From positions 1,570,735-1,634,734 of the forward strand of contig CP053449.1 of assembly GCA_013285465.1 (NCBI GenBank): a stretch of 64,000 nucleotides of DNA. The letters are read 5' to 3'. The notes beneath the pieces are model-generated. The model was not told where the DNA came from, did not search any database, and saw only the letters and a program-made list of their open reading frames with translations. Numbering within the stretch: the stretch's first letter is position 1; each line of letters starts with the position of its first letter. Source of the DNA: Pseudomonadota bacterium. GTDB taxonomy: Bacteria > Pseudomonadota > Alphaproteobacteria > Micavibrionales > CSBR16-224. A program made the position numbers and the translations under genes. This document shows, piece by piece, positions 1-64,000 of this stretch.

Positions 1-350
1 AAATCGGCCTCGGCTTTGATTGTGTCGCCACACCGGGCGAGAAGAATGTTGATGAAATCCGTATCGGTAAAGACGGGCAGCCGCTGTTTTTATCCAATAA
101 TGCCGGCGGCGTTCTCGGCGGGATTTCCACCGGGCAGGATATTGTGATGCGTGTGGCCTTTAAACCGACCAGCTCGCTGCCGCAGCCGCGCAAAACCATC
201 ACCACAGACGGCAAGGAAACCGAGATTGTCACCAAAGGCCGCCACGACCCTTGTGTCGGCATTCGCGGCGCACCGGTTGTCGAGGCGATGATGGCCATCA
301 CGCTTGCCGATCACTGGCTGCGCCACAAAGCGCAATGCCTGACGCTTTAG
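1..350 (+). CDS. aroC: chorismate synthase, C-terminal part (5' end outside window)
   Basis: This is the last 115 codons of chorismate synthase, read in the frame that begins at base 3. The enzyme converts 5-enolpyruvylshikimate-3-phosphate to chorismate with reduced FMN, the last common step of aromatic biosynthesis in the cytosol. The family signatures visible are the [14 protein letters not shown] stretch, the segment with RKT and the C-terminal [17 protein letters not shown] block followed by the usual short tail. The gene is truncated only by the window edge; the stop is TAG at 348-350. The next gene is convergent and starts 5 bp after the stop. Confidence 0.95.
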
Positions 351-354
351 AAGC

Positions 355-720
355 TCACGCAAATTTATAGTAATAAACCACCAACCCGCCAACGATCAGA
401 TAGGCGATGCCGACCCGTATCATACCATCCGTGATAGGCGTGAAGGTTTTTTGCAGAAAATCACGGTGCAGCGGCGGAAAACACAAGACCAGCGCCAGAA
501 AAATCACCAGATAATGCACCAGCACAGGCGTTGGCGGCATCTTCTGTTCCTTCAAAAAATCCAGCACCGGCTCAGGTGCTTTCACAAGCCAGAAACTGAC
601 TACTGCCAGCAGAACAAACAACCCCCACATTAGTTTTTCCGCCAGTTTCCGGCGCTCATAAGCCGATTCATAGCGTTTGCTCTGCCGTTCTTCCGTCGTC
701 AGTATTTTACGTTTTTTCAT
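355..720 (-). CDS. small membrane protein of unknown function
   Basis: The product is 121 residues. A strongly basic N-terminus (MKKRKI, then many K/R up to residue 28) precedes three hydrophobic segments at about residues 31-47, 66-82 and 99-117. The order suggests a cytoplasmic N-terminus and an inner-membrane protein. I do not recognise a family. It is convergent with aroC and divergent from the small ORF at 847, with a 126-bp gap that contains a 14-bp palindrome. Codon use resembles that of its chromosomal neighbours, so it is probably a real but uncharacterised chromosomal gene. Confidence 0.6.
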   Translation of the reverse strand: MKKRKILTTEERQSKRYESAYERRKLAEKLMWGLFVLLAVVSFWLVKAPEPVLDFLKEQKMPPTPVLVHYLVIFLALVLCFPPLHRDFLQKTFTPITDGMIRVGIAYLIVGGLVVYYYKFA

Positions 721-808
721 GTTTCAAATCCCCATCTTTCCACAACAACCCGCACTCTCTTACAAGAGCTGCGCCGGTAAATCTTTCTTAACGATTATCA
801 TGCTAATC

Positions 809-822
809 TTGCCTTAAGGCAA
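809..822. promoter_or_regulatory. 14-bp perfect palindrome, possible operator
   Basis: TTGCCTTAAGGCAA is a perfect inverted repeat without spacer. It lies in the divergent gap between the membrane protein at 355-720 and the small ORF at 847, 11 bp before the latter's Shine-Dalgarno sequence. The position would suit a repressor dimer site. No regulator is known for it. Confidence 0.3.
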
Positions 823-846
823 AACATAAAACAGGAGGCATTGCTT

Positions 847-942
847 ATGGATCGGGTCATTTGTATTTCTGTCACGCTCGCAGCCCTGCTCGTTCTGGCC
901 TTTGCGCCCGATATCCACGCAACGGTCGCCTCCCTTCGATAA
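847..942 (+). CDS. 31-residue small hydrophobic protein
   Basis: A 31-codon ORF starts with ATG 8 nt after a perfect AGGAGG (833-838), a much better ribosome site than most neighbours have. The product begins MDRVICISVTLAALLVLAF and continues to HATVASLR. It is a single hydrophobic helix with a short polar tail and could be a one-pass membrane peptide or a short secreted peptide. No family is recognised. Its reality rests on the ribosome site and the hydrophobic pattern only. Confidence 0.45.
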   Translation: MDRVICISVTLAALLVLAFAPDIHATVASLR

Positions 943-973
943 TCTCAAATTCGTATGACACAGTCTTGCCGCA

Positions 974-1002
974 TTGACGCATGACGGTCAAGACGTTATA
1001 AC
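974..1002 (+). promoter_or_regulatory. sigma70-like promoter for the linalool dehydratase-like gene
   Basis: TTGACG (974-979) and TATAAC (997-1002) are separated by 17 bp, close to consensus. The predicted transcription start falls at about 1008-1010, on the ATG at 1009, so the transcript could be leaderless. No clear Shine-Dalgarno precedes that ATG. Confidence 0.5.
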
Positions 1003-1008
1003 CCGTGC

Positions 1009-2943
1009 ATGTCTCCTGTCATGCCCCCATCTGTGGCGGACGGCAACATTCCGCCCGTGCCGCTTTACCCCGCAAAATCCTTGCCCTGCGGCTCTGTGAC
1101 TTTCAGACATATCGCCCGTTTTCTAAGCCTTTATGCCGCACTGGTACTGACCGGATTTGCGCTGGCATTTTTCAGTCGCTATACCGCCGCGCAGATCTTC
1201 GGTCTGGGTATGATTTTTCCCGGCGGCGGATTTCTGGCTCATGCTGATTTTTCTTCCCTGCAGGGGATTCTGCATTGCGGTTTGGCCGTTTTCAGTCTGG
1301 CGGGTTTTGTGTTTTCTCTGTTTATCTGGTTTGCGACTGGCAACGTCCTTGCACCGCCTGTATTCTGGCTGTTCACCGCGCTGGCAGCCGCCGGTATGAG
1401 GCACGGGCATCTGCACGACTCCGCTCTGCCTGCCACGCTGTATTGTGCCGCCATCCTTTACGGCAGCGGATTACTCTATGCCGTTATTTTATGGCTGTAC
1501 GGATTACGGGCACGGCGCAGGCAGAATGCCTATCTCGGCATGCTCACAACAGCCGCACTTGACCGTATCTTTGCCGCACCGTCCTCGCCCGCCTGTCCTG
1601 CTCTTGATGCCCGCGGCGCAGAGCAAATGCGCTTTCTTCTTGACCGTGCCCTGCAACCCGTCCATGACTTCAACGGCTTTGAATGGCTGGATCAGTTTCA
1701 AACCGCCGCGGTCCGCTATCAGATAAATTTCACCGGCTATGCCCTATCAATGGCGCAAGCGACTTACCTGCCCGCCTTTTCCGGTTATATGCATCAGGCA
1801 CAGCAGCGCCTGATTGAAAAACTGACGGATCACCGCGTCTGGAAATATTGGGCGTTAGAAAATTTGTGGGGCAATCTGCAGAACAATACCGACCCTGTCG
1901 CACGAGAAAATATCATGTTTACAGGATTTGGCGCGACACAGATGGTGCTATATCACGCCGCGACCAGACGGATTGATTTCACGGAAAAAGGCAGCTTTGC
2001 GCTAACTTATCCGAGCGGCGATACGCTCCCCTATGATCTTGACGCCCTGATTTCCGCATTGGATAAAGAAGCCGCCGCTTCCCCCTTTCATCTGATTGCT
2101 TGTGAGCCCAACTGGATTTACCCGTTATGTAACAGTATCGGTGCCGCGGCTCTCAAAGCGCAGGCACCTGCCCTATGGACAAAGCGTGAAGAGAATTTCC
2201 GTACCATGCTGGAAAATGAATTCATTGATCTGCGCGGACGGCTTGTGCCCTGTAGATCGCGCTATACGGGTTTCGCTCTGCCCGCTATCGGCGGCGTCAT
2301 GGCGCAGGCGCTACCCTGTTTTTTCCTGAACGCCAGCCTGCCCGATATTGCACAACGGCAATGGCTGCGCCTGCGGCAGGATATCACTGACGGAACCCGC
2401 TTAAAACACACAAATTTCTGGCGTATTGATACTGGCAATTACAGATTTTCCCGCGCCGCCGCCTACAGCGCTACAGCACTTGCCGCGCAGGAACTGGGTG
2501 ACAGCCACGTAGCTGCACTTTGTTTTGAAGCGCTGGAGCAGGAATGCCCGCCGGCAAAAAATGCTGTACGTTTCTACCGCCCCGCAGCATCCGTCTGGGC
2601 ACATGCAACGGAATTTTTAGCACGCAGTACCCGCAAAAACAGCTTGCGCGGTCTGATCGCAACACAGAAAGCGACAGGAGTTTCCCCGTATATCAGTCAA
2701 GCCGCCTATCCCAATATTCTGGTTGCGGGTGCACATTCCGATAGCGAAAACCTGGAAGCCGTTCTTTTTCCCGGCGGTAAAGCCGGACAGCAAACAATCA
2801 CGGTTTCCGGTCTAAATCCCGGCAAAGCCTATCTGTGTCGCGGCGGCACGGAAGAAAAAATTCTTGCCAATAAAGACGGAGATGCGATGATACAACTGAC
2901 CTTGAACGGCAGGATTGAGCTGGAACTACGCCCTGCCGCATGA
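1009..2943 (+). CDS. membrane-anchored linalool dehydratase/isomerase-family protein
   Basis: The product is 644 residues. Residues 38-165 hold about four hydrophobic helices (near 38-56, 88-108, 113-128, 143-164). From about 205 on, the protein resembles linalool dehydratase/isomerase (LDI), an (alpha/alpha)6-barrel enzyme that hydrates myrcene and dehydrates or isomerises linalool. The main evidence is the WALENLWGN...DPVARENIMFTGF stretch (281-307) and CEPNWIYPLC with Cys365 and Cys374 nine residues apart, matching the spacing of the two active-site cysteines of LDI. Asp228, Tyr253 and His316 lie at roughly the distances of other LDI active-site residues, but I could not align them. The usual enzyme is a secreted soluble protein of about 370-400 residues, so the N-terminal membrane domain is unusual. 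A terpene substrate is not implied; other members act on unknown compounds. ATG 1021 is an alternative start. Confidence 0.75.
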   Translation: MSPVMPPSVADGNIPPVPLYPAKSLPCGSVTFRHIARFLSLYAALVLTGFALAFFSRYTAAQIFGLGMIFPGGGFLAHADFSSLQGILHCGLAVFSLAGFVFSLFIWFATGNVLAPPVFWLFTALAAAGMRHGHLHDSALPATLYCAAILYGSGLLYAVILWLYGLRARRRQNAYLGMLTTAALDRIFAAPSSPACPALDARGAEQMRFLLDRALQPVHDFNGFEWLDQFQTAAVRYQINFTGYALSMAQATYLPAFSGYMHQAQQRLIEKLTDHRVWKYWALENLWGNLQNNTDPVARENIMFTGFGATQMVLYHAATRRIDFTEKGSFALTYPSGDTLPYDLDALISALDKEAAASPFHLIACEPNWIYPLCNSIGAAALKAQAPALWTKREENFRTMLENEFIDLRGRLVPCRSRYTGFALPAIGGVMAQALPCFFLNASLPDIAQRQWLRLRQDITDGTRLKHTNFWRIDTGNYRFSRAAAYSATALAAQELGDSHVAALCFEALEQECPPAKNAVRFYRPAASVWAHATEFLARSTRKNSLRGLIATQKATGVSPYISQAAYPNILVAGAHSDSENLEAVLFPGGKAGQQTITVSGLNPGKAYLCRGGTEEKILANKDGDAMIQLTLNGRIELELRPAA

Positions 2944-2962
2944 AACAGGAAAGGAATAAAAC

Positions 2963-3097
2963 ATGGCCTGTTGCGCTTTTATTGCCGGAATTTTTGCCAC
3001 CGTGCTGGCCGCCTTCCGCCGGTTGACAGGCTATCAACCGCAAAACAATGCGCTGGAATGGTGTCTTGAGAAGACGGAGACCGATGAAGAAATCTAA
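2963..3097 (+). CDS. 44-residue small protein overlapping dgkA
   Basis: ATG at 2963 follows a good GGAAAGGA ribosome site (about 2948-2955). It encodes 44 residues: a hydrophobic start (MACCAFIAGIFATVLAAF), a basic patch and an acidic tail ending KTETDEEI. The last 14 bases overlap the start of dgkA (ATG 3084), so translation could be coupled. It sits 19 bp after the LDI-like gene. No family is recognised. It may be only a translational coupler, but the ribosome site and overlap favour a real ORF. Confidence 0.4.
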   Translation: MACCAFIAGIFATVLAAFRRLTGYQPQNNALEWCLEKTETDEEI

Positions 3098-3467
3098 ACA
3101 AAGCGCCCGTCCCGTCCATGTCGCTTTTTTGCAAAGCTTTTCCTTTGCCTTTCAGGGTATTTTCTTTTGTCTGAAAACGCAGCATAACGCCCGCCTTCAT
3201 TTGATATCTACAGTCCTTGTGCTGGCTGCCGGAGCCGCTTTCAAGATCAGCCCTGCGGATTGGCGCTGGCTAACCGTCTGCATTGCCCTTGTCTGGTTTG
3301 CGGAATTGATGAACACCGCCTTTGAATATCTCTGCGATGTTATCTCGCCGGAATTTCACAACTCCGTCAAACGGGCCAAAGATATTGCGGCAGGTGCCGT
3401 GCTGGTTTGCGCTGCTGCCGCCTGCGTCATCGGCATTCTTACCTTCCTGCCTTATTTGCAGTCATAA
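3084..3467 (+). CDS. dgkA: diacylglycerol/undecaprenol kinase family protein
   Basis: The product is 127 residues with a small integral-membrane kinase architecture: a basic, amphipathic N-terminus and three hydrophobic helices (about 39-56, 61-78 and 100-122). Family motifs visible are HNARLHL near residue 35, E-x-x-NTAFEYLCD (the catalytic and metal-binding glutamates) and H-x-x-x-KRAKDIAAGAVL. Members phosphorylate diacylglycerol or undecaprenol at the inner membrane, recycling lipid intermediates of envelope synthesis. The start at 3084 is chosen because GGAG lies just upstream and the protein matches family length; a longer in-frame extension to 3048 would add 12 atypical residues. A strong terminator follows. 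Confidence 0.9.
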   Translation: MKKSKQSARPVHVAFLQSFSFAFQGIFFCLKTQHNARLHLISTVLVLAAGAAFKISPADWRWLTVCIALVWFAELMNTAFEYLCDVISPEFHNSVKRAKDIAAGAVLVCAAAACVIGILTFLPYLQS

Positions 3468-3480
3468 ACCCGCAAAGAAG

Positions 3481-3507
3481 AAAGGCCGCAAGTAAACTGC
3501 GGCCTTT
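3481..3507. terminator. bidirectional intrinsic terminator between dgkA and groEL
   Basis: AAAGGCCGCA (3481-3490) and TGCGGCCTTT (3498-3507) form a perfect 10-bp stem with a 7-nt loop. A- and T-rich flanks on both sides make it usable by the convergent dgkA and groEL transcripts. Confidence 0.85.
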
Positions 3508-3538
3508 CCGTTTATTCTAGCGTTTGACGCCGGGCTGA

Positions 3539-5224
<1,686 letters not shown>

Positions 5225-5244
5225 TTATATGGTATATGGCCTGA

Positions 5245-5559
5245 TTAAGCTGCTTTTTTAGCTTTTTTTTGGCCTTCAACAATACCCATGATGTCGCTTT
5301 CCTTCACGACCAGATACTCGACACCGTCAATGGTGACTTCCGTACCGGACCATTTGGAGAAAAGAACGGCATCCCCTGCTTTGACATCCAGCGGTACAAG
5401 TTTGCCGCTTTCATCGCGTGAGCCGGAACCGACAGCGACGACTTCGCCCTGCATCGGTTTTTCTTTGGCTGTTTCGGGAATGATAATGCCACCGGATGTT
5501 TTTTCTTCGCTATCCAGGCGGCGTAACAATACGCGGTCGTGTAATGGACGGAATTTCAT
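5245..5559 (-). CDS. groES: 10-kDa co-chaperonin GroES
   Basis: The product is 104 residues and begins [14 protein letters not shown]. It forms the heptameric lid for GroEL. The mobile loop region (around [18 protein letters not shown], residues 17-34) and the C-terminal [16 protein letters not shown] are typical. The start at 5559 is fixed by a strong AGGAGG 8-13 nt upstream; a longer in-frame ORF upstream has no family similarity. It is the first gene of the groES-groEL operon. A CTTGAA element about 130 bp upstream could be part of a sigma32 promoter, but I could not match a convincing -10. Confidence 0.98.
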
Positions 5560-5827
5560 TTTGGATTCCTCCTTGGTTTTAATAGTTGCTGTTGTCGCAT
5601 ATTCGCACCATGCGCATATGCTTAACAACCGCTTCGGCTCCACAACTGGACCTTTTCCGTAGCGTCCAAACAAAGCCTTGTTCAAGCGGTCGGCTGTATA
5701 TTTAGCGAAAAATGATGCACTCCGCAACAAAAAAGACGAGAATCCCTTGCCGAAAAGCCGCGAATGGCCTTATATTAGCTTCATTGAAGCCGTAAAAATC
5801 AGAAATAAAAGACGGAGGAGAAACAAG

Positions 5828-6151
5828 ATGTCTGTACACCCGATTACGGATCAGGAATTTGAAGCGGAAGTTTTAAAAGCGGAAGGGCCGGTATTGGTCG
5901 ATTTCTGGGCGGAATGGTGCGGTCCCTGTAAAGTCATGGGCGCGGCGCTGGACGCACTGGCCGGCGATATGGGCGGCAAGGTCAAAATCACCAAGGTGAA
6001 TATTGAGGAAAGCCCGGAATCGCCGACCAAATACGGTGTCCGCGCGATTCCGACTCTGATCCTGTTTAAGGACGGCGAAATCATTGCCGAAACACGCGGC
6101 GCGATGAGCAAAGACGCCTGCAAAAGCTGGATTGAACAAAATATCGCTTAA
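5828..6151 (+). CDS. trxA: thioredoxin
   Basis: The product is 107 residues with the classic active site WCGPC (Cys31 and Cys34) and the conserved cis-proline segment RAIPTLILF. It reduces disulfides in the cytosol, recharged by thioredoxin reductase. The start at 5828 has GGAGG about 9 nt upstream; 50 extra in-frame codons upstream are discarded. It is divergent from groES with a 268-bp gap. A CCCGC/GCGGG hairpin (6160-6178) follows the stop but lacks a T-run, so it is at most a weak terminator before the glycosyltransferase gene. Confidence 0.97.
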   Translation: MSVHPITDQEFEAEVLKAEGPVLVDFWAEWCGPCKVMGAALDALAGDMGGKVKITKVNIEESPESPTKYGVRAIPTLILFKDGEIIAETRGAMSKDACKSWIEQNIA

Positions 6152-6194
6152 AGGAAAGACCCGCCTTTAAAAAGCGGGATGTTTGAGAAACACC

Positions 6195-7478
6195 ATGTTG
6201 CGCATCCATGAACAAGGTCAGAATCCCGGTGCCAATGTCAGCTTTTCCGGCGGCATCAGACCTCCTGTGATTATGCAGATCATTCCGGCGCTGGACGGCG
6301 GCGGCGTGGAACAAGGCGTTATTGATATGAATGCGGCGATTATTGCAGCGGGCGGGATTTCCATTGTCGTCTCCGCAGGCGGGCGGCGGGCGCATGAAAT
6401 CACCCGCGCGGGCGGCACGCATATCCAATGTCCGGTCAACAGCAAAAATCCTTTCGTGATGCTGCGCAATACCGAGCGCCTGAAAAAAATCATCCGCGAT
6501 TATCAGGTCGATCTGGTACATGCGGCCAGCCGCGCCCCGGCATGGAGCGCCCGCAAAGCCGCACGCGAATGCGGCATCCGTTACGTCACCAGCTGCCATG
6601 CGGCGCACCGCGTTGAAAACGGTTTCAAACGTTTTTACAACAGCGCCATCGCCAAAGGCGAGCGCGTGATTACCGTCTCGCATTTTCTGGCTGATTATCT
6701 GGTGGAGGAATATAAAATTCCCCGTGCCAATATTACCGTTATTCATCGCGGCGTCTCACTGGAAAAATTCCATCCCAATTCCGTCACCCCCGACCGGTTG
6801 ATCAAGATTTCCAAAAACTGGCGTCTGCCGGATGAAGCACCGGTTATTCTACTGCCCTCGCGCCTGACCGAAGGCAAAGGCCACCGCGAATGTATCGAGG
6901 CACTGGCACAGATGAAACATCAGGATTTCTTCTGCGTCTTCGTCGGCAAGGACCGCAAAGGCCGTTTCCGTACCGAACTCGAAGAACTGATCGAAGCAAA
7001 GAATCTGCAAAGCCGCGTGCGCATCGTTGACCAATGTGACGACATGCCCGCCGCCTATATGCTGTCCAGCGCCATCGTCTGCCCGACAACGCAGCCCGAA
7101 GGTTTCGGACGCGTGCCGATCGAAGCGCAAGCCATGGGGCGTCCTGTCATCGCAACCGATCACGGCGGTTTTCAGGAAAGCGTTCGCAGCGGCGAAACAG
7201 GCTGGCTGATTCCGCCGGGAGATGTCGAAGCGCTGGCGCTGACTCTGGATGCCGTTATGGGGCTGGACACACGACAGCGTGCCGTTCTGGCCACGCAAGC
7301 GATGGCACATATCGCGGAAAATTTCCTGAATGAAAAAATGTGCCGCGAAACACTGGGTGTTTACGCCGATCTGCTGGGACGCGGATTATCACAGGCCGCA
7401 CCGCTCTCCGCTGTGCCGCAGCAACAACCCGGCGAACCGCCGCAAATCACCCATCAGCCGCTTGTCGGCAGTCTTTAA
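6195..7478 (+). CDS. GT4-type glycosyltransferase (GT-B fold)
   Basis: The product is about 427 residues. The N-terminal Rossmann half carries a GGVEQGVIDM segment. The C-terminal half has the GT4 signature PEGFGRVPIEAQAMGRPVIATDHGG, with the two glutamates spaced as in the EX7E nucleotide-sugar site. It probably transfers a sugar to an envelope lipid or polysaccharide at the inner membrane; neither donor nor acceptor can be read from the sequence. ATG 6195 is preferred over an in-frame TTG at 6183 because neither has a strong ribosome site and GAGA lies 6 nt before the ATG. It follows trxA by 43 bp and precedes prfC on the same strand. Confidence 0.85.
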   Translation: MLRIHEQGQNPGANVSFSGGIRPPVIMQIIPALDGGGVEQGVIDMNAAIIAAGGISIVVSAGGRRAHEITRAGGTHIQCPVNSKNPFVMLRNTERLKKIIRDYQVDLVHAASRAPAWSARKAARECGIRYVTSCHAAHRVENGFKRFYNSAIAKGERVITVSHFLADYLVEEYKIPRANITVIHRGVSLEKFHPNSVTPDRLIKISKNWRLPDEAPVILLPSRLTEGKGHRECIEALAQMKHQDFFCVFVGKDRKGRFRTELEELIEAKNLQSRVRIVDQCDDMPAAYMLSSAIVCPTTQPEGFGRVPIEAQAMGRPVIATDHGGFQESVRSGETGWLIPPGDVEALALTLDAVMGLDTRQRAVLATQAMAHIAENFLNEKMCRETLGVYADLLGRGLSQAAPLSAVPQQQPGEPPQITHQPLVGSL

Positions 7479-7503
7479 AAAATAAGAAAGCCGCATTTTG
7501 TCC

Positions 7504-9075
7504 ATGAAACGCAAGACTTTTGCCATTATTTCGCACCCCGATGCGGGTAAAACCACGCTGACGGAAAAACTGCTGCTGTTTGGTGGCGCAATCCAGCTTG
7601 CCGGTGCGGTCAAAGCACGCGGTGATGCGCGCCGCGCCCGTTCCGACTGGATGAAGGTTGAACAGGAGCGCGGTATCTCTGTCGCCTCCAGCGTTATGAC
7701 TTTCTGCTATCATGATATGATTTTCAATCTGCTGGACACGCCCGGCCACGAGGATTTCAGCGAAGATACCTATCGCACGCTAACCGCCGTCGATTCCGCC
7801 ATCATGGTCATTGATGCCGCAAAAGGTATCGAGGCGCAGACCCTAAAACTGTTTGAAGTCTGCCGGTTGCGCGATATGCCCGTCATCACCTTTATCAATA
7901 AAATGGATCGTGAAGGCCGCGATACTTTTGACCTGCTCGATGAAATCGAACAGAAACTGGCGCTGGATGTCAGCCCGGCCAGCTGGCCGATCGGCATGGG
8001 ACGCAATTTCCTCGGCTGTTACGATTTGCTGGATGACCAGCTGATTCTGCTATCCCGCAGTAAAGGCGACCGCCCCGCCGAAGGTGAAAAATGCACCGGT
8101 CTTGATGACCCGAAACTGGAGGCACAACTGCCCGCAGATGCCGTCAAAGAACTGCGTGACGGCGTCGAAATGGCGCGCGGGTTATGCCCGCCGCTGTCGC
8201 AGGAAGCCTATCTGGAAGGCCATATGAGTCCCGTCTTTTTCGGCAGTGCCCTGAATAATTTCGGCGTGCGCGAATTGCTGCACGGGTTGGAGCGCTTTGC
8301 CCCCGTCCCGCGCCCGCAGCCCGCAGCGGAACGCAAAATCGACCCGGACGAGAAAAAAGTCAGCGCCTTTGTCTTCAAAATTCAAGCCAATATGGATCCG
8401 AAACACCGTGACCGCATCGCCTTTGCGCGGCTGTGTTCCGGCCATTTCAAACGCGGCATGAAGCTGAAACATGTGCGTAGCGGCAAAATTCTGACCATTC
8501 ACAATCCGCAGCTGTTTCTGGCGCAGGACCGCGAAGTGGCGGAAGAAGCCTTCCCCGGCGATATTATCGGCATCCCGAACCACGGCAATCTGCGAATCGG
8601 CGATGCGCTGACCGAAGGCGAAGATTTGCACATCACCGGCATCCCGAATTTCGCGCCGGAGCTTTTGAAACGCATCCTGCCCGAAGACCCGATGCGCGCC
8701 AAGCATCTGGGCAAGGCGCTGCAGCAACTTGCCGAAGAAGGTGCCGCCAGCGTATTGAAACCGCGCATGGATCCGCACTGGATTGTCGGTGTTGTCGGCT
8801 CACTGCAATTTGACGTCCTCGCCGACCGCATCCGCACTGAATATAATATTCCGGTCAAATTTGAATCGACCAGCCTGTACACGGCCCGCTGGGTCGAGGC
8901 GGATGATCCGAAAGCCGTCAAAAAATTCATTGACGACAATCTGGTCAGCATTGCCGATGACCATGACGGCGCCCCCGTCTTCATGGCGCGAAATGCCTGG
9001 CATCTAGATCACGCCTTGGAAAACGCCCCCGGCATCCGCCTGTCGGCCACGCGCGAACAGCTGGTCGCCGCCTGA
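7504..9075 (+). CDS. prfC: peptide chain release factor 3
   Basis: The product is about 523 residues. RF3 is a translational GTPase that removes RF1/RF2 from the ribosome after termination. The G domain is complete: the P-loop in SHPDAGKTTLTEKLL, the switch region ERGISVASS, DTPGHEDF and NKMDREGRD. The C-terminal domain is the RF3 type (MDPHWIVGVVGSLQFDV, NIPVKFE). ATG 7504 starts MKRKTFAII; a TTG six bases earlier is also in frame. It is 25 bp downstream of the glycosyltransferase, possibly in one transcript. Confidence 0.97.
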   Translation: MKRKTFAIISHPDAGKTTLTEKLLLFGGAIQLAGAVKARGDARRARSDWMKVEQERGISVASSVMTFCYHDMIFNLLDTPGHEDFSEDTYRTLTAVDSAIMVIDAAKGIEAQTLKLFEVCRLRDMPVITFINKMDREGRDTFDLLDEIEQKLALDVSPASWPIGMGRNFLGCYDLLDDQLILLSRSKGDRPAEGEKCTGLDDPKLEAQLPADAVKELRDGVEMARGLCPPLSQEAYLEGHMSPVFFGSALNNFGVRELLHGLERFAPVPRPQPAAERKIDPDEKKVSAFVFKIQANMDPKHRDRIAFARLCSGHFKRGMKLKHVRSGKILTIHNPQLFLAQDREVAEEAFPGDIIGIPNHGNLRIGDALTEGEDLHITGIPNFAPELLKRILPEDPMRAKHLGKALQQLAEEGAASVLKPRMDPHWIVGVVGSLQFDVLADRIRTEYNIPVKFESTSLYTARWVEADDPKAVKKFIDDNLVSIADDHDGAPVFMARNAWHLDHALENAPGIRLSATREQLVAA

Positions 9076-9150
9076 GTCCTTCCCGACTTGCCATTGTAAA
9101 GAAATTATGGTATATATCACCGCTTCATTTGAAGAAAAGGAAGCGCGTCC

Positions 9151-9921
9151 ATGATGTTTCGTAAAAAATTCGCCGATGCGGCGTTAAAGACCGAACAGAT
9201 CGTCAAACGCAATAAAGGTATTCTGCCGCTTATCGCCGTCTGGGCTGCCGGCATGGGAGCAATCGGCGGATTGGAAGTCGCGGAAAATATCGGCCATTAT
9301 GATGAAGGCAACGCCTATCAGCAGGACATCAACCAACAATATACTGACGCTTTGAATCTGCTGGCCGAAGGACGGCAGAACTATCTGGAAGAATATGCCG
9401 ATATCTTAAATGAAGACGAACGCACCTCCAATGTCTCCCGCTCCTTTGAAGAAGAATTTTCCGCAATTTTCAACTTTTTCGGCGATGACGATGATGAAGA
9501 GGATGATGAATTGCGTCAGGCCAAAGAAGACTGGGACGGTTTCAAACATTTCGCCGGTATCTATGCCCGTGACATCCAGACCGATGCAAAACTCTCGGAA
9601 GCCGATGCCGCGCGCCTGATAGAGCGTTTCGAGAATGAGGTCATCACCTTCAAGGAACTGGGTTATACCGGAACCCCCGATGCCAAAGACTTGCGCGAAA
9701 GTCAGGCGCTATCGGATAATGCCTTCACCATCAACAACACCACGATCGAAAAAGACTTCACGACAAGCGAACAAGCAATGACATTCGGCGGGATTGGCGG
9801 TGCGCTCGGATTGCTGTTGTTTCTTGCTTTACCGCTTGGCGCGGCCGGCGCGGCCTCCCGCAGCAGAAATACATTGAAAAACTGGCAAAAAGGCAAGAAA
9901 ACTTCAGGCCCAAGACACTGA
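9151..9921 (+). CDS. two-helix membrane protein with acidic soluble domain, unknown function
   Basis: The product is 256 residues. A hydrophobic segment at about 24-41 and another at about 210-229 flank a roughly 165-residue domain rich in Asp/Glu, with a run of eight consecutive acidic residues (DDDDEEDD) near residue 112. The C-terminus is strongly basic (SRSRNTLKNWQKGKK). This pattern suggests both termini in the cytoplasm and an acidic extracytoplasmic loop with helical character. I recognise no family. AGGAAG lies before the ATG, with an AT-rich promoter-like stretch (TATATATC) before it. The function is unknown. Confidence 0.65.
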   Translation: MMFRKKFADAALKTEQIVKRNKGILPLIAVWAAGMGAIGGLEVAENIGHYDEGNAYQQDINQQYTDALNLLAEGRQNYLEEYADILNEDERTSNVSRSFEEEFSAIFNFFGDDDDEEDDELRQAKEDWDGFKHFAGIYARDIQTDAKLSEADAARLIERFENEVITFKELGYTGTPDAKDLRESQALSDNAFTINNTTIEKDFTTSEQAMTFGGIGGALGLLLFLALPLGAAGAASRSRNTLKNWQKGKKTSGPRH

Positions 9922-10042
9922 GCATAACTTCCTTTCGTTTTTTTGGCGTTTTTCGGAAAAGGCAGAAAAACACTTGCGAAAGAGCAGAATTTGGGTTACA
10001 AGTCGCAGTTATTGATTGAATGCAAACCAAAGGAAAAGAACG

Positions 10043-10288
10043 ATGAAAGCAGACATTCATCCCGATTACCATGAAATCACCGTTGTGATGACAGATGGCA
10101 CGGAATTTAAAACACGCAGCACATGGGGCAAAGAAGGCGACGTTATGAAGCTGGAAATCGACCCCAAGACCCATCCGGCATGGACGGGTGGTACGGCACG
10201 TGTTCTGGAGCGCGGACAGCTTGCCCGCTTCAAAAAGCGTTTTGGCGGTTTCGAAGCACCGAAAAAAGCCGCAGAAGGCGAAAAGTAA
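10043..10288 (+). CDS. rpmE: 50S ribosomal protein bL31
   Basis: The product is 81 residues beginning [19 protein letters not shown] and containing HPAWTGG and RFKKRFGGF, the standard bL31 pattern. It lacks the CxxC zinc residues and is therefore the cysteine-free form. It sits at the central protuberance of the large ribosomal subunit, bridging to the small one. ATG 10043 follows AAAGGAAAAG. The longer frame from 10016 is not supported. An intrinsic terminator follows directly. Confidence 0.95.
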
Positions 10289-10299
10289 AACTTTTCATG

Positions 10300-10319
10300 C
10301 CCGCCGGATGCGGGTTTTT
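10300..10319 (+). terminator. intrinsic terminator after rpmE
   Basis: CCCGC (10300-10304), a 5-nt loop and GCGGG (10310-10314) are followed by TTTTT. The hairpin is short and starts 11 bp after the rpmE stop. Confidence 0.75.
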
Positions 10320-10354
10320 ACGCGCCGGTTGCAAATAAAGTTATCTCCCCTCAG

Positions 10355-10388
10355 TCAGCCGTCTGCTTGTCAGACGGCTGATTTTTTT
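10355..10388 (+). terminator. second, stronger intrinsic terminator
   Basis: TCAGCCGTCTG (10355-10365) and CAGACGGCTGA (10371-10381) form an 11-bp stem with a 5-nt loop, followed by seven T residues. It insulates the downstream hsp20 promoter from rpmE read-through. Confidence 0.9.
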
Positions 10389-10406
10389 GGCTAATTTCGA
10401 TTACCC

Positions 10407-10436
10407 TTGAAAATTTTTCCGAATCTTTGCTATAAT
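10407..10436 (+). promoter_or_regulatory. sigma70-like promoter of the small heat-shock gene
   Basis: TTGAAA (10407-10412) and a perfect TATAAT (10431-10436) are 18 bp apart. The preceding CCC makes the -35 CCCTTGAAA, which also resembles a sigma32 -35 element. The start would be near 10443, leaving a leader of about 130 nt. Confidence 0.7.
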
Positions 10437-10443
10437 GGAGATA

Positions 10444-10488
10444 TAGAGAAGCAAAATAAATGCCGCCGATGCGGGTTTATTCTCTCTA
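10444..10488 (+). promoter_or_regulatory. hairpin in the hsp20 leader, possible RNA thermometer part
   Basis: TAGAGA (10444-10449), AATAAA (10455-10460) and CCGC (10463-10466) pair in register with GCGG (10471-10474), TTTATT (10476-10481) and TCTCTA (10483-10488). This gives a three-step stem broken by an internal loop. Small heat-shock genes often carry leader thermometers; whether this one masks the AGGAGG at 10558-10563 is not shown. Confidence 0.4.
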
Positions 10489-10571
10489 GCAAAATGCAGG
10501 AGACCGACCATGGTGGTGGTTTTCCGAAGACGAAAAGAAACAGTCACTATTGCTCACAGGAGGATATGACG

Positions 10572-11051
10572 ATGACAAATTTTGATCTCACCCCATTCTT
10601 ACGTTCCACTGTCGGATTTGACCGCTTAACGCGCATGCTTGAAAACGAGCTTGGCGCAACCGGCGGCGCATCCAGCTACCCGCCCTATAATATCGTGAAA
10701 CTGGATGAAAATGACTACCAGATCACAATGGCGGTTGCAGGCTTTTCCGAAGATGATCTGACGATCACACTGAAAGAAAATCTGCTGCTGGTTGAAGGCC
10801 GCATTCTGGAGGCAGAACAGGACGAAACCCGTCAATATCTGCACCGCGGTATCGCGGAACGCGCTTTCGAGCGCCGCTTCCAGCTGGCTGACCATATCCG
10901 GGTTGTGAATGCAGCACTTTCCAACGGTCTCCTGACCATCGACCTCGCGCGGGAAATCCCCGAAAGCATGAAACCGCGCCAGATCGAGATCACGTCCGGT
11001 CAAAAATACATTGACCACAAAAAGGACAAGGGATCAAAGAAAGCGGCCTAA
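10572..11051 (+). CDS. small heat-shock protein, IbpA/Hsp20 family
   Basis: The product is 159 residues beginning MTNFDLTPFLRSTVGFDRL, the IbpA-type N-terminus. The alpha-crystallin domain spans about 37-130 (YNIVKLDENDYQITMAVAGF to LLTIDLAREIPE). It binds unfolding proteins in the cytosol for later refolding. ATG 10572 is 8 nt from AGGAGG, so it is preferred over ATG 10566, which lies only 2 nt away. The C-terminal tail has no obvious IXI motif but ends in a lysine-rich stretch. The gene has its own promoter and a structured leader. Confidence 0.93.
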   Translation: MTNFDLTPFLRSTVGFDRLTRMLENELGATGGASSYPPYNIVKLDENDYQITMAVAGFSEDDLTITLKENLLLVEGRILEAEQDETRQYLHRGIAERAFERRFQLADHIRVVNAALSNGLLTIDLAREIPESMKPRQIEITSGQKYIDHKKDKGSKKAA

Positions 11052-11236
11052 CCCTTTAACCCCTGCGGAGGCGCCCCGATAACAAGGGCGCGGATACGGA
11101 GCCCCGCTCCTCACGGAACCCGCTCGCTCACCTCACTCCCTAAACCGTGACCTGAGCTCCTGTCCCGCCCGCTGACGCAAAGCGCACCCACACGCACCCC
11201 TGCGACAGCACGGAACGCGCCTCCGCCAACTGCCCT

Positions 11237-11273
11237 CCCCCGCCTGCGGTTCCTCACCCGGCGGGGGATTTTT
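11237..11273 (+). terminator. intrinsic terminator of hsp20 transcript
   Basis: CCCCCGCC (11237-11244) pairs with GGCGGGGG (11260-11267) and is followed by ATTTTT. It overlaps the last codons of the convergent ABC permease gene. The stretch 11052-11236 is GC-rich and holds no gene that I can support. Confidence 0.65.
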
Positions 11274-12651
11274 CTTCTGCGGAATCTTTGCGAATGGTTT
11301 GCACTTTGCGCGCCAGAAAATATCCGGCGACAAGCACTTGCGCTGCAGGCGGGAACAGTGCCGCCAAAGCGTCATCGCTCATTTGCGGCCAGAACCAGCG
11401 CAGAATTTCCCATACGGATGCCGTTGTGCCCTCCGCCTCGGACAGGAACAAATTCTGCGGCTTCAAAGCATCTTCAAAAGCCGACAGCACCAACCCCGGC
11501 AGCAGGATATAAGCAAACAAAAAGAATACCATCGCCTTGAAAGAGCCGAAACTCTCATTGCCGCGCAGCAGAAACAGATGCAATACAATCCCGTCACGCA
11601 ATATAAAGCACATGATGGATGCCAGCAAAACCGTCAACTCCATATGTTTCAATTGCTGCATCTCCGTCACCGGCGCATAGATCAGATAAATACCGAAAGC
11701 CGCAACCGAGAGCGCCAGCGGAATCGTCCAGCGCGGCAAATGTTCCAGAAAACGGCGGCGTTCACCGTGATAGAGCGCATGGAAAAAGCGTTTATAACCG
11801 TTCAAATTCCCCGCCTCCAGCATAAAGCTCCAGAACAGGCAAGGCAGCACAGCGGCGTAAAACACCATCGCTTTCAGCCAGATCGGCTTTTCCGGATCAA
11901 GGAAGCCCGTACAATAGACACCGACGGTCAGCACAAAAAACAGGAAATCAAAGGGCAGATTGCGATACAGCATACGTCTGCGCATCATGCACACGGCAGC
12001 GCGAAAAACCCAGAACCCCAGCAATGCCGTTGTCATGCAATAGAATATCGGTTTTTCAAAAATATATCCGTACCATTCCAGCGTTGCAATTCTGTCACCT
12101 TCCAGAAAACTGCTGAACATCGACACCACAATGATTGAAACGATGATACCGGGAAAGGAAGCGGAATCATCCGATGAAATACTATAGGCAAAGGCCGTCA
12201 CCTGCCCGACAATCCCCGCACAAATCAGTCCCATCATAAAATAGGGCAGCCCCGTCAGATCCGGCGGTGCAAAATACCATGCCGCCCCCAGCGCCAGCAA
12301 TCCCGCATACCATGTGTAACAAGTCGCCCCGATAACTTTTCCGATCACCAGATGCAAAGGCTTTAAGGCGGAGGTCCTTTGAAAATCCCAGGTCTTGCCC
12401 CGCAGCTCCTCCGCAAAGGTGCTCCCTGCCCGTACATTACCGAAATACAGCACAATACCGCCGTAAAACCACATATATATCTGGGTGAAAAGCCTTTTGG
12501 TTTCCAGAGTTTCCGCGTTATTCAAGCCCTCCATCAAGTGATGAGGTATCAGCAGCCCGATAGCAATCGCCGCCAGCGGCGTCAGAACCCGGAACAGAGA
12601 AAAATTCAGCCAGAGATAGCGCTGTATTTCAGGATTAAACAACCGCATCAA
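11254..12651 (-). CDS. ABC-2-type transporter permease
   Basis: The product is 465 residues with about ten to twelve hydrophobic helices spread over its length (for example near 21-35, 60-71, 106-126, 135-155, 165-182, 203-222). This is an inner-membrane permease with a possible double ABC-2-like arrangement. It starts inside the end of the ATPase gene (4-bp overlap, bases 12648-12651), so the two are translationally coupled and form one exporter. The substrate cannot be inferred. The start codon ATG 12651 is supported by the overlap. Confidence 0.75.
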   Translation of the reverse strand: MMRLFNPEIQRYLWLNFSLFRVLTPLAAIAIGLLIPHHLMEGLNNAETLETKRLFTQIYMWFYGGIVLYFGNVRAGSTFAEELRGKTWDFQRTSALKPLHLVIGKVIGATCYTWYAGLLALGAAWYFAPPDLTGLPYFMMGLICAGIVGQVTAFAYSISSDDSASFPGIIVSIIVVSMFSSFLEGDRIATLEWYGYIFEKPIFYCMTTALLGFWVFRAAVCMMRRRMLYRNLPFDFLFFVLTVGVYCTGFLDPEKPIWLKAMVFYAAVLPCLFWSFMLEAGNLNGYKRFFHALYHGERRRFLEHLPRWTIPLALSVAAFGIYLIYAPVTEMQQLKHMELTVLLASIMCFILRDGIVLHLFLLRGNESFGSFKAMVFFLFAYILLPGLVLSAFEDALKPQNLFLSEAEGTTASVWEILRWFWPQMSDDALAALFPPAAQVLVAGYFLARKVQTIRKDSAEEKSPAG

Positions 12652-13580
12652 AATCCTCCCTTGCCTTTCTCTTCCGCAAGATCCATATAGGCTTTTTGCA
12701 GCGATCTTTTTTGTGCGGTAAAACGGTAAACGGGAAGCTTTTTGCGCAGCAGCCTTTTCAGTAAAAGATGCTGTTCCTTTTCATCCGCCAGCGTGCGGCA
12801 AAAAACAATATCTCCTTCGCCTCTCTCAACGCCGGTCAAAGCCGCATCTTCGGACAGTATTTGCAAATGCGCATCCGTCAAGCCGGAGACGGCAATCATC
12901 AGACTCAGCTCTTCCTTCTTTTCATGGTCAGACAAATAGACATGTTCCGCAATGCGTCCGTTCCGAATAACAAGCATATCCGTGCAGTAATCTTCAAGCT
13001 CTGCCAGAATATGGGATGAAACAACAATAGTATGTCCGGCATTTCTAAGATTTAAAATCAGCTTTGAAAATCCGATACGCGATTCCGGATCCATGCCCGA
13101 TGCCGGCTCGTCCAGCAGCAGAATGCGCGGATTATGCAGCAGGGTCATACCGATCCCCAAACGCTGGCGGTATCCGCGCGATAATGTTCCCGCACGCTCG
13201 TCCATGCGTCCCGTCATACCGACCATATCGGCAACTTCATTGACGCGGAAATCAACATCATCACCGGGCAGATTTTGACACCATGCCATATAGGTCAAAT
13301 TCTGTCTGACCGTCAGCTTATCATACAGACCGAAAAAATCTGACAGATAGCCGATCTGCTGATGCACGGCGCGCGGCTGTTCGGACACATCAAACCCGGC
13401 CACCGTCACGGTGCCGGACACAGGTGTTTCCAGCCCGACGATACAGCGCATTAAAGTGGTTTTTCCGGCACCGTTCGGACCGACCATGGCGGTGACCGCG
13501 CCTTCCTTGATATCCATGCTGACATCATGCAGGACGCGTTTGCCGAAATATTCGAAATTCAGTTTTTCAACTTTAATCAT
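12648..13580 (-). CDS. ABC transporter ATP-binding protein
   Basis: The product is 310 residues. Walker A is GPNGAGKT (34-41), the signature is LSRGYRQRLG, Walker B is RILLLDEPASGMDP, and the switch histidine lies in VVSSHILAEL. A C-terminal domain of about 90 residues follows, as in drug or polysaccharide exporters of the ABCA/DRA type. It powers the permease encoded immediately downstream with a 4-bp overlap. The start at 13580 (MIKVEKLNF) matches family N-termini and has GAGG 10 nt upstream; 21 extra upstream codons are discarded. Confidence 0.92.
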   Translation of the reverse strand: MIKVEKLNFEYFGKRVLHDVSMDIKEGAVTAMVGPNGAGKTTLMRCIVGLETPVSGTVTVAGFDVSEQPRAVHQQIGYLSDFFGLYDKLTVRQNLTYMAWCQNLPGDDVDFRVNEVADMVGMTGRMDERAGTLSRGYRQRLGIGMTLLHNPRILLLDEPASGMDPESRIGFSKLILNLRNAGHTIVVSSHILAELEDYCTDMLVIRNGRIAEHVYLSDHEKKEELSLMIAVSGLTDAHLQILSEDAALTGVERGEGDIVFCRTLADEKEQHLLLKRLLRKKLPVYRFTAQKRSLQKAYMDLAEEKGKGGF

Positions 13581-13655
13581 CTGACAGTGGCCTCTTCCGC
13601 AACAATTCTGTGCGATAGCGGCCATAAAGACAAGGAAGAACACGGCAGAAAAAGA

Positions 13656-13690
13656 AAAAGCCGCGGAAGGAAAACCCCGCCGCGGCTTTT
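13656..13690. terminator. intrinsic terminator downstream of rpsD
   Basis: AAAAGCCGCGG (13656-13666) and CCGCGGCTTTT (13680-13690) form an 11-bp stem. On the minus strand it is followed by a T-rich run, ending the rpsD transcript; on the plus strand it also ends in T residues. Confidence 0.85.
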
Positions 13691-13712
13691 GTAATTTTTT
13701 TGTGACCGTCTC

Positions 13713-14330
13713 TTAACGAGAGTAAAACTCGATCACGAGGTTCGGTTCCATGCGAACAGGATACGGAACTTCGTCCAAAGACGGTGCGCGCAGGAATTTA
13801 CCCTTCATCGCTTTGTGATCCACTTCCAGATATTCCGGAACGTCACGCTCGGGCGAATCAATGCCCTGCAGAACCATCGGAATCTGGCGGGATTTTTCGC
13901 GTACTTCAATCACGTCACCGTCATTAACGGAATAGGACGGAATATTAACGCGCTTGCCGTTCACCAGCACATGGCAGTGATTGACAAACTGGCGTGCCGC
14001 GAAAACCGTCGGGACGAATTTCATGCGGTAAACAACTGCGTCCAGACGGCGCTCCAAAAGCTCGATCAGGTTCGCACTGGTATCACCCTTGCGGCGGCCT
14101 GCTTCATCGTAATAGCGGCGGAAGCGTTTCTCACCGATATTGCCGTAGTAACCTTTCAATTTCTGCTTGGCAAAAAGCTGCGTACCGTAATCGGTCGGCT
14201 TTTTGCGGCGTTGGCCGTGTTGGCCGGGACCGTATTCGCGTTTGTTAAACGGGCTTTTCGGACGACCCCAAAGATTGCAGCCCAGACGGCGGTCAATCTT
14301 GTATTTGGAATGCGGGCGTTTTTCACTCAT
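13713..14330 (-). CDS. rpsD: 30S ribosomal protein uS4
   Basis: The product is 205 residues, the usual length. It is an early-assembly 16S rRNA-binding protein. Recognisable blocks are [23 protein letters not shown] near the N-terminus, [14 protein letters not shown], and the S4 RNA-binding domain with [11 protein letters not shown] and [14 protein letters not shown]. It stands alone on the minus strand, as in many alphaproteobacteria, away from the alpha ribosomal operon. A strong terminator follows. Confidence 0.98.
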
Positions 14331-14555
14331 TGGTGTTTACTCCTAAATATTTGTTTTTACGTTATTGTCCCGATAGTCCGTCCGGTTTTCCGGCGGCGTG
14401 GTGAACCTCTGGCCTAATATCCTTTACCTTAAAAAACATATTTCAAGGGGGATGCCCGATGCCCGATTCACCCGCTTTCTCGGGAATAGGCGGACAATAG
14501 CCGAAATATGCCAAAAAGGTCAAGCAAAAACTGGTTTTTTCAAGGGGAAGCCGTT

Positions 14556-15875
14556 ATGATCTCACCCATGAGTCAAAACCTGTTTGAAGCCAGCGATCTG
14601 TCGCAGGATATCAATGCCCCGCTTGCCGAGCGTTTGCGCCCGCGCAAACTGGAAGATGTGGTCGGGCAGGATCATCTTTTTGCCGATGGCGGGCCGCTTT
14701 CCGGCCTTCTTCAGGGTAAGCCCTGCCCGTCAATGGTGCTGTGGGGACCGCCGGGTTGCGGAAAAACCACGCTAGCGCGCTTACTGGCCGGGCATGTTGA
14801 TCTGCATTTCGAACCGCTTTCCGCGATTTTCTCCGGTATTGCCGATTTAAAGAAAATCTTTGCCGAAGCCCGCAACCGCCGTGAAACAGGCACAGGCACA
14901 TTGCTGTTCGTCGATGAAATCCACCGTTTCAACAAATCACAGCAGGATGCGTTCCTGCCTTATGTCGAAGACGGCACCATCGTACTGGTCGGCGCAACCA
15001 CGGAAAACCCGTCCTTTGAATTAAACGCGGCGCTGCTGTCGCGTTGTCAGGTGCTGGTGCTGCACCGGCTGGACGAGGCCGCGCTGGAGAAAATCCTATG
15101 CCGCGCCGAAGAAACGGAACAGCAAAAACTGCCGCTGGATGATGCCGCGCGTCTGCACCTGAAAGCGATGGCGGATGGTGACGGACGTTTCCTGCTGAAT
15201 ATGGCGGAACATCTGCTGTCGCTGGACAGCAAGAAACAGATGGATACCGCCGCACTGACCAAAATCCTGAACCGTCGCGCCCCGCTTTACGACAAGGGGC
15301 AGGACAGTCATTACAATCTGATCAGCGCCTTGCACAAAGCCGTGCGCGGCTCGGATGCCGATGCCGCCCTGTACTGGTTGTGCCGGATGCTTGATGGCGG
15401 TGAAGACCCGCATTACGTTGCCCGTCGTGTGCTGCGCATGGCGGTCGAGGATATCGGCCTTGCCGATCCGCAGGCGCAAAGCGTTGCGCTGCATGCCTGG
15501 CAGGTTTATGAACGTGTCGGCTCCCCCGAAGGAGAACTGGCGCTGGCCGAAGCTGTGGTCTATATGGCCACCGCACCGAAATCCAACGCCATTTACAGCG
15601 CCTATAAATCCGCGATGCGCGCAGCAAAGGAAACCGGCTCACTGATGCCGCCCAAACATATTCTGAATGCGCCGACCGGTTTGATGAAAGAGCTTGGTTA
15701 CGGCGCAAATTACGCCTATGACCATGACGCACCCGATGCGTTTTCAGGTCAAAATTACTTTCCCGATGAAATGGCGCGGCAAAATTTTTATACGCCGGTC
15801 GAACGCGGCTTCGAGCGTGAAATCAAAAAACGTCTCGATTACTGGGCCAAGCTGCGTCAGGACAAGAAAGCGTAA
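14556..15875 (+). CDS. rarA: replication-associated recombination protein A (RarA/MgsA AAA+ ATPase)
   Basis: The product is 439 residues. It is a clamp-loader-like AAA+ ATPase acting at stalled replication forks. Features are the N-terminal PLAERLRPRKLEDVVGQDH, Walker A GPPGCGKT (64-71), LLFVDEIHRFNKSQQDA (Walker B) and sensor 1 GATTENPSFE. The C-terminal tetramerisation region contains YDKGQDSHYNLISALHKAVRGSD. ATG 14556 has AGGGGAAG about 7 nt upstream; the frame reaches back to 14508 without a better start. It is convergent with glpK with only 2 bp between stops. Confidence 0.95.
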   Translation: MISPMSQNLFEASDLSQDINAPLAERLRPRKLEDVVGQDHLFADGGPLSGLLQGKPCPSMVLWGPPGCGKTTLARLLAGHVDLHFEPLSAIFSGIADLKKIFAEARNRRETGTGTLLFVDEIHRFNKSQQDAFLPYVEDGTIVLVGATTENPSFELNAALLSRCQVLVLHRLDEAALEKILCRAEETEQQKLPLDDAARLHLKAMADGDGRFLLNMAEHLLSLDSKKQMDTAALTKILNRRAPLYDKGQDSHYNLISALHKAVRGSDADAALYWLCRMLDGGEDPHYVARRVLRMAVEDIGLADPQAQSVALHAWQVYERVGSPEGELALAEAVVYMATAPKSNAIYSAYKSAMRAAKETGSLMPPKHILNAPTGLMKELGYGANYAYDHDAPDAFSGQNYFPDEMARQNFYTPVERGFEREIKKRLDYWAKLRQDKKA

Positions 15876-15877
15876 CG

Positions 15878-17365
15878 TTACCGCTGTGTTAGAATCCGGG
15901 ATATGGCGTCTTTCCAGCCGGCATACAGTTCTTGCCGTTCCTTGTCATCCATACGCGGTTTAAAGCTGCGCGACAGTCGCCAGTTTCTGGCGATCTGTGC
16001 CGGTGACTCGTAAAACCCGACCGCCAGCCCCGCCAGATAGGCCGCGCCCAGCGCCGTGGTTTCAATCACCTGCGGGCGGTTAACATCGCAATTCGTCATA
16101 TCCGCCAGAAACTGGCACATCCAGTTATTTTCCACCATGCCGCCATCGACACGGATTTCCGTTATATCCGTGCCGCTATCTTCCAGCATCGCGCCCATCA
16201 GGTCACAGGTTTGATAGGCCTGCGCCTCCAGCGCCGCACGGACGATATGATCCAGCGTCGTATCGCGCGTGACGCCGAAAATTGCGCCGCGCGCATCGGG
16301 GTCCCAATACGGCGCGCCCAGTCCGGTAAAGGCCGGCACCATGTAAACGCCGCCGTTATGCGGAATGCGTTTGGCAATTTCCTCGCTTTTCGCGGCATGG
16401 GCGATAATCTGCAAGCCGTCGCGCAGCCACTGCACCGCCGCGCCGGCGATAAAGATTGACCCTTCCAGCGCATAAGTTACTTTGCCATCCAGCTGATAGG
16501 CAATCGTTGTCAGCAATTTATGTTTGGAGGTGCGGAATTTACCGCCGATATTCATCAACGCAAAACACCCCGTGCCATAGGTGCTTTTCATCATGCCTTC
16601 GTCAAAACATGCCTGCCCGACAAATGCGGCTTGCTGGTCGCCGGCAATACCGGTCACCGGTATCTGGATACCAAGAAACTTCTCTGCCGACATGCCGAAC
16701 AGCCCGCTGCTGTCTTTTACTTCGGGGAACATCTTGCGCGGCAGATTCAAAATTTTCAGCAGCTCGTCATCCCAACAGCCTTCCACGATATTATACAGCA
16801 ATGTGCGCGAGGCATTTGTGGCATCGGTGACATGCGCCGTTGCGCCTGTCATCCGCCACAAGATATAGGTATCGACTGTTCCGCACAGTAAATCGCCGCG
16901 CTCCGCCGCTTCGCGTGCGCCCTCCACCGTATTCAGCAGCCAGCTCAGCTTTGTGCCGGAAAAATACGGATCCAGCAGCAAACCGGTTTTGTTCCGGAAA
17001 GTCTCTTCATGTCCCTCCGCCTTCAGCTCGCGGCAATAATCCGCGGTGCGCCTGTCTTGCCAGACAATTGCCGGACCGATCAGCGTGCCGTCATGTTTGT
17101 TCCACAGCACCACCGTCTCGCGCTGGTTGGTCACGCCGATGGCGGCGATTTCTTCCGGAGATATCTCTGCGGAATCAATTGCCTTGCGACAGACGGATTT
17201 GGTATCACGCCAGATATCATGCGGGTCCTGTTCCACCCAGCCGTTTTGCGGATAAACAAGTTTCAATTCTTTTTGCGCGAAAGACACAGCCTGCGCATCA
17301 CGGTTAAAAAGAACCGCACGTGTGCTGGTTGTCCCCTGATCAATGGCGAGAATGTAATCTTTCAT
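15878..17365 (-). CDS. glpK: glycerol kinase
   Basis: The product is 495 residues of the FGGY kinase family. The N-terminus DYILAIDQGTTSTRAVLF contains the phosphate loop, and YGTGCFALMNIG and GGMVENNWMCQFLADM are the usual C-terminal signatures. It phosphorylates glycerol to sn-glycerol 3-phosphate in the cytosol. It begins 2 bp after the glpD stop, so glpD-glpK form an operon that takes glycerol to dihydroxyacetone phosphate. No glycerol facilitator gene is seen next to it. Confidence 0.97.
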   Translation of the reverse strand: MKDYILAIDQGTTSTRAVLFNRDAQAVSFAQKELKLVYPQNGWVEQDPHDIWRDTKSVCRKAIDSAEISPEEIAAIGVTNQRETVVLWNKHDGTLIGPAIVWQDRRTADYCRELKAEGHEETFRNKTGLLLDPYFSGTKLSWLLNTVEGAREAAERGDLLCGTVDTYILWRMTGATAHVTDATNASRTLLYNIVEGCWDDELLKILNLPRKMFPEVKDSSGLFGMSAEKFLGIQIPVTGIAGDQQAAFVGQACFDEGMMKSTYGTGCFALMNIGGKFRTSKHKLLTTIAYQLDGKVTYALEGSIFIAGAAVQWLRDGLQIIAHAAKSEEIAKRIPHNGGVYMVPAFTGLGAPYWDPDARGAIFGVTRDTTLDHIVRAALEAQAYQTCDLMGAMLEDSGTDITEIRVDGGMVENNWMCQFLADMTNCDVNRPQVIETTALGAAYLAGLAVGFYESPAQIARNWRLSRSFKPRMDDKERQELYAGWKDAISRILTQR

Positions 17366-17367
17366 CG

Positions 17368-18996
17368 TTATTCACCTGCCCTTTTCTCGGCAATATAGCG
17401 CTCCAGTTTTTCAAACATATCCGGATCGCCGTGCAATCCGCATTTTGACCGCCGCCACAGAATATCCTCTGCGGTCTGCGCATCTTCGAAATCCATCATA
17501 TAGTCAATTTCATTTGCGTAAAGACCCGCGCCGAAATATGCCCCCATATCATTTTCATGGTGACAATTCTTGAAAATTTCACGCACGCGGCTGCCATAGC
17601 GCCGCACATATTGCTCCGCTGCCTCAGCAGACAGCCAGTGATATTCACGGCGCAGCGTTTTCAAAAATGTTTCCAGATTGGCAACAGGCGAAAAATCCGC
17701 GCCGGGCAGTACGGTCTCCGCAGTCCATGCAGCACCCGCATCAGGGAAAATTTCCTCTTTCAGCAAATCGGCAACCTGTTCCGATAATTTGCGATAGGTC
17801 GTCAATTTGCCGCCATAAACGGACAGCAACGGACAGGATTTATGATGCGCCAGATCAAGCTTGTAATCGCGCGTTACCTCCGAAGCATTCTGCGTGCCGT
17901 CATCCAGCAGCGGGCGCACACCGCTATAGCTCCAGACGACTTCCTCCGGAATGACGGGTGTCGTGAAATAGCGGCCAACCGCATCACAGAGATATGATAT
18001 TTCCTCTTTCGTAATTTTAACCTGTGCGGGATCGCCTTCATAAGCGACATCGGTTGTGCCGATCAGCGTATAATCATTTTCATACGGGATAACAAAAATG
18101 ATGCGCCCGTCCTTATTTTGCAAAATATAGGCATGCGCACCATTATAAAGACGCGGTACAACGATATGACTGCCCTTGACGAGACGCACATGGTAATGGG
18201 GTTTGAAACCTTTGACGGTTGCCGGCAAAAAGCTTTCCACCCACGGTCCTGCCGCATTCACAACACAGCGCGCTTCGATTTCGTGGCTTTTCCCCCGCGC
18301 ATCGCCGGGCTCCTTATGAAACAGCGCCGCCTTCCACAGCCCTGCTTTTTTATCCGCCTCCAGCCCGCGGCACTCCGTACGTGACAGAACAACCGCGCCT
18401 TTTTCATGCGCCGCCATAACATTGGTCAATACCAGCCGCGCGTCATCAACCCAACAATCGGTATAAACAAAGCCGGTTTTATAGGTTTCATGCAGCGGGT
18501 GATCGGTGAGCGGCAGCATATAGGATTTCTCAAACACATTATGCCGTTGCCGCCCGCCCAGATGGTCATACAGAAACAATCCGGCACGGATCATCCATTT
18601 CGGGCGCAATGATTTATCATGCGGCAGCACGAAACGCAGCGGTTTAATCAAATGAGGTGCTAGACGGTAAAGGATTTCTCTCTCAATTAACGAGGAACGG
18701 ACAAGCCCGAATTCATATTGTTCCAGATAACGTAATCCGCCATGAATCAATTTACTGCTGGCGGAAGATGTGGCGCTGCCCCAGTCATTCTTTTCGCATA
18801 ACACAACAGATAACCCGCGTCCGGCAAGGTCATGGGCAATACCGGCACCGTTAATACCGCCGCCGACAACCAGCACATCACAACGATAGACCGGGTCGTT
18901 TTTGGTGCGGGTGATTTTTTGAAGATTATCCCGGCTGCGCAACATAAACACGTAACTCTTAAAATTGAAAATACGGCACATATCACCGTGCCGCAT
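17368..18996 (-). CDS. glpD: aerobic glycerol-3-phosphate dehydrogenase
   Basis: The product is 542 residues. The FAD-binding VLVVGGGINGAGIAHDLAGRGLSVVLCEK lies near residues 41-69, followed by SSKLIHGGLRYLEQYEF, both diagnostic for GlpD. It oxidises glycerol 3-phosphate at the inner-membrane surface and passes electrons to quinone. ATG 18996 follows AAAGGATG about 8 nt upstream and is used here; ATG 18945 (MLRSRDN) is closer to the usual family N-terminus but has no good ribosome site. It is the first gene of glpD-glpK. Confidence 0.96.
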   Translation of the reverse strand: MRHGDMCRIFNFKSYVFMLRSRDNLQKITRTKNDPVYRCDVLVVGGGINGAGIAHDLAGRGLSVVLCEKNDWGSATSSASSKLIHGGLRYLEQYEFGLVRSSLIEREILYRLAPHLIKPLRFVLPHDKSLRPKWMIRAGLFLYDHLGGRQRHNVFEKSYMLPLTDHPLHETYKTGFVYTDCWVDDARLVLTNVMAAHEKGAVVLSRTECRGLEADKKAGLWKAALFHKEPGDARGKSHEIEARCVVNAAGPWVESFLPATVKGFKPHYHVRLVKGSHIVVPRLYNGAHAYILQNKDGRIIFVIPYENDYTLIGTTDVAYEGDPAQVKITKEEISYLCDAVGRYFTTPVIPEEVVWSYSGVRPLLDDGTQNASEVTRDYKLDLAHHKSCPLLSVYGGKLTTYRKLSEQVADLLKEEIFPDAGAAWTAETVLPGADFSPVANLETFLKTLRREYHWLSAEAAEQYVRRYGSRVREIFKNCHHENDMGAYFGAGLYANEIDYMMDFEDAQTAEDILWRRSKCGLHGDPDMFEKLERYIAEKRAGE

Positions 18997-19059
18997 TTAT
19001 TACATCCTTTTTATCATGTTAGAGATAGCGCTTCGCCTGCGCAAGAGGTCAGTGCCCTG

Positions 19060-19854
19060 TCAGGAAGATGGCGCGACGACAGGAAAGAGAAGTTGGAAAC
19101 GCTGACATCCGCGCACAACCTGCACCGGCGCAGTACAAACACAGCCGTCCATCTGTTCGACCAGAACATAAGCCATATAAAGGCGCGTCAGACAATCCTC
19201 CCGCCTTTTCAGCTGTGACGACCGGGGATAAAACAGTTTGGCCTCCAGCCCCTCTCCGGCATCCGCATCATCACCGATATGACAGATATCCAGTACAGCC
19301 TGTTGCCGCCCGTCCTTTAATCTCCGTATTCCGAGAGACAAAGAAACATCAGACAATTTACCGTCAGCGCCATAGACATGCGGCAGGAAGACAACCAATA
19401 TATGCGCCAGCGTTTCAAAATTTCCTTTAATCAGACAGGGTTGTTCCGGCAGGGATAAATGCAGCATACCGTCCGCGTTCCCGTCATTTTCTTTCACCTG
19501 CAATGTTTCCATGACCAAACGTGCCGCCTCTGCCAAATCGCATATGTCGCCCGCCTCAGGCAAATCCGTAAAAAAGCCGGAAATATCGTCTGTCAGCGCC
19601 GTACCGCGCCGGAGCGTTTTTAAAATATGCTTTAGATGCTCCTCCGTCAGACGCCCTTCGCGCAGCTTACGCAAAGCAATCTGCGTATAACCTTCTACAA
19701 TCGTCAGGATGTCACTGAAATCCGCATTGATGCGGCGCGAAAAGTCTTCAAACAGAGCGAAGGAAATTGCGGCAGCTTTTTTGTCATCCGCGCCTTCTTC
19801 TGTTTTCTTTTTATCTGACCGCACAAAACGCAAGTCACTTGGACGAATCACCAT
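19060..19854 (-). CDS. histidine-kinase-like protein lacking the phosphoacceptor histidine
   Basis: The product is 264 residues. Residues 37-64 (DFSRRINADFSDILTIVEGY and on) follow the dimerisation/phosphotransfer helix of hybrid-sensor kinases, which normally reads IAHDFNNLLTVI; here Ala44 stands where the histidine should be. The following roughly 160 residues look like a degenerate HATPase/ChpT-like fold: residues near 125-160 and GLEAKLFYPRS could be its remnants, with no clear N, G1 or G2 box. Possible roles are a phosphotransfer scaffold or a regulator of a kinase. It is a single gene downstream of nothing obvious. The family call is from motif reading only. Confidence 0.5.
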   Translation of the reverse strand: MVIRPSDLRFVRSDKKKTEEGADDKKAAAISFALFEDFSRRINADFSDILTIVEGYTQIALRKLREGRLTEEHLKHILKTLRRGTALTDDISGFFTDLPEAGDICDLAEAARLVMETLQVKENDGNADGMLHLSLPEQPCLIKGNFETLAHILVVFLPHVYGADGKLSDVSLSLGIRRLKDGRQQAVLDICHIGDDADAGEGLEAKLFYPRSSQLKRREDCLTRLYMAYVLVEQMDGCVCTAPVQVVRGCQRFQLLFPVVAPSS

Positions 19855-19950
19855 GACGACACCTTATAAAATATAATGTCACTTAAGAAATAAACCCCTA
19901 GTTGTATAATAGCACGAAAGAATAGAATTTTCAAAGCACTGAAAGAAATT

Positions 19951-20346
19951 TTATGCAGTGATACCGATTGTTGCAACAATCAGAACAAGATACAGGAGGT
20001 GAGAAAGATTATGCGCTTCCTGATCAAGGCCGAAAACAACCCAAAACTTATGATCATTATAAGTCCAGCCGGCTTTTTGGGTCAGTACGCCTTTCAGGCG
20101 GTCAATGCCTGCATGCAGGGCAAAATCAAACAGGCTGAGCCACCACAATTGCGGCGCATAATAAAGAACGATCGCAAGCGTAAAAACTGCGTGAATAGCG
20201 CAATGCTGGAACAGCGCCTTGGCCGCACCTTCGCGCCATGCTTTATGCTTATGGGTCACCATATAGGTACTTTGCAAAACAAAATCGCAAATCATCTGTT
20301 TTGCGCGGAATACCAGATACAGAATAAGAATACCAAGATAGGTCAT
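19951..20346 (-). CDS. DUF3307-family membrane protein
   Basis: The product is 131 residues with three or four hydrophobic segments. Conserved-looking polar residues match the DUF3307 pattern: KQMICDFVLQSTYM, KHKAW, HCAIHAVFT, DFALHAGIDRLKG and FWVVFGLDQEAHNLSHLLY. The family is of unknown function and sits in the inner membrane. There is no obvious operon partner; the EAL gene is divergent and 206 bp away. Confidence 0.7.
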   Translation of the reverse strand: MTYLGILILYLVFRAKQMICDFVLQSTYMVTHKHKAWREGAAKALFQHCAIHAVFTLAIVLYYAPQLWWLSLFDFALHAGIDRLKGVLTQKAGWTYNDHKFWVVFGLDQEAHNLSHLLYLVLIVATIGITA

Positions 20347-20490
20347 ATGCCGTTTTCCGCCGCCTGGGCTTAAAAAATAAGATCAATCAATATAGAACAA
20401 ACGCCCTATGCTTATACAGGATAGCGCGGTTTCATAAGAATACCACAAAAGTTTTTCAGAAAATTCCCGTGGATTTAACTTTCCTTTACT

Positions 20491-20527
20491 TTATTCTAGA
20501 ATAATAGCCTATAGGGCGATCCCCTAT
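20491..20527. promoter_or_regulatory. palindrome and hairpin before the EAL gene
   Basis: TTATTCTAGAATAA (20491-20504) is a perfect 14-bp palindrome. ATAGGG (20511-20516) and CCCTAT (20522-20527) form a second small inverted repeat. Both lie 26-62 bp before the ATG of the cNMP-EAL gene and may be operator or leader elements. Confidence 0.35.
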
Positions 20528-20552
20528 TCGTCATATCCAGCAGGAGCCACGT

Positions 20553-21806
20553 ATGTCCACTTACGAGACCGGCGCAATCAAATCATTAAAGGCGGGCGAC
20601 CTTCTTATGCAGGAAGGCGAAAGCGGCGATTGCGCTTATATCATTGAGACCGGCAGCGTCGAAATTCTGATTGACCGCGATGGCGTGCCGCAGGTTATCG
20701 GCACGCGCGGTGCCGGCGCATTGCTGGGCGAAATGGCAATGATTGACGACCAGCCGCGCACGGCTTCGGTGCGCGCTATTGAGGATTGCAGCGTACTCGT
20801 CATTTCACGCGAAGATTTCGCCAGGCGGACGGAATCCGCCGATCCTATTCTGCGCATGGTGACAAAAGTCATACTGACGCGTTACCGCGATATGCTGGGG
20901 CGCTCCCAACTTATCGTTACCCCGCCTGATGCGGATTTAGCCGATCCTGCGGATCTGGAAACGGATCAGGAACTGCGCGATCTGGCCGTCAACACCATTA
21001 AAATTTATCATGAGCTGAAACACGCTCTGGAAAACAACGAATTACAGCTTTATTACCAGCCGATTGTCGATCTTGAAACCTGCCGTATCGCAGGTTTTGA
21101 GGCTCTGGCCCGCTGGATTCACCCGGAAAAGGGCATGATATCCCCCGGCGTTTTTATTCCCGTTGCGGAGGAAAGCGGGCTGATTGTTGAAATATCGCGC
21201 TGGGCGCTGGATGAATCCTGCAAAGCCGTCAAACAGTTAGAACCTTTCAGTGACGGCGGTGCACCGCTGTTTGTCAGCGTCAATTTTTCCGTCCATGATT
21301 TTTCCGATCAGGACTTTCTGCACCATGTCACCACAATCATGGAGAAAAACGGCACAGACCCCGCACATATCCATCTGGAGATTACCGAAAGCCTGCTGAT
21401 GGAAAAGCCGCATGTGGCAAAAGAGGCATTGGAAAAATGCCGCGACTACGGGTTTGAAATCTCCATTGACGATTTCGGCACGGGATATTCTTCTTTGAGT
21501 TATCTGCACTCCTTCCCGATTGATACGCTGAAAATTGATCAGAGCTTTATCCGCTCCATGCTGGCACAGCACAGCAGTTTACAGCTTGTGAAGTCCATTA
21601 TTTCTCTGGCGAAAAATCTGGAAATGCGCGTCATTGCCGAAGGTATTGAACATCCGGAGGAAGCCGCGGCGTTGCGTGAACTGGACTGCGAATACTGTCA
21701 GGGTTTCTGGTTTGCCAAACCGCAGCCGCTGGAGGAAGCCGCCGCGCTTTTGCAAAACTGGACACCGCCCTCCTATCAGGCGGATAAAGCCGCAGGGGGC
21801 AAATAG
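20553..21806 (+). CDS. cyclic-nucleotide-binding EAL-domain c-di-GMP phosphodiesterase
   Basis: The product is 417 residues. Residues 1-105 form a cNMP-binding domain with GEMAMIDDQPRTASV (59-73), including the phosphate-binding Arg69. Residues about 155-405 form an EAL domain with all visible catalytic residues: E183 in FEALAR, N244, E276 in LEITES, DDFGTGYSS (306-314), K328, E363 in AEGIE and Q383. It therefore probably hydrolyses c-di-GMP under control of a bound cyclic nucleotide. No membrane segment is present, so it is cytosolic. It is followed after 4 bp by the DadA-like gene, implying co-transcription. Confidence 0.93.
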   Translation: MSTYETGAIKSLKAGDLLMQEGESGDCAYIIETGSVEILIDRDGVPQVIGTRGAGALLGEMAMIDDQPRTASVRAIEDCSVLVISREDFARRTESADPILRMVTKVILTRYRDMLGRSQLIVTPPDADLADPADLETDQELRDLAVNTIKIYHELKHALENNELQLYYQPIVDLETCRIAGFEALARWIHPEKGMISPGVFIPVAEESGLIVEISRWALDESCKAVKQLEPFSDGGAPLFVSVNFSVHDFSDQDFLHHVTTIMEKNGTDPAHIHLEITESLLMEKPHVAKEALEKCRDYGFEISIDDFGTGYSSLSYLHSFPIDTLKIDQSFIRSMLAQHSSLQLVKSIISLAKNLEMRVIAEGIEHPEEAAALRELDCEYCQGFWFAKPQPLEEAAALLQNWTPPSYQADKAAGGK

Positions 21807-21810
21807 CATC

Positions 21811-23040
21811 ATGCACATCGTTATTGTCGGAGCGGGAATTGTCGGCACCATGACCGCTTATTACCTTGTGCAAAAAGGTGTGCAAGTCACGATGATCGAC
21901 CGCCATGAGAAAGCAGGAACCGCCGCCAGCCGCGCCAATGCTTCCCTGTTATGCTACGGCCAGAAATCTCCTCTCGGCACGCCGGATATTTGGGGGAAGA
22001 TTCCGAAAATTCTTCTGGGGCGTGATCCCCGTATCAAAATCCACAAATATTTCAGTCCGACACTGTATTTCTGGCTGGCCGGGCTTTTGAAAAACAGCTC
22101 ATCCGACCGTTACCGCCTGAACTATCTTTATCTGTCAGAGCTTGTAGAGGCCAGTCGGGAGCTTCTGGAAGAGATCATTGAAAAGCATAACCCGTCTTTC
22201 GATCACCGCCGGAACGGCCGCCTGAATCTTTATCCTGATGCCGCCGCGCTGGAAAAAGGTAAATTTCATAATTCCCTGTTCGCGGAGCGTTTCGATATTG
22301 ATTTCAGTATCCTGTCAGCGGAACAATGCATCGAGAAAATCCCGTCAATGAAAGACCGGAAGGCGCCGCTGGCCGGCGGCATTTTTACGCCACTTGACGC
22401 ATCAGGAAACTGCGAGAAATTTATTGATGACATCATTGAAAAATACCTTATTCCCAGCGGATTGTTTCACTTTATGCCGGAAACCAATGCACAACGTATA
22501 GTTGCAAAAAACGGTGCGATTGAAGGGCTGATCACAGATAAGGACGTGATTGTTGCCGATCATTACGTGTTGTGCAACGGTGCATGGGCGCCTGAATTTC
22601 TTAAACCTTACCAGATATATCTGCCGATTTATCCCGTCAAAGGCTATCATATCCAATGCGACATGCCCGATGGTCTCAGTATCGGGCCGAATATCATGGA
22701 TACCTACAGCAATCTTGTCGCCATGCAGCTGGGAGACCGACTGAAACTGTCCACCGGCTTTATTTTTAACGGCTTTAACGACGATGTCCCGAAAAAATAT
22801 CTAATCAATCTGAAAGCCGCCGCACAGGAAATTTTTCCCGGACTGTCATTAAAAAACATTGTCGTGAATAAAGGTTTTCGCCCTTACACGCCTGACAGCC
22901 TGCCGATTGTCAAACCCTCGCAAAAAATCAGAAACCTGTCTTATAACCTTGGCCACAGCATGCTGGGCTGGACTCTGGCACCTGCGACCGGAAAACAATG
23001 TGCGGAACAGATCGCCCATTTTTACGGATTAAAGCAATGA
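21811..23040 (+). CDS. FAD-dependent amino-acid oxidoreductase, DadA-like
   Basis: The product is 409 residues. It starts at the dinucleotide-binding MHIVIVGAGIVGTMTAYYLVQKG and has the DAO-family C-terminal GFRPYTPDSLPIVKPSQKIRN and GHSMLGWTLAPATGK. Related enzymes oxidise D-amino acids or secondary amines, with electrons to a quinone or oxygen. The start is ATG 21811, only 4 bp after the EAL-gene stop, and the end overlaps the DUF1028 gene (ATGA at 23037-23040). The substrate is not determinable; linkage to DUF1028 suggests amino-acid or small-amide catabolism. Confidence 0.85.
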   Translation: MHIVIVGAGIVGTMTAYYLVQKGVQVTMIDRHEKAGTAASRANASLLCYGQKSPLGTPDIWGKIPKILLGRDPRIKIHKYFSPTLYFWLAGLLKNSSSDRYRLNYLYLSELVEASRELLEEIIEKHNPSFDHRRNGRLNLYPDAAALEKGKFHNSLFAERFDIDFSILSAEQCIEKIPSMKDRKAPLAGGIFTPLDASGNCEKFIDDIIEKYLIPSGLFHFMPETNAQRIVAKNGAIEGLITDKDVIVADHYVLCNGAWAPEFLKPYQIYLPIYPVKGYHIQCDMPDGLSIGPNIMDTYSNLVAMQLGDRLKLSTGFIFNGFNDDVPKKYLINLKAAAQEIFPGLSLKNIVVNKGFRPYTPDSLPIVKPSQKIRNLSYNLGHSMLGWTLAPATGKQCAEQIAHFYGLKQ

Positions 23041-23672
23041 CTTTTTCCATTCTTGCCTTTGACCGCGAACAAGACCTCATCGGCAGTGCCGTTGCCAGCA
23101 AATGGACAGGCGTCGGCGGATGCACGCAATTTTTTCGCCCCGGCACAGGGCTGGTCAATATCCAGAACCATTCCTATGCACAGGTCGCCTACCGCATTCT
23201 GGACAATATCGAGACCGGTATGGCTTTATCCGACAGCCTTGCGCAAGCCTTAAGCGGTGACAATGCCCGCGAAAAGCGGCAATGTCTTCTGGCGGATTTG
23301 CACGGCCATTTCCATGCCGCATCGGGCGCAGCCTGCAGCGGCATCTTCCGTCATAAGGTCTCCGTCAATTGCGCGGCCGCAGGCAATACGCTCGCCAAGC
23401 CCGATGTCGTTGATGCCATGATTGACGCCTATGAAAGCTCCGCATCAAATGTGATGACGGAACGGCTGCTGGATGCGCTTGAAGCCGGACAAGCGGCAGG
23501 CGGCGACAGCCGCGGGCAGGAAGCAGCGGCAATCAAAGTCTATAAAACAACCTACCCCGTCCAGCGTTTTTATCCGATTGATCTGCGCGCCGACAGCCAT
23601 GATGCGCCGCTGGAAGAATTACGCCGTCTTTATACTATTTTCGGGGAAAATGATCGCCGCGTTGAGTTTTAA
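23037..23672 (+). CDS. DUF1028-family protein (putative Ntn-hydrolase-like)
   Basis: The product is 211 residues. The N-terminus TFSILAFDREQDLIGSAVASKWTGVGG and LVNIQNHSYAQVAYRILDNIE follow the DUF1028 pattern, a family with an Ntn-hydrolase-like fold and no established reaction, often found near peptide or amino-acid metabolism genes. ATG 23037 overlaps the stop of the upstream DadA-like gene by 3 bases, so translation is coupled. The normal family length is about 220-230. Confidence 0.85.
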   Translation: MTFSILAFDREQDLIGSAVASKWTGVGGCTQFFRPGTGLVNIQNHSYAQVAYRILDNIETGMALSDSLAQALSGDNAREKRQCLLADLHGHFHAASGAACSGIFRHKVSVNCAAAGNTLAKPDVVDAMIDAYESSASNVMTERLLDALEAGQAAGGDSRGQEAAAIKVYKTTYPVQRFYPIDLRADSHDAPLEELRRLYTIFGENDRRVEF

Positions 23673-23721
23673 TCCTTTGATGCGCTATACTTGCCACAGC
23701 ATTGTTAAAGGAGACAGCACC

Positions 23722-24237
23722 ATGAAAAAACTCTTCGCTGCAGCATTCTGCACAATCTTTCTGCTTTCCGGCTTTCTGCTTTCCGGCTTTCTGCTTTCCG
23801 GCAGTCCGGCGCATGCCGCATCTGCGGAGGCCGTACAGGCCGCACCCACACCGCCGGAATCCGCATCCCCGACCGATGCCATCGAGGCCGCCGCCAATCA
23901 GGGCGACCGCGATGCGCAATATACGCTGGGCACCTTTTACATGCACGGCCATCACAAACAGCAAAATCACGAACTGGCGGAAAAATGGCTGAAAAGCGCC
24001 GCGGAAAGCGGCCAGAAAGATGCCCCCGGCAAGCTGGGACTGCTTTATGCCGCGACTCCCTTCAGCGACTATCCCGAAGCCTGTTTCTGGCTGACACTGG
24101 CCGTGCATGAAGGTGACGCGGCCTCCACCGCATTACTGGAAAAGATACGCGGCCACCTAACCAAACAAGAAAAAGCCGCTCTGAATGAGCGGCTGGTGCA
24201 ATGGATTACAACAAATAAAGCGGCCCCCGCGCAATAG
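23722..24237 (+). CDS. secreted Sel1-repeat protein
   Basis: The product is 171 residues. A signal peptide (MKKLFAAAF...SPAHA, cleavage near residue 33) precedes a low-complexity Ala/Pro linker and two or three Sel1-like repeats (DAQYTLGTFYMHGHH..., AEKWLKSAAESGQKDAPGKLGLLYA...). Such solenoids mediate protein contacts, often in the periplasm. ATG 23722 follows AAAGGAGA. The signal-peptide core contains three copies of LLSGF/LLSG encoded by an exact 15-bp tandem repeat. It stands 49 bp after the DUF1028 gene. Confidence 0.8.
   Translation: MKKLFAAAFCTIFLLSGFLLSGFLLSGSPAHAASAEAVQAAPTPPESASPTDAIEAAANQGDRDAQYTLGTFYMHGHHKQQNHELAEKWLKSAAESGQKDAPGKLGLLYAATPFSDYPEACFWLTLAVHEGDAASTALLEKIRGHLTKQEKAALNERLVQWITTNKAAPAQ
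23761..23802 (+). repeat. 15-bp tandem repeat inside the signal-peptide codons
   Basis: CTGCTTTCCGGCTTT occurs at 23761-23775 and 23776-23790, followed by a 12-bp partial copy to 23802. Each full unit adds exactly five residues (LLSGF) to the hydrophobic core, so copy-number change would keep the frame. Confidence 0.9.
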
Positions 24238-24239
24238 GC

Positions 24240-24683
24240 TCAGCCATGACGCCGCCCACCCTGCTTTTTTATGCCGGTTGTCAGATCAGCCGCCATATCG
24301 CGTTTGACGGCCTCATCGACCAGCCCGGCAATCCCGGTTGCACCGTTTTCACGGCAGATATCGGCAATGTCCTGCGTTCTGGCATCGGCAGGCAGCGCAT
24401 CAATCAACAAATCATCGCCAAAACTGCGCTGCATCGCGGGCAGAACGGAACTGCAATATTTCAGGATTTGCTTCACGCGCTTGTCGGGATCCGCCGCGCC
24501 GCGGTTAAAGGCAATACGGGCCACAATGATTTTCGGCATTTCCATCACGCGGACACTATCGGAAAAAACCTCCGCAGGGCTCGCACCATCCGGCGCATTT
24601 CCGGCAGATTTCACAACATTTTTGATAAAGCTTTCGACGATTCCTTCAAAGACCTTGACCTGGCCCGCATTGTATTTCGGCAT
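24240..24683 (-). CDS. conserved-looking hypothetical protein
   Basis: The product is 147 residues, soluble and mostly helical by composition. It begins MPKYNAGQVKVFEGIVESFI and ends with a basic tail (IKKQGGRRHG). No family is recognised. ATG 24683 is fixed by AGGAGG 5 nt upstream; 19 more in-frame codons upstream lack a site. It is convergent with the Sel1 gene (stops 2 bp apart) and divergent from folC, with an inverted repeat between. Confidence 0.6.
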   Translation of the reverse strand: MPKYNAGQVKVFEGIVESFIKNVVKSAGNAPDGASPAEVFSDSVRVMEMPKIIVARIAFNRGAADPDKRVKQILKYCSSVLPAMQRSFGDDLLIDALPADARTQDIADICRENGATGIAGLVDEAVKRDMAADLTTGIKKQGGRRHG

Positions 24684-24737
24684 AATGCCTCCTTGAAATC
24701 CTGTTTCCCAAAATAAGAAATGTGACGGGTAATTTCT

Positions 24738-24770
24738 CATAATTCCGGCCCTTTGTCAAGTCGAATTATG
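24738..24770. promoter_or_regulatory. 8-bp inverted repeat in a divergent promoter region
   Basis: CATAATTC (24738-24745) and GAATTATG (24763-24770) are separated by 17 bp. They lie between the divergent hypothetical gene (start 24683) and folC (start 24835), a likely place for an operator; no regulator can be named. Confidence 0.35.
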
Positions 24771-24834
24771 GAAAAATTTAAGCGGCGGAAAAAACATTGC
24801 CCCACCCCCGCTTTTACGGCTATATAATGCACCG

Positions 24835-27257
<2,423 letters not shown>

Positions 27258-27284
27258 CGCGCAATAGTGTAGATTGACGAAGTT

Positions 27285-28118
27285 ATGAATGAACGCGACG
27301 CGACAGATACCCCGCCCGTGCCGCCGCATCTTTTTAGTGTTGTCGGCAGCGCCAAATCCGCCTTCGGCTTTATTGTCGATGAATGGCGCTATCTTGCACG
27401 TCTGGCAGCACCCGTTATTTTTCTGCAAATCGGCTTTTCGGTCGGATATGCGATGTTTAAAGACTGGCGCGGCACCCCCCCGAATAATTTCGAGCTTTAT
27501 CTGTGGGACTTGCCCGGCTCTATTATGATGGGCTGGTTCATCTGTTCTCTTGCGCGGATGATTGTTTTTGGTGAAAAACTGACCAATCTGCCGCTGCGCG
27601 ATATCCGTTTCATGCAATACCGGGCAGAACTGACCCGCTCCTCCATTTTTCTCTCGCTGCTGATACAGGCTGTCATTGTTGTACTGATGACGGCTCTGAG
27701 CAGTATGATGAGCTCGCTGGAAACAATCTCCAAGACCGAGGGGGCTGAATCAATCCCCGGATATATGTCCGGCCTGATTATCTTCCTGCTTGTGATGATT
27801 TTCTGGAGTGCGCGTTTTCTTGTCACGCCCCTGCTGGTCGCCGTTGATTATCCGATCGGCACCTTTCTGCGGCAAGCGCGCGGCTTTCTATTTTCCCTGC
27901 GCCTGATCGGTCTGACCATTCTCTGCGCTTTTCCGGTGTTATTTGTCTTTAACATGATCTTCGCACTGCTAATCCCCGACCCGCAGAATATGACCGATAT
28001 GCAGCTGATGACCGTCATGGCGCTAAACAAGCCTGCATATCTGGTGGCTGCCGCGCTGATTAATGCCGGATATGTCTTTGCCCTGATCGAAATGCTGGGA
28101 CGGAACAAGCAGATATGA
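27285..28118 (+). CDS. multi-pass membrane protein, unknown function
   Basis: The product is 277 residues. Six hydrophobic segments are visible, near residues 41-58, 78-95, 122-142, 165-182, 206-228 and 250-270; the N-terminal 38 residues are soluble. I do not recognise a family. It lies between the ferredoxin reductase and the ferredoxin. Its stop codon overlaps an ATG (ATGA at 28115-28118) that is in frame with the ferredoxin gene, so all three are probably co-transcribed. Confidence 0.7.
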   Translation: MNERDATDTPPVPPHLFSVVGSAKSAFGFIVDEWRYLARLAAPVIFLQIGFSVGYAMFKDWRGTPPNNFELYLWDLPGSIMMGWFICSLARMIVFGEKLTNLPLRDIRFMQYRAELTRSSIFLSLLIQAVIVVLMTALSSMMSSLETISKTEGAESIPGYMSGLIIFLLVMIFWSARFLVTPLLVAVDYPIGTFLRQARGFLFSLRLIGLTILCAFPVLFVFNMIFALLIPDPQNMTDMQLMTVMALNKPAYLVAAALINAGYVFALIEMLGRNKQI

Positions 28119-28132
28119 GCGAGGGAGGCGAT

Positions 28133-28459
28133 ATGCATATTCTGGTGACCGATCAGACCGGGCAGAAACACAGGCTTGATGCGCTGGAAGGCTGGAGCGC
28201 GATGGAAATCATGCGTGACTTTGATTTGAATATCAAGGCGGAATGCGGCGGCTGCATGTCTTGTGCCACCTGCCATGTTTATGTTGATACCGACTGGCTG
28301 GAGAAGCTGTATCCGCCGCTGGAAGAAGAAACGGATATACTGGAGAACGAAGCCTTCGCCGTGCAGGAGAATTCACGGCTTTCCTGTCAAATACTGTTTA
28401 CAGAGAATTTAAACGGCTTAAAATTAACGCTCGCCCCCGGTACGGAAAAAGACGCGTGA
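28133..28459 (+). CDS. 2Fe-2S ferredoxin, adrenodoxin type
   Basis: The product is 108 residues. Cys38, Cys44, Cys47 and Cys85 match the C-x5-C-x2-C...C cluster pattern in AECGGCMSCATCHVYV and LSCQ; Cys41 is an extra cysteine within the loop. This is the adrenodoxin/Isc-Fdx class, which carries electrons for Fe-S assembly or hydroxylases. ATG 28133 has GGAGG 5 nt upstream; ATG 28115 would add six residues and overlaps the preceding stop. The ferredoxin reductase in the same cluster is a likely electron donor. Confidence 0.93.
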   Translation: MHILVTDQTGQKHRLDALEGWSAMEIMRDFDLNIKAECGGCMSCATCHVYVDTDWLEKLYPPLEEETDILENEAFAVQENSRLSCQILFTENLNGLKLTLAPGTEKDA

Positions 28460-28486
28460 GGCGTAATGCAGAAAGGACAACCCGCT

Positions 28487-29572
28487 ATGAGCAGTATTGA
28501 GGCGCTGAAAAAAGAAATCGTCGAAACGGTACAGGCCGCAAATGATATGCAGAGCCTTGAGGATGTGCGTATTCAGGCGCTTGGTAAAAAAGGCAAGGTC
28601 ACAGATTTAATGAAATCCCTCGGCGGGATGGATCCCGATCAGCGCCGCGAGATGGGACAGGCACTGAACCGTCTAAAGGACGAGATTACCACAGAAATCG
28701 AAGCCCGCGCCACCGCGCTGAAGCGTAAGGAAATGGATGCACGGCTTGAAAATGAAAAGCTGGACATGACCCTGTCCATCCGTCCTGAACAGCAAGGCAG
28801 CATTCATCCGATCAGCCAAACGATTGAGGAGATGATTGCCATTTTCGCCACGATGGGTTTCACCCTTGCGGAAGGGCCGGAAATTGAAGACGATTTCCAC
28901 AACTTCACCGCCCTGAACTTTCCGCCTGAACATCCGGCGCGGCAAATGCATGATACGTTTTATCTGCCGAATGACCCGCATGGCGAAGGCGAAGCGGCAA
29001 CGCGCCTTTTACGCACGCATACATCGACCGTACAAATTCACGTGATGCAGGAGCAGAAACCGCCGATCCGTGTCATTACGCTGGGGCGCACTTTCCGTTC
29101 CGATTACGACATGACGCATACGCCGATGTTCCACCAGGTCGAAGGACTTGTGATTGATAAAACCACGCATATGGGGCATCTGAAACATTGCCTCAGCACC
29201 TTCTGCAAAAAGTTCTTCGGCGTCAGCGATCTGCCGGTGCGTTTCCGCCCCAGCTATTTCCCCTTTACCGAGCCTTCCGCCGAGATGGATATCGGCTGTG
29301 CCGTCAATGACGGCAAGCTGGAAATCGGCGCGGGCAAAAACTGGATGGAAATTCTGGGCTGCGGCATGGTACATCCGAATGTGTTGAAAAACTGCGGCAT
29401 TGACCCCGATGAATATCAGGGCTTTGCCTTCGGGATGGGGATTGAACGTGTCGCGATGCTGAAATACGGCATTCCCGATTTGCGTACATTCTTTGAATCC
29501 GATATCCGCTGGCTGCGCCATTACGGTTTCGGCCCTGCCGAACAGCCGAATACGGTACTGCGTTCGGAATAA
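28487..29572 (+). CDS. pheS: phenylalanine-tRNA ligase alpha subunit
   Basis: The product is 361 residues. An N-terminal coiled-coil (1-90, binds tRNA) precedes the class II catalytic core, with HPISQTIEEMIAIFATMGF, FHNFTALNFPPEHPARQMHDTFY, TPMFHQVEG (motif 2 region) and GFAFGMGIERVAMLKYGIPDLR (motif 3). It forms an alpha2-beta2 enzyme with PheT, encoded 23 bp downstream. ATG 28487 follows AAAGGACAACC. The gene order pheS-pheT is standard; here it follows the ferredoxin gene. Confidence 0.98.
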   Translation: MSSIEALKKEIVETVQAANDMQSLEDVRIQALGKKGKVTDLMKSLGGMDPDQRREMGQALNRLKDEITTEIEARATALKRKEMDARLENEKLDMTLSIRPEQQGSIHPISQTIEEMIAIFATMGFTLAEGPEIEDDFHNFTALNFPPEHPARQMHDTFYLPNDPHGEGEAATRLLRTHTSTVQIHVMQEQKPPIRVITLGRTFRSDYDMTHTPMFHQVEGLVIDKTTHMGHLKHCLSTFCKKFFGVSDLPVRFRPSYFPFTEPSAEMDIGCAVNDGKLEIGAGKNWMEILGCGMVHPNVLKNCGIDPDEYQGFAFGMGIERVAMLKYGIPDLRTFFESDIRWLRHYGFGPAEQPNTVLRSE

Positions 29573-29595
29573 GAGAAAAACAAGGAAGATAAAAA

Positions 29596-31992
29596 ATGAA
29601 ATTCACATTGTCATGGCTGAAAGAATATCTGGACACAGATGCCTCGCTTGACCGCATTGCCGAAACCCTGACCGCCATCGGGCTGGAGGTTGAAGGCATC
29701 ACCGACCCTGCCAAGGATCTGGAAGGCTTTGTTGTCGGTGAAGTGATTGAATGCGGCCCTCATCCCGATGCCGACAAGCTGCAGGTCACGATGGTCGATA
29801 CCGGCACGGAAAAACTGCAAGTCGTCTGCGGCGCACCGAATTGTCGTCTGGGGCTGAAAGGCGTGTTTGCGCCGTCAGGCTGTTATGTGCCGGGTCTGGA
29901 TTTCACGCTGGGTAAGGCAAAAATCCGCGGTGTGGAATCAAACGGTATGCTCTGTTCGGAAAAAGAGCTGCGCCTGTCCGATGAACATAAAGGCATTATT
30001 GATCTTCCTGCCAATACGAAAATCGGCACCCCTGCCGCTACCGTGCTGGGACTGGATGATCCGGTGATAGAAATTGCGCTGACCCCGAACCGCGGCGACT
30101 GCGCAGGCATTTACGGCATTGCCCGCGATCTCGCCGCAGCAGGTCTCGGCAAGCTGAAAACACCGGACACCACGCCTGTGAAGGGCAGTTTTGACAGTGC
30201 TGTGACGGTCAGCATCAAAGACGATGCGGAAACCGCCTGTCCCTGTTTTGTCGGACGCATGATCAAAGGCGTGAAAAACGCCGAAAGCCCGGCATGGCTG
30301 CAGCAACGCCTGACGGCTATCGGTCTGCGCCCGATTTCGGCGCTGGTCGATATCACCAATTTCTTTACCATTGCCTTCGCGCGCCCGCTGCATGTTTATG
30401 ATGCCGACAAGCTGCAAGGCAATATCCATGTCCGCCTCTCCAAAAAAGGTGAGGAAATCGACGCGCTGGATGACAAACATTACAATCTGACAGACGGCAT
30501 GACTGCCATCTGTGATGACAGCGGCGTGCTGGGGCTGGGCGGCATTGTCGGCGGCGAGCCGTCTTCCGTCAGTGAAACCACCGAAAATGTCTATCTGGAA
30601 TGCGCCCTGTTCGACCCTGTCGCCATTGCCTCCACAGGCCGCGCCCTGCAAGTCGACAGCGACGCGCGCTACCGCTTTGAACGCGGTGTTGACCCCGCTT
30701 TCGTCGAAGCCGGCGCAGAACTGGCGACCAAAATGATTCTGGAACTCTGCGGCGGCGAGGCAAGTAATACCTGCATCGCAGGTGCCGCCAAAGCAGCTGA
30801 GAAAACCGTCAAATACGATCCCGCCCTGTGCGAAAAACTTGGCGGGCTCGCCCTTCCCGAAGCCCGCCAGAAAGAAATTCTGGAAACACTCGGCTTCACT
30901 GTTGCCAAAGACTGGACAATCACCGCCCCCAGCTGGCGTCCCGATATTGACGGCAAAGCCGATATTGTCGAGGAAGTCTTGCGCATTCACGGCTATGATA
31001 ATATTGAAGATGTCGCGCTGGAGGCCAATGACAATCTGCCGCCGCCGCTATCGGCCTTGCAGAAAAAACTGTCGATCACCCGCCGCATTCTGGCAGGCCG
31101 CGGCTTATCCGAAACCGTGACATGGGCCTTTATGTCGTCAAAAACCGCCGATCTGTTCGGTGCCGATCTGCATCAGCACAAAGCGGCGCTGACGCTTTCA
31201 AACCCGATCAGCAGCGAGCTGGATATGATGCGCCCCTCTCTGCTGCCCAATCTGATTGACGGCGCAGCACGCAACATTGCACGCGGTCATGCCGATGTCG
31301 GTTTGTTCGAAGTTGCCAATGCCTATATCTCGACTGCCAAAGAAGGGCACGTGATGACAATTGCCGGCGTCCGTACCGGCGATGCCGCCCCGCGCCATTG
31401 GAGCGGTGTTCACCGCCCGACGGATGTCTATGACATCAAAGCGGATGCCTTGGCCGCGCTGGCTGTCTGCGGTGCTCCCGTCGACAAATTGCAACTGACG
31501 GAAGACGCGCCGGGCTGGTATCATCCCGGTCGCTCCGCCTGCCTGCGTCTTGGCCCGAATGTGCTGGCACAATTCGGCGAAATTCATCCTGCCGTATTGG
31601 ATGACATGGATACCGGTGCGCGGGTTTACGGTTTTGAAGTTTTCCCCGAGAATGTACCGCAGCCGAAAAAGCAAAGCGGCACGGCACGCGAACCCTTGAA
31701 CGCCCCCCCCTTCCAGCCTGCTTACCGTGATTTCGCCTTTTTGGTGGATGATGCGCTACCGGCGGAAAAACTGATCCGCGCAATCCGCAATGCGGATAAG
31801 GATTTGATTGCTGCCGTTGATATTTTCGACATCTATAAAGGCCAGGGCGTGCCGGAGGATAAGAAATCCGTTGCACTTTACGTGACATTGCAGCCGCGTG
31901 ATGCCACGCTGACTGATGCCGATTTCAAAGCCTTTACGGATAAAGTCGTCGCCAATGTCGAAAAACAGACAGGCGGCACATTGCGGGGATAA
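29596..31992 (+). CDS. pheT: phenylalanine-tRNA ligase beta subunit
   Basis: The product is 798 residues, the normal length. Domains in order: N-terminal tRNA-binding OB fold (about 40-150, VVGEVIECGPHPDADKLQV), B3/B4 editing domain (about 210-380, YRFERGVDP), B5 domain (about 400-470), catalytic-like core and the C-terminal FDX-ACB domain (about 705-798, AYRDFAFLVDDALPAEKLI). It contributes editing and tRNA recognition. ATG 29596 follows AGGAAG. Confidence 0.98.
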   Translation: MKFTLSWLKEYLDTDASLDRIAETLTAIGLEVEGITDPAKDLEGFVVGEVIECGPHPDADKLQVTMVDTGTEKLQVVCGAPNCRLGLKGVFAPSGCYVPGLDFTLGKAKIRGVESNGMLCSEKELRLSDEHKGIIDLPANTKIGTPAATVLGLDDPVIEIALTPNRGDCAGIYGIARDLAAAGLGKLKTPDTTPVKGSFDSAVTVSIKDDAETACPCFVGRMIKGVKNAESPAWLQQRLTAIGLRPISALVDITNFFTIAFARPLHVYDADKLQGNIHVRLSKKGEEIDALDDKHYNLTDGMTAICDDSGVLGLGGIVGGEPSSVSETTENVYLECALFDPVAIASTGRALQVDSDARYRFERGVDPAFVEAGAELATKMILELCGGEASNTCIAGAAKAAEKTVKYDPALCEKLGGLALPEARQKEILETLGFTVAKDWTITAPSWRPDIDGKADIVEEVLRIHGYDNIEDVALEANDNLPPPLSALQKKLSITRRILAGRGLSETVTWAFMSSKTADLFGADLHQHKAALTLSNPISSELDMMRPSLLPNLIDGAARNIARGHADVGLFEVANAYISTAKEGHVMTIAGVRTGDAAPRHWSGVHRPTDVYDIKADALAALAVCGAPVDKLQLTEDAPGWYHPGRSACLRLGPNVLAQFGEIHPAVLDDMDTGARVYGFEVFPENVPQPKKQSGTAREPLNAPPFQPAYRDFAFLVDDALPAEKLIRAIRNADKDLIAAVDIFDIYKGQGVPEDKKSVALYVTLQPRDATLTDADFKAFTDKVVANVEKQTGGTLRG

Positions 31993-32012
31993 GGTAAGGC
32001 CTGTCTTAAGGC

Positions 32013-32564
32013 TTATTCACCGTCTTTGTCATTCTGGTTGTTTTGCTGTTGCTGCGCGACTTTCAGCAATGTTGCGAAAGGACGGCTTGTGCGCTGCTCC
32101 GGCGGCAGCAAAGCCTCCGGTGCTTCGATATGCCCCTCAAAGGCAACGCCCTCGGCACGGGGATAATCCGGCAGCGCGATGGAAATCTGCTGCGCCACGA
32201 TTTCCCCAAGATCAATCACATCACCCTCGACAGGCTCCAGCGCCAGATCAGGCATGAGTGTGTCCTCCGCCAGTTCCTGTTCCTCCTCTGAAAAAGTGAT
32301 ATCAAATTCCGTATCAATAACGGTTTTGACAGGCTCCAGCGTCACGACACATTCCTGCACTGCTTCACAGGACAGCTTTCCGGACAGCTCGATCATATGC
32401 TTGCGCACGCGCTTCAGCGTAAGTTTTGCCTGCACATCCGCAATCTCCAGAATATGCAGTCGTGCGGCCAGCTCTTTGCAATCGCCTTCCGTCGCTTTGA
32501 TAACGAATGTTTTTTCTTTGGTATCAATATCGGCAAGCCGGATGATTTCTGACAGCATTTTCAA
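32013..32564 (-). CDS. DUF177 (YceD) family protein
   Basis: The product is 183 residues. The pattern LSGKLSCEAVQECVVTLEPVKTVIDTEFDITF with two conserved cysteines, followed by DVIDLGEIVAQQISIALPDYPRA, is the YceD/DUF177 signature, a family tied to 23S rRNA or ribosome biogenesis. In many bacteria it precedes rpmF, but no rpmF is present here. It is convergent with pheT, 20 bp apart. The glutamine/asparagine-rich tail (QQQQNNQND) is low complexity. Confidence 0.85.
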   Translation of the reverse strand: MKMLSEIIRLADIDTKEKTFVIKATEGDCKELAARLHILEIADVQAKLTLKRVRKHMIELSGKLSCEAVQECVVTLEPVKTVIDTEFDITFSEEEQELAEDTLMPDLALEPVEGDVIDLGEIVAQQISIALPDYPRAEGVAFEGHIEAPEALLPPEQRTSRPFATLLKVAQQQQNNQNDKDGE

Positions 32565-32734
32565 GCCCTTTCGCTAGAGGCATTTCCATCTCTTCCCCGC
32601 CGTTTCCCGCGGTTATTCCGTTATAAAGACTACAGGGGATAAAAATCAATGTTTTTTGTTGAAAACAGCTTGCATTTCTTGCGGAAACCCGTTAAAAAAA
32701 TCTGTCCTTACACGTAGTAGGAATTTCCCATTGC

Positions 32735-32810
32735 GTCCCCTTCGTCTAGAGGCCTAGGACACCGCCCTTTCACGGCGGCAACACGGGTTCGAATCCCGTA
32801 GGGGACGCCA
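32735..32810 (+). tRNA. tRNA-Glu (UUC), intact, with encoded CCA
   Basis: The acceptor stem GTCCCCT/AGGGGAC is complete, the anticodon loop is CTTTCAC with anticodon TTC, the T-arm contains GGTTCGAAT and the 3' end is GCCA. It is the insertion target of the downstream element, whose integration restores the 3' half exactly. Confidence 0.97.
32765..32810. other. attL: 46-bp repeat at the tRNA-Glu 3' end
   Basis: The sequence runs from CCCTTTCACGG in the anticodon loop to the CCA end and is identical to 52589-52634. The crossover therefore lies within the 3' half of the tRNA. Confidence 0.93.
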
Positions 32811-32845
32811 ATTATTTCAACAACTTAGTGATTTTTGATCGGCTG

Positions 32846-32870
32846 CGTACGTAACTTATACGTAATATAC
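32846..32870 (+). repeat. left 25-bp arm-type repeat
   Basis: CGTACGTAACTTATACGTAATATAC differs from 52462-52486 at a single base. It holds two TACGTAA units 12 bp apart. It lies 35 bp inside attL and is a candidate arm-binding site of the integrase or a site for the AlpA-like protein. The rest of 32811-33154 holds no gene that I can support. Confidence 0.7.
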
Positions 32871-32991
32871 GCGCTGAAATGGGCATGAATTGCCTTAGAC
32901 AATCATGAACATATGCTGCTTGTTATTTATGCAATCGGAGAGACAAAACTTTTCAGGGGCCTTTTTGGGGGCCTTTTCAAACAAAAAATGC

Positions 32992-33011
32992 AACACGGGT
33001 TCGAATCCCAC
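32992..33011 (+). other. third, partial tRNA-like att remnant
   Basis: Twenty bases (GCAACACGGGTTCGAATCCC) match the T-arm region of tRNA-Glu exactly, followed by a diverged CCCCTAGGGGGCACACCA. It looks like a decayed tRNA 3' end or an old attachment site. It cannot fold as a tRNA. Confidence 0.55.
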
Positions 33012-33154
33012 CCCTAGGGGGCACACCACCACAAACCTATTTTTTTATATCTGATTGGCCGAAGTAAATTTTTTTATAGCACCCAGCTCACCTACATTTT
33101 GTAGATATAGTTTCATTCCAGACAAGATCGACACCCAAGCCAGTAGCTGTGCCC

Positions 33155-34411
33155 TTAAGCCTCAAACAACTCATCCCAATCCGTTGTGTATCGCGGTGAC
33201 CTGTTGCCCGCCCGCATAATCCATGCCTTTTTCGTTCCAGCGCTGGCGGGATGAATTGTGTCTTTGCCCATGCGCCTGTTAATGGCATCAACCGCTGTCA
33301 TCAGTGCGTCACTCTTCTCACTATCGCCCGTGCTGAACAAGTCCGGCTGTGCTGTGCCTTTCGGGATTAAATCATCCAGCATCACACCCGCCTTATAAAA
33401 CGGATAGCCGTCTTTCCAGATATGCTTGGCGGCTTTTACGGCGGCATTAACCAGCGCCAGCGTATCAGATGTCGGAACGGCAAAGGACATGCCGCAACTG
33501 TTGCCGTAATATTCGCCTTTGGCATGTTTGCCTGTATGCATGAAAACAGTGATAGAAGCCGTTTCAAGCCCTTCACGGCGCAGCTTTGCCGCTGCACGGG
33601 TGGTATAGGTGGAAATGGCTTCCAGCATCTCCGTTTGTTTGGTGACGCGCTGTCCGAAAGAACGAGACACGGTAATGCCTTTCTTGGCGGGGGCGGTGAT
33701 TTCCAAATCATGGCATTTCGTGCCGGAGAGTTCGTCTATCAGGCGCTCTCCGTTGACGTTTAGCAGCTTTCTGGCCTGCGGGCGTTCCATACGGATAAAG
33801 TCGGCAACGGTGCGAATGCCGATATTCTCTAGCTTTTCCGCCGAGCGTCTGCCGATGCCCCAAACTTCGCCAACGGGAATTTGCGGAAACAGCTCCTGCC
33901 GTATATCAGGGGCGGATAAATCACACACGCCGTCAAATTGCGGCATTTTCTTGGCGCAGTAATTGGCAAGCTTTGCCAGCGTCTTTGTTGCTCCCAAGCC
34001 GACACAGGTCGGAATGCCTGTCCATTTCAGAACGGTTTGGCGGATTTCATGCCCGTATTCCATCAGGTCTTTTGTTTCAAATCCGGATAGGTCGAGGAAG
34101 CTTTCATCAATGGAGTAATTCTCGATGTCTGGTGCGAACATGGACAAGACTTCATCCACCCGGCGGCTCATATCCCCATACAGCACATAGTTGGAAGAGA
34201 ACACGACAACGCCGTGCTGTTTACACAGGTCTTTAATCTGGAAGAATGGCTGCCCCATCTGGATACCCAGCGCCTTGGCTTCATTTGACCGCGCAACGGC
34301 ACAGCCGTCATTATTGGACAGCACAATCACAGGCACGCCTTCAAGGTCAGGGCGGAATACCCTTTCACAGGAGACATAGAAATTGTTGCAGTCAACGAGG
34401 GCGAGGGTCAT
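33155..34411 (-). CDS. umuC: UmuC-like translesion DNA polymerase V subunit
   Basis: The product is 418 residues of the Y family. Catalytic residues are visible: Asp7 in [16 protein letters not shown] and Asp102-Glu103 in SIDESFLDL. The helix-hairpin region is [21 protein letters not shown], and the little-finger domain is around residues 240-350. It copies past DNA lesions with processed UmuD. ATG 34411 overlaps the stop of the preceding unknown gene (ATGA at 34408-34411), so the start at 34426 is less likely. It is the last gene before the left end of the element. Confidence 0.93.
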
Positions 34412-34953
34412 TCCCTTTCTTTCCACACATAGTCTTCAATTTTCTCATCCCATTCACAGGAGTGACTAGTTGGGTAGTCGTGCCCCACAACAGTCAATGC
34501 CTTACGGATTTCAGATATAAGAATTCTATAGATTCCTTTATCTCTCTCCTTATCTGAGCATACATACACACTTTCCCAATTACGGTCTTCACTCCGCAGC
34601 GCAAACATAGTGCATTGGTGTATAAACTGGTTAGCCACAAACGCCAGGCTTTTCAGTTGTAGTAACTCACCGTCCAACTCATAAATCTCTTCTAACTCAA
34701 AGCGATTGCGTTTGTGGACCTTAACGCCTTTAAGAACAGGAGAGAAATAAAGAGGTATACGATAGTTTCTCGATTGTGATGACAGTTTCGTATCAGCCTC
34801 TAATAACATTCTAATTTTCAAGAACGAAACGACTAAATCCTTTTCAAAGTTGACAACCCTCTTTTCACTCCACCGGGGCGGGTTCTTAACAGGCTTTAAA
34901 CAGCGGGCGTGACATAGAAGATCTTCTTTCCAAAAACGCGATTCAATGACCAT
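34408..34953 (-). CDS. unknown protein encoded between umuD and umuC
   Basis: The product is 181 residues, soluble, rich in Lys, Arg, Glu and aromatic residues, beginning [21 protein letters not shown] and ending in a cluster [14 protein letters not shown]. No family is recognised. It lies 12 bp after umuD and overlaps umuC by 4 bp. The operon is thus umuD-orf-umuC, where umuD and umuC are normally adjacent. Its A+T-rich composition is like umuD and the retron. It could modulate polymerase V or be a passenger. Confidence 0.7.
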
Positions 34954-34965
34954 ACCAGCAACCTG

Positions 34966-35409
34966 TTATTTAAACCGATGCACCATGCCCGTCACCACCC
35001 CCCAGATTGAGAAGCTGTCATCTTCTGTGACTTCTATCGGTGCATAGTCGTTATTCTCAGGGGTCAGCATCACTTGACCGCCAAGATGATACAGGCGCTT
35101 AATCGTCAACTCTCCGTTTAACACAGCAACAATAATATCCTTGTGCTGCGCCTCCAGTGAACGGTCAACAATCACAACGCTGCCTTCCAGAATGCCCGCA
35201 TCCTTCATGCTGTCACCTGTAATACGCACACAGAAAGTCGCCGCCGGATGGTCAATCAGATATTCGTTCAGGTCAAGCTTGCCTTCTTCATACTCTTCGG
35301 CAGGTGATGGAAAGCCAGCCGATAGCTTGCTCTGCATAAGCGGCAGTTCGACCTTGGACAGGTCGTCTTTCAAAGAAATGATTGTCAGTTCTGATTTAAA
35401 TGATTCCAT
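34966..35409 (-). CDS. umuD: UmuD-like S24 autoprotease
   Basis: The product is 147 residues. The cleavage site is Ala31-Gly32 (SAGFPSPAEEY), nucleophile Ser67 in GDSMKDAG and general base Lys104 in LTIKRLY. All three are shifted by exactly seven residues from E. coli UmuD (24-25, 60, 97), so the spacing is conserved. There is no N-terminal HTH domain, which excludes LexA. RecA-stimulated self-cleavage gives UmuD', the polymerase V partner. No alphaproteobacterial or E. coli-type LexA box is evident upstream. Confidence 0.93.
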   Translation of the reverse strand: MESFKSELTIISLKDDLSKVELPLMQSKLSAGFPSPAEEYEEGKLDLNEYLIDHPAATFCVRITGDSMKDAGILEGSVVIVDRSLEAQHKDIIVAVLNGELTIKRLYHLGGQVMLTPENNDYAPIEVTEDDSFSIWGVVTGMVHRFK

Positions 35410-35474
35410 GCCTGATTATGACGTAAATTGCGCTGGTTTAGAAGTTCCGATGACGAGCGCGAAAATAAACTTAC

Positions 35475-35533
35475 GCAAAGCATGGGTTGTTCTTTATACT
35501 TTTTCTATATTTTTATTTCTCTGCAAAGCATGG
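35475..35533. repeat. two direct 11-bp repeats upstream of umuD
   Basis: GCAAAGCATGG occurs at 35475-35485 and 35523-35533, a period of 48 bp. The copies flank an A+T-rich stretch that should hold the umuD promoter. Repressor or activator sites are possible. Confidence 0.4.
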
Positions 35534-35547
35534 TAATCGGTCGGGCC

Positions 35548-36477
35548 TCAAGTTTGATTGACGCCTGAAATGCTATTGATAAATGCTCCACCGTATTTTT
35601 GTTCTATTGACGTAATGAATTCCGGCTCTACTGATCGGACATATGAGAGTATCCCGGACAACTGACCTATTTGTTGCTCATTAAGAAGTCCATTTTTATG
35701 CTTGAAAATTAGACTCCTTATTTGCCTTTTTCTATCACGACCTATTGATACTTTGCGGTCACTTGTTAAAGTTAAACCCGTCACAGTTCTATTACGCTTT
35801 TTTGATGTGTGAACCACTTTGTTGTCGTTGATGAAAAGCCGCGGGTTAGGATTCTCGCGCAGATATTCGCGCACATCAATTAAGCACTGGTTTAACAAGT
35901 TAGGTACGTTTGTAGAAAAGTAAATATCATCAGCATATCTACTATAAGTAATGCCTCTCTCAGAAGAATATTGATCCCAATAATGATCAAATTCATACAT
36001 GAGAATATTTGAAATAATTGGAGAGGATGGCGCTCCAATAGTTAATTGGCCTGATTTAGTTACAATTTTCGTGATAAAGTCAATCTCCGCAGGTTCAAGA
36101 TTAGAGCCGTCTTTATATCTAAAATCATTAAGTTTGTGTTTTATATTCTCGGCTGTAATAGAAGGAAAAAAGTTTTTAAAGTCAATTCTGAGAAGATAAT
36201 TGTTGGACACATGTATTTCGGCGTGATGAGCAATACTTTTCCCTCTTACATAGGCAAACGCTTTTGAATGAATTGGAAATTTCGAAAATAGCTTTCTTCC
36301 AAGCCACCTTTGAACAAATTTTAATTGCCTCGATGGGTGTTCAATAGTTCTATGCTGTCCATTTCTCTTAGATATTTTGTAGGTTTTATATCTATGGTTA
36401 GCAGAATTTGCTAACGCTATCAAATGGGCCGCAGTAACGGCGGAGGTTTGTTTTGCAATGATCTGCGCTATTCTCAT
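35548..36477 (-). CDS. retron reverse transcriptase
   Basis: The product is 309 residues. RT blocks visible: IDFKNFFPSI (98-107), GAPSSPIISNI (148-158), YADD (181-184) and the retron-type VTGL (232-235) with following basic Y-region (RDRKRQIR). The length is typical for retron RTs (about 300-320). It copies part of its ncRNA into multicopy single-stranded DNA. ATG 36477 has AGGAG 8 nt upstream, and the effector stop is only 2 bp away. It is the last gene of ncRNA-effector-RT, the order known for Sen2/Eco1-like retrons. Confidence 0.92.
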   Translation of the reverse strand: MRIAQIIAKQTSAVTAAHLIALANSANHRYKTYKISKRNGQHRTIEHPSRQLKFVQRWLGRKLFSKFPIHSKAFAYVRGKSIAHHAEIHVSNNYLLRIDFKNFFPSITAENIKHKLNDFRYKDGSNLEPAEIDFITKIVTKSGQLTIGAPSSPIISNILMYEFDHYWDQYSSERGITYSRYADDIYFSTNVPNLLNQCLIDVREYLRENPNPRLFINDNKVVHTSKKRNRTVTGLTLTSDRKVSIGRDRKRQIRSLIFKHKNGLLNEQQIGQLSGILSYVRSVEPEFITSIEQKYGGAFINSISGVNQT

Positions 36478-36479
36478 AG

Positions 36480-37409
36480 TTATAGCTCCTCACCTTCGTC
36501 TTCAAATACCTCATATGGCTTGAGTTCATTTGATTGGTAATATTGCAGGACTTTCAACCTAATCTCTTTTCTAGTTTCTCCATCATATTCTATAAAATCA
36601 GTGTGTTCACAGTCCGAAACCAAGTAGTCAGTATATGTTTCGTTGTAATGTACTAAACCGCTCCCCTCAAGAATGGCTATTATTTGTTGCAACTCTAGCC
36701 TTTTATATTTAATCGATAAGTTGCGCAAAATTTCTTCAATTGACAAAAGAGAGCAAGGGCCAAAAATATTAATGATTTCATTGATGATAAATAGTTGATC
36801 TTGAAGCAATAGCTGAGCGGCTTCTTCAACAACAAACGATTTTCGCCGTTCAGCAACCTTAAGTTTCTCGTTCAGCCTGTTGGTTACCAGATTAAAGTTT
36901 GGAGCATTTTTCTCTAACACTATGGTTGATGAAAATTTCGTTTCTTTGTTGATAAGAGCAATTGGCCCCTCATTGATGAAAGATCCAGCTGCATGATGAT
37001 CGACGTTATTTACGATTAAAATCTTTTTAATAATGTCGCTTTTATGAGCGAAGTATCCAACTTCACAATAGGAACCAACACTTTCAGGAAATATGAGGAT
37101 ACAGTCCGATATTTCACAGATAGTTCTTTCAAAGAGCGCTAGGTTATGAGAGACATCATCATTGATTTGCATTAAAGATTTATAAGCTTTCTCCGCCAAA
37201 AAGAAATGGTAATCAGGTGGATTATCATTGGCAAAGTTCAAAAAGTCTTTACGAAAATTACTGCTGGGTCCGATTTCACCGCCACACACAAAGACAATAT
37301 GCCTTTTAATGCTTTTGTAGACGCGCCCAGATTGGAGCACATCCTTATATTCAGACAGTATTTTTTTTCCGTGCTCAGTACTGAAAAACTTGGTCGTCTT
37401 ATTTGGCAC
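36480..37409 (-). CDS. retron effector, nucleoside-deoxyribosyltransferase-like toxin with C-terminal winged-helix
   Basis: The product is 309 residues. The N-terminal domain has HIVFVCGG (37-44) and, near 103-118, ILIFPESVGSYCEVG, matching the nucleotide/ribose-binding and glutamate motifs of nucleoside deoxyribosyltransferase-like folds. The C-terminal part from about 200 on (LLSIEEILRNLSIKYKRLELQQIIAILEGSGLV) looks like a winged helix. The same architecture and length occur in type II-A retron effectors (RcaT of Sen2, the Eco1 N-glycosidase). Its start is GTG 37409, with AAGGGA 8 nt upstream overlapping a2 of the ncRNA. Predicted role: toxin held inactive by RT-msDNA, released during phage attack. 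Confidence 0.85.
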   Translation of the reverse strand: MPNKTTKFFSTEHGKKILSEYKDVLQSGRVYKSIKRHIVFVCGGEIGPSSNFRKDFLNFANDNPPDYHFFLAEKAYKSLMQINDDVSHNLALFERTICEISDCILIFPESVGSYCEVGYFAHKSDIIKKILIVNNVDHHAAGSFINEGPIALINKETKFSSTIVLEKNAPNFNLVTNRLNEKLKVAERRKSFVVEEAAQLLLQDQLFIINEIINIFGPCSLLSIEEILRNLSIKYKRLELQQIIAILEGSGLVHYNETYTDYLVSDCEHTDFIEYDGETRKEIRLKVLQYYQSNELKPYEVFEDEGEEL

Positions 37410-37415
37410 AAAAAA

Positions 37416-37576
37416 ATCCCTTACCTAAGATACGACAATTAAAGTGTCGTGGCATGTCTCGCAGAGGCATGACGCGACACTTTAATTGTCGGAACATGCC
37501 ACTCAATCCAGAACGGCCTAGCTATACACCCGGCAACAGAGTCAGTATTTAATTTTTACAAACTCAACTAAAGGAT
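37416..37576 (-). ncRNA. retron msr-msd RNA
   Basis: On the minus strand a1 ATCCTTTA (37569-37576) can pair with a2 TAAGGGAT (37416-37423), 8 bp with one G-U. A longer pairing, AAAATCCTTTTA with TAAGGGATTTT, is also possible. The motif after a1, TTTAGTTGAG, is like the branch-G region of Eco1 (TTAGCGAG). The interior contains the long msd hairpin. The RNA is about 161 nt and precedes the effector, as in type II-A retrons. Boundaries are inferred, not mapped. Confidence 0.8.
37434..37490 (-). repeat. msd stem-loop of the retron
   Basis: GACAATTAAAGTGTCG (37434-37449) and CGACACTTTAATTGTC (37475-37490) are a perfect 16-bp inverted repeat. A further CATG/CATG step (37453-37456, 37468-37471) extends it to a loop of about 11 nt. 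This is the template for the reverse-transcribed DNA. Confidence 0.88.
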
Positions 37577-37582
37577 AAAAGG

Positions 37583-37612
37583 ATTTTACACCATGATGAA
37601 AATCGAACTCAA
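37583..37612 (-). promoter_or_regulatory. retron promoter
   Basis: On the minus strand TTGAGT (37607-37612) and TAAAAT (37583-37588) are 18 bp apart. The predicted start, 6-8 nt further on, falls at the a1 repeat, which fits the expected 5' end of the retron RNA. Confidence 0.6.
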
Positions 37613-37652
37613 GGAAATTTTATCTATGCCATAGGCAGGCATTTTTTAATGC

Positions 37653-37688
37653 AGAGACTGCCAACTCCTACTATGCAGGAGCGTCTCT
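37653..37688 (-). terminator. stem-loop at the end of the helicase operon
   Basis: AGAGAC (37653-37658) pairs with GTCTCT (37683-37688), and the inner CTCCT (37665-37669) pairs with AGGAG (37677-37681). It begins at the stop codon of the membrane-protein gene. An A/T-rich stretch with GCATT/AATGC follows on the minus strand. It is probably a terminator or mRNA 3'-end structure between this operon and the retron promoter. Confidence 0.45.
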
Positions 37689-38227
37689 TATTCTTCTAAG
37701 GGTACGCGAAACTCATGGTTTCTTGTAGTGTATCGGGCCTTTTGGTCCATAAAAGAGCGATAATCAACTACCAACTCATACTCCGAACTTAAAAAATGCT
37801 GTATCTCTTCAACTGAAAGTCCTTCATTATGAACCTTGATGTTAAGTAACAAATGCTTCTCTCCTGCAGCAATCGCGCCATTAGGCGTTAAAACTGTTAT
37901 GCTACAGTCTTCTATAATATCAGTGATTAGGTTTAGGGCTGCGTTCCCTCGGTAAGTTCTACCAGCGCTAATAATTGCAAAATCATCGATGATAGCTGGC
38001 CCTAAACCCACGTTACTAATCCACAACTGAACAAAATCATGACCATCAACCGATGCAAGCTCGAATACGGTATTCAGATAGGGCCTGACAGATTGTTTGT
38101 TTTGCACGCGCGCTGCATGAGCTTGGAATATAGTGGCAGCAAGAGCTACAATACTAATAAATATCCCTGTTGCCGCAGCGGGATTACTGACTGCCCACGA
38201 ATAAAACAACGTCCAATGCTCAGTCAT
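37688..38227 (-). CDS. single-pass membrane protein coupled to the helicase-nuclease
   Basis: The product is 179 residues. A short N-terminus (MTEHWTLFYSWAV) precedes one hydrophobic helix at about 20-36 (GIFISIVALAATIFQAH) and a soluble domain of about 140 residues without recognised motifs. ATG 38227 overlaps the helicase stop (ATGA, 38224-38227), a sign of translational coupling; an ATG at 38242 is also in frame. Similar small TM proteins accompany many defence genes as membrane effectors or anchors, but function here is unknown. Confidence 0.7.
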   Translation of the reverse strand: MTEHWTLFYSWAVSNPAAATGIFISIVALAATIFQAHAARVQNKQSVRPYLNTVFELASVDGHDFVQLWISNVGLGPAIIDDFAIISAGRTYRGNAALNLITDIIEDCSITVLTPNGAIAAGEKHLLLNIKVHNEGLSVEEIQHFLSSEYELVVDYRSFMDQKARYTTRNHEFRVPLEE

Positions 38228-41200
38228 TTTTGCTCTTGCCACTCTCGCACTTTAGCAATGCAATTATCTAAGTCATCACGGATCTCGTATACCCAAAAGC
38301 GCATAACATCCCAACCTAGCTCATACATACGCTGGTTACGGAGTTGATCTCGTCTGCATAACTCCCCCGTCCAATTCCGGTGATATTTTTCCCCATCCAC
38401 CTCAATATCCAGCATTCTATCGCCATCTACAATCGCCAGATCCAGCGTAAATTTTTCGACCTGATACTGGGGCAAGGTTTTGATACCAGCTTCGTATAGT
38501 GCCGAATAAAAGATCTTCTCCCAATCAGACACTTGCTCCGGGTTGCTAACCGCTGGGTAGGCAGAGCCTAAATCTTTTTGCGCTTTCTTCCTATTGCTAG
38601 CTTTACTTCTCTTCTCCAGGCCTTGGGTGTATTTTGCGAAATTAGACAGATAATCAACATCGCATTTGCCACAAGCAGCAAGGTCGCCAACGACAATTAA
38701 CTGAGCCCGCGCTCTTGTAATGGCGACATTAAACAAGTTCCCGTTATTCATGAGGAAGACAAGGCCACCCCCCGGCATATTCTTTGATAGAACAGGCGAG
38801 AAAATCATGATATCCCGCTCATCCCCTTGAAACTTGTGTACGGTATCAACAAGAAAATCACATTTCTGAAGTGCCTTGGCCAGCGAATCATCCTTATCGA
38901 CTGCATTCCGTATGGCATTGGCCTGCGCACGGAATGGGCTGACTACACCGATGCTGCCTTGATATTTTTTCTTTAAGACCAAATCACTGAGCACATCGAC
39001 AATAGCTTGAACTTCCTGCTTATTTTCGGCACCTCCATTATTAGGGCGCTGGACATTACCTTTCACATCCACCCATCTAACGCCGGGCTCCTTTTGTGAC
39101 AACCGGCGGAGATTATCATAGCGCGTCGCAACACGCAGGCGCCCTTCATAAAATTGACTGTTTGAAAATTCGATAACATCCGCATGGGAGCGATGGTGAT
39201 CTAGAAGACTTACAACGTTATCGTATGAAACCATACCAGCGGCCAGATCAAACAAAGAATTATAAGAATATGCCCAATGCGGGTAATCATCAACTAGACC
39301 GTATTTCTCAAGCAATTGTTGGTCCTGCCCACGCTGCAGACTACTGATATGTGACAACTGCTTTGGATCACCGATAATGACTGCGGCTTTCGCTCGATAC
39401 AAAAGAGGTAATGCAGAAGCTATGTCGCATTGGCTGGCCTCATCAAAGATGACTAAATCGAAGAACCCAGGCTCAAAAGGTAGCTTCCCTTTGGCAGAAA
39501 GTGATGTCACTGCCCAACAAGGTAGTAGATGCGATGCCTGAGGAAAAAGTGAATAATACTTACCATAGACGGCTTTTGACAAGTTGCCTTCCGGTCCAGC
39601 CTCAATCACCATTTTAAGAACAGAGTTATATTTGTTCAGCATAGATCGGTCACTGGCACTCAATTTCTTTGGCTGAAGCCTCAACCAGCACTTCCACAAA
39701 GCATCAGAATTACTTGCAATTTTTTGAACTATTCCCAACCTATCAGCAGAGATTTCTTCGAGACTTCTGCACTTTTGTAGTTTTTGCAGCGCTTGGAAAT
39801 AATCGTCAACAGCACGAATAAGGCTAAGCCTTTTATCAATTGCCTTTAGAAATTCAGCCCAATGCGGCAAGTTAATTTCATCTACAAAGCTATCAGGAGC
39901 TTTCAATTCAATTTCTTCAGCTGCTGAGGAAAGCCCGGACACACGCATATTCACAGCCTCAAACCGCGATTTTTTGATTAGTGGCCAGGTTATATTTGAA
40001 ATAAGACCTTGCTGAGACCGATCCGCCGCGGATAAGGCTGTTTTAAATCCTTCAATCTTATATTCCATATCCGTCAGATCAAGTTCACGTATTGAAGAGA
40101 AAAGATCATCGGAAAGCTCAGATCGCAATTCTTCTACGTGGCGCTCAAGAGCATCAGTTTCATTTCGCGCTGCAATGAGCTTATCGACCTGAGCATCGAG
40201 TTCTGCCGACTTTTGTAGCAAGTCGCTATGAATCTCATGCGCTTCTTCGTAATGGAGCTCGTCATCTTGTGAAGCTGTAGCAGAAAGCAGTCCAATCAAA
40301 TATTCCGCCAGGCGCGTTTGGTAAGCGCTGGAACCCACGCGAAGCAATATGGGGCGCGGTCCCAGATTATTGATACGTGTTTCAACAACATCAACCGCTT
40401 TATTATTCTTACTCGCAAAAAGCACGCGCTTTCCCTGCCAGGCAGCATTGACAAGCAGGTTGGTAACGACTTGGGACTTTCCTGTGCCCGGCGGGCCGGT
40501 TATGATCGTTAACGGCTGTGTTAGGGCAGATTTAACTGCCTCCCTTTGCTCCAAATTCATTGGCAATACTTCCAATAGTGGAACATGCTCCTTATCAGGG
40601 GAGGACGAACCAGCGTCCTTAGCCTTAGGCGGCTCGCCCGTAAGCCATTGACCCAATGCTGTGTCGCTGAATTGTCTTTGCTGTTTTTGCGCTAATCCTC
40701 GCAGTTCAGCTTCAAGCCCCTGCGTGAAGGGAGACTTATCAGCCAGAATAAGGACCGCGCGATTAAAAATACCCTCTTTCTTGACTTTAGAGAGTGGCGG
40801 GTTTGCATCAATCAACTTATCCGGATTTATTTTTTCTTCCCACGGCCATTCAGAACGAACTGATTGCAGTCGCATGACCAGTTCATCAATCTCGATTGTG
40901 CCGCCCTCTGAGCCTATCCCCAATTCCTCTTCAAGCTGCACAAGCTCGTCCAACAAGGCGTCTCGTTCCGTATTGGAGTAAGCTTGGAGGGGTTTTAAGT
41001 TTATGATTGGATAGCTGGTGTCCAGCTGCGGCTTATTACTGCCAACCTCAATTTCAATCGGGAACAGGATGACAGGCTCAACCATGTAACCTTCCCAGCT
41101 TGATTTTTTCGATTTCACAAGCTTTAGGCTGGTCGGATAGCCGAGATACATTGATTGTCTGGAGCGATCTTTGCGTATTTTGCCAAGAAGTGTTTGAAAC

Positions 41201-41586
41201 CCCTCTGTGCCAAACAAATCCCTACCGTTTTTCGGCAAGGCTGCGAGTTCGCAATAATCAGGCGTAAACTTGCTTTCAGCAAAAGTTGAGACGCCAGTTG
41301 CATCTTGCCCCATACAGGACAGATAATACCGACAGAGTTGTGCGAGATCGGTATTCGCGAAAACCTCAGGCTCAAAACCCTCATCATCATTTTCAGCATT
41401 TGTAGCGCCGCCGGTGATATACCAGCGGTAGCTCTTATCTTGTCGCACTTTTGAACGTAGGCGACCATAAAGAAGGCTGTTAACATCCTTCTTATCCACG
41501 CCGAACTTGTCCGCCATGGCACGCGCCTGTTGCCCAGGTGCTGCGGTTAAGGCATCAAGGATTTGCTTTTCTAGTTTTTTGCTCAT
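38224..41586 (-). CDS. COG1112-like SF1 helicase with C-terminal Vsr/DUF559-type nuclease domain
   Basis: The product is 1120 residues. Residues 1-60 look like a winged helix (ILDALTAAPGQQARAMADKF). Walker A is GPPGTGKS (364-371), Walker B is VIFDEASQCD, and later SF1B motifs are GDPKQLSHI, DTVHKFQGDERD and NVAITRARAQLIVVGD. A long insert between the motifs (about 440-650) is coiled-coil-like. The last 80 residues (from 1041) have DLAIVDGDRMLDIEVDGEKYH with Asp1049 and Glu1062, as in DUF559/Vsr nucleases. The start lies 32 bp inside the end of the ISP gene. Mokosh-type helicases belong to the same superfamily, but with other nuclease domains. Role inferred: nucleic-acid-targeting defence. Confidence 0.85.
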   Translation of the reverse strand: MSKKLEKQILDALTAAPGQQARAMADKFGVDKKDVNSLLYGRLRSKVRQDKSYRWYITGGATNAENDDEGFEPEVFANTDLAQLCRYYLSCMGQDATGVSTFAESKFTPDYCELAALPKNGRDLFGTEGFQTLLGKIRKDRSRQSMYLGYPTSLKLVKSKKSSWEGYMVEPVILFPIEIEVGSNKPQLDTSYPIINLKPLQAYSNTERDALLDELVQLEEELGIGSEGGTIEIDELVMRLQSVRSEWPWEEKINPDKLIDANPPLSKVKKEGIFNRAVLILADKSPFTQGLEAELRGLAQKQQRQFSDTALGQWLTGEPPKAKDAGSSSPDKEHVPLLEVLPMNLEQREAVKSALTQPLTIITGPPGTGKSQVVTNLLVNAAWQGKRVLFASKNNKAVDVVETRINNLGPRPILLRVGSSAYQTRLAEYLIGLLSATASQDDELHYEEAHEIHSDLLQKSAELDAQVDKLIAARNETDALERHVEELRSELSDDLFSSIRELDLTDMEYKIEGFKTALSAADRSQQGLISNITWPLIKKSRFEAVNMRVSGLSSAAEEIELKAPDSFVDEINLPHWAEFLKAIDKRLSLIRAVDDYFQALQKLQKCRSLEEISADRLGIVQKIASNSDALWKCWLRLQPKKLSASDRSMLNKYNSVLKMVIEAGPEGNLSKAVYGKYYSLFPQASHLLPCWAVTSLSAKGKLPFEPGFFDLVIFDEASQCDIASALPLLYRAKAAVIIGDPKQLSHISSLQRGQDQQLLEKYGLVDDYPHWAYSYNSLFDLAAGMVSYDNVVSLLDHHRSHADVIEFSNSQFYEGRLRVATRYDNLRRLSQKEPGVRWVDVKGNVQRPNNGGAENKQEVQAIVDVLSDLVLKKKYQGSIGVVSPFRAQANAIRNAVDKDDSLAKALQKCDFLVDTVHKFQGDERDIMIFSPVLSKNMPGGGLVFLMNNGNLFNVAITRARAQLIVVGDLAACGKCDVDYLSNFAKYTQGLEKRSKASNRKKAQKDLGSAYPAVSNPEQVSDWEKIFYSALYEAGIKTLPQYQVEKFTLDLAIVDGDRMLDIEVDGEKYHRNWTGELCRRDQLRNQRMYELGWDVMRFWVYEIRDDLDNCIAKVREWQEQK

Positions 41587-44500
41587 CTACATTCTCGGCA
41601 GTTGCAATATCCAGCTTTGGCAGGCTGCGGACAATTTTCATGGTTTCTAGGCTGACGGTGATGACGCGCAGGAAGAGTTCCAGCGGGTATTTGGCGTTGC
41701 CCATTGTTTCGGTTGCCCACAGATTTGCGTCATTCACAATGCCGCTGGCTTTGTCGGTTTTGACGCATTGGCGATCCATCACCCATTCAAGGGCGGGTTT
41801 GCCGTTGACGACGTAATCATAAGCCTCCTCCGGTATATCGCTGATGGTGATGCGGGCGTTATAGACCACCTTTGTTTTGTCACCCTTTTTCTTGAATTTC
41901 ATTTTGGTGACGTAATAGTCCTCTGCTTTCAATTCAGACAGCTTTTTACTGCCAGTTTCCAACTTTGCCTCATAGGGTTTGACGCTTTCATAGCCAACAT
42001 GCAACTCTGCCAAATCGCGCCCCGCCTTGCTGAACGTCCAGAAATCCGCCGCTTTCTTGACGCAAGGGATGCGCGGCAGTTGTTTGGACAGGTTATCGGC
42101 ATAGCGGGTACGGTATTCCTCCGAATGGAGCAGCCCGTAAATATAATAGAAAATATCCTCCTTCGTGATGCTCTCGCCGGGATAAGCGGCTTTAAAATGC
42201 GCCAAGCCTTCATCGGTAATGCCGTCCTTGACGCGATAGCCGTCCTCCGCGTCCTGCCCCGCAAACAAGCCAGCATCACATTCATTAGAGCTTTCATATA
42301 TTTTAAGTGGAAAGTTTTGACCGTTGTAGTGAGTTTTATACTCAGGCACAGCATTACACATCAAGGCAGAAAAATTTTGAGTTTCGCCAGTCCCAGTCGT
42401 ACAAATTACTAGATTATCAAAGTCGCCAGACGGAAAAATTTTCCGTAATTGGGCTTGTCGCTCATTTAACGATCTATCAAAGTAAACCCACTGTTTTGAG
42501 AAAGGTCTATACAAGCTAACTCTAATATTATTTGTGTTAAACTCCAGCTTTCTATTTTTCTCTAAATCGCCTTTAAGATTATTACTCCATTTAATCTTTG
42601 CTCCATCCGAGGATACAAAATCGCTAATATTAGCTGTGTTGCGATGAGGATTGGCAATGTAACGATCAAGTTCCGTGTTGTAAAAACTCACCATTTTAAT
42701 AATATTGCGTGTTAATTCTTGAGCCGAATAATTAAAACACCATGCATCCCTTGTAGTCATAAGCCCTAGTGAGTAGTTTTCAAAAATAGCTTTCTCATTC
42801 GATTTGCCTTTATTTCCGGTAACAATGAATAAATCAAAGCTATCATCGCGCTGGTTGATCCAGTCATTGTGGTCATCGGGGACAATTTCCTGCCAAAAAT
42901 TTTGTTCAGCAATACCGCTAACGCTTTTAAAGCCGCGAATAATATCCAGTTTCTGCTGTTGCGTCAGATAGTCGCCGATATCGTGGAAGTAAATTTTCCC
43001 GTGTTCTTTTGCTTTCGGGTTTTTGACAAACAGGGTAATGGCAATCGGAGCGCGACTGCCGGAGCCGAAAATCTTGCCCCCTTCCTTCCGCGATAACTCC
43101 CCTTGTGTGCGCTGGTTTCCACGCAAATGGAACACATAGATGCTGGAATATTCCTCCGCCAAGCATTTGCGCAACCCGTCCATTGCATTGCCGTCTATCC
43201 AGCCCGCGTTGGAGACGTAAGCCATAACACCGCTTTTCCCCAAACGATCCGATCCCCAGCGAATGGCACGGATATAGGAATCATAAAGCGCATTTTTTAG
43301 CTTCGCTGTTGAATTTGCAACATATGTACTGCGTATATCATCATCCAATGATGGATAATCAACATTTGCACTATTATCGTTTTCATTTTTTTGTCCCGCC
43401 GAGTAGGGCGGGTTGCCGATGATGACCCTAATATCCAGCTCCTTTTGCCGCATCCGACGGTCGCTGTTATCTGCCAGATATTTGCTGATCAGATCATCGG
43501 CTTCGTAAAGCTGGAAAGTATCCGTCAGGCAAATACCTTCAAAAGGCTGGTAATCGCCGCCCGCGATGCCGTGATAGGCGGCCTCGATATTGATCGCGGC
43601 GATGTAATAGGCCAGCAGCACGATTTCATTGGCATGGATTTCATGCCTGTATTTATGCGGCAGCTCTTCCGGCTTGATCAGGCCGGATTGCAACAACCGG
43701 GTGATGAAGGTTCCCGTCCCCGTAAAGGGGTCGATAATATGCACGCCCTTGCTGCCCAGCGTTTCACCGAATTCGGATTGCAGCACGTCATTGACGGAAT
43801 GGATAATGAAATCCACCACCTCGACCGGCGTATAGACGATGCCGAGTTTTTCGGTCATTTTCGGGAAGGCGTTGCGGAAAAACTTGTCGTATAGCTCGAC
43901 AATGATTTTCTGTTTACCTGCGGCGCTGTCGATCCCCTCCGCCCGCATCTGGACGCTGTGGTAAAACCGTTCCAGCGTATCGGCCTCCTTATCCAGCCGA
44001 TGTTCCTGCAACACGTCCAGTACGTGCTGCATAGCCTGTGACACGGGGTTGTTGCTGGCAAAGCTGTATTGTTTGAACAGCGCATCGAAAACCGGTTTGG
44101 TAATCAAATGCTGTGCCAGCATTTCGATTACCTCATCATTGGTGATACTGTCATTCAAGTCATCGCGCAATTCATCGGCGAAGTCATTAAAGGCTTTAAT
44201 CTCTTTCACATTCTTGTCATCACCGACAATCGCCCTGATACGGGTGATATGTGTTTGCGCGATTTTGGCGATATCTTTCGCCCAATCCTCCCAGTAAAGG
44301 CGGTTGCCGCATTTTTGCACCAGCTTGGCGTAGAGCGCCTTTTCCAGCGCCCCGACCTCGAACTGGAATTCGTAATTGACGGGTTTTTCAGGTGTTCCCG
44401 CTTCGCCAATGGTAAAGCCGCCTGATGCGGCGTTACGGTCTTTGGATTTGCCGTCGGTTTGACGTTCCGTCTTTTTGTTGATTTTGTCGGTGACGGCAAT

Positions 44501-46477
44501 GACCTCCATTTTGCTGTGATCTTTACCGATCAAGTCCAGCTTGTTGATCATCGCGTCAAAGCGGTCATCATGCGAGCGCAAGGCTTGCAAGACCTTCCAG
44601 ACGACTTCAAAGGTTTTATTATCGTTCAGCGCCTCATGCGGCTCCGTCCCTGCGGGGATCACCACCGGCAAAATCACATAGCCGCGTTTCTTGCCGGGGG
44701 CAATCCGCATGATGCGCCCGACCGACTGCACAACATCGACCTGCGATTTGCGCGGCGATAAAAACAGCACCGCATCCAGCGCGGGAACGTCCACGCCTTC
44801 GGACAGGCAGCGGACATTGCTGAGGATACGACAGGTATCTTCCGGCGGTTCTTCCTTCAGCCATTCCAGTTTGGCTTCCTTTTCCGTCGCGTTCATACTG
44901 CCATCAACATGCGAAGCCTCACAGCGCAGCGGGTTGTCGCCTTCCTCCTGCTCCTGATAGGCTTCGACCACGGCCTGAAACATATTGGCAATATTTTTGG
45001 AACTGACTTTATGCGTTCTCGCCTTGTCCTGCGGCTCGATCACCTGACAAAAGGCAACAGCGCGTTTCATCGGCGTATCGTCATCGGCAAGGCTGCCGTC
45101 CTGCTCCTGCTTTGACAATGCTTTCCAGCAACCGATAATTTTACCGGCATCATCGACCTTGAGCTGGTTATCCTCCCCCGCCAGCAGGCTTTGCAGCCTT
45201 TTACTGACATGCGCCTCGTCAATCGTCAGCACCAGCACCTTGTAATCGACCAGCAGCCCGCGCGTTACCGCTTCGGAGAAGGTCAGTACATACAATTCTT
45301 TGCCGTAAAGGGCTTCATCATCCATCGAACACAGCGCGACATTATCGCGCTCGGCAGTCGCCTGTGCCGTATCGCCGTAAATGCGCGGCGTTGCCGTCAT
45401 ATAAAGGCGCTTTTTGCCTTTCAGGAAGCCATTATCATGGACTTTGACAAAGGCGCTTTCCTCTTCACCGTCAAAGGTCGCGCCGGTGGTGCGGTGCGCC
45501 TCGTCACAGATAATCAGGTCGAATTCGCCAAGATCATGGTTTTTCTGCGCCTTGCTGATCACTTCAATGGAATGATAGGTCGAAAACACGACGCTCATAT
45601 GCGTTGCGTCATGCCGCTTTTGCATCTCATTGGCCAGCGATGCGGCATTGGTTGTGGCGGGATAGCGCAGCTCGTGCATAAAGGTCGTGACGATATCGTC
45701 ATCCTTTTTGCGCTTTTTGCCGACATCGCTATCGGAACAGACGGCAAAGCTGTGCAGCGGTGTTTCGCTTTCCTGTGTCCATTCCGTCAAGGTCTGGGAC
45801 AGCAAAGACAGGCTCGGCACAAGAAACAGCACCCGCTTGCCTTTACCTGCCAACTCTTCGGCAAGCTTCAAAGCGGTGAAGGTCTTGCCCGTACCGCAGG
45901 CCATGATCATTTTGCCGCGATCCGCATCCTTGAAACCTGCCGTCACTTCCTTTAAGGCGCGTTCCTGATGCGGGCGCAGTTTTTTCTGTTCTTTCAGGAC
46001 AGGTTCTTTTTGCGGCTGGAATTTTGCCCAGTCGATCTGGCTGTTTTCAAGATCGTAAAGGTCGATTTTGGTGACAGGCGGCTGCTGACCCATCAGCGCG
46101 TCTTCGGCATTTTCCGTCCAGTTATTCGTGGTTGTCACAATAACGCGGTGCGTAAACGGCTTTTTGCCCGATGCGGTGAAAAAACTGTCGATATCCTTTT
46201 TCTGGACGCGGTAATCCTCCGCATAAAATTTGCATTGAATTGCGTGGAATTCCTCCGTGCCGTGCGTCTGCGCCACCAGATCAATTCCAGTATCGCGCTT
46301 TTCAATCCCTTGTTCTGCTGCCCAACCCGCATATGTCCAGACTTTCTGGTACAGATCGCGGTAAACTGCTTCGTGCCGTAGATAGGTCAGCACCAGCTCT
46401 TCAAAATAGGTGCCTTTCTCGCGCTCGGTTACAGCGGCATCACGATAAGTTTGTAAAAGTTTTTGAAGAGCACTCAT
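41555..46477 (-). CDS. type ISP (single-chain) restriction-modification enzyme
   Basis: The product is 1640 residues. Domains in order: Mrr-like nuclease (about 1-150; Asp66 in DTGIDLVA and Gln81-x-Lys83 in FHAIQCKFY); SF2 translocase (Walker A ACGTGKT 193-199, DEAH 325-328, TATP 361-364, QSVGRIMR 584-591); coupler; N6-adenine methyltransferase (motif I DPFTGTGTF 916-924, motif IV NPPY 1022-1025); and a C-terminal target-recognition region (about 1150-1600). Architecture and length match LlaGI/LlaBIII (about 1570-1580 residues). Such enzymes methylate one strand of an asymmetric site and cut DNA between converging translocating copies. All catalytic motifs look intact. Confidence 0.93.
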   Translation of the reverse strand: MSALQKLLQTYRDAAVTEREKGTYFEELVLTYLRHEAVYRDLYQKVWTYAGWAAEQGIEKRDTGIDLVAQTHGTEEFHAIQCKFYAEDYRVQKKDIDSFFTASGKKPFTHRVIVTTTNNWTENAEDALMGQQPPVTKIDLYDLENSQIDWAKFQPQKEPVLKEQKKLRPHQERALKEVTAGFKDADRGKMIMACGTGKTFTALKLAEELAGKGKRVLFLVPSLSLLSQTLTEWTQESETPLHSFAVCSDSDVGKKRKKDDDIVTTFMHELRYPATTNAASLANEMQKRHDATHMSVVFSTYHSIEVISKAQKNHDLGEFDLIICDEAHRTTGATFDGEEESAFVKVHDNGFLKGKKRLYMTATPRIYGDTAQATAERDNVALCSMDDEALYGKELYVLTFSEAVTRGLLVDYKVLVLTIDEAHVSKRLQSLLAGEDNQLKVDDAGKIIGCWKALSKQEQDGSLADDDTPMKRAVAFCQVIEPQDKARTHKVSSKNIANMFQAVVEAYQEQEEGDNPLRCEASHVDGSMNATEKEAKLEWLKEEPPEDTCRILSNVRCLSEGVDVPALDAVLFLSPRKSQVDVVQSVGRIMRIAPGKKRGYVILPVVIPAGTEPHEALNDNKTFEVVWKVLQALRSHDDRFDAMINKLDLIGKDHSKMEVIAVTDKINKKTERQTDGKSKDRNAASGGFTIGEAGTPEKPVNYEFQFEVGALEKALYAKLVQKCGNRLYWEDWAKDIAKIAQTHITRIRAIVGDDKNVKEIKAFNDFADELRDDLNDSITNDEVIEMLAQHLITKPVFDALFKQYSFASNNPVSQAMQHVLDVLQEHRLDKEADTLERFYHSVQMRAEGIDSAAGKQKIIVELYDKFFRNAFPKMTEKLGIVYTPVEVVDFIIHSVNDVLQSEFGETLGSKGVHIIDPFTGTGTFITRLLQSGLIKPEELPHKYRHEIHANEIVLLAYYIAAINIEAAYHGIAGGDYQPFEGICLTDTFQLYEADDLISKYLADNSDRRMRQKELDIRVIIGNPPYSAGQKNENDNSANVDYPSLDDDIRSTYVANSTAKLKNALYDSYIRAIRWGSDRLGKSGVMAYVSNAGWIDGNAMDGLRKCLAEEYSSIYVFHLRGNQRTQGELSRKEGGKIFGSGSRAPIAITLFVKNPKAKEHGKIYFHDIGDYLTQQQKLDIIRGFKSVSGIAEQNFWQEIVPDDHNDWINQRDDSFDLFIVTGNKGKSNEKAIFENYSLGLMTTRDAWCFNYSAQELTRNIIKMVSFYNTELDRYIANPHRNTANISDFVSSDGAKIKWSNNLKGDLEKNRKLEFNTNNIRVSLYRPFSKQWVYFDRSLNERQAQLRKIFPSGDFDNLVICTTGTGETQNFSALMCNAVPEYKTHYNGQNFPLKIYESSNECDAGLFAGQDAEDGYRVKDGITDEGLAHFKAAYPGESITKEDIFYYIYGLLHSEEYRTRYADNLSKQLPRIPCVKKAADFWTFSKAGRDLAELHVGYESVKPYEAKLETGSKKLSELKAEDYYVTKMKFKKKGDKTKVVYNARITISDIPEEAYDYVVNGKPALEWVMDRQCVKTDKASGIVNDANLWATETMGNAKYPLELFLRVITVSLETMKIVRSLPKLDIATAENVDEQKTRKANP

Positions 46478-46792
46478 TCAATATCTTTCCAATTTAAAAT
46501 TGTGAACGTGGGTATGTTAAAATCATAGTAGTGAAAGGTCGTGACAAAATAAAGCCAAGAAAATGGCCTATATATTGGACCATTCAATTCATCTTTTGCC
46601 GTGACGGAAACGAAACCTTGCAAAACAAATACCTGCTTAAATTTTTCTAGGCTTTAACATCACAGTTACACCCGCATCTATCAGTTGAACCAGCCACCAG
46701 ACTTGCTTTTACCCCCAATAAATAAGCTTAGTAACCTTGTAGAAACGAAGGTCTTATTCTGTTCAGAGCTCACAAATGCGTATTTTTAAGCA

Positions 46793-46826
46793 AACAACGC
46801 CTTGTTTGAAGCAAGGTTGGGTTGTT
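46793..46826. other. hairpin upstream of the structured RNA
   Basis: AACAAC (46793-46798) and CCTTG (46800-46804) can pair with CAAGG (46812-46816) and GTTGTT (46821-46826), an 11-bp stem with small bulges. It lies just before the -35 element of the RNA promoter. It may be a regulator site or a weak terminator. The rest of 46478-46830 contains no gene that I can support; it should hold the minus-strand promoter of the ISP operon. Confidence 0.4.
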
Positions 46827-46831
46827 TTAGG

Positions 46832-46858
46832 TTGAGAGATCAAAGGTATTTGTATAAT
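46832..46858 (+). promoter_or_regulatory. promoter of the structured RNA
   Basis: TTGAGA (46832-46837) and a perfect TATAAT (46853-46858) are separated by 15 bp, slightly short of the ideal 17. The start would be near 46865, some 19 nt before the RNA's outer stem. Confidence 0.55.
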
Positions 46859-46864
46859 CTTTCA

Positions 46865-47066
46865 CAAGGAAATTAGTGTATTTCCGGGGCGTAGTAACCC
46901 CTCCTAGACGGCCTTAAGACAGCATCAGGCCGTTATCAATGATGCTGCTTTCTCAACTCTGGTTGGGGAGGCAGCGGAATACAACAGCGCTCAGCGTAAA
47001 TACGCTGCGCCGTTCTAGGACGGTTACTAACTCCCCGGCTGCCAGAGAAATCTGGTGGCCGTTTTT
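46865..47066 (+). ncRNA. large structured RNA with terminator, unknown family
   Basis: The outer stem is built from four consecutive paired blocks. CCGGGG (46884-46889) pairs with CCCCGG (47033-47038), TAGTAACC (46892-46899) with GGTTACTA (47022-47029), TCCTAGA (46902-46908) with TCTAGGA (47014-47020), and CGG (46909-46911) with CCG (47010-47012). Inside are at least two hairpins: CAGCATC/GATGCTG (46920-46926, 46941-46947) and CAGCGT/ACGCTG (46992-46997, 47002-47007). An intrinsic terminator ends it. The antisense strand lacks a T-run, so plus is the likely strand. No known family was recognised from reading. Confidence 0.7.
47036..47066 (+). terminator. intrinsic terminator competing with the outer stem
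   Basis: CGGCTGCCAGA (47036-47046), the loop GAAA and TCTGGTGGCCG (47051-47061) form an 11-bp stem with two wobble pairs, followed by TTTTT. Its first bases are also the 3' end of the outer stem of the structured RNA, so the two folds partly exclude each other, as in attenuators. Confidence 0.75.
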
Positions 47067-47086
47067 ATGATACAGGGGAGAAGAGC

Positions 47087-47431
47087 ATGATGGCGTTTCT
47101 ATTTCAGAGTTCAGGTTTGTTTCTGCTTATGTTAGCAGGACACATTGAATACAAAACAAGAGGGAAGCTAAACCTTCGCGCCAAATCATCCGAAAAAAAG
47201 CTCCGCGCAATCGCAAATATTTCGCTCCTCCTATGGCTTGCTTTTGGTTTTTCGTCTGCTTATTGGATGCCATGGTATCTCGCTTTGCTTGCCTTAACCT
47301 TATCAGTCATTTTGCCAGGAAATTTTACAAAGCAGATTATCGCAAGAGACATGGTAAACAAGTCAACATATTACGGATTCGGGGTCGGACTATTTTTCTG
47401 CACCGCAGCTTTTTTGCTAGGGACATCATGA
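47087..47431 (+). CDS. small multi-pass membrane protein downstream of the structured RNA
   Basis: The product is 114 residues with four hydrophobic segments (about 3-18, 44-60, 63-79, 92-111) and a basic loop around 24-42 (KTRGKLNLRAKSSEKKLR). No family is recognised. ATG 47087 has GGGGAGAAG just upstream; ATG 47090 is in frame. It starts 20 bp after the terminator, so expression may depend on read-through. The stop overlaps the next ATG (ATGA 47428-47431). Confidence 0.6.
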   Translation: MMAFLFQSSGLFLLMLAGHIEYKTRGKLNLRAKSSEKKLRAIANISLLLWLAFGFSSAYWMPWYLALLALTLSVILPGNFTKQIIARDMVNKSTYYGFGVGLFFCTAAFLLGTS

Positions 47432-47691
47432 TCCAGTTAGAACTGCCATTACGAGCTAATAATTCTTTGCCTTGCTCTTTCGATCAGATCGCATACGAAG
47501 AGGCTGACAGAATCTTTCAATTGCATCCATATGCGGCTTTGCAATATATATCAGATCAACTAGGCAGCTCCCCTGCAGATGCACCTCAGCTTCTATACTG
47601 GATTCAGGTGCGGCGTGCTTGTAAATTCATTATCGCTTGGCATGACTACTGGTTTAAAGGATATCATTGGCGATTACCTGTATTTGATTAG
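47428..47691 (+). CDS. 87-residue protein coupled to the membrane protein
   Basis: The product is 87 residues: MIQLELPLRANNSLPCSFDQ, then a helical, aromatic-rich C-terminal half (QLLYWIQVRRACKFIIAWHDYWFKGYHW). It is soluble or peripherally membrane-bound. No family is recognised. Its ATG overlaps the previous stop by one base pair step, so the two are a translationally coupled pair. It is one of only two plus-strand genes in the element and ends 52 bp from the primase stop (convergent). Confidence 0.55.
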   Translation: MIQLELPLRANNSLPCSFDQIAYEEADRIFQLHPYAALQYISDQLGSSPADAPQLLYWIQVRRACKFIIAWHDYWFKGYHWRLPVFD

Positions 47692-47712
47692 AAATTCCCT
47701 CAGCCTTCTCTG

Positions 47713-47739
47713 AAAACCGACAAAACCGACAAAACCGAT
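47713..47739 (+). repeat. three 9-bp iteron-like repeats after the primase gene
   Basis: AAAACCGAC, AAAACCGAC and AAAACCGAT are directly contiguous at 47713-47739. They lie just beyond the primase stop (47744), in opposite orientation to the copies at 50153-50188. Confidence 0.7.
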
Positions 47740-47743
47740 TAGT

Positions 47744-50263
47744 TTATATTTGCTCTAACCTCCAATCCTTCGCATTTTTATTGGAGAGCCCAAGTACAAT
47801 CCTTCGGCCATTTACAATCCGTCCGGCATTCCGCTTCAGCCACCATCCGAGCTTCTTCTTGTTTATGCCAGCCTTGTTATCAGGCGCGATATCTTCCAAT
47901 ATGTCTCTCAACTCTGGATTTGATGTATCAATCAGCTGTCGAACCATCACTGGCTTTGAACAATAAATTTTCCACCATAGATCCATCAATATTCGAATAT
48001 TTTCCCTGTCGGGATCAGCGCCAATAGTTTCAAATGCAGAAGTCATAGGATTTTCATATCCTAGCCACATCAACGGTTGGCAGCACCAGTCTGCCCATTC
48101 ATTATAACTAACCAACGTTCTCTCTGTCAGTCTGGGTTTCCCTGCACACTCCCAAGCGCGAATAATCGTCAATGCAGCAGAGATATATCTGCCTCTTTCC
48201 GACTTTACTTGATCAAGCAAGTTCGGGTTCTTGTATGTTTTAGATGCCGGTGTTTCGCACTCTGCGTCTAGGTTAATTGTAATTGTACGACGCCCCATAT
48301 CTTGAACCGGTCCCACATTATTACCACTCGATAGAAATAGAGTTGCAGTACTGACACTAGCATTTTTTGAAACACCAAGAATTCGTGATGAGAATGTTTC
48401 CTCGGTCAGCACAGTGCAAAGCGATGGATGAGGCAACAAATCGGTTGTAAGGTTATCAAAGTTTACTGCTGCAGGAGCCTCCATCAAAGCAGCCAAAAGA
48501 ACTTTTTTACACTCTTCTTCTGTATCCGGGAATGTATGAGGTGCCACGGAATGGGGAGTTGCAAACAGACAAATTAGCTGATTTAGATATGATTTACCCG
48601 AACCAATTTGCGGAGCACGCGTGTGAAACATTGGCGCTTTTGGCAAGCTAGCACGAATAACAGCCGTTAAAATTGCTGCCAGTGCTGCAGATTGGTCATG
48701 ATTAGCCTTAAAATCAAATTCATTCAATAAACTAGCAAGCAATTCACTCGCTTCAAGCGCCATCACTTTCGATGGTTGGGCAAGGACGTTAAATGCATCT
48801 GCCTCAAATGCACCAAACATATGTGTTTCCACATCATAACCGGGCTCCGACATTAGAGAACCATCTGACCTAAGATATGGCTGGCACGCTATCCCCCTGA
48901 GGACTGGCAAATGCTCATACCGCGGAGCATCAAATAATGCTTGAGCGTATGTGGTCGGCGGGTCGATTTCAACGTACTCCTCCTTAAAAGCATTATATTT
49001 TTGCCATTTAGCAACCTTCGCTAACGCCACCCTGATGGTTGGAGTTCTAATCACTGCAACCTCCAACTTATCACTTTCTGGGTTTCGTCCTAGAGAAACA
49101 ATTGTTCCCCCACGCTGAAAATGTTGCCCTGAACTTGCCAGTGCCTGCTCTGCCTCATCAACAACTTCTTTTAATCTTCCCGGATCAGCATATATAGTAA
49201 CCTTCCCTTTAATGCGCGGTTCGGAAACTCCAAGAGCGCGTCGCAAATGAGACAGGTTTCGATTATTGCAGTGCCCGTGATGACATTTAAATCCTCCGCC
49301 TGGGTAATTCTTACTAGGTTCAAAATAAGCCGTTCCATTATCTTCTGCATTTGTATGCTCTTTCACCCAAGGACAGGTAATATCATGCTTACCATCACCT
49401 AGCGTAGCTTTGTATAAACCCTTATCCTTTAGTGCCGAAACAATGGCTTCGCCCCCGCTACCTGATAGAGAAATTTCAGCATCACTTTTAGCTTCAACTC
49501 GCTTAGAAGACGATCTATGTTGACCCAAACCAAAGGCGAGCGACATTTCTTCTAGGCTATATTGGTTCTGGGGATTCCAATCTGTCAAACGACACTCAAA
49601 ATATGGTACATGCTTGCCATTACACCCGAAGGGTAATCTTGCTAAACGGGCAGTTGGGCCGCCAGCGCCAGCATCGCATAATCCAGCGCTGATCACCGCT
49701 TTCATAAAGCTATCAATTTTTTTGATATCAGATTCAGGAGCCTTCAGAAAGTATAGGGCTTGAAAATTTCCTGCAGAGGTTTCTATTAACGCCGATGGCT
49801 CTACTCTAAGCCTCTCCCTAGGCACTTTGGTTCCTACATCATCCAGCATTATGCAATGTAACGACTTAAAGCTTTTCTTCCTGCGGCGATAGTACCCATC
49901 CCCATCCGGAACAAAGGTCGCAATGCTAAAATATGTATTTGATGTTTGAGCATTTGCCGACAAGATATACGCACGCTTTCTTTCTGTCCCCTTCCAAACA
50001 CGCTTATCCTTCTTTGCAGGATTGCCAACAAAATCAACAATGATTGGCTGTTCTGTTTGCTCGCGGGATCCAAAGACCACCTCCAAAAACTCTTCGTTTG
50101 AAGTCGGAAAGACGGGTGTGTGCGACACCGTTTGAACCTCCCCTGCGTTTTTATCGGTTTTATCGGTTTTATCGGTTTTATTGGTTTTGGTCGCGCCATT
50201 TTTAGATTGTTGATTGGGTCCTGATTTCATATCAAGATGCATCCCCTGGCTTAAATCAGACAT
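47744..50263 (-). CDS. primase-helicase of the integrative element
   Basis: The product is 839 residues. A low-complexity N-terminus (KTNKTDKTDKTDK) precedes a RepB/archaeo-eukaryotic-primase-like region (HCIMLDDVG with Asp141-Asp142; an arginine/histidine-rich segment at 205-220). A CHC2-like zinc site follows (Cys297, Cys327, His331/Cys332 in CPWVKEH...FKCHHGHC). The C-terminal SF3/AAA-type ATPase has Walker A PQIGSGKS (552-559). Similar proteins replicate P4-like and other satellite elements from an adjacent origin. ATG 50263 has AGGAGG about 7 nt upstream and overlaps the alpA end by 8 bp. Confidence 0.8.
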   Translation of the reverse strand: MSDLSQGMHLDMKSGPNQQSKNGATKTNKTDKTDKTDKNAGEVQTVSHTPVFPTSNEEFLEVVFGSREQTEQPIIVDFVGNPAKKDKRVWKGTERKRAYILSANAQTSNTYFSIATFVPDGDGYYRRRKKSFKSLHCIMLDDVGTKVPRERLRVEPSALIETSAGNFQALYFLKAPESDIKKIDSFMKAVISAGLCDAGAGGPTARLARLPFGCNGKHVPYFECRLTDWNPQNQYSLEEMSLAFGLGQHRSSSKRVEAKSDAEISLSGSGGEAIVSALKDKGLYKATLGDGKHDITCPWVKEHTNAEDNGTAYFEPSKNYPGGGFKCHHGHCNNRNLSHLRRALGVSEPRIKGKVTIYADPGRLKEVVDEAEQALASSGQHFQRGGTIVSLGRNPESDKLEVAVIRTPTIRVALAKVAKWQKYNAFKEEYVEIDPPTTYAQALFDAPRYEHLPVLRGIACQPYLRSDGSLMSEPGYDVETHMFGAFEADAFNVLAQPSKVMALEASELLASLLNEFDFKANHDQSAALAAILTAVIRASLPKAPMFHTRAPQIGSGKSYLNQLICLFATPHSVAPHTFPDTEEECKKVLLAALMEAPAAVNFDNLTTDLLPHPSLCTVLTEETFSSRILGVSKNASVSTATLFLSSGNNVGPVQDMGRRTITINLDAECETPASKTYKNPNLLDQVKSERGRYISAALTIIRAWECAGKPRLTERTLVSYNEWADWCCQPLMWLGYENPMTSAFETIGADPDRENIRILMDLWWKIYCSKPVMVRQLIDTSNPELRDILEDIAPDNKAGINKKKLGWWLKRNAGRIVNGRRIVLGLSNKNAKDWRLEQI
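50153..50188 (-). repeat. four 9-bp iteron-like repeats inside the primase start
   Basis: On the minus strand four units follow each other: one AAAACCAAT and three AAAACCGAT (50153-50161, 50162-50170, 50171-50179, 50180-50188 on the plus strand). They encode the TDK/TNK repeats of the primase N-terminus. Unit and length match the 47713-47739 set, in inverted orientation. Confidence 0.7.
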
Positions 50264-50471
50264 TTTTCCCCTCCTCATTACGCATCGGATAACTGTCTAA
50301 AGTTGACAGCCATTCTTCGATAGCCTCTCTAGTTATAAGGGTGCGCTTACCTAATTTAATGGCACGCAATCTACCACTGTTTAATTCGCGGTAAATCACA
50401 GTACGGCACAAGCCAACCATTTGGGTTACTTCAGGTATTGAGTAGCTAAGTTTATCTTGCTGGATGTCCAT
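50256..50471 (-). CDS. AlpA-like HTH regulator/excisionase
   Basis: The product is 71 residues with a MerR-like winged-helix signature (SIPEVTQMVGLCRTVIYRELNSGRLRAIKLGKRTLITREAIEEWL). AlpA proteins of satellites and islands control integrase expression or act as excisionases. ATG 50471 follows AGGAGG closely. The longer frame to 50528 lacks support. It lies between the 186-residue gene and the primase. Confidence 0.85.
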   Translation of the reverse strand: MDIQQDKLSYSIPEVTQMVGLCRTVIYRELNSGRLRAIKLGKRTLITREAIEEWLSTLDSYPMRNEEGKNV

Positions 50472-50587
50472 AAATTCCTCCTGCTTCTGGTACTCAGGCA
50501 TGAACCTTTCGTGCCTTCTATGAAACAAGGTAAAAAAATATGAACAGTCGAAAGAGTGGGGAAAAAAGACGATGTTTTCCCCATTTT

Positions 50588-51148
50588 CTATTTCATTGTA
50601 TCTATTGCCTTTTTTACAACTTCTAGCAATTCATTTTCATTGGGACGGGGCGAATTCTTTTGAAAATGGGCATATTTAGCCTCCCAAACCATGAAAAAAA
50701 GTTCCTCTTTAAGCCACCCTTCAAGTGTTCGCCGGTAATCACGAGCTTCATTCCCGCCAGCCTTGTCAAGTTTGCGCCCTTGCATCTGAACTCCGTCACA
50801 CTCCTCTATAATACGGTGCACCTTTGTTTTTGTGCCTCTTGGGAGGTCTTTTACTTCTTTTGTTGGAGGATATTGCTTAGCTAAAAAATTTAGGACAGCA
50901 AACTTCGCATAGGACCAACTATGCTTTTTTCCAAATAGACAAGCAGTTAAGAACACCAAATCCAAAGGAGGCGGTATCTGCTTAAAATGGCACTCCCACA
51001 TTAACTGCATAGCTTGTTCTTTAAAGCGATTCTGCCATTGCGCTGTATCTCTAGGTTTCCTCACACGTCCATAATACACTTGCATCATTTCAGCAGCTTT
51101 TGTAGCGATTGAATCCCTGATAAAGTCCTGATGTTTCTGTGAAAACAT
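50588..51148 (-). CDS. element-encoded protein of unknown function
   Basis: The product is 186 residues, soluble, with no clear motif; it is rich in Lys, Gln and aromatic residues and looks helical (MFSQKHQDFIRDSIATKAAEMM...). It starts 2 bp after the integrase stop, so it is co-transcribed with int. Such genes are common next to integrases of alphaproteobacterial islands. I do not recognise a family. Confidence 0.6.
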   Translation of the reverse strand: MFSQKHQDFIRDSIATKAAEMMQVYYGRVRKPRDTAQWQNRFKEQAMQLMWECHFKQIPPPLDLVFLTACLFGKKHSWSYAKFAVLNFLAKQYPPTKEVKDLPRGTKTKVHRIIEECDGVQMQGRKLDKAGGNEARDYRRTLEGWLKEELFFMVWEAKYAHFQKNSPRPNENELLEVVKKAIDTMK

Positions 51149-51150
51149 AA

Positions 51151-52440
51151 TTACCTCTTTTTTACATTCACAATTGAAACAATGTTCTCATCCTCTAACA
51201 CTCCCATTACAGGGAAGTTAGCCCTGATGGTATCCGCAACATAGTTAGGTGTTAAGTGCGCATAATGCTTCTCACAAATACGAGTATCAGCATGCCCTAG
51301 CTGATGGGCAATTACAGGCAACGGGGTTCCATTCTGCGCCAATAGACTTGCATGCGTATGACGCAAAATATGAAAACTGATCGCAGGAGAAATTCTGGCG
51401 CGCTCACAAGCTTCTTTTAAGCGGCGAGTTTGATGCGATCTTCCCCACTGCTCACCATCCTCACGAGTGAAGATAAGCTCTCCACCACATTTACCAACAA
51501 CAGCTTTTTCAAAGAAACGACGCCCCTCATCGGTTAAAGTCACATGACGTGGTTTGCCGTTTTTGCTATCAGCAATAAAGAGTGTTCCGTTTTCCGGGTT
51601 AAAGTCACTTACATGAAGCTTAGTCAACTCGCCATATCTACAGGCGGTAAAATATCCAGCCAACACCATTTTTCTAAAGTCTGGATCACATGCATTCACG
51701 AGGCGCTGGACTTCATTAGGCATTAAAAACCTTATCTTCGCGTTTTCTACATTTCGGAAAGGTTTAACGCGTCGCCACGCATCGTCACTTGCGACCTTGC
51801 CTTCTTGGTACGCCCTGTTCAATGCCGCTTTCAGTATCGTCAAAATACGGTTTGCAGAGCTTTTCCTCTTGCGCGCATAATCTGACTGTTTTTTTGCGTC
51901 TTCATTGTTGGATATTTCACCATGCTTTGACCGTTGTCTCGGCTTCTCTTGAGCAAGCCCCCTATGCCAATCTGAAATTTTCTTAGAGGTCAGCTTGGTA
52001 ACAAGCAAATGACCAAACTCAGGACGCAGATAAGCTTCAATACTATATTTTGCACGCTCTGCTGATTTACCATGCATACGCAAGTATTCCAAATAATCAT
52101 CCAAAATATCGTTTACGGTAAGCTTAGCATTCCCAATCCCCAGCTCGCTTTTTTTGCTTTCCTCAAACCATTGGCGACCTTTTGCTTGAGCTTGCGAGAA
52201 ATCCAAGACAGCCATACCGTCTGCATCCTGAATGTCATCCGCCTTGCCCAATTGACAAAATTGATATTTGCCTTCCTCAGAGCGCACACGTGCAATCCAA
52301 GAGCCTCCACCATCTTTGTGCTTTCTATATCCAATGTGGAAACCCCTATCAATGTTCTTCCAATGGGGTTCACGCTGAGCTTTTAATGACTGGCGTGCAG
52401 TCCGTGTATCCAGCCTTTTATCCTTAACAGTCCTTGCCAT
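51151..52440 (-). CDS. int: tyrosine recombinase (site-specific integrase)
   Basis: The product is 429 residues. The catalytic set is complete: Arg268 in FTACRYGELT, Lys293, His357 and Arg360 in HILRHTHAS, His383 in QLGHADTR and Tyr393 in KHYAHL. The N-terminal 100 residues form an arm-binding-like domain; residues 105-205 the core-binding domain. It lies 149 bp from attR and is transcribed into the element. It is expected to recombine attP with the tRNA-Glu 3' end. Confidence 0.96.
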   Translation of the reverse strand: MARTVKDKRLDTRTARQSLKAQREPHWKNIDRGFHIGYRKHKDGGGSWIARVRSEEGKYQFCQLGKADDIQDADGMAVLDFSQAQAKGRQWFEESKKSELGIGNAKLTVNDILDDYLEYLRMHGKSAERAKYSIEAYLRPEFGHLLVTKLTSKKISDWHRGLAQEKPRQRSKHGEISNNEDAKKQSDYARKRKSSANRILTILKAALNRAYQEGKVASDDAWRRVKPFRNVENAKIRFLMPNEVQRLVNACDPDFRKMVLAGYFTACRYGELTKLHVSDFNPENGTLFIADSKNGKPRHVTLTDEGRRFFEKAVVGKCGGELIFTREDGEQWGRSHQTRRLKEACERARISPAISFHILRHTHASLLAQNGTPLPVIAHQLGHADTRICEKHYAHLTPNYVADTIRANFPVMGVLEDENIVSIVNVKKR

Positions 52441-52461
52441 TTAATGAATCTCCAAATTATC

Positions 52462-52486
52462 CGTACGTAACTTGTACGTAATATAC
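52462..52486 (+). repeat. right 25-bp arm-type repeat
   Basis: CGTACGTAACTTGTACGTAATATAC differs from the left copy (32846-32870) only by G for A at one position. It lies 22 bp upstream of the integrase start codon and 102 bp from attR, so it may also serve in int regulation. Confidence 0.7.
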
Positions 52487-52588
52487 AGTGCCAAATATGG
52501 GTAAACAATAAAAAACACTAAAATAGTAACATATTGTATTGTTTTGATTATATGTGTTTACTGGCGTTTTCATAAAGTAACGTTTTTC

Positions 52589-52634
52589 CCCTTTCACGGC
52601 GGCAACACGGGTTCGAATCCCGTAGGGGACGCCA
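52589..52634. other. attR: 46-bp copy of the tRNA-Glu 3' end
   Basis: It is identical to 32765-32810 and not preceded by a D-arm or 5' acceptor stem, so it is not a second tRNA. The 103-bp spacer between the arm repeat and attR holds no gene. Confidence 0.95.
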
Positions 52635-52675
52635 TTTTTCACCTCATTACTTCTACACATCATGCAGAAAGTCTA

Positions 52676-52705
52676 TTGATAAAGCGGTTTTATTATGGAT
52701 ACAAT
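52676..52705 (+). promoter_or_regulatory. sigma70-like promoter of the sulfide-oxidation operon
   Basis: TTGATA (52676-52681) and TACAAT (52700-52705) are 18 bp apart. The surrounding stretch is very A+T-rich. The start lies some 80 nt before ATG 52790, which has AAGGA at its ribosome site. Confidence 0.55.
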
Positions 52706-52789
52706 ATTAATATAAATTAATTTATTGAAAAATAATTTAATTTGATGTAAAATAAAGATAGATAAACATTTACAGAAGGATTGCAACAC

Positions 52790-52993
52790 ATGAATATTGA
52801 TCGTTTTGTCTTTGCCTTTGCGGGGTTTGTGATTTTGCTAAGCTTGGCTTTGGCGCATTACTTTTCCCCTTATTGGCTCTTGCTAACGGGCTTTGTAGGG
52901 TTGAATATGTTTCAAGCGGCTTTCACAGGTTTTTGCCCGTTGGCGATCATTTTAAAAGCTGCCGGTTTCAAGCCCGGACAAGCCTTTAAATAA
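52790..52993 (+). CDS. DUF2892-like two-helix membrane protein
   Basis: The product is 67 residues with two hydrophobic helices (about 6-26 and 30-48) and the pattern [25 protein letters not shown], typical of the DUF2892/YgaP membrane extension. In many bacteria this domain is found beside rhodanese and sulfide-oxidation proteins. Its gene starts a chromosomal cluster 156 bp after attR and lies 14 bp before the SQR gene. Confidence 0.8.
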
Positions 52994-53007
52994 AACAGGA
53001 GCGCAAC

Positions 53008-54294
53008 ATGGCACATATTGTTATTTTAGGTGGCGGAATTGGCGGGGTTTCCATGGCCTATGACATGCGCGCCGCATGCAGCCGCAAGGACGGACATAAA
53101 ATCACCGTTATTTCCGACAGCCCGACATTCCATTTTGTTCCTTCCAATCCCTGGGTCGGGGTCGGCTGGCGCAGCCGGAAGCATATTGAAGTGCCTCTTG
53201 AAAAATATCTAAAGAAAAAGAATATCGACTTTATCCCTGTCGCCGCGAAGAAGGTCGACCCTGATCATAACAGTATTGAACTGGCGGATGGACAAACTGT
53301 CTCTTACGACTACCTGGTGATTTCGACAGGCCCGCGTCTCGCCTTTGAACAGATCGAAGGACTGGGACCTCATGACGGCTTCACCGCATCGGTCTGCCAT
53401 GTCGACCATGCCGAAAAAGCCGCCGAAGGCTGGGCTGTTCTTAAGAAAAATCCCGGTCCGGTGATTGTCGGTGCCGTACAGGGCGCCTCCTGTTTCGGCC
53501 CCGCCTATGAACATGCCTTTATTATGCATCAGGATCTGAAAAAGGCCGGTATCCGCAACAAAGTGCCGATGACTTACGTCACTGCGGAACCTTATATCGG
53601 TCATCTGGGGCTGGGCGGTGTCGGCGATTCCAAAACATTGCTGGAAAGCGAACTGCGCAAACGCGATATTAAATGGATTTGTAATGCCAAGGTGGATCGC
53701 GTTGAAGACGGCATGATGCATATCACGGAACTGGACGAATTTGGCAAAGAGAAACGCAAACATGAACTGCCTTTCAACTATTCCATGATGCTACCGGCCT
53801 TTAGCGGTGTGGATGCCTTGATGGGCGTAAAAGGTCTGGTGAATGAGAAAGGCTTTGTACTGGTCAATGATTATCAGCAAAACCCGACCTATCCCAATGT
53901 TTTTGCCGTCGGTGTCTGCGTCGCCATTGCGCCGCTGGAACAAACCCCCGTACCGGTCGGCGTTCCGAAAACCGGTTATATGATCGAATCCATGGTCTCA
54001 GCCACGGCGCATAATATTATTGATATCTGCCGCGACAAGGCGCCAAGCCACAAACCGTCTTTAAGTGCTATTTGTCTGGCTGATATGGGCAATACCGGCG
54101 TTGCCTTCGTCGCACTGCCGCAAATTCCGCCGCGCAATGTCGCATGGATGAAAGGCGGCAAATGGGTTCATTGGTTGAAAATAGCTTTTGAATGGTATTT
54201 CCTGCGGAAAGTCAGAACGGGTTCCGTCTCCCCTTTCTACGAGACTTATGCTCTAAGGCTGATGGGTATCCGCAAAAGAGAACGCCAAAAATAA
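53008..54294 (+). CDS. sqr: sulfide:quinone oxidoreductase
   Basis: The product is 428 residues. The FAD motif is VILGGGIGGVSMAYDMR; the three redox cysteines Cys130, Cys162 (SCFGPAYEH) and Cys356 (SAICLADMGNTG) match the positions in known type I SQRs (128, 160, 356 in Acidithiobacillus). The C-terminal amphipathic helices (KWVHWLKIAFEWYFLR) anchor it to the inner membrane. It oxidises sulfide to polysulfide and reduces quinone. ATG 53008 follows CAGGAGCG. It is 12 bp before the RND gene. The rhodanese at the end of the operon may accept the sulfane sulfur. Confidence 0.93.
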   Translation: MAHIVILGGGIGGVSMAYDMRAACSRKDGHKITVISDSPTFHFVPSNPWVGVGWRSRKHIEVPLEKYLKKKNIDFIPVAAKKVDPDHNSIELADGQTVSYDYLVISTGPRLAFEQIEGLGPHDGFTASVCHVDHAEKAAEGWAVLKKNPGPVIVGAVQGASCFGPAYEHAFIMHQDLKKAGIRNKVPMTYVTAEPYIGHLGLGGVGDSKTLLESELRKRDIKWICNAKVDRVEDGMMHITELDEFGKEKRKHELPFNYSMMLPAFSGVDALMGVKGLVNEKGFVLVNDYQQNPTYPNVFAVGVCVAIAPLEQTPVPVGVPKTGYMIESMVSATAHNIIDICRDKAPSHKPSLSAICLADMGNTGVAFVALPQIPPRNVAWMKGGKWVHWLKIAFEWYFLRKVRTGSVSPFYETYALRLMGIRKRERQK

Positions 54295-54306
54295 AGGGAC
54301 AAAAAC

Positions 54307-56925
54307 ATGTTAATGCTGTCAGAAAAAGCCGTACGCAAACCCAAAGCCTCGATGTGGCTGGCTGTTTTTTTAAGCCTGTTTTTTATCGCAGGCGTTGCCC
54401 TGCCCAGCCTGTTCCCGCAACAGATTACGGCACTGCACGGTCTGAGCATTGATACCGACCCTGAAAACATGCTCTCGGAAGACGAACCCGTGCGCATCTT
54501 CCACAATGAACGCAAAAAAGAATACAGCCTGTATGATATGATCGTCGTCGGCGTCGTTAATAAGAGCCATGAAAACGGCGTCTTTAATAAAAAATCTCTG
54601 GAGAATATCTACGCGCTTGGCGAATATGCGCGCAGTATCGTCTGGCAGGATGATAACGGACAGGATGCCGGCGTTATCGAAGCGGAAATGATTTCGCCCT
54701 CCAATGTCGACAATATCGAACAGGCCGGGCTGGGTACTGTCCGCTTTGAATGGCTGATGAAAGAGCCGCCCGCAACAGAGGACGATGCCAAAGCGGTTTA
54801 CAGCAAGGCCGCAAAACTGCCGTTCTTGAACAACACGCTGGTTTCCGGTGACGGCAAGGCCATGGCACTTTATATCCCGATCACTGCGAAAGATACCAGC
54901 TATGCCGTTGCCAAAAAGCTAAAAGAAAAAATCGCAAGTTTTGACGGCAATGATGATTATCACATCACCGGTCTGCCGATTGCGCAGGATACTTTCGGTG
55001 TGGAGATGTTTATCCAGATGGCGGTTTCCGCGCCAATGGCGATGGCGCTGATTTTCCTGCTGATGTGGTATTTCTTTAAAAGCGTGAAACTGATTGTCGC
55101 GCCGATGATTGTCGCGATGGTGGCGGTGATTATCACAATGGGCGCCTTGATTATGACCGGACATACGGTGCATATCATGTCCTCAATGATTCCCGTCTTT
55201 ATCATGCCCATTGCCGTATTGGATGCCGTACATATATTGTCGGATTTCTTTGATGTCTATCCGCGCTTTAAGAACCGCAAGAAAGCCATCAGCCATGTGA
55301 TGGAGGAACTGTCAAAACCGATGCTGTTTACCTCCCTGACCACGGCGGCGGGTTTCGGCTCCCTCGCCTTTACGCCCATTCCGCCCGTGCAAACTTTCGG
55401 CATCTTTATTGCCTTTGGTGTGCTGATGGCATGGCTGTTCACCATTACGCTGGTGCCGGCCTATATCATGCTGATGAGCGAAAAATCGCTGGAAGGTTTC
55501 GGCCTTGCCCATCACGAAGACGAGGCACACCCCTCCTCGCCGCTGGCAAAGCTGCTGCATATCATGGGACCTTTCACCTATCACCGCGCCCGTGCCATTC
55601 TGCTGCTGGTCGTGGCACTATTTGCTTTGTCGGGCTATGGCATCAGCAAGATTGAAATTAATGACAACCCCGTCAAATGGTTTACGGAGAAACATGAGAT
55701 TCGCGTCGCCGATAAGGAACTGAATGCGCGTTTTGCCGGAACCTATATGGCCTATCTGGAATTACAGCCCAAAAACGATTTGAAGACAGACTTCCACGAT
55801 GCGCTGAAAACTGCACTGGATGAAAACAGCTCCACACAGGCTACCGCCTTGAATGCAGAGCTGACAACACTGGGCGGCGATATTAACGCCATCAAAGACT
55901 TTATCTATCAGCAGCAGGATGCGGCGGCGGATGATGATGCCTATTATGCCTGGGATGATATCGGCACGCTGGTGGATCAAATCTATGGCCGTTTCGAGAT
56001 TTTCAAACAGCCTGCCACTTTGCATTATCTTGAAAAACTGCAGGCCAATCTGCTGGAAACGGGACTGGTCGGAAAAAGCAACGCCCTGCCGGATATCGTC
56101 AAAACCGTGCATCGCGAATTATTCCTTGGGGAAGCGGATGCCTTCCGCATTCCCGACACGCAGAATGCTGTGGCGCAGACTTTGATCACCTATCAAAACT
56201 CGCACCGCCCGAATGATTTGTGGCATTTCACCACTCCGTCCTACGACAAAACCGTCTTGTGGATCCAGCTGAAAAGCGGCGACAATAAAGATATGAACAA
56301 GGTCATTGCCGCCGCCGATGATTTCTTTGCCAAAAACGAAGGGCCGGTGGCGCTGGAGCATAACTGGTTTGGCCTGACCTATATTAACACCGTCTGGCAG
56401 GACAAAATGGTCGCGGGAATGCTGGAAGCGTTTCTGGGCTCTTTCGTCATTGTGCTGATTATGATGGTGTTCCTGTTCCGTTCTCTGCTCTGGGGTGTTC
56501 TGTCCATGGTGCCGCTGACCGTCACAATTGCCTTTATCTATGGTATTATCGGCTTGATCGGCAAGGATTACGATATGCCGGTCGCCGTGTTGTCCTCGCT
56601 GTCGCTGGGGCTGGCCGTGGATTACTCTATTCACTTTCTGGCACGCAGCCGCGAAGCTGCGAAGAAACACGGCACATGGAAAAACACCATTGCCGCCGTC
56701 TTTGGCGAACCCGCACGCGCCATCGCCCGTAATGTGATTGTCATCGGTGTCGGCTTTACCCCTCTGCTTTTCGCACCGCTGGTGCCGTATAAAACGGTCG
56801 GATTTTTTATCTCAGCCATTCTGCTATTTGCAGGGGCGGCCACCTTGCTGATTTTACCGTCGCTGATCACGGTGTTTGAAAAATACTTGTTTAAAAATAG
56901 GCAAGGCAAAAGAAAGCCTGCATAA
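54307..56925 (+). CDS. RND-superfamily (MMPL-like) exporter
   Basis: The product is 872 residues with about twelve membrane helices in two sets (first helix about 16-36, then clusters 235-400 and 700-865) and two large periplasmic loops (about 45-225 and 455-680). The pattern is that of hydrophobe or lipid exporters of the RND family (for example ALIFLLMWYFFKSV and SSLSLGLAVDYSIHFLARSREA). The substrate is unknown. It is followed by a LolA-like protein and an outer-membrane barrel, a set seen in envelope-lipid transport systems. Confidence 0.85.
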   Translation: MLMLSEKAVRKPKASMWLAVFLSLFFIAGVALPSLFPQQITALHGLSIDTDPENMLSEDEPVRIFHNERKKEYSLYDMIVVGVVNKSHENGVFNKKSLENIYALGEYARSIVWQDDNGQDAGVIEAEMISPSNVDNIEQAGLGTVRFEWLMKEPPATEDDAKAVYSKAAKLPFLNNTLVSGDGKAMALYIPITAKDTSYAVAKKLKEKIASFDGNDDYHITGLPIAQDTFGVEMFIQMAVSAPMAMALIFLLMWYFFKSVKLIVAPMIVAMVAVIITMGALIMTGHTVHIMSSMIPVFIMPIAVLDAVHILSDFFDVYPRFKNRKKAISHVMEELSKPMLFTSLTTAAGFGSLAFTPIPPVQTFGIFIAFGVLMAWLFTITLVPAYIMLMSEKSLEGFGLAHHEDEAHPSSPLAKLLHIMGPFTYHRARAILLLVVALFALSGYGISKIEINDNPVKWFTEKHEIRVADKELNARFAGTYMAYLELQPKNDLKTDFHDALKTALDENSSTQATALNAELTTLGGDINAIKDFIYQQQDAAADDDAYYAWDDIGTLVDQIYGRFEIFKQPATLHYLEKLQANLLETGLVGKSNALPDIVKTVHRELFLGEADAFRIPDTQNAVAQTLITYQNSHRPNDLWHFTTPSYDKTVLWIQLKSGDNKDMNKVIAAADDFFAKNEGPVALEHNWFGLTYINTVWQDKMVAGMLEAFLGSFVIVLIMMVFLFRSLLWGVLSMVPLTVTIAFIYGIIGLIGKDYDMPVAVLSSLSLGLAVDYSIHFLARSREAAKKHGTWKNTIAAVFGEPARAIARNVIVIGVGFTPLLFAPLVPYKTVGFFISAILLFAGAATLLILPSLITVFEKYLFKNRQGKRKPA

Positions 56926-56948
56926 TATAACCGTCAAGGAGATGTGAC

Positions 56949-57752
56949 ATGAAAAAAAGCCTGAAAATATTATCCTCCTCCCTCGCTCTGGCGGCGTTTT
57001 GGGCGACGGCAACGCCGGCCTTTGCTGTGGATGTTTCCGAGATTGTCGCCAAAGCCAATCACAGCTCCTATTATCAGGGAGAAGACGGACGCGCCCATGT
57101 CAAAATGGAGATCACCGATAAACAGGGACGCAAACGCAGCCGCGATCTTGTCATCCTGCGCAAGGACGGCGGAGAAGATGACACGGAACAAAAATTCTAT
57201 GTCTATTTCAACCGTCCCGCCGATGTGAATAAAACCGTTTTCATGGTCTGGAAACATGTCGGTGCGGATGATGACCGCTGGATGTATCTGCCCGCGCTGG
57301 ATCTGGTGAAACGCATTGCAGCAAGCGACGAGCGCACCAGCTTTGTCGGCTCCGACTTTTTTTATGAAGATATTTCCGGACGCAACCCTGTCGAGGATAC
57401 ACATGAATTGCTGGAAACAACGGATAATTACTACGTATTGAAAAGCACACCCAAAGACCCTGATGCGGTGGAATTCAGCTATTTCAAAAGCTATATCCAC
57501 AAAGCCAGCTTCATCCCTGTCAAAATCGAATATTACGATAAAAACGGTAAAAAATACCGTGAAGGTGCTGCCGAAAAAGTCGAAACCATCGGCAAATATC
57601 CGACCGTGACGCAAGGCAGCATGACGGATTTGCGTTCGGGCAGTGTCACCAAACTGACCTATTCGAATGTGGATTATGATATCGGCGTGCCGGATGATAT
57701 TTTCACGGAACGCTATTTGCGCCAACCGCCTATGAGCTATATCAAACGATGA
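56949..57752 (+). CDS. LolA-like periplasmic (outer-membrane-sorting) protein
   Basis: The product is 267 residues with a signal peptide (MKKSLKILSS...TPAFA, cleavage near residue 27). The mature part has DGRAHVKMEITDKQGRKRSRDLVI, the pattern of the LolA/LppX-like 'outer membrane lipoprotein-sorting' family that occurs together with RND exporters. It probably shuttles a lipid or lipoprotein between the RND pump and the outer membrane. The start is ATG 56949 after AAGGAGATG. Its stop overlaps the next start (ATGA 57749-57752). Confidence 0.8.
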   Translation: MKKSLKILSSSLALAAFWATATPAFAVDVSEIVAKANHSSYYQGEDGRAHVKMEITDKQGRKRSRDLVILRKDGGEDDTEQKFYVYFNRPADVNKTVFMVWKHVGADDDRWMYLPALDLVKRIAASDERTSFVGSDFFYEDISGRNPVEDTHELLETTDNYYVLKSTPKDPDAVEFSYFKSYIHKASFIPVKIEYYDKNGKKYREGAAEKVETIGKYPTVTQGSMTDLRSGSVTKLTYSNVDYDIGVPDDIFTERYLRQPPMSYIKR

Positions 57753-59221
57753 GAAAATTGCTCCTGCTCTCCGCTATTCTGTTGCCCGTATTCGCGACGG
57801 CTCCTGCCGCTGCGGAGGAGCCGCCTCTGCCTTTCGGTCTGGGCGGCGGCACAACATCATCCGAACCGGCCCTTCCCGCAGGGCTTGGTGGCAGTGATGA
57901 ACCGTCATTGCCGATGGGGCTTGAAAGCACTGAACCCGCGCTTCCCTCAGGCATTGATATGATGGAGACAGATTTTGCTGATAGCCCGACAGCAGAAGAA
58001 AAACAGGGTTTTGATCTGCCCTTCCATCTGACAGGCTTTATCGAAACCCGCGCAGGTATCCGCCTTCCCGGTCAGAATTTTGAAAAAGATGCCAGCATCG
58101 GCGAAACCCGTTTGCAGCTTCAGGCCGAAAAATTCTGGGATAAAATCAGCACCCGCATCACGGCGGATTTTATCGCCGATCCCGTTGCCGACCGCTGGGC
58201 GATTGACCTTGATAACGGTGACGGCTGGATTGACCTGCGCGAGGCTTTTGTCAGCTGGCGCGCAACGGATTTCATGGATGTCAAAGCCGGGCGGCAAATC
58301 CTGACATGGGGTACGGGTGATCTTATCTTCCTGAACGACCTGTTCCCGAAAGACTTCGATTCTTTTTTCATCGGGCGTGACGAGGAATATCTGAAAGCAC
58401 CGTCTGATGCGCTGAAAACGTCGTTCTTTTCCGACATCGCCAATCTGGATGTTGTTTACACACCGAATTTTGATTCAGACCGTTTCGCCGATGGCGCACG
58501 CATCAGCACCTTCAACCCGTTCACAGGCGGACAGACAAGTCGCGGCACCGTGCTGATGACAGACCCGCGCGGAAAATATTTCACCGAAGATGAATGGGCG
58601 ATGCGGCTCTACAGAAATTTCGGTGCCTATGAAACCGCACTTTACGGCTATGACGGTTACTGGAAAAACCCGCAGGGGCTGGATGTGCCGAATACGCGTG
58701 CTACCTTCCCGCGCTTGTCCGTTTATGGTGCCAGTATCCGCGGGCCGGTTTATCACGGCATCGGAAATATGGAAGTCGCCTATTACGACAGCAAGGACGA
58801 CAGATCAGGGCGCAACGCCGTATTGCCGAACAGCCAGTTCCGCGTCCTGATGGGTTATGAGCAGGAAATCGCCACGGAGCTGACCGGCGGCTTCCAGTAC
58901 AATCTGGAACATACGACGGATTACGATAGGCTGATCGCCGCCGCCGCGCCGGGGTCGCCCGTGCCGGATGAAAACCGTCATGTTTTCACGCTGCGCCTGA
59001 CAAAATTCCTGATGAACCAGAATGTCAAATTGTCGCTTTTCAATTTTCTTGCCCCCGGCGACAGTGACGGTTACACACGCGGCAATATCAACTGGAAACT
59101 GACTGACCAATGGACGGCAGAGGCCGGTGGCAATCTTTTCTATGGCGAAAGCCGCAACACCTTTTTCGGACAGCTGGAAGATAACAGCAATCTGTATGTT
59201 TCTCTGCGCTACAGTTTTTAA
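57749..59221 (+). CDS. outer-membrane beta-barrel protein with proline-rich repeats (DUF1302-like)
   Basis: The product is 490 residues. A signal peptide (cleavage near residue 22) precedes a repetitive linker (about 24-72; four units of the type EPxLPxGL). From about 85 on there are alternating amphipathic strands and a final aromatic residue (SLRYSF), typical of outer-membrane barrels. WGTGDLIFLNDLFPKDFDSFF is the core motif of the family with RND/LolA partners. It may form the exit pore or acceptor of the exporter. It overlaps the LolA-like gene by 4 bp. Confidence 0.8.
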   Translation: MRKLLLLSAILLPVFATAPAAAEEPPLPFGLGGGTTSSEPALPAGLGGSDEPSLPMGLESTEPALPSGIDMMETDFADSPTAEEKQGFDLPFHLTGFIETRAGIRLPGQNFEKDASIGETRLQLQAEKFWDKISTRITADFIADPVADRWAIDLDNGDGWIDLREAFVSWRATDFMDVKAGRQILTWGTGDLIFLNDLFPKDFDSFFIGRDEEYLKAPSDALKTSFFSDIANLDVVYTPNFDSDRFADGARISTFNPFTGGQTSRGTVLMTDPRGKYFTEDEWAMRLYRNFGAYETALYGYDGYWKNPQGLDVPNTRATFPRLSVYGASIRGPVYHGIGNMEVAYYDSKDDRSGRNAVLPNSQFRVLMGYEQEIATELTGGFQYNLEHTTDYDRLIAAAAPGSPVPDENRHVFTLRLTKFLMNQNVKLSLFNFLAPGDSDGYTRGNINWKLTDQWTAEAGGNLFYGESRNTFFGQLEDNSNLYVSLRYSF

Positions 59222-59251
59222 GATATCCGTTTAGCAAGAAAGGGCATCATT

Positions 59252-59578
59252 ATGAGTAAAATTGAAATGGTCGATTGCAAAACCTTAAAGGAATGGCTGG
59301 ATAAAGACGAAGCCGTGGTGATTGATGTGCGCGAGATTGCCGAATATGATGCGGCGCATATCAAGGATGCCATTCTGATACCGGTCGGTACATGTTCAAC
59401 CGATACCGTGCCGCATACACCCGGCAAAAAAATTGTTTTCCACTGCAAAGCAGGGCTGCGCGGCAGCAAAGCTTGTGAAATTTGCGCCAAGGGTCTGCCT
59501 GAAACAACCGTCTATAATCTGCAAGGCGGACTGGATGCATGGATTGCGCAGGGCTATCCCGTTCAGAAATCCGCTTAA
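59252..59578 (+). CDS. single-domain rhodanese
   Basis: The product is 108 residues. The rhodanese fold is clear: VVIDVREIAEYDAAHIKDAILIPVG, active-site loop HCKAGLRGSKA with Cys65, and NLQGGLDAWIAQGYPV. It has no signal peptide. It carries persulfide sulfur in the cytosol, fitting the SQR upstream. ATG 59252 has AAGAAAGG 9-16 nt upstream. Its stop and that of hemN overlap in opposite directions at 59575-59578. Confidence 0.95.
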   Translation: MSKIEMVDCKTLKEWLDKDEAVVIDVREIAEYDAAHIKDAILIPVGTCSTDTVPHTPGKKIVFHCKAGLRGSKACEICAKGLPETTVYNLQGGLDAWIAQGYPVQKSA

Positions 59579-60927
59579 ACAGCTTTTGCGTGGCGCGTTT
59601 CGCAGGGCTGAAAATAAGGGTCGAAACAAGCCGCCACAATTCTAACAAAGGGACGTCCGCCTTCCGTCACGGTCAGCCTGCCTCCATCCCTCTCTAAAAT
59701 TCCATCTTGCTCCAGCAGTGCAAGCGCGGACTCCGTCTCTTCCCGCAAATGCGGAATATCCGTGTAATGCCCAAGATCAACCGTGAAATAACACATGATT
59801 TCTTCAATCAGCGCGCGGCGGCGCGTATCTTCTTCCGTCAAGACACGTCCACGTTTCACAGGAAACAGGCCGTTATTAACAGCACGGCGATATGCGGGCG
59901 CATCGGTAATATTCTGCAAATAAGCACCGCCGAAACTGCTGATGGATGACAGCCCGAAACCGAGCACAATTTCAGATTCATCATCGGTATAGCCTTGGAA
60001 ATTACGGCGCAGGGTTTTATTTTCCAGCGCGGTATATAAGGGATCATCTTTTCTGGCAAAATGATCCATGCCGATAGCGGCATATCCGGCATCTTGCAAA
60101 GTCTTGTTCAACAGCGCCGTCATCTCAAAACGCCGGCGGGCATCAGGCAAATGGTAAACCTCCAAAAGCTTCTGATGCTTTTTCATCCAGGGCACATGCG
60201 CATAACCGAAGACAGAGAATCTATCCGGATTTAAGGCAATCGCCTGTGCGGAGGTTTTGGCAACCGTTTCCGCCGTCTGCTCCGGCAAACCGATAATCAG
60301 ATCGAAATTCAGATGATAAATGCCCTCATCCCGCAGCGTCTCCACGCAGCTTTTCACTTGTTCGAAAGGCTGAATACGGTTGATACAGTTTTGCACCTGC
60401 GGATCAAAATCCTGAATACCAAGGCTTGCGCGTTTCACACCCATTTGCGCATAGGCACGGATTTTTTCTTTTGTCAGCAGGCGCGGATCCATCTCCATAT
60501 CAATCACTGCGCCGCTGTCCAGCCGCGCAAAACGGGTGAGCGTTTCCAGCAAATGCGCGACATCATCCGTTTTTAAAAAATTCGGAGAACCCCCGCCAAA
60601 ATGCAGACGGTTAATTTTCAAATCCTTTGGAAGATATTCTCCGGCTTTACGGATTTCGGCATGCAACAATTCCAGATAGCTTTGTACGGGGCTGTAGCTG
60701 TTGACGATTTTAGTATTACAGCCGCAGTAATGGCACAGCTGATGACAAAACGGCACATGGATATATAAAGAAACCGGCTTATCGGTATCAATGCCGGACA
60801 GCAGAGCGGCACAATCATCCTGCGCGATATCCTGATCAAACTGTACCGCCGTCGGAAAGCTGGTATAGCGCGGCGCGGGGCGATCATATTTCGTCAGCAG
60901 ATCATATGGGATTTGTTGCATCATCAT
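59575..60927 (-). CDS. hemN: oxygen-independent coproporphyrinogen III oxidase
   Basis: The product is 450 residues of the radical-SAM class. The 4Fe-4S motif is CHQLCHYC (Cys61, Cys65, Cys68), followed by INRLHFGGGSPNFL and the HemN-specific NLDLIIGLPEQT-like stretch (FDLIIGLPEQT) and the C-terminal domain. It decarboxylates coproporphyrinogen III to protoporphyrinogen IX without oxygen. An FNR-type box is centred about 43 bp upstream of ATG 60927. Two more in-frame ATGs follow the first. The length is standard. Confidence 0.95.
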   Translation of the reverse strand: MMMQQIPYDLLTKYDRPAPRYTSFPTAVQFDQDIAQDDCAALLSGIDTDKPVSLYIHVPFCHQLCHYCGCNTKIVNSYSPVQSYLELLHAEIRKAGEYLPKDLKINRLHFGGGSPNFLKTDDVAHLLETLTRFARLDSGAVIDMEMDPRLLTKEKIRAYAQMGVKRASLGIQDFDPQVQNCINRIQPFEQVKSCVETLRDEGIYHLNFDLIIGLPEQTAETVAKTSAQAIALNPDRFSVFGYAHVPWMKKHQKLLEVYHLPDARRRFEMTALLNKTLQDAGYAAIGMDHFARKDDPLYTALENKTLRRNFQGYTDDESEIVLGFGLSSISSFGGAYLQNITDAPAYRRAVNNGLFPVKRGRVLTEEDTRRRALIEEIMCYFTVDLGHYTDIPHLREETESALALLEQDGILERDGGRLTVTEGGRPFVRIVAACFDPYFQPCETRHAKAV

Positions 60928-60963
60928 AGCCGGAAACTTACCCTAAACAGCCCGCCTCACGCC

Positions 60964-60977
60964 TTGATTTGGATCAA
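60964..60977. promoter_or_regulatory. FNR/FixK-type box before hemN
   Basis: TTGATTTGGATCAA is a perfect match to the FNR/FixK consensus TTGAT-N4-ATCAA. Its centre is about 43 bp upstream of the hemN start, appropriate for activation of heme synthesis at low oxygen. Confidence 0.85.
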
Positions 60978-61021
60978 GTTTTTATGACTTACAATAGAGT
61001 TGAAGCAAGGTTTCAGGCCTC

Positions 61022-61061
61022 TTAAAAAAAATAGCGCCCCTGCTTTTGCAAGGGCGCTATT
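61022..61061 (-). terminator. intrinsic terminator of the SPFH gene
   Basis: AATAGCGCCC (61030-61039) pairs with GGGCGCTATT (61052-61061). On the minus strand the stem is followed by eight T residues. It lies 21 bp after the SPFH stop. Confidence 0.9.
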
Positions 61062-61081
61062 CCTAAAAATATTTATTATTT

Positions 61082-62020
61082 TTATTTGCCGGGAGCTTTC
61101 GGCGCTTTAATTGCCGGAACAATTTCCCGCATATCTACCAAAGTGGAGGCACCGCCGCCGGATACGGCAGGTACGGAACCATCCCATTTGCTTGTTTGCA
61201 GATAGGTCGCAATATTTTCCTGACCAATAGCTTCAACAATTTTCAGGAAACCTTCCGCTTCGGCTTGCGCAATGGCAAGGTTACCAATAGCTTCAGCTTC
61301 TTTTTGCTTTTGCAGCTGATATGCGGCAGCATCGGCTTCCAGTTTTTTGGCTTCGTTCGCGCCTTCTGCCGTCACGATTGTTTTGTCTTTTTCAACACGT
61401 TGCTGCTCCAGCTCTGTTCTTTTTTCGTCCAGAACGGCTTTGGCGTTCGCAGCTTTACTGACCGCTCTTTCAAAGTCATCATCAAAATCAAAATTCGGCA
61501 TTTTGACGGCGACAACTTCAATACCCAGCAGATCTTTCACTTGCTTGCCGGTTTCTTCGGTTACCTGCAACATGATCTGCTCGCGATTCTGCGCTACATT
61601 TTGCGCTTCTTGACGACCCAGAGCGCTTTTTGCAGCATCCATCACCGTTGTTTCAAGCTTGCTGAGATAATCGGGGTTGTTTTTAAAGATTGAGACAAGC
61701 TCGCCTTCCGGCATTTTGTACATCACGGTCAATGATGCCGTAATGACCTGGTTGTCCCGTGTATATGTTGACACAACCGGATAATCAGCTTGTTGCAAAG
61801 AAATATCGACTTTTTTAACGGATGTTAAAAACGGCATTTTCAGGCTAAAGCCCTGAGAACGGAGCTGATCCGCACTCTCTGTGACCATTTCACCGAGGCG
61901 GTAATCAATACCACGCTCTGTTTCTTCCAGGATTGTAAAGGAACCCAAGCCAAGACCAACCGCACCCACCAGAGCAACACCGGCAAAAGCTTTTGAAGGC
62001 GAAAAATTAAATTCTGTCAT
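61082..62020 (-). CDS. SPFH/prohibitin-family membrane protein
   Basis: The product is 312 residues. An N-terminal hydrophobic helix (about 10-30, FAGVALVGAVGLGLGSFTIL) precedes the SPFH domain (ERGIDYRLGEM to about 200) and a long charged coiled-coil (about 200-260) rich in Ala/Glu/Lys (NAKAVLDEKRTELEQQRVEK). Such proteins form oligomeric rings or scaffolds at the inner membrane and are related to HflC/HflK and prohibitins. ATG 62020 follows TGGAGAATA; a longer frame to 62074 is discarded. It stands alone. Confidence 0.88.
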   Translation of the reverse strand: MTEFNFSPSKAFAGVALVGAVGLGLGSFTILEETERGIDYRLGEMVTESADQLRSQGFSLKMPFLTSVKKVDISLQQADYPVVSTYTRDNQVITASLTVMYKMPEGELVSIFKNNPDYLSKLETTVMDAAKSALGRQEAQNVAQNREQIMLQVTEETGKQVKDLLGIEVVAVKMPNFDFDDDFERAVSKAANAKAVLDEKRTELEQQRVEKDKTIVTAEGANEAKKLEADAAAYQLQKQKEAEAIGNLAIAQAEAEGFLKIVEAIGQENIATYLQTSKWDGSVPAVSGGGASTLVDMREIVPAIKAPKAPGK

Positions 62021-62199
62021 TGTGTATTCTCCATTACCAAATTTCGTTTTGTTACATTCGCAACGTTCATCCAATATTAAACGTTCAGGGACTATATGTT
62101 AATATACACAGTATGTCAAATGAATATGATTAAATAATTGTTTATAAGGCACAATACCGGCTTGCCTTTTTAAACTTCAGAACTGAAAGAGAGAAAATT

Positions 62200-62287
62200 T
62201 GGTGCGAGCGGGGGGACTTGAACCCCCAAGGGCACAAGGCCCGACGGATTTTAAGTCCGTTGCGTCTACCTATTCCGCCACGCTCGC
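62200..62287 (-). tRNA. tRNA-Leu (UAA)
   Basis: On the minus strand it reads GCGAGCGTGGCGGAATAGG and on to a 3' CCA at 62200-62202. The anticodon loop CTTAAAATC carries TAA, and a long variable arm (about 13 nt) marks a leucine tRNA. The acceptor stem GCGAGCG/CGCTCGC is perfect. Confidence 0.97.
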
Positions 62288-62341
62288 TTGAAGACTTTTT
62301 TAATTTATTCCGCACAGCCGCCGCTGGCAAGTAAAAAGGAA

Positions 62342-62369
62342 ACAGACCGCCTTCGAAAAAGCGGCCTGT
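62342..62369 (-). terminator. terminator after glnII
   Basis: ACAG and CCGC (62342-62345, 62347-62350) pair with GCGG and CTGT (62361-62364, 62366-62369) around a single mismatch. On the minus strand TTTCCTTTTTAC follows. Confidence 0.6.
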
Positions 62370-62402
62370 CTCTGAAAAAATATAATACTGCAGGACAGCG
62401 GC

Positions 62403-63524
62403 TTAAACCGCAGCAACCGCAGCAGGTTTTTTCGCATCTTCGCGCGGCCATGCCGTAAACTGCATTACCGCTTCGTCAACACCGCAAACCGTTGTGCACA
62501 GACGTGCCGCAACCAGATACGGGTCAGCATTTGCACCCGGACGGCGGTCTTCAAAATAACCGTAGCCCTTATCGGCAACCTGACGCGGAATACGGATAGA
62601 GGCACCGCGGTCGGCATCACCTGCACGGAAAGTGTTGATGTCACAGGTTTCATGATGACCGGTCAGACGACGCTCCAGACCATGACCATAGAGCTTGATA
62701 TGTTCTTTATGCTTTTTCTCAAGCGCTTTCACCGCTTTTTCAATTGCCGCTTTGCCTGTTTTTGTATCACGAATCTCCTTTGTCGAGAAGTTCGTGTGCA
62801 TACCTGCCCCGTTCCAGTCGCCGGAGACCGGCTTGTTATGTGTGGAAACGACAATGCCGTATTGTTCGCCAACGCGGTACAACAAGTAACGTGCAAGCCA
62901 GAGGTGATCGGACACGGTCAGCACATCATTGGCTTCGCCGGCATCACCGCGGTAACCGATCTGGAATTCCCACTGGCCGGGCATGACTTCGGCATTAATG
63001 CCGTAGAACAGCAGACCGGCATCAAGACACATCGCCGCATGTTCTTCAACCATCTCGCGGCCATAAACTTCATCCGCGCCCACGCCGCAGTAATACGGCC
63101 CCTGCGGTCCGGGGAAGCCGCTTTCCGGCCAACCCAGCGGCGTACGGCCGTCAAACAGCGTATATTCCTGTTCAAAGCCTGCCCAGGGCTCATGTGCGGC
63201 GGCTCCGGCATCCAGAATGGCGCGCAACTGTGCGCGGGAGTTACTTTCATGCACATCGCCATTCGGCGCGTAAACTTCCGTCATCACCAGATAGCTGCCC
63301 GGACCGCGGAACGGATCGGGAACAAAAGCCACCGGCTTCAGGATACAATCGGAATCATGCCCTTCAGCCTGACGCGTTGAAGACCCGTCAAAGCTCCACT
63401 CGGGAAAATCTTCGAGTGACGGCTCAAGGCCGAGTTTGACAACACGCGTTTTCGAACGCAGATAGCGCGTCGGCAACGCACCGTCAATCCAGATATATTC
63501 AGCAAAACCAAATTCAGCAGACAT
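62403..63524 (-). CDS. glnII: type II (GlnII, eukaryote-like) glutamine synthetase
   Basis: The product is 373 residues. The N-terminus AEYIWIDGALPTRYLRSKTRV and EWSFDGSSTRQAEG, FEQEYTLFDG, GWPESGFPGPQGPYYCGVG and NGAGMHTNFSTKEIRD are diagnostic of the octameric/decameric GSII clade, not the 470-residue GSI. It assimilates ammonium into glutamine in the cytosol. In rhizobia GlnII is the second enzyme, regulated by NtrC; no NtrC or sigma54 element is evident in the 190 bp upstream. The Ala-rich tail (KKPAAVAAV) is short. Confidence 0.95.
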   Translation of the reverse strand: MSAEFGFAEYIWIDGALPTRYLRSKTRVVKLGLEPSLEDFPEWSFDGSSTRQAEGHDSDCILKPVAFVPDPFRGPGSYLVMTEVYAPNGDVHESNSRAQLRAILDAGAAAHEPWAGFEQEYTLFDGRTPLGWPESGFPGPQGPYYCGVGADEVYGREMVEEHAAMCLDAGLLFYGINAEVMPGQWEFQIGYRGDAGEANDVLTVSDHLWLARYLLYRVGEQYGIVVSTHNKPVSGDWNGAGMHTNFSTKEIRDTKTGKAAIEKAVKALEKKHKEHIKLYGHGLERRLTGHHETCDINTFRAGDADRGASIRIPRQVADKGYGYFEDRRPGANADPYLVAARLCTTVCGVDEAVMQFTAWPREDAKKPAAVAAV

Positions 63525-63715
63525 GGTAAAAACCCTCTCTTTATTTAAATAGACACACAGTTACATGACGATATTCTGATATTCAATTCAAAGATAAAAC
63601 CATCTGTAGAAAATCTCAACCGAAATTTTGCACCGCAACAAAGAAAAGAACACAGGGAAAGCATGGTATTTCGCAGGCGAATCCTGTATTCTAATTCTCC
63701 AGACAGAAAGAAAAA

Positions 63716-64000
63716 ATGACAAGCGAAGCATTACCTCATACCCTATCTGCGGATTCAAACCCCGCCGAAGAGCTGACGGAACATATCCCCGCTCCGGTGC
63801 CTGCCCCTGTGCGGCGCGGCGATATTGTCATGACCGCGCCCGTACTGACCCTGCGCAAACGCAAGGCTCATTATCTAACAGCGGATGGGGAGGCGCTGAC
63901 ACCGAAACCTGCGGAACTCGGCCGCCTGCTTTCGGGGCAGATGCCGCTGGTCTGCCATGCCCCGTCCATTGCGCAGCAGCTGAATATCGCGCCCTTTGCC
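63716..64000 (+). CDS. DinG/Rad3-like ATP-dependent helicase, N-terminal part (cut by window end)
   Basis: The first 95 codons are present. After a variable, proline-rich stretch (HIPAPVPAPVRRGDIVMTAPV) comes LVCHAPSIAQQLNIAPFA, which matches the alphaproteobacterial DinG-like helicases that begin with a short domain ending in 'vHAP...rRL...FD'. The catalytic motifs lie beyond the window. It is divergent from glnII with a 191-bp gap. The assignment is by the short match only. Confidence 0.65.
   Translation, partial: MTSEALPHTLSADSNPAEELTEHIPAPVPAPVRRGDIVMTAPVLTLRKRKAHYLTADGEALTPKPAELGRLLSGQMPLVCHAPSIAQQLNIAPFA

Follow-up and report, generated by a model that had tools for sequence, protein, structure and literature searches.

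An RNA encoded in the 64,000-nucleotide stretch of DNA analyzed here (the window, part of a single-contig genome of 2.67 Mb) is likely a pseudoknotted leader carried on an integrative element, and it likely regulates translation of the adjacent cargo through a strand of its own that is complementary to the Shine-Dalgarno (SD) sequence; we put the probability of this reading at roughly 0.6. Judged from sequence, the RNA is best read as a self-contained anti-SD riboregulator of mobile elements that would work like the c4 RNA of P1/P7. The features concerned are collected in Table 1.

Table 1. The leader RNA, the genes behind it and the surrounding element (positions in the window).
Feature	Position	Strand	Evidence or remark
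attL (3' part of tRNA-Glu)	32765–32810	+	46-bp direct repeat with 52589–52634
Type IIG restriction enzyme-methyltransferase	41555–46477	−	PADLOC PDLC03597, 2475 bits
Predicted promoter	46832–46858	+	TTGAGA 46832–46837, TATAAT 46853–46858, spacer 15 nt
Structured leader RNA (predicted transcript to terminator)	46862–47066	+	z −7.94; 44/94 genomes; 33/41 pairs with two-sided changes
5' hairpin	46868–46885	+	MFE; sequence highly variable among loci (alignment, by eye)
GGGG strand	46886–46889	+	Pairs with CCCC 47033–47036 in MFE; would compete with M for M'
Helix A, 5' strand	46892–46898	+	Pairs with 47023–47029; 95.6% of cells paired; two-sided changes in 5/7 pairs
Strand B	46903–46907	+	Pairs with hairpin F loop 47015–47019; 5/5 pairs two-sided; 79.2% of cells paired
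Hairpin C	46909–46932	+	46909–46913 with 46928–46932; 98.6% paired
Pseudoknot D (supported by covariation)	46920–46947	+	C loop 46920–46926 with 46941–46947; 5/7 pairs two-sided; 87.5% paired
Alternative hairpin H (MFE)	46945–46974	+	5' arm complementary to M
Strand M with extension (GGUUGGGGAG)	46961–46970	+	Core 46964–46970 pairs with 47031–47037; 6/7 pairs two-sided
Stretch matching RF02221 (sRNA-Xcc1), model positions 1–87	46962–47047	+	44.7 bits, E 4.5e-7, cut-off 53
Hairpin E with conserved internal loop	46972–47007	+	99.3 and 100% paired
Hairpin F	47011–47022	+	94.4% paired; loop 47015–47019 (B') pairs with strand B
Strand A'	47023–47029	+	Pairs with helix A 5' strand
Strand M' (anti-SD)	47031–47040	+	Pairs with M; complementary to SD of the gene behind
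Predicted intrinsic terminator	47036–47066	+	Stem 47036–47061 and T5 47062–47066; 5' arm overlaps extended M'
SD GGGGAG of P1, copy of M	47075–47080	+	Sequence
P1, 114 aa, likely membrane protein, orphan cargo	47087–47431	+	No Pfam match, no homologue
P2, 87 aa, orphan cargo	47428–47691	+	No Pfam match, no homologue
Primase-like protein	47744–50278	−	phrog_4861, phrog_19930
Tyrosine integrase	51151–52440	−	PF00589, 4.7e-27
attR of the ~19.9-kb element	52589–52634	+	46-bp direct repeat with 32765–32810

The segment 46862–47068 has a minimum free energy (MFE) of −96.8 kcal/mol versus a shuffled mean of −61.6 (sd 4.4), and none of 200 shuffles was as low (z = −7.94). A stable fold beyond chance had been named beforehand as a check on the original prediction, which described a structured RNA with its own promoter and terminator followed by two small genes. 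The TATAAT box of that description is present, as part of a promoter that is predicted only; the promoter scan does not list the site, because its spacer is 15 nt and the scan asks for 16–18 nt. Among homologues, a TANNNT −10-like motif lies 18–50 nt upstream of 46886 in 48 of 59 (32.9 expected by shuffling). A terminator-like site was likewise detected where an intrinsic terminator had been placed, and the ATG of P1 follows 20 nt past the T run, P1 and P2 overlapping by ATGA as described. For this RNA, no Rfam family reached its own cut-off.

The RNA is located inside an element of ~19.9 kb whose ends are marked by a 46-bp direct repeat, the 3' part of tRNA-Glu. In addition to the proteins in Table 1, the element encodes an HTH excisionase-like protein. 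The description of this element as defence-rich is borne out by the type IIG restriction enzyme-methyltransferase that adjoins the RNA between the tRNA-Glu repeats. The restriction gene adjoins in turn a reading frame (38224–41586, minus strand) for a helicase-like protein of 1120 aa, similar to MkoC/MkoA according to PADLOC, and the two are possibly a defence pair. A 20-bp partial att copy at 32990–33009 is perhaps the trace of another integration.

A nucleotide search located the RNA at 71 places in 44 of 94 genomes, counting its own; 17 genomes have several copies, and none has more than four. Of the 70 other places, 60 were taken as loci of 3.8–10.4 kb. ORFs of the window integrase's cluster lie within about 5 kb of the RNA at 31 of the 60 loci, so that a mobile setting is documented for about half of them and presumed for the rest. 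A covariance model built from 59 of the RNAs and including the 5' domain (R1) matched 26 of 38 genomes, at up to 9 places in one (weak matches and the own genome included), and, across the class, 26 of 289 genomes (own genome counted). With strict filters, R1 matched 11 of 299 genomes of the phylum, mostly weakly, and weak matches may be spurious, as the own genome gives a reverse-strand match at 2.5e-4. A pattern scan returned 40 named loci (10 Micavibrio sp., most others Alphaproteobacteria or Proteobacteria, and four loci from other groups) and 2 viral contigs; blastn of the window RNA against plasmid and phage collections gave no match. Carriers of the window-type RNA probably belong to the order of Micavibrio.

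P1 and P2 are not a conserved partner of the RNA, which stands before different genes. In a search of 5.8 billion proteins each matched only itself, neither matched Pfam (E up to 1) or PADLOC, and P1 was not found in viral contigs. When companions were sought in the loci and the protein database, the sole weak relative, of P1 (29% identity), turned up in L050, where it is the second gene behind the RNA. The suggestions of a stable RNA with companion proteins, an RNA-guided system or a toxin-antitoxin module therefore find no support for these two orphans. The marks of a type III toxin-antitoxin system were also missing: P1 and P2 could be assigned to no family of Pfam or PADLOC, the genes that follow the RNA are unrelated, and repeats were judged by eye. 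Pfam analysis of 55 of 58 downstream proteins of the window's branch (very short ORFs left out) gave 17 families (E no higher than 0.01), of which DUF2846 was the most frequent with 4 proteins; since these families have no common function, no input signal is suggested. The position of the gene is conserved. Of the 59 loci (out of 61) with enough sequence, 49 have a start with an RBS that opens an ORF of 60 aa or more 5–45 nt past the RNA; such a start follows 666 of 11,800 random places (5.6%) and lies on the divergent side of the RNA in 3 of 59 loci. The nearest gene upstream is on the strand of the RNA in 32 loci and on the other strand in 25. A lipoprotein-like family recurs behind the RNA in L046, L051, L066, and L067 (second behind the RNA in L067), and by eye lipoprotein-like signal sequences look frequent among the cargo.

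The original prediction had looked to homologous elements for covariation, and it is found there. In an alignment of 59 of 61 RNAs, from which L041 and L064 were excluded because they could not be aligned in their 5' halves, two-sided changes occur at 33 of 41 named pairs. Paired cells amount to 92.7% versus 79.8% in shuffled alignments, two-sided cells to 304 versus 77 (sd 10), and none of 500 shuffles reached any of five covariation measures. Sliding the partner strands by 1–3 columns brought pairing down to 30–44%, although this control is biased towards the structure because it was derived from the same sequences. The predicted outer stem in four blocks stands as a drawing of the MFE fold; covariation confirms two of the blocks, A and B, with B pairing into the loop of another hairpin (F) and the 47031–47037 strand pairing with M. 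The fifth pair of B is poorly kept (unpaired in 40 sequences). Complementarity of the M' strand to the 5' GGGG is also kept, and 46887–47035 can form a standard pair in 97% of the homologues. The alternative hairpin H was rejected as the true structure: it is paired in 90.2% of cells versus 89.3% in shuffles and shows little covariation.

Three crossings, B with the F loop, the C loop with 46941–46947, and helix M with helix A, are supported by the aligned sequences and absent from single-sequence folding, so the RNA is likely pseudoknotted. The crossing helices may form simultaneously or as alternatives, and the counts fit either. Pairing extends beyond the M core: between 46961–46964 and 47037–47040, at least 3 of the 4 possible pairs form in 55 of 59 homologues; when own and other loci are compared, 3 of 10,000 permutations match this extension. 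The extended helix reaches the 5' arm of the terminator, and extended M and the terminator base therefore exclude each other.

In the window, the hexamer GGGGAG occurs both in M (46965–46970) and in the SD of P1, and CUCCCC of M' (47031–47036) complements both. Across 54 of 59 loci, M' is complementary to its own SD over 4.67 nt and to the SDs of other loci over 4.32 nt, a difference reached in none of 10,000 permutations, which treat related loci as independent. A replicate with 24 of 28 further loci (one duplicate and three without a start dropped; some of the 24 near relatives of each other) gave 4.88 versus 4.49 nt (26 of 10,000 permutations). On average the gain is below one nucleotide, a small effect, and any ordinary SD is complementary to CUCC. 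Matching cases include L061, L054, L043, L114, L071, and L095. When segments of the RNA were scanned against their own start region, ~47021–47040 alone rose above z 3 (up to 5.5; next 2.5), and wider stretches up- and downstream reached at most z 3.0. The F..A' strand and the F loop, tried as anti-SD elements in the window's branch, were rejected for want of an own-locus excess (1965 and 9610 of 10,000).

The SD sequences themselves differ somewhat from those of other ORFs. Where GGAG is present, it is extended to GGGAG in 15 of 37 RNA-linked genes versus 12 of 69 other ORFs; full GGGGAG is rare in both sets (1 of 50 and 2 of 209). GGAG is commoner in the RNA-linked set (37/50 versus 69/209), and part of the contrast is therefore due to badly placed starts of the other ORFs. 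With M and the SD as alternative partners of M', the sequence has the makings of an SD/anti-SD platform. The form of a riboregulator or attenuator, as predicted, thus agrees with the covarying structure, the terminator-like hairpin, the gene start 20 nt on, and the SD complementarity.

Neither the RNA nor the proteins had been recognized initially. P1 and P2 remain orphans; the RNA is a diverged relative of sRNA-Xcc1 (RF02221), and a relative rather than a member, since its score stays below the gathering score of 53. Common to both is a core made of the M/M' stem, hairpin E (with an AAUACAA...AAUA internal loop), and hairpin F, which aligns over the whole RF02221 model, and reciprocal R1 matches occur in RF02221 sources. 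In contrast to the window RNA, which is longer, sRNA-Xcc1 as known from Rfam and RACE is an 87–88-nt 3' part only. The window's branch also differs in having a 3' terminator hairpin and the C/D pseudoknot, and in that M' rather than the F loop faces the SD. RF02221 was found in 58 of 398 genomes of the phylum (39 over cut-off), at up to 9 places in one, and in none of 14 controls. Of 34 RF02221 loci and phages, 28 gave a full-length R1 match at E up to 1, and in 22 of these E was no higher than 0.01; the matches mostly began 75–115 nt upstream of the RF02221 stretch. Because R1 includes the 5' domain and matches full length, sRNA-Xcc1 seems to represent the 3' portion of a longer RNA like that of the window.

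By RACE, sRNA-Xcc1 was described as a separate RNA of 88 nt (PMC2996969). This length probably fits the 87-nt Rfam model, which starts at the M stem, and the 88-nt species may be a processed product. An RNase P-like NCC follows the M' stem in only 28 of 70 members of the sRNA-Xcc1 set and is therefore not used as proof of RNase P processing. In other papers, sRNA-Xcc1 lies upstream of symE in a Xanthomonas integron cassette, where a regulatory mechanism unlike that of symR was suggested (PMC12444791), and in tandem in a Xylella island (PMC12189769). It is abundant in EHEC EDL933, with 40,293 reads, an RPKM of 25,609, and a ribosome coverage of 0.02 (PMC5331693). Our search of EDL933 gave an 89-nt match with ant beginning 40 nt downstream; from length and strand, this is presumably the copy in the published table, which refers to another assembly. 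The symE remark apart, the passages of openly accessible sRNA-Xcc1 papers covered here do not name the start region of the adjacent gene as a target.

A loop complementary to the RBS behind it, as in c4 RNA, is seen in part of the prophage/sRNA-Xcc1 loci (the F loop with A'); in the window's branch only strand M' shows such complementarity. Of 70 loci, 46 have a start with an RBS within 60 nt, and 14 have none within 130 nt. Perfect matches of at least 7 nt between F..A' and the own start region occur in 24 of the 46, versus 6.2% of pairings with other genomes (0 of 10,000 permutations); the remaining 22 have no 7-nt match. F..A' is also complementary to upstream strands of its own RNA, over at least 8 perfect nt in 45 of 69 loci versus 9.2% of other-genome pairings (0 of 10,000).

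As far as sequence can speak to it, pairing with the start region is best supported by concerted allele changes in E. coli. Twelve E. coli and coliphage sequences (ten chosen at different identity levels, not at random, together with EDL933 and phi296) carry four address alleles in otherwise similar leaders, each allele being concordant across upstream strand, F loop, and SD region. Among 5426 complete E. coli genomes the leader matched 374; the match covered 80% or more of the query in 341, and ant is annotated behind it in all 20 matches listed of the 374. Among phages, the RNA precedes an antirepressor gene in Aaphi23, phi296, and VHML; the gene behind it encodes a KilA-N protein in Acinetobacter phage 4316 and, in Moraxella phage Mcat15, a hypothetical protein. 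Pfam analysis of 53 of 56 downstream proteins of the sRNA-Xcc1 set (very short ORFs left out) gave SymE (5), Bro-N (5), Rha (3), P22_AR_N (1), and KilA-N (1), most proteins having none of these. The antirepressor leaders L216, L173, L228, and L232 represent the four address alleles, a possible typing system for prophage cross-regulation.

In the regulation we propose, transcription from the TATAAT promoter would mostly stop at the terminator. M' (or the F loop) would cover the SD and repress translation, either in read-through mRNA or in trans as part of the short RNA; capture of the anti-SD strand by M (or strands A/B) would leave the SD free for translation. The 5' half would then be a target mimic, or decoy, competing for the anti-SD strand, and the prophage branch would follow the same logic with the F loop as its anti-SD strand. 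Processing where the M stem begins, at the mapped 5' end of sRNA-Xcc1, would release an active antisense strand. We infer the direction of control, its action in cis or in trans, and the processing.

This proposed logic is that of the c4 RNA of P1/P7 (PMC5320573, PMC12197685). The c4 RNA regulates an antirepressor, its loop b' occluding the RBS and a' giving specificity, and it arises by cleavage of a longer transcript, at the 5' end of a stem that begins with GG (PMC5320573). The E. coli and Aaphi23 relatives of the window RNA also stand before ant genes, but the family has another fold, with crossing helices, and cargo far beyond antirepressors. Rfam c4 models did not match 46700–47200 at E up to 10, nor the RNA's place in 12 relatives, the one weak c4-2 match lying elsewhere in L150. 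The sar RNA of P22 is encoded antisense to its target, whereas the window-type RNA lies upstream of its gene in the same orientation. Both sar, which blocks ant translation as an antisense RNA (PMC12197685), and 24B_1 of phage Phi24B, a small phage RNA proposed to act on ant (PMC4426718), have targets of the kind found behind the prophage leaders. However, 24B_1 lies between lom and vb_24B_43, comprises 20 nt from an 80-nt transcript, and has its site inside the ant gene (PMC4426718).

The crossing helices and the very conserved internal loop of hairpin E could also be an aptamer. The RNA would then be a ligand- or protein-sensing riboswitch, in which internal loop and pseudoknots decide between terminator or SD occlusion and expression, with the anti-SD strand as a platform. 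The overlap of the terminator with the extended M helix would suit such a switch, as would the diverse cargo, which is a property of some signal riboswitches. We consider this rather unlikely, given that the genes behind the RNA share no pathway and that the E. coli addresses change allele by allele, which a ligand switch would not need. The address alleles recall lock-and-key immunity, and together with the predicted own promoter and terminator they lend themselves to a c4- or antitoxin-like sRNA acting in trans on incoming related elements, with only incidental control of the adjacent gene; sRNA-Xcc1 is indeed a separate 88-nt RNA by RACE (PMC2996969) and abundant in EDL933 (PMC5331693). Such a role is improbable as the main one, since the complementarity is to the adjacent gene of the own locus, and co-orientation and close spacing are kept.

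Expression of the RNA would be irrelevant if the locus were a folded recombination or insertion site that collects cassettes, like integron attC. The variable gene on one side, the nearby integrase-cluster ORFs at 31 of 60 loci, and the integron setting of sRNA-Xcc1 (PMC12444791) would agree with this. SD complementarity and concerted changes point instead to pairing with an mRNA start, and a terminator-like hairpin and a TANNNT motif also speak against such a site, which we regard as very improbable.

Returning to a leader that acts on the SD, we tentatively propose, at somewhat less than even odds, a broader form of this reading: a portable, self-addressed module of Proteobacteria phages, integrons, and islands, whose addresses evolve as lock, key, and decoy and of which sRNA-Xcc1 would be a processed product. 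Such a module could tame any cargo, because its 5' half copies the ribosome-binding region of the cargo and its 3' half is the matching anti-strand; with three address copies evolving as lock, key, and decoy, each element would therefore have its own immunity type. If this is true, sRNA-Xcc1, for which many targets have been predicted, gains a concrete target in the adjoining gene. Antisense control of the c4 kind would then be no peculiarity of P1 and instead a widespread means for mobile elements to silence their cargo, and address alleles would predict which prophages can regulate each other.

By eye, many prophage-type leaders (L171–L174, L142–L170) have a terminator-like hairpin followed by a U run (CCGCACCCG..GCGGUUUUUU) between B and the M stem. 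This internal hairpin is absent from the window's branch and could yield a short 5' decoy RNA.
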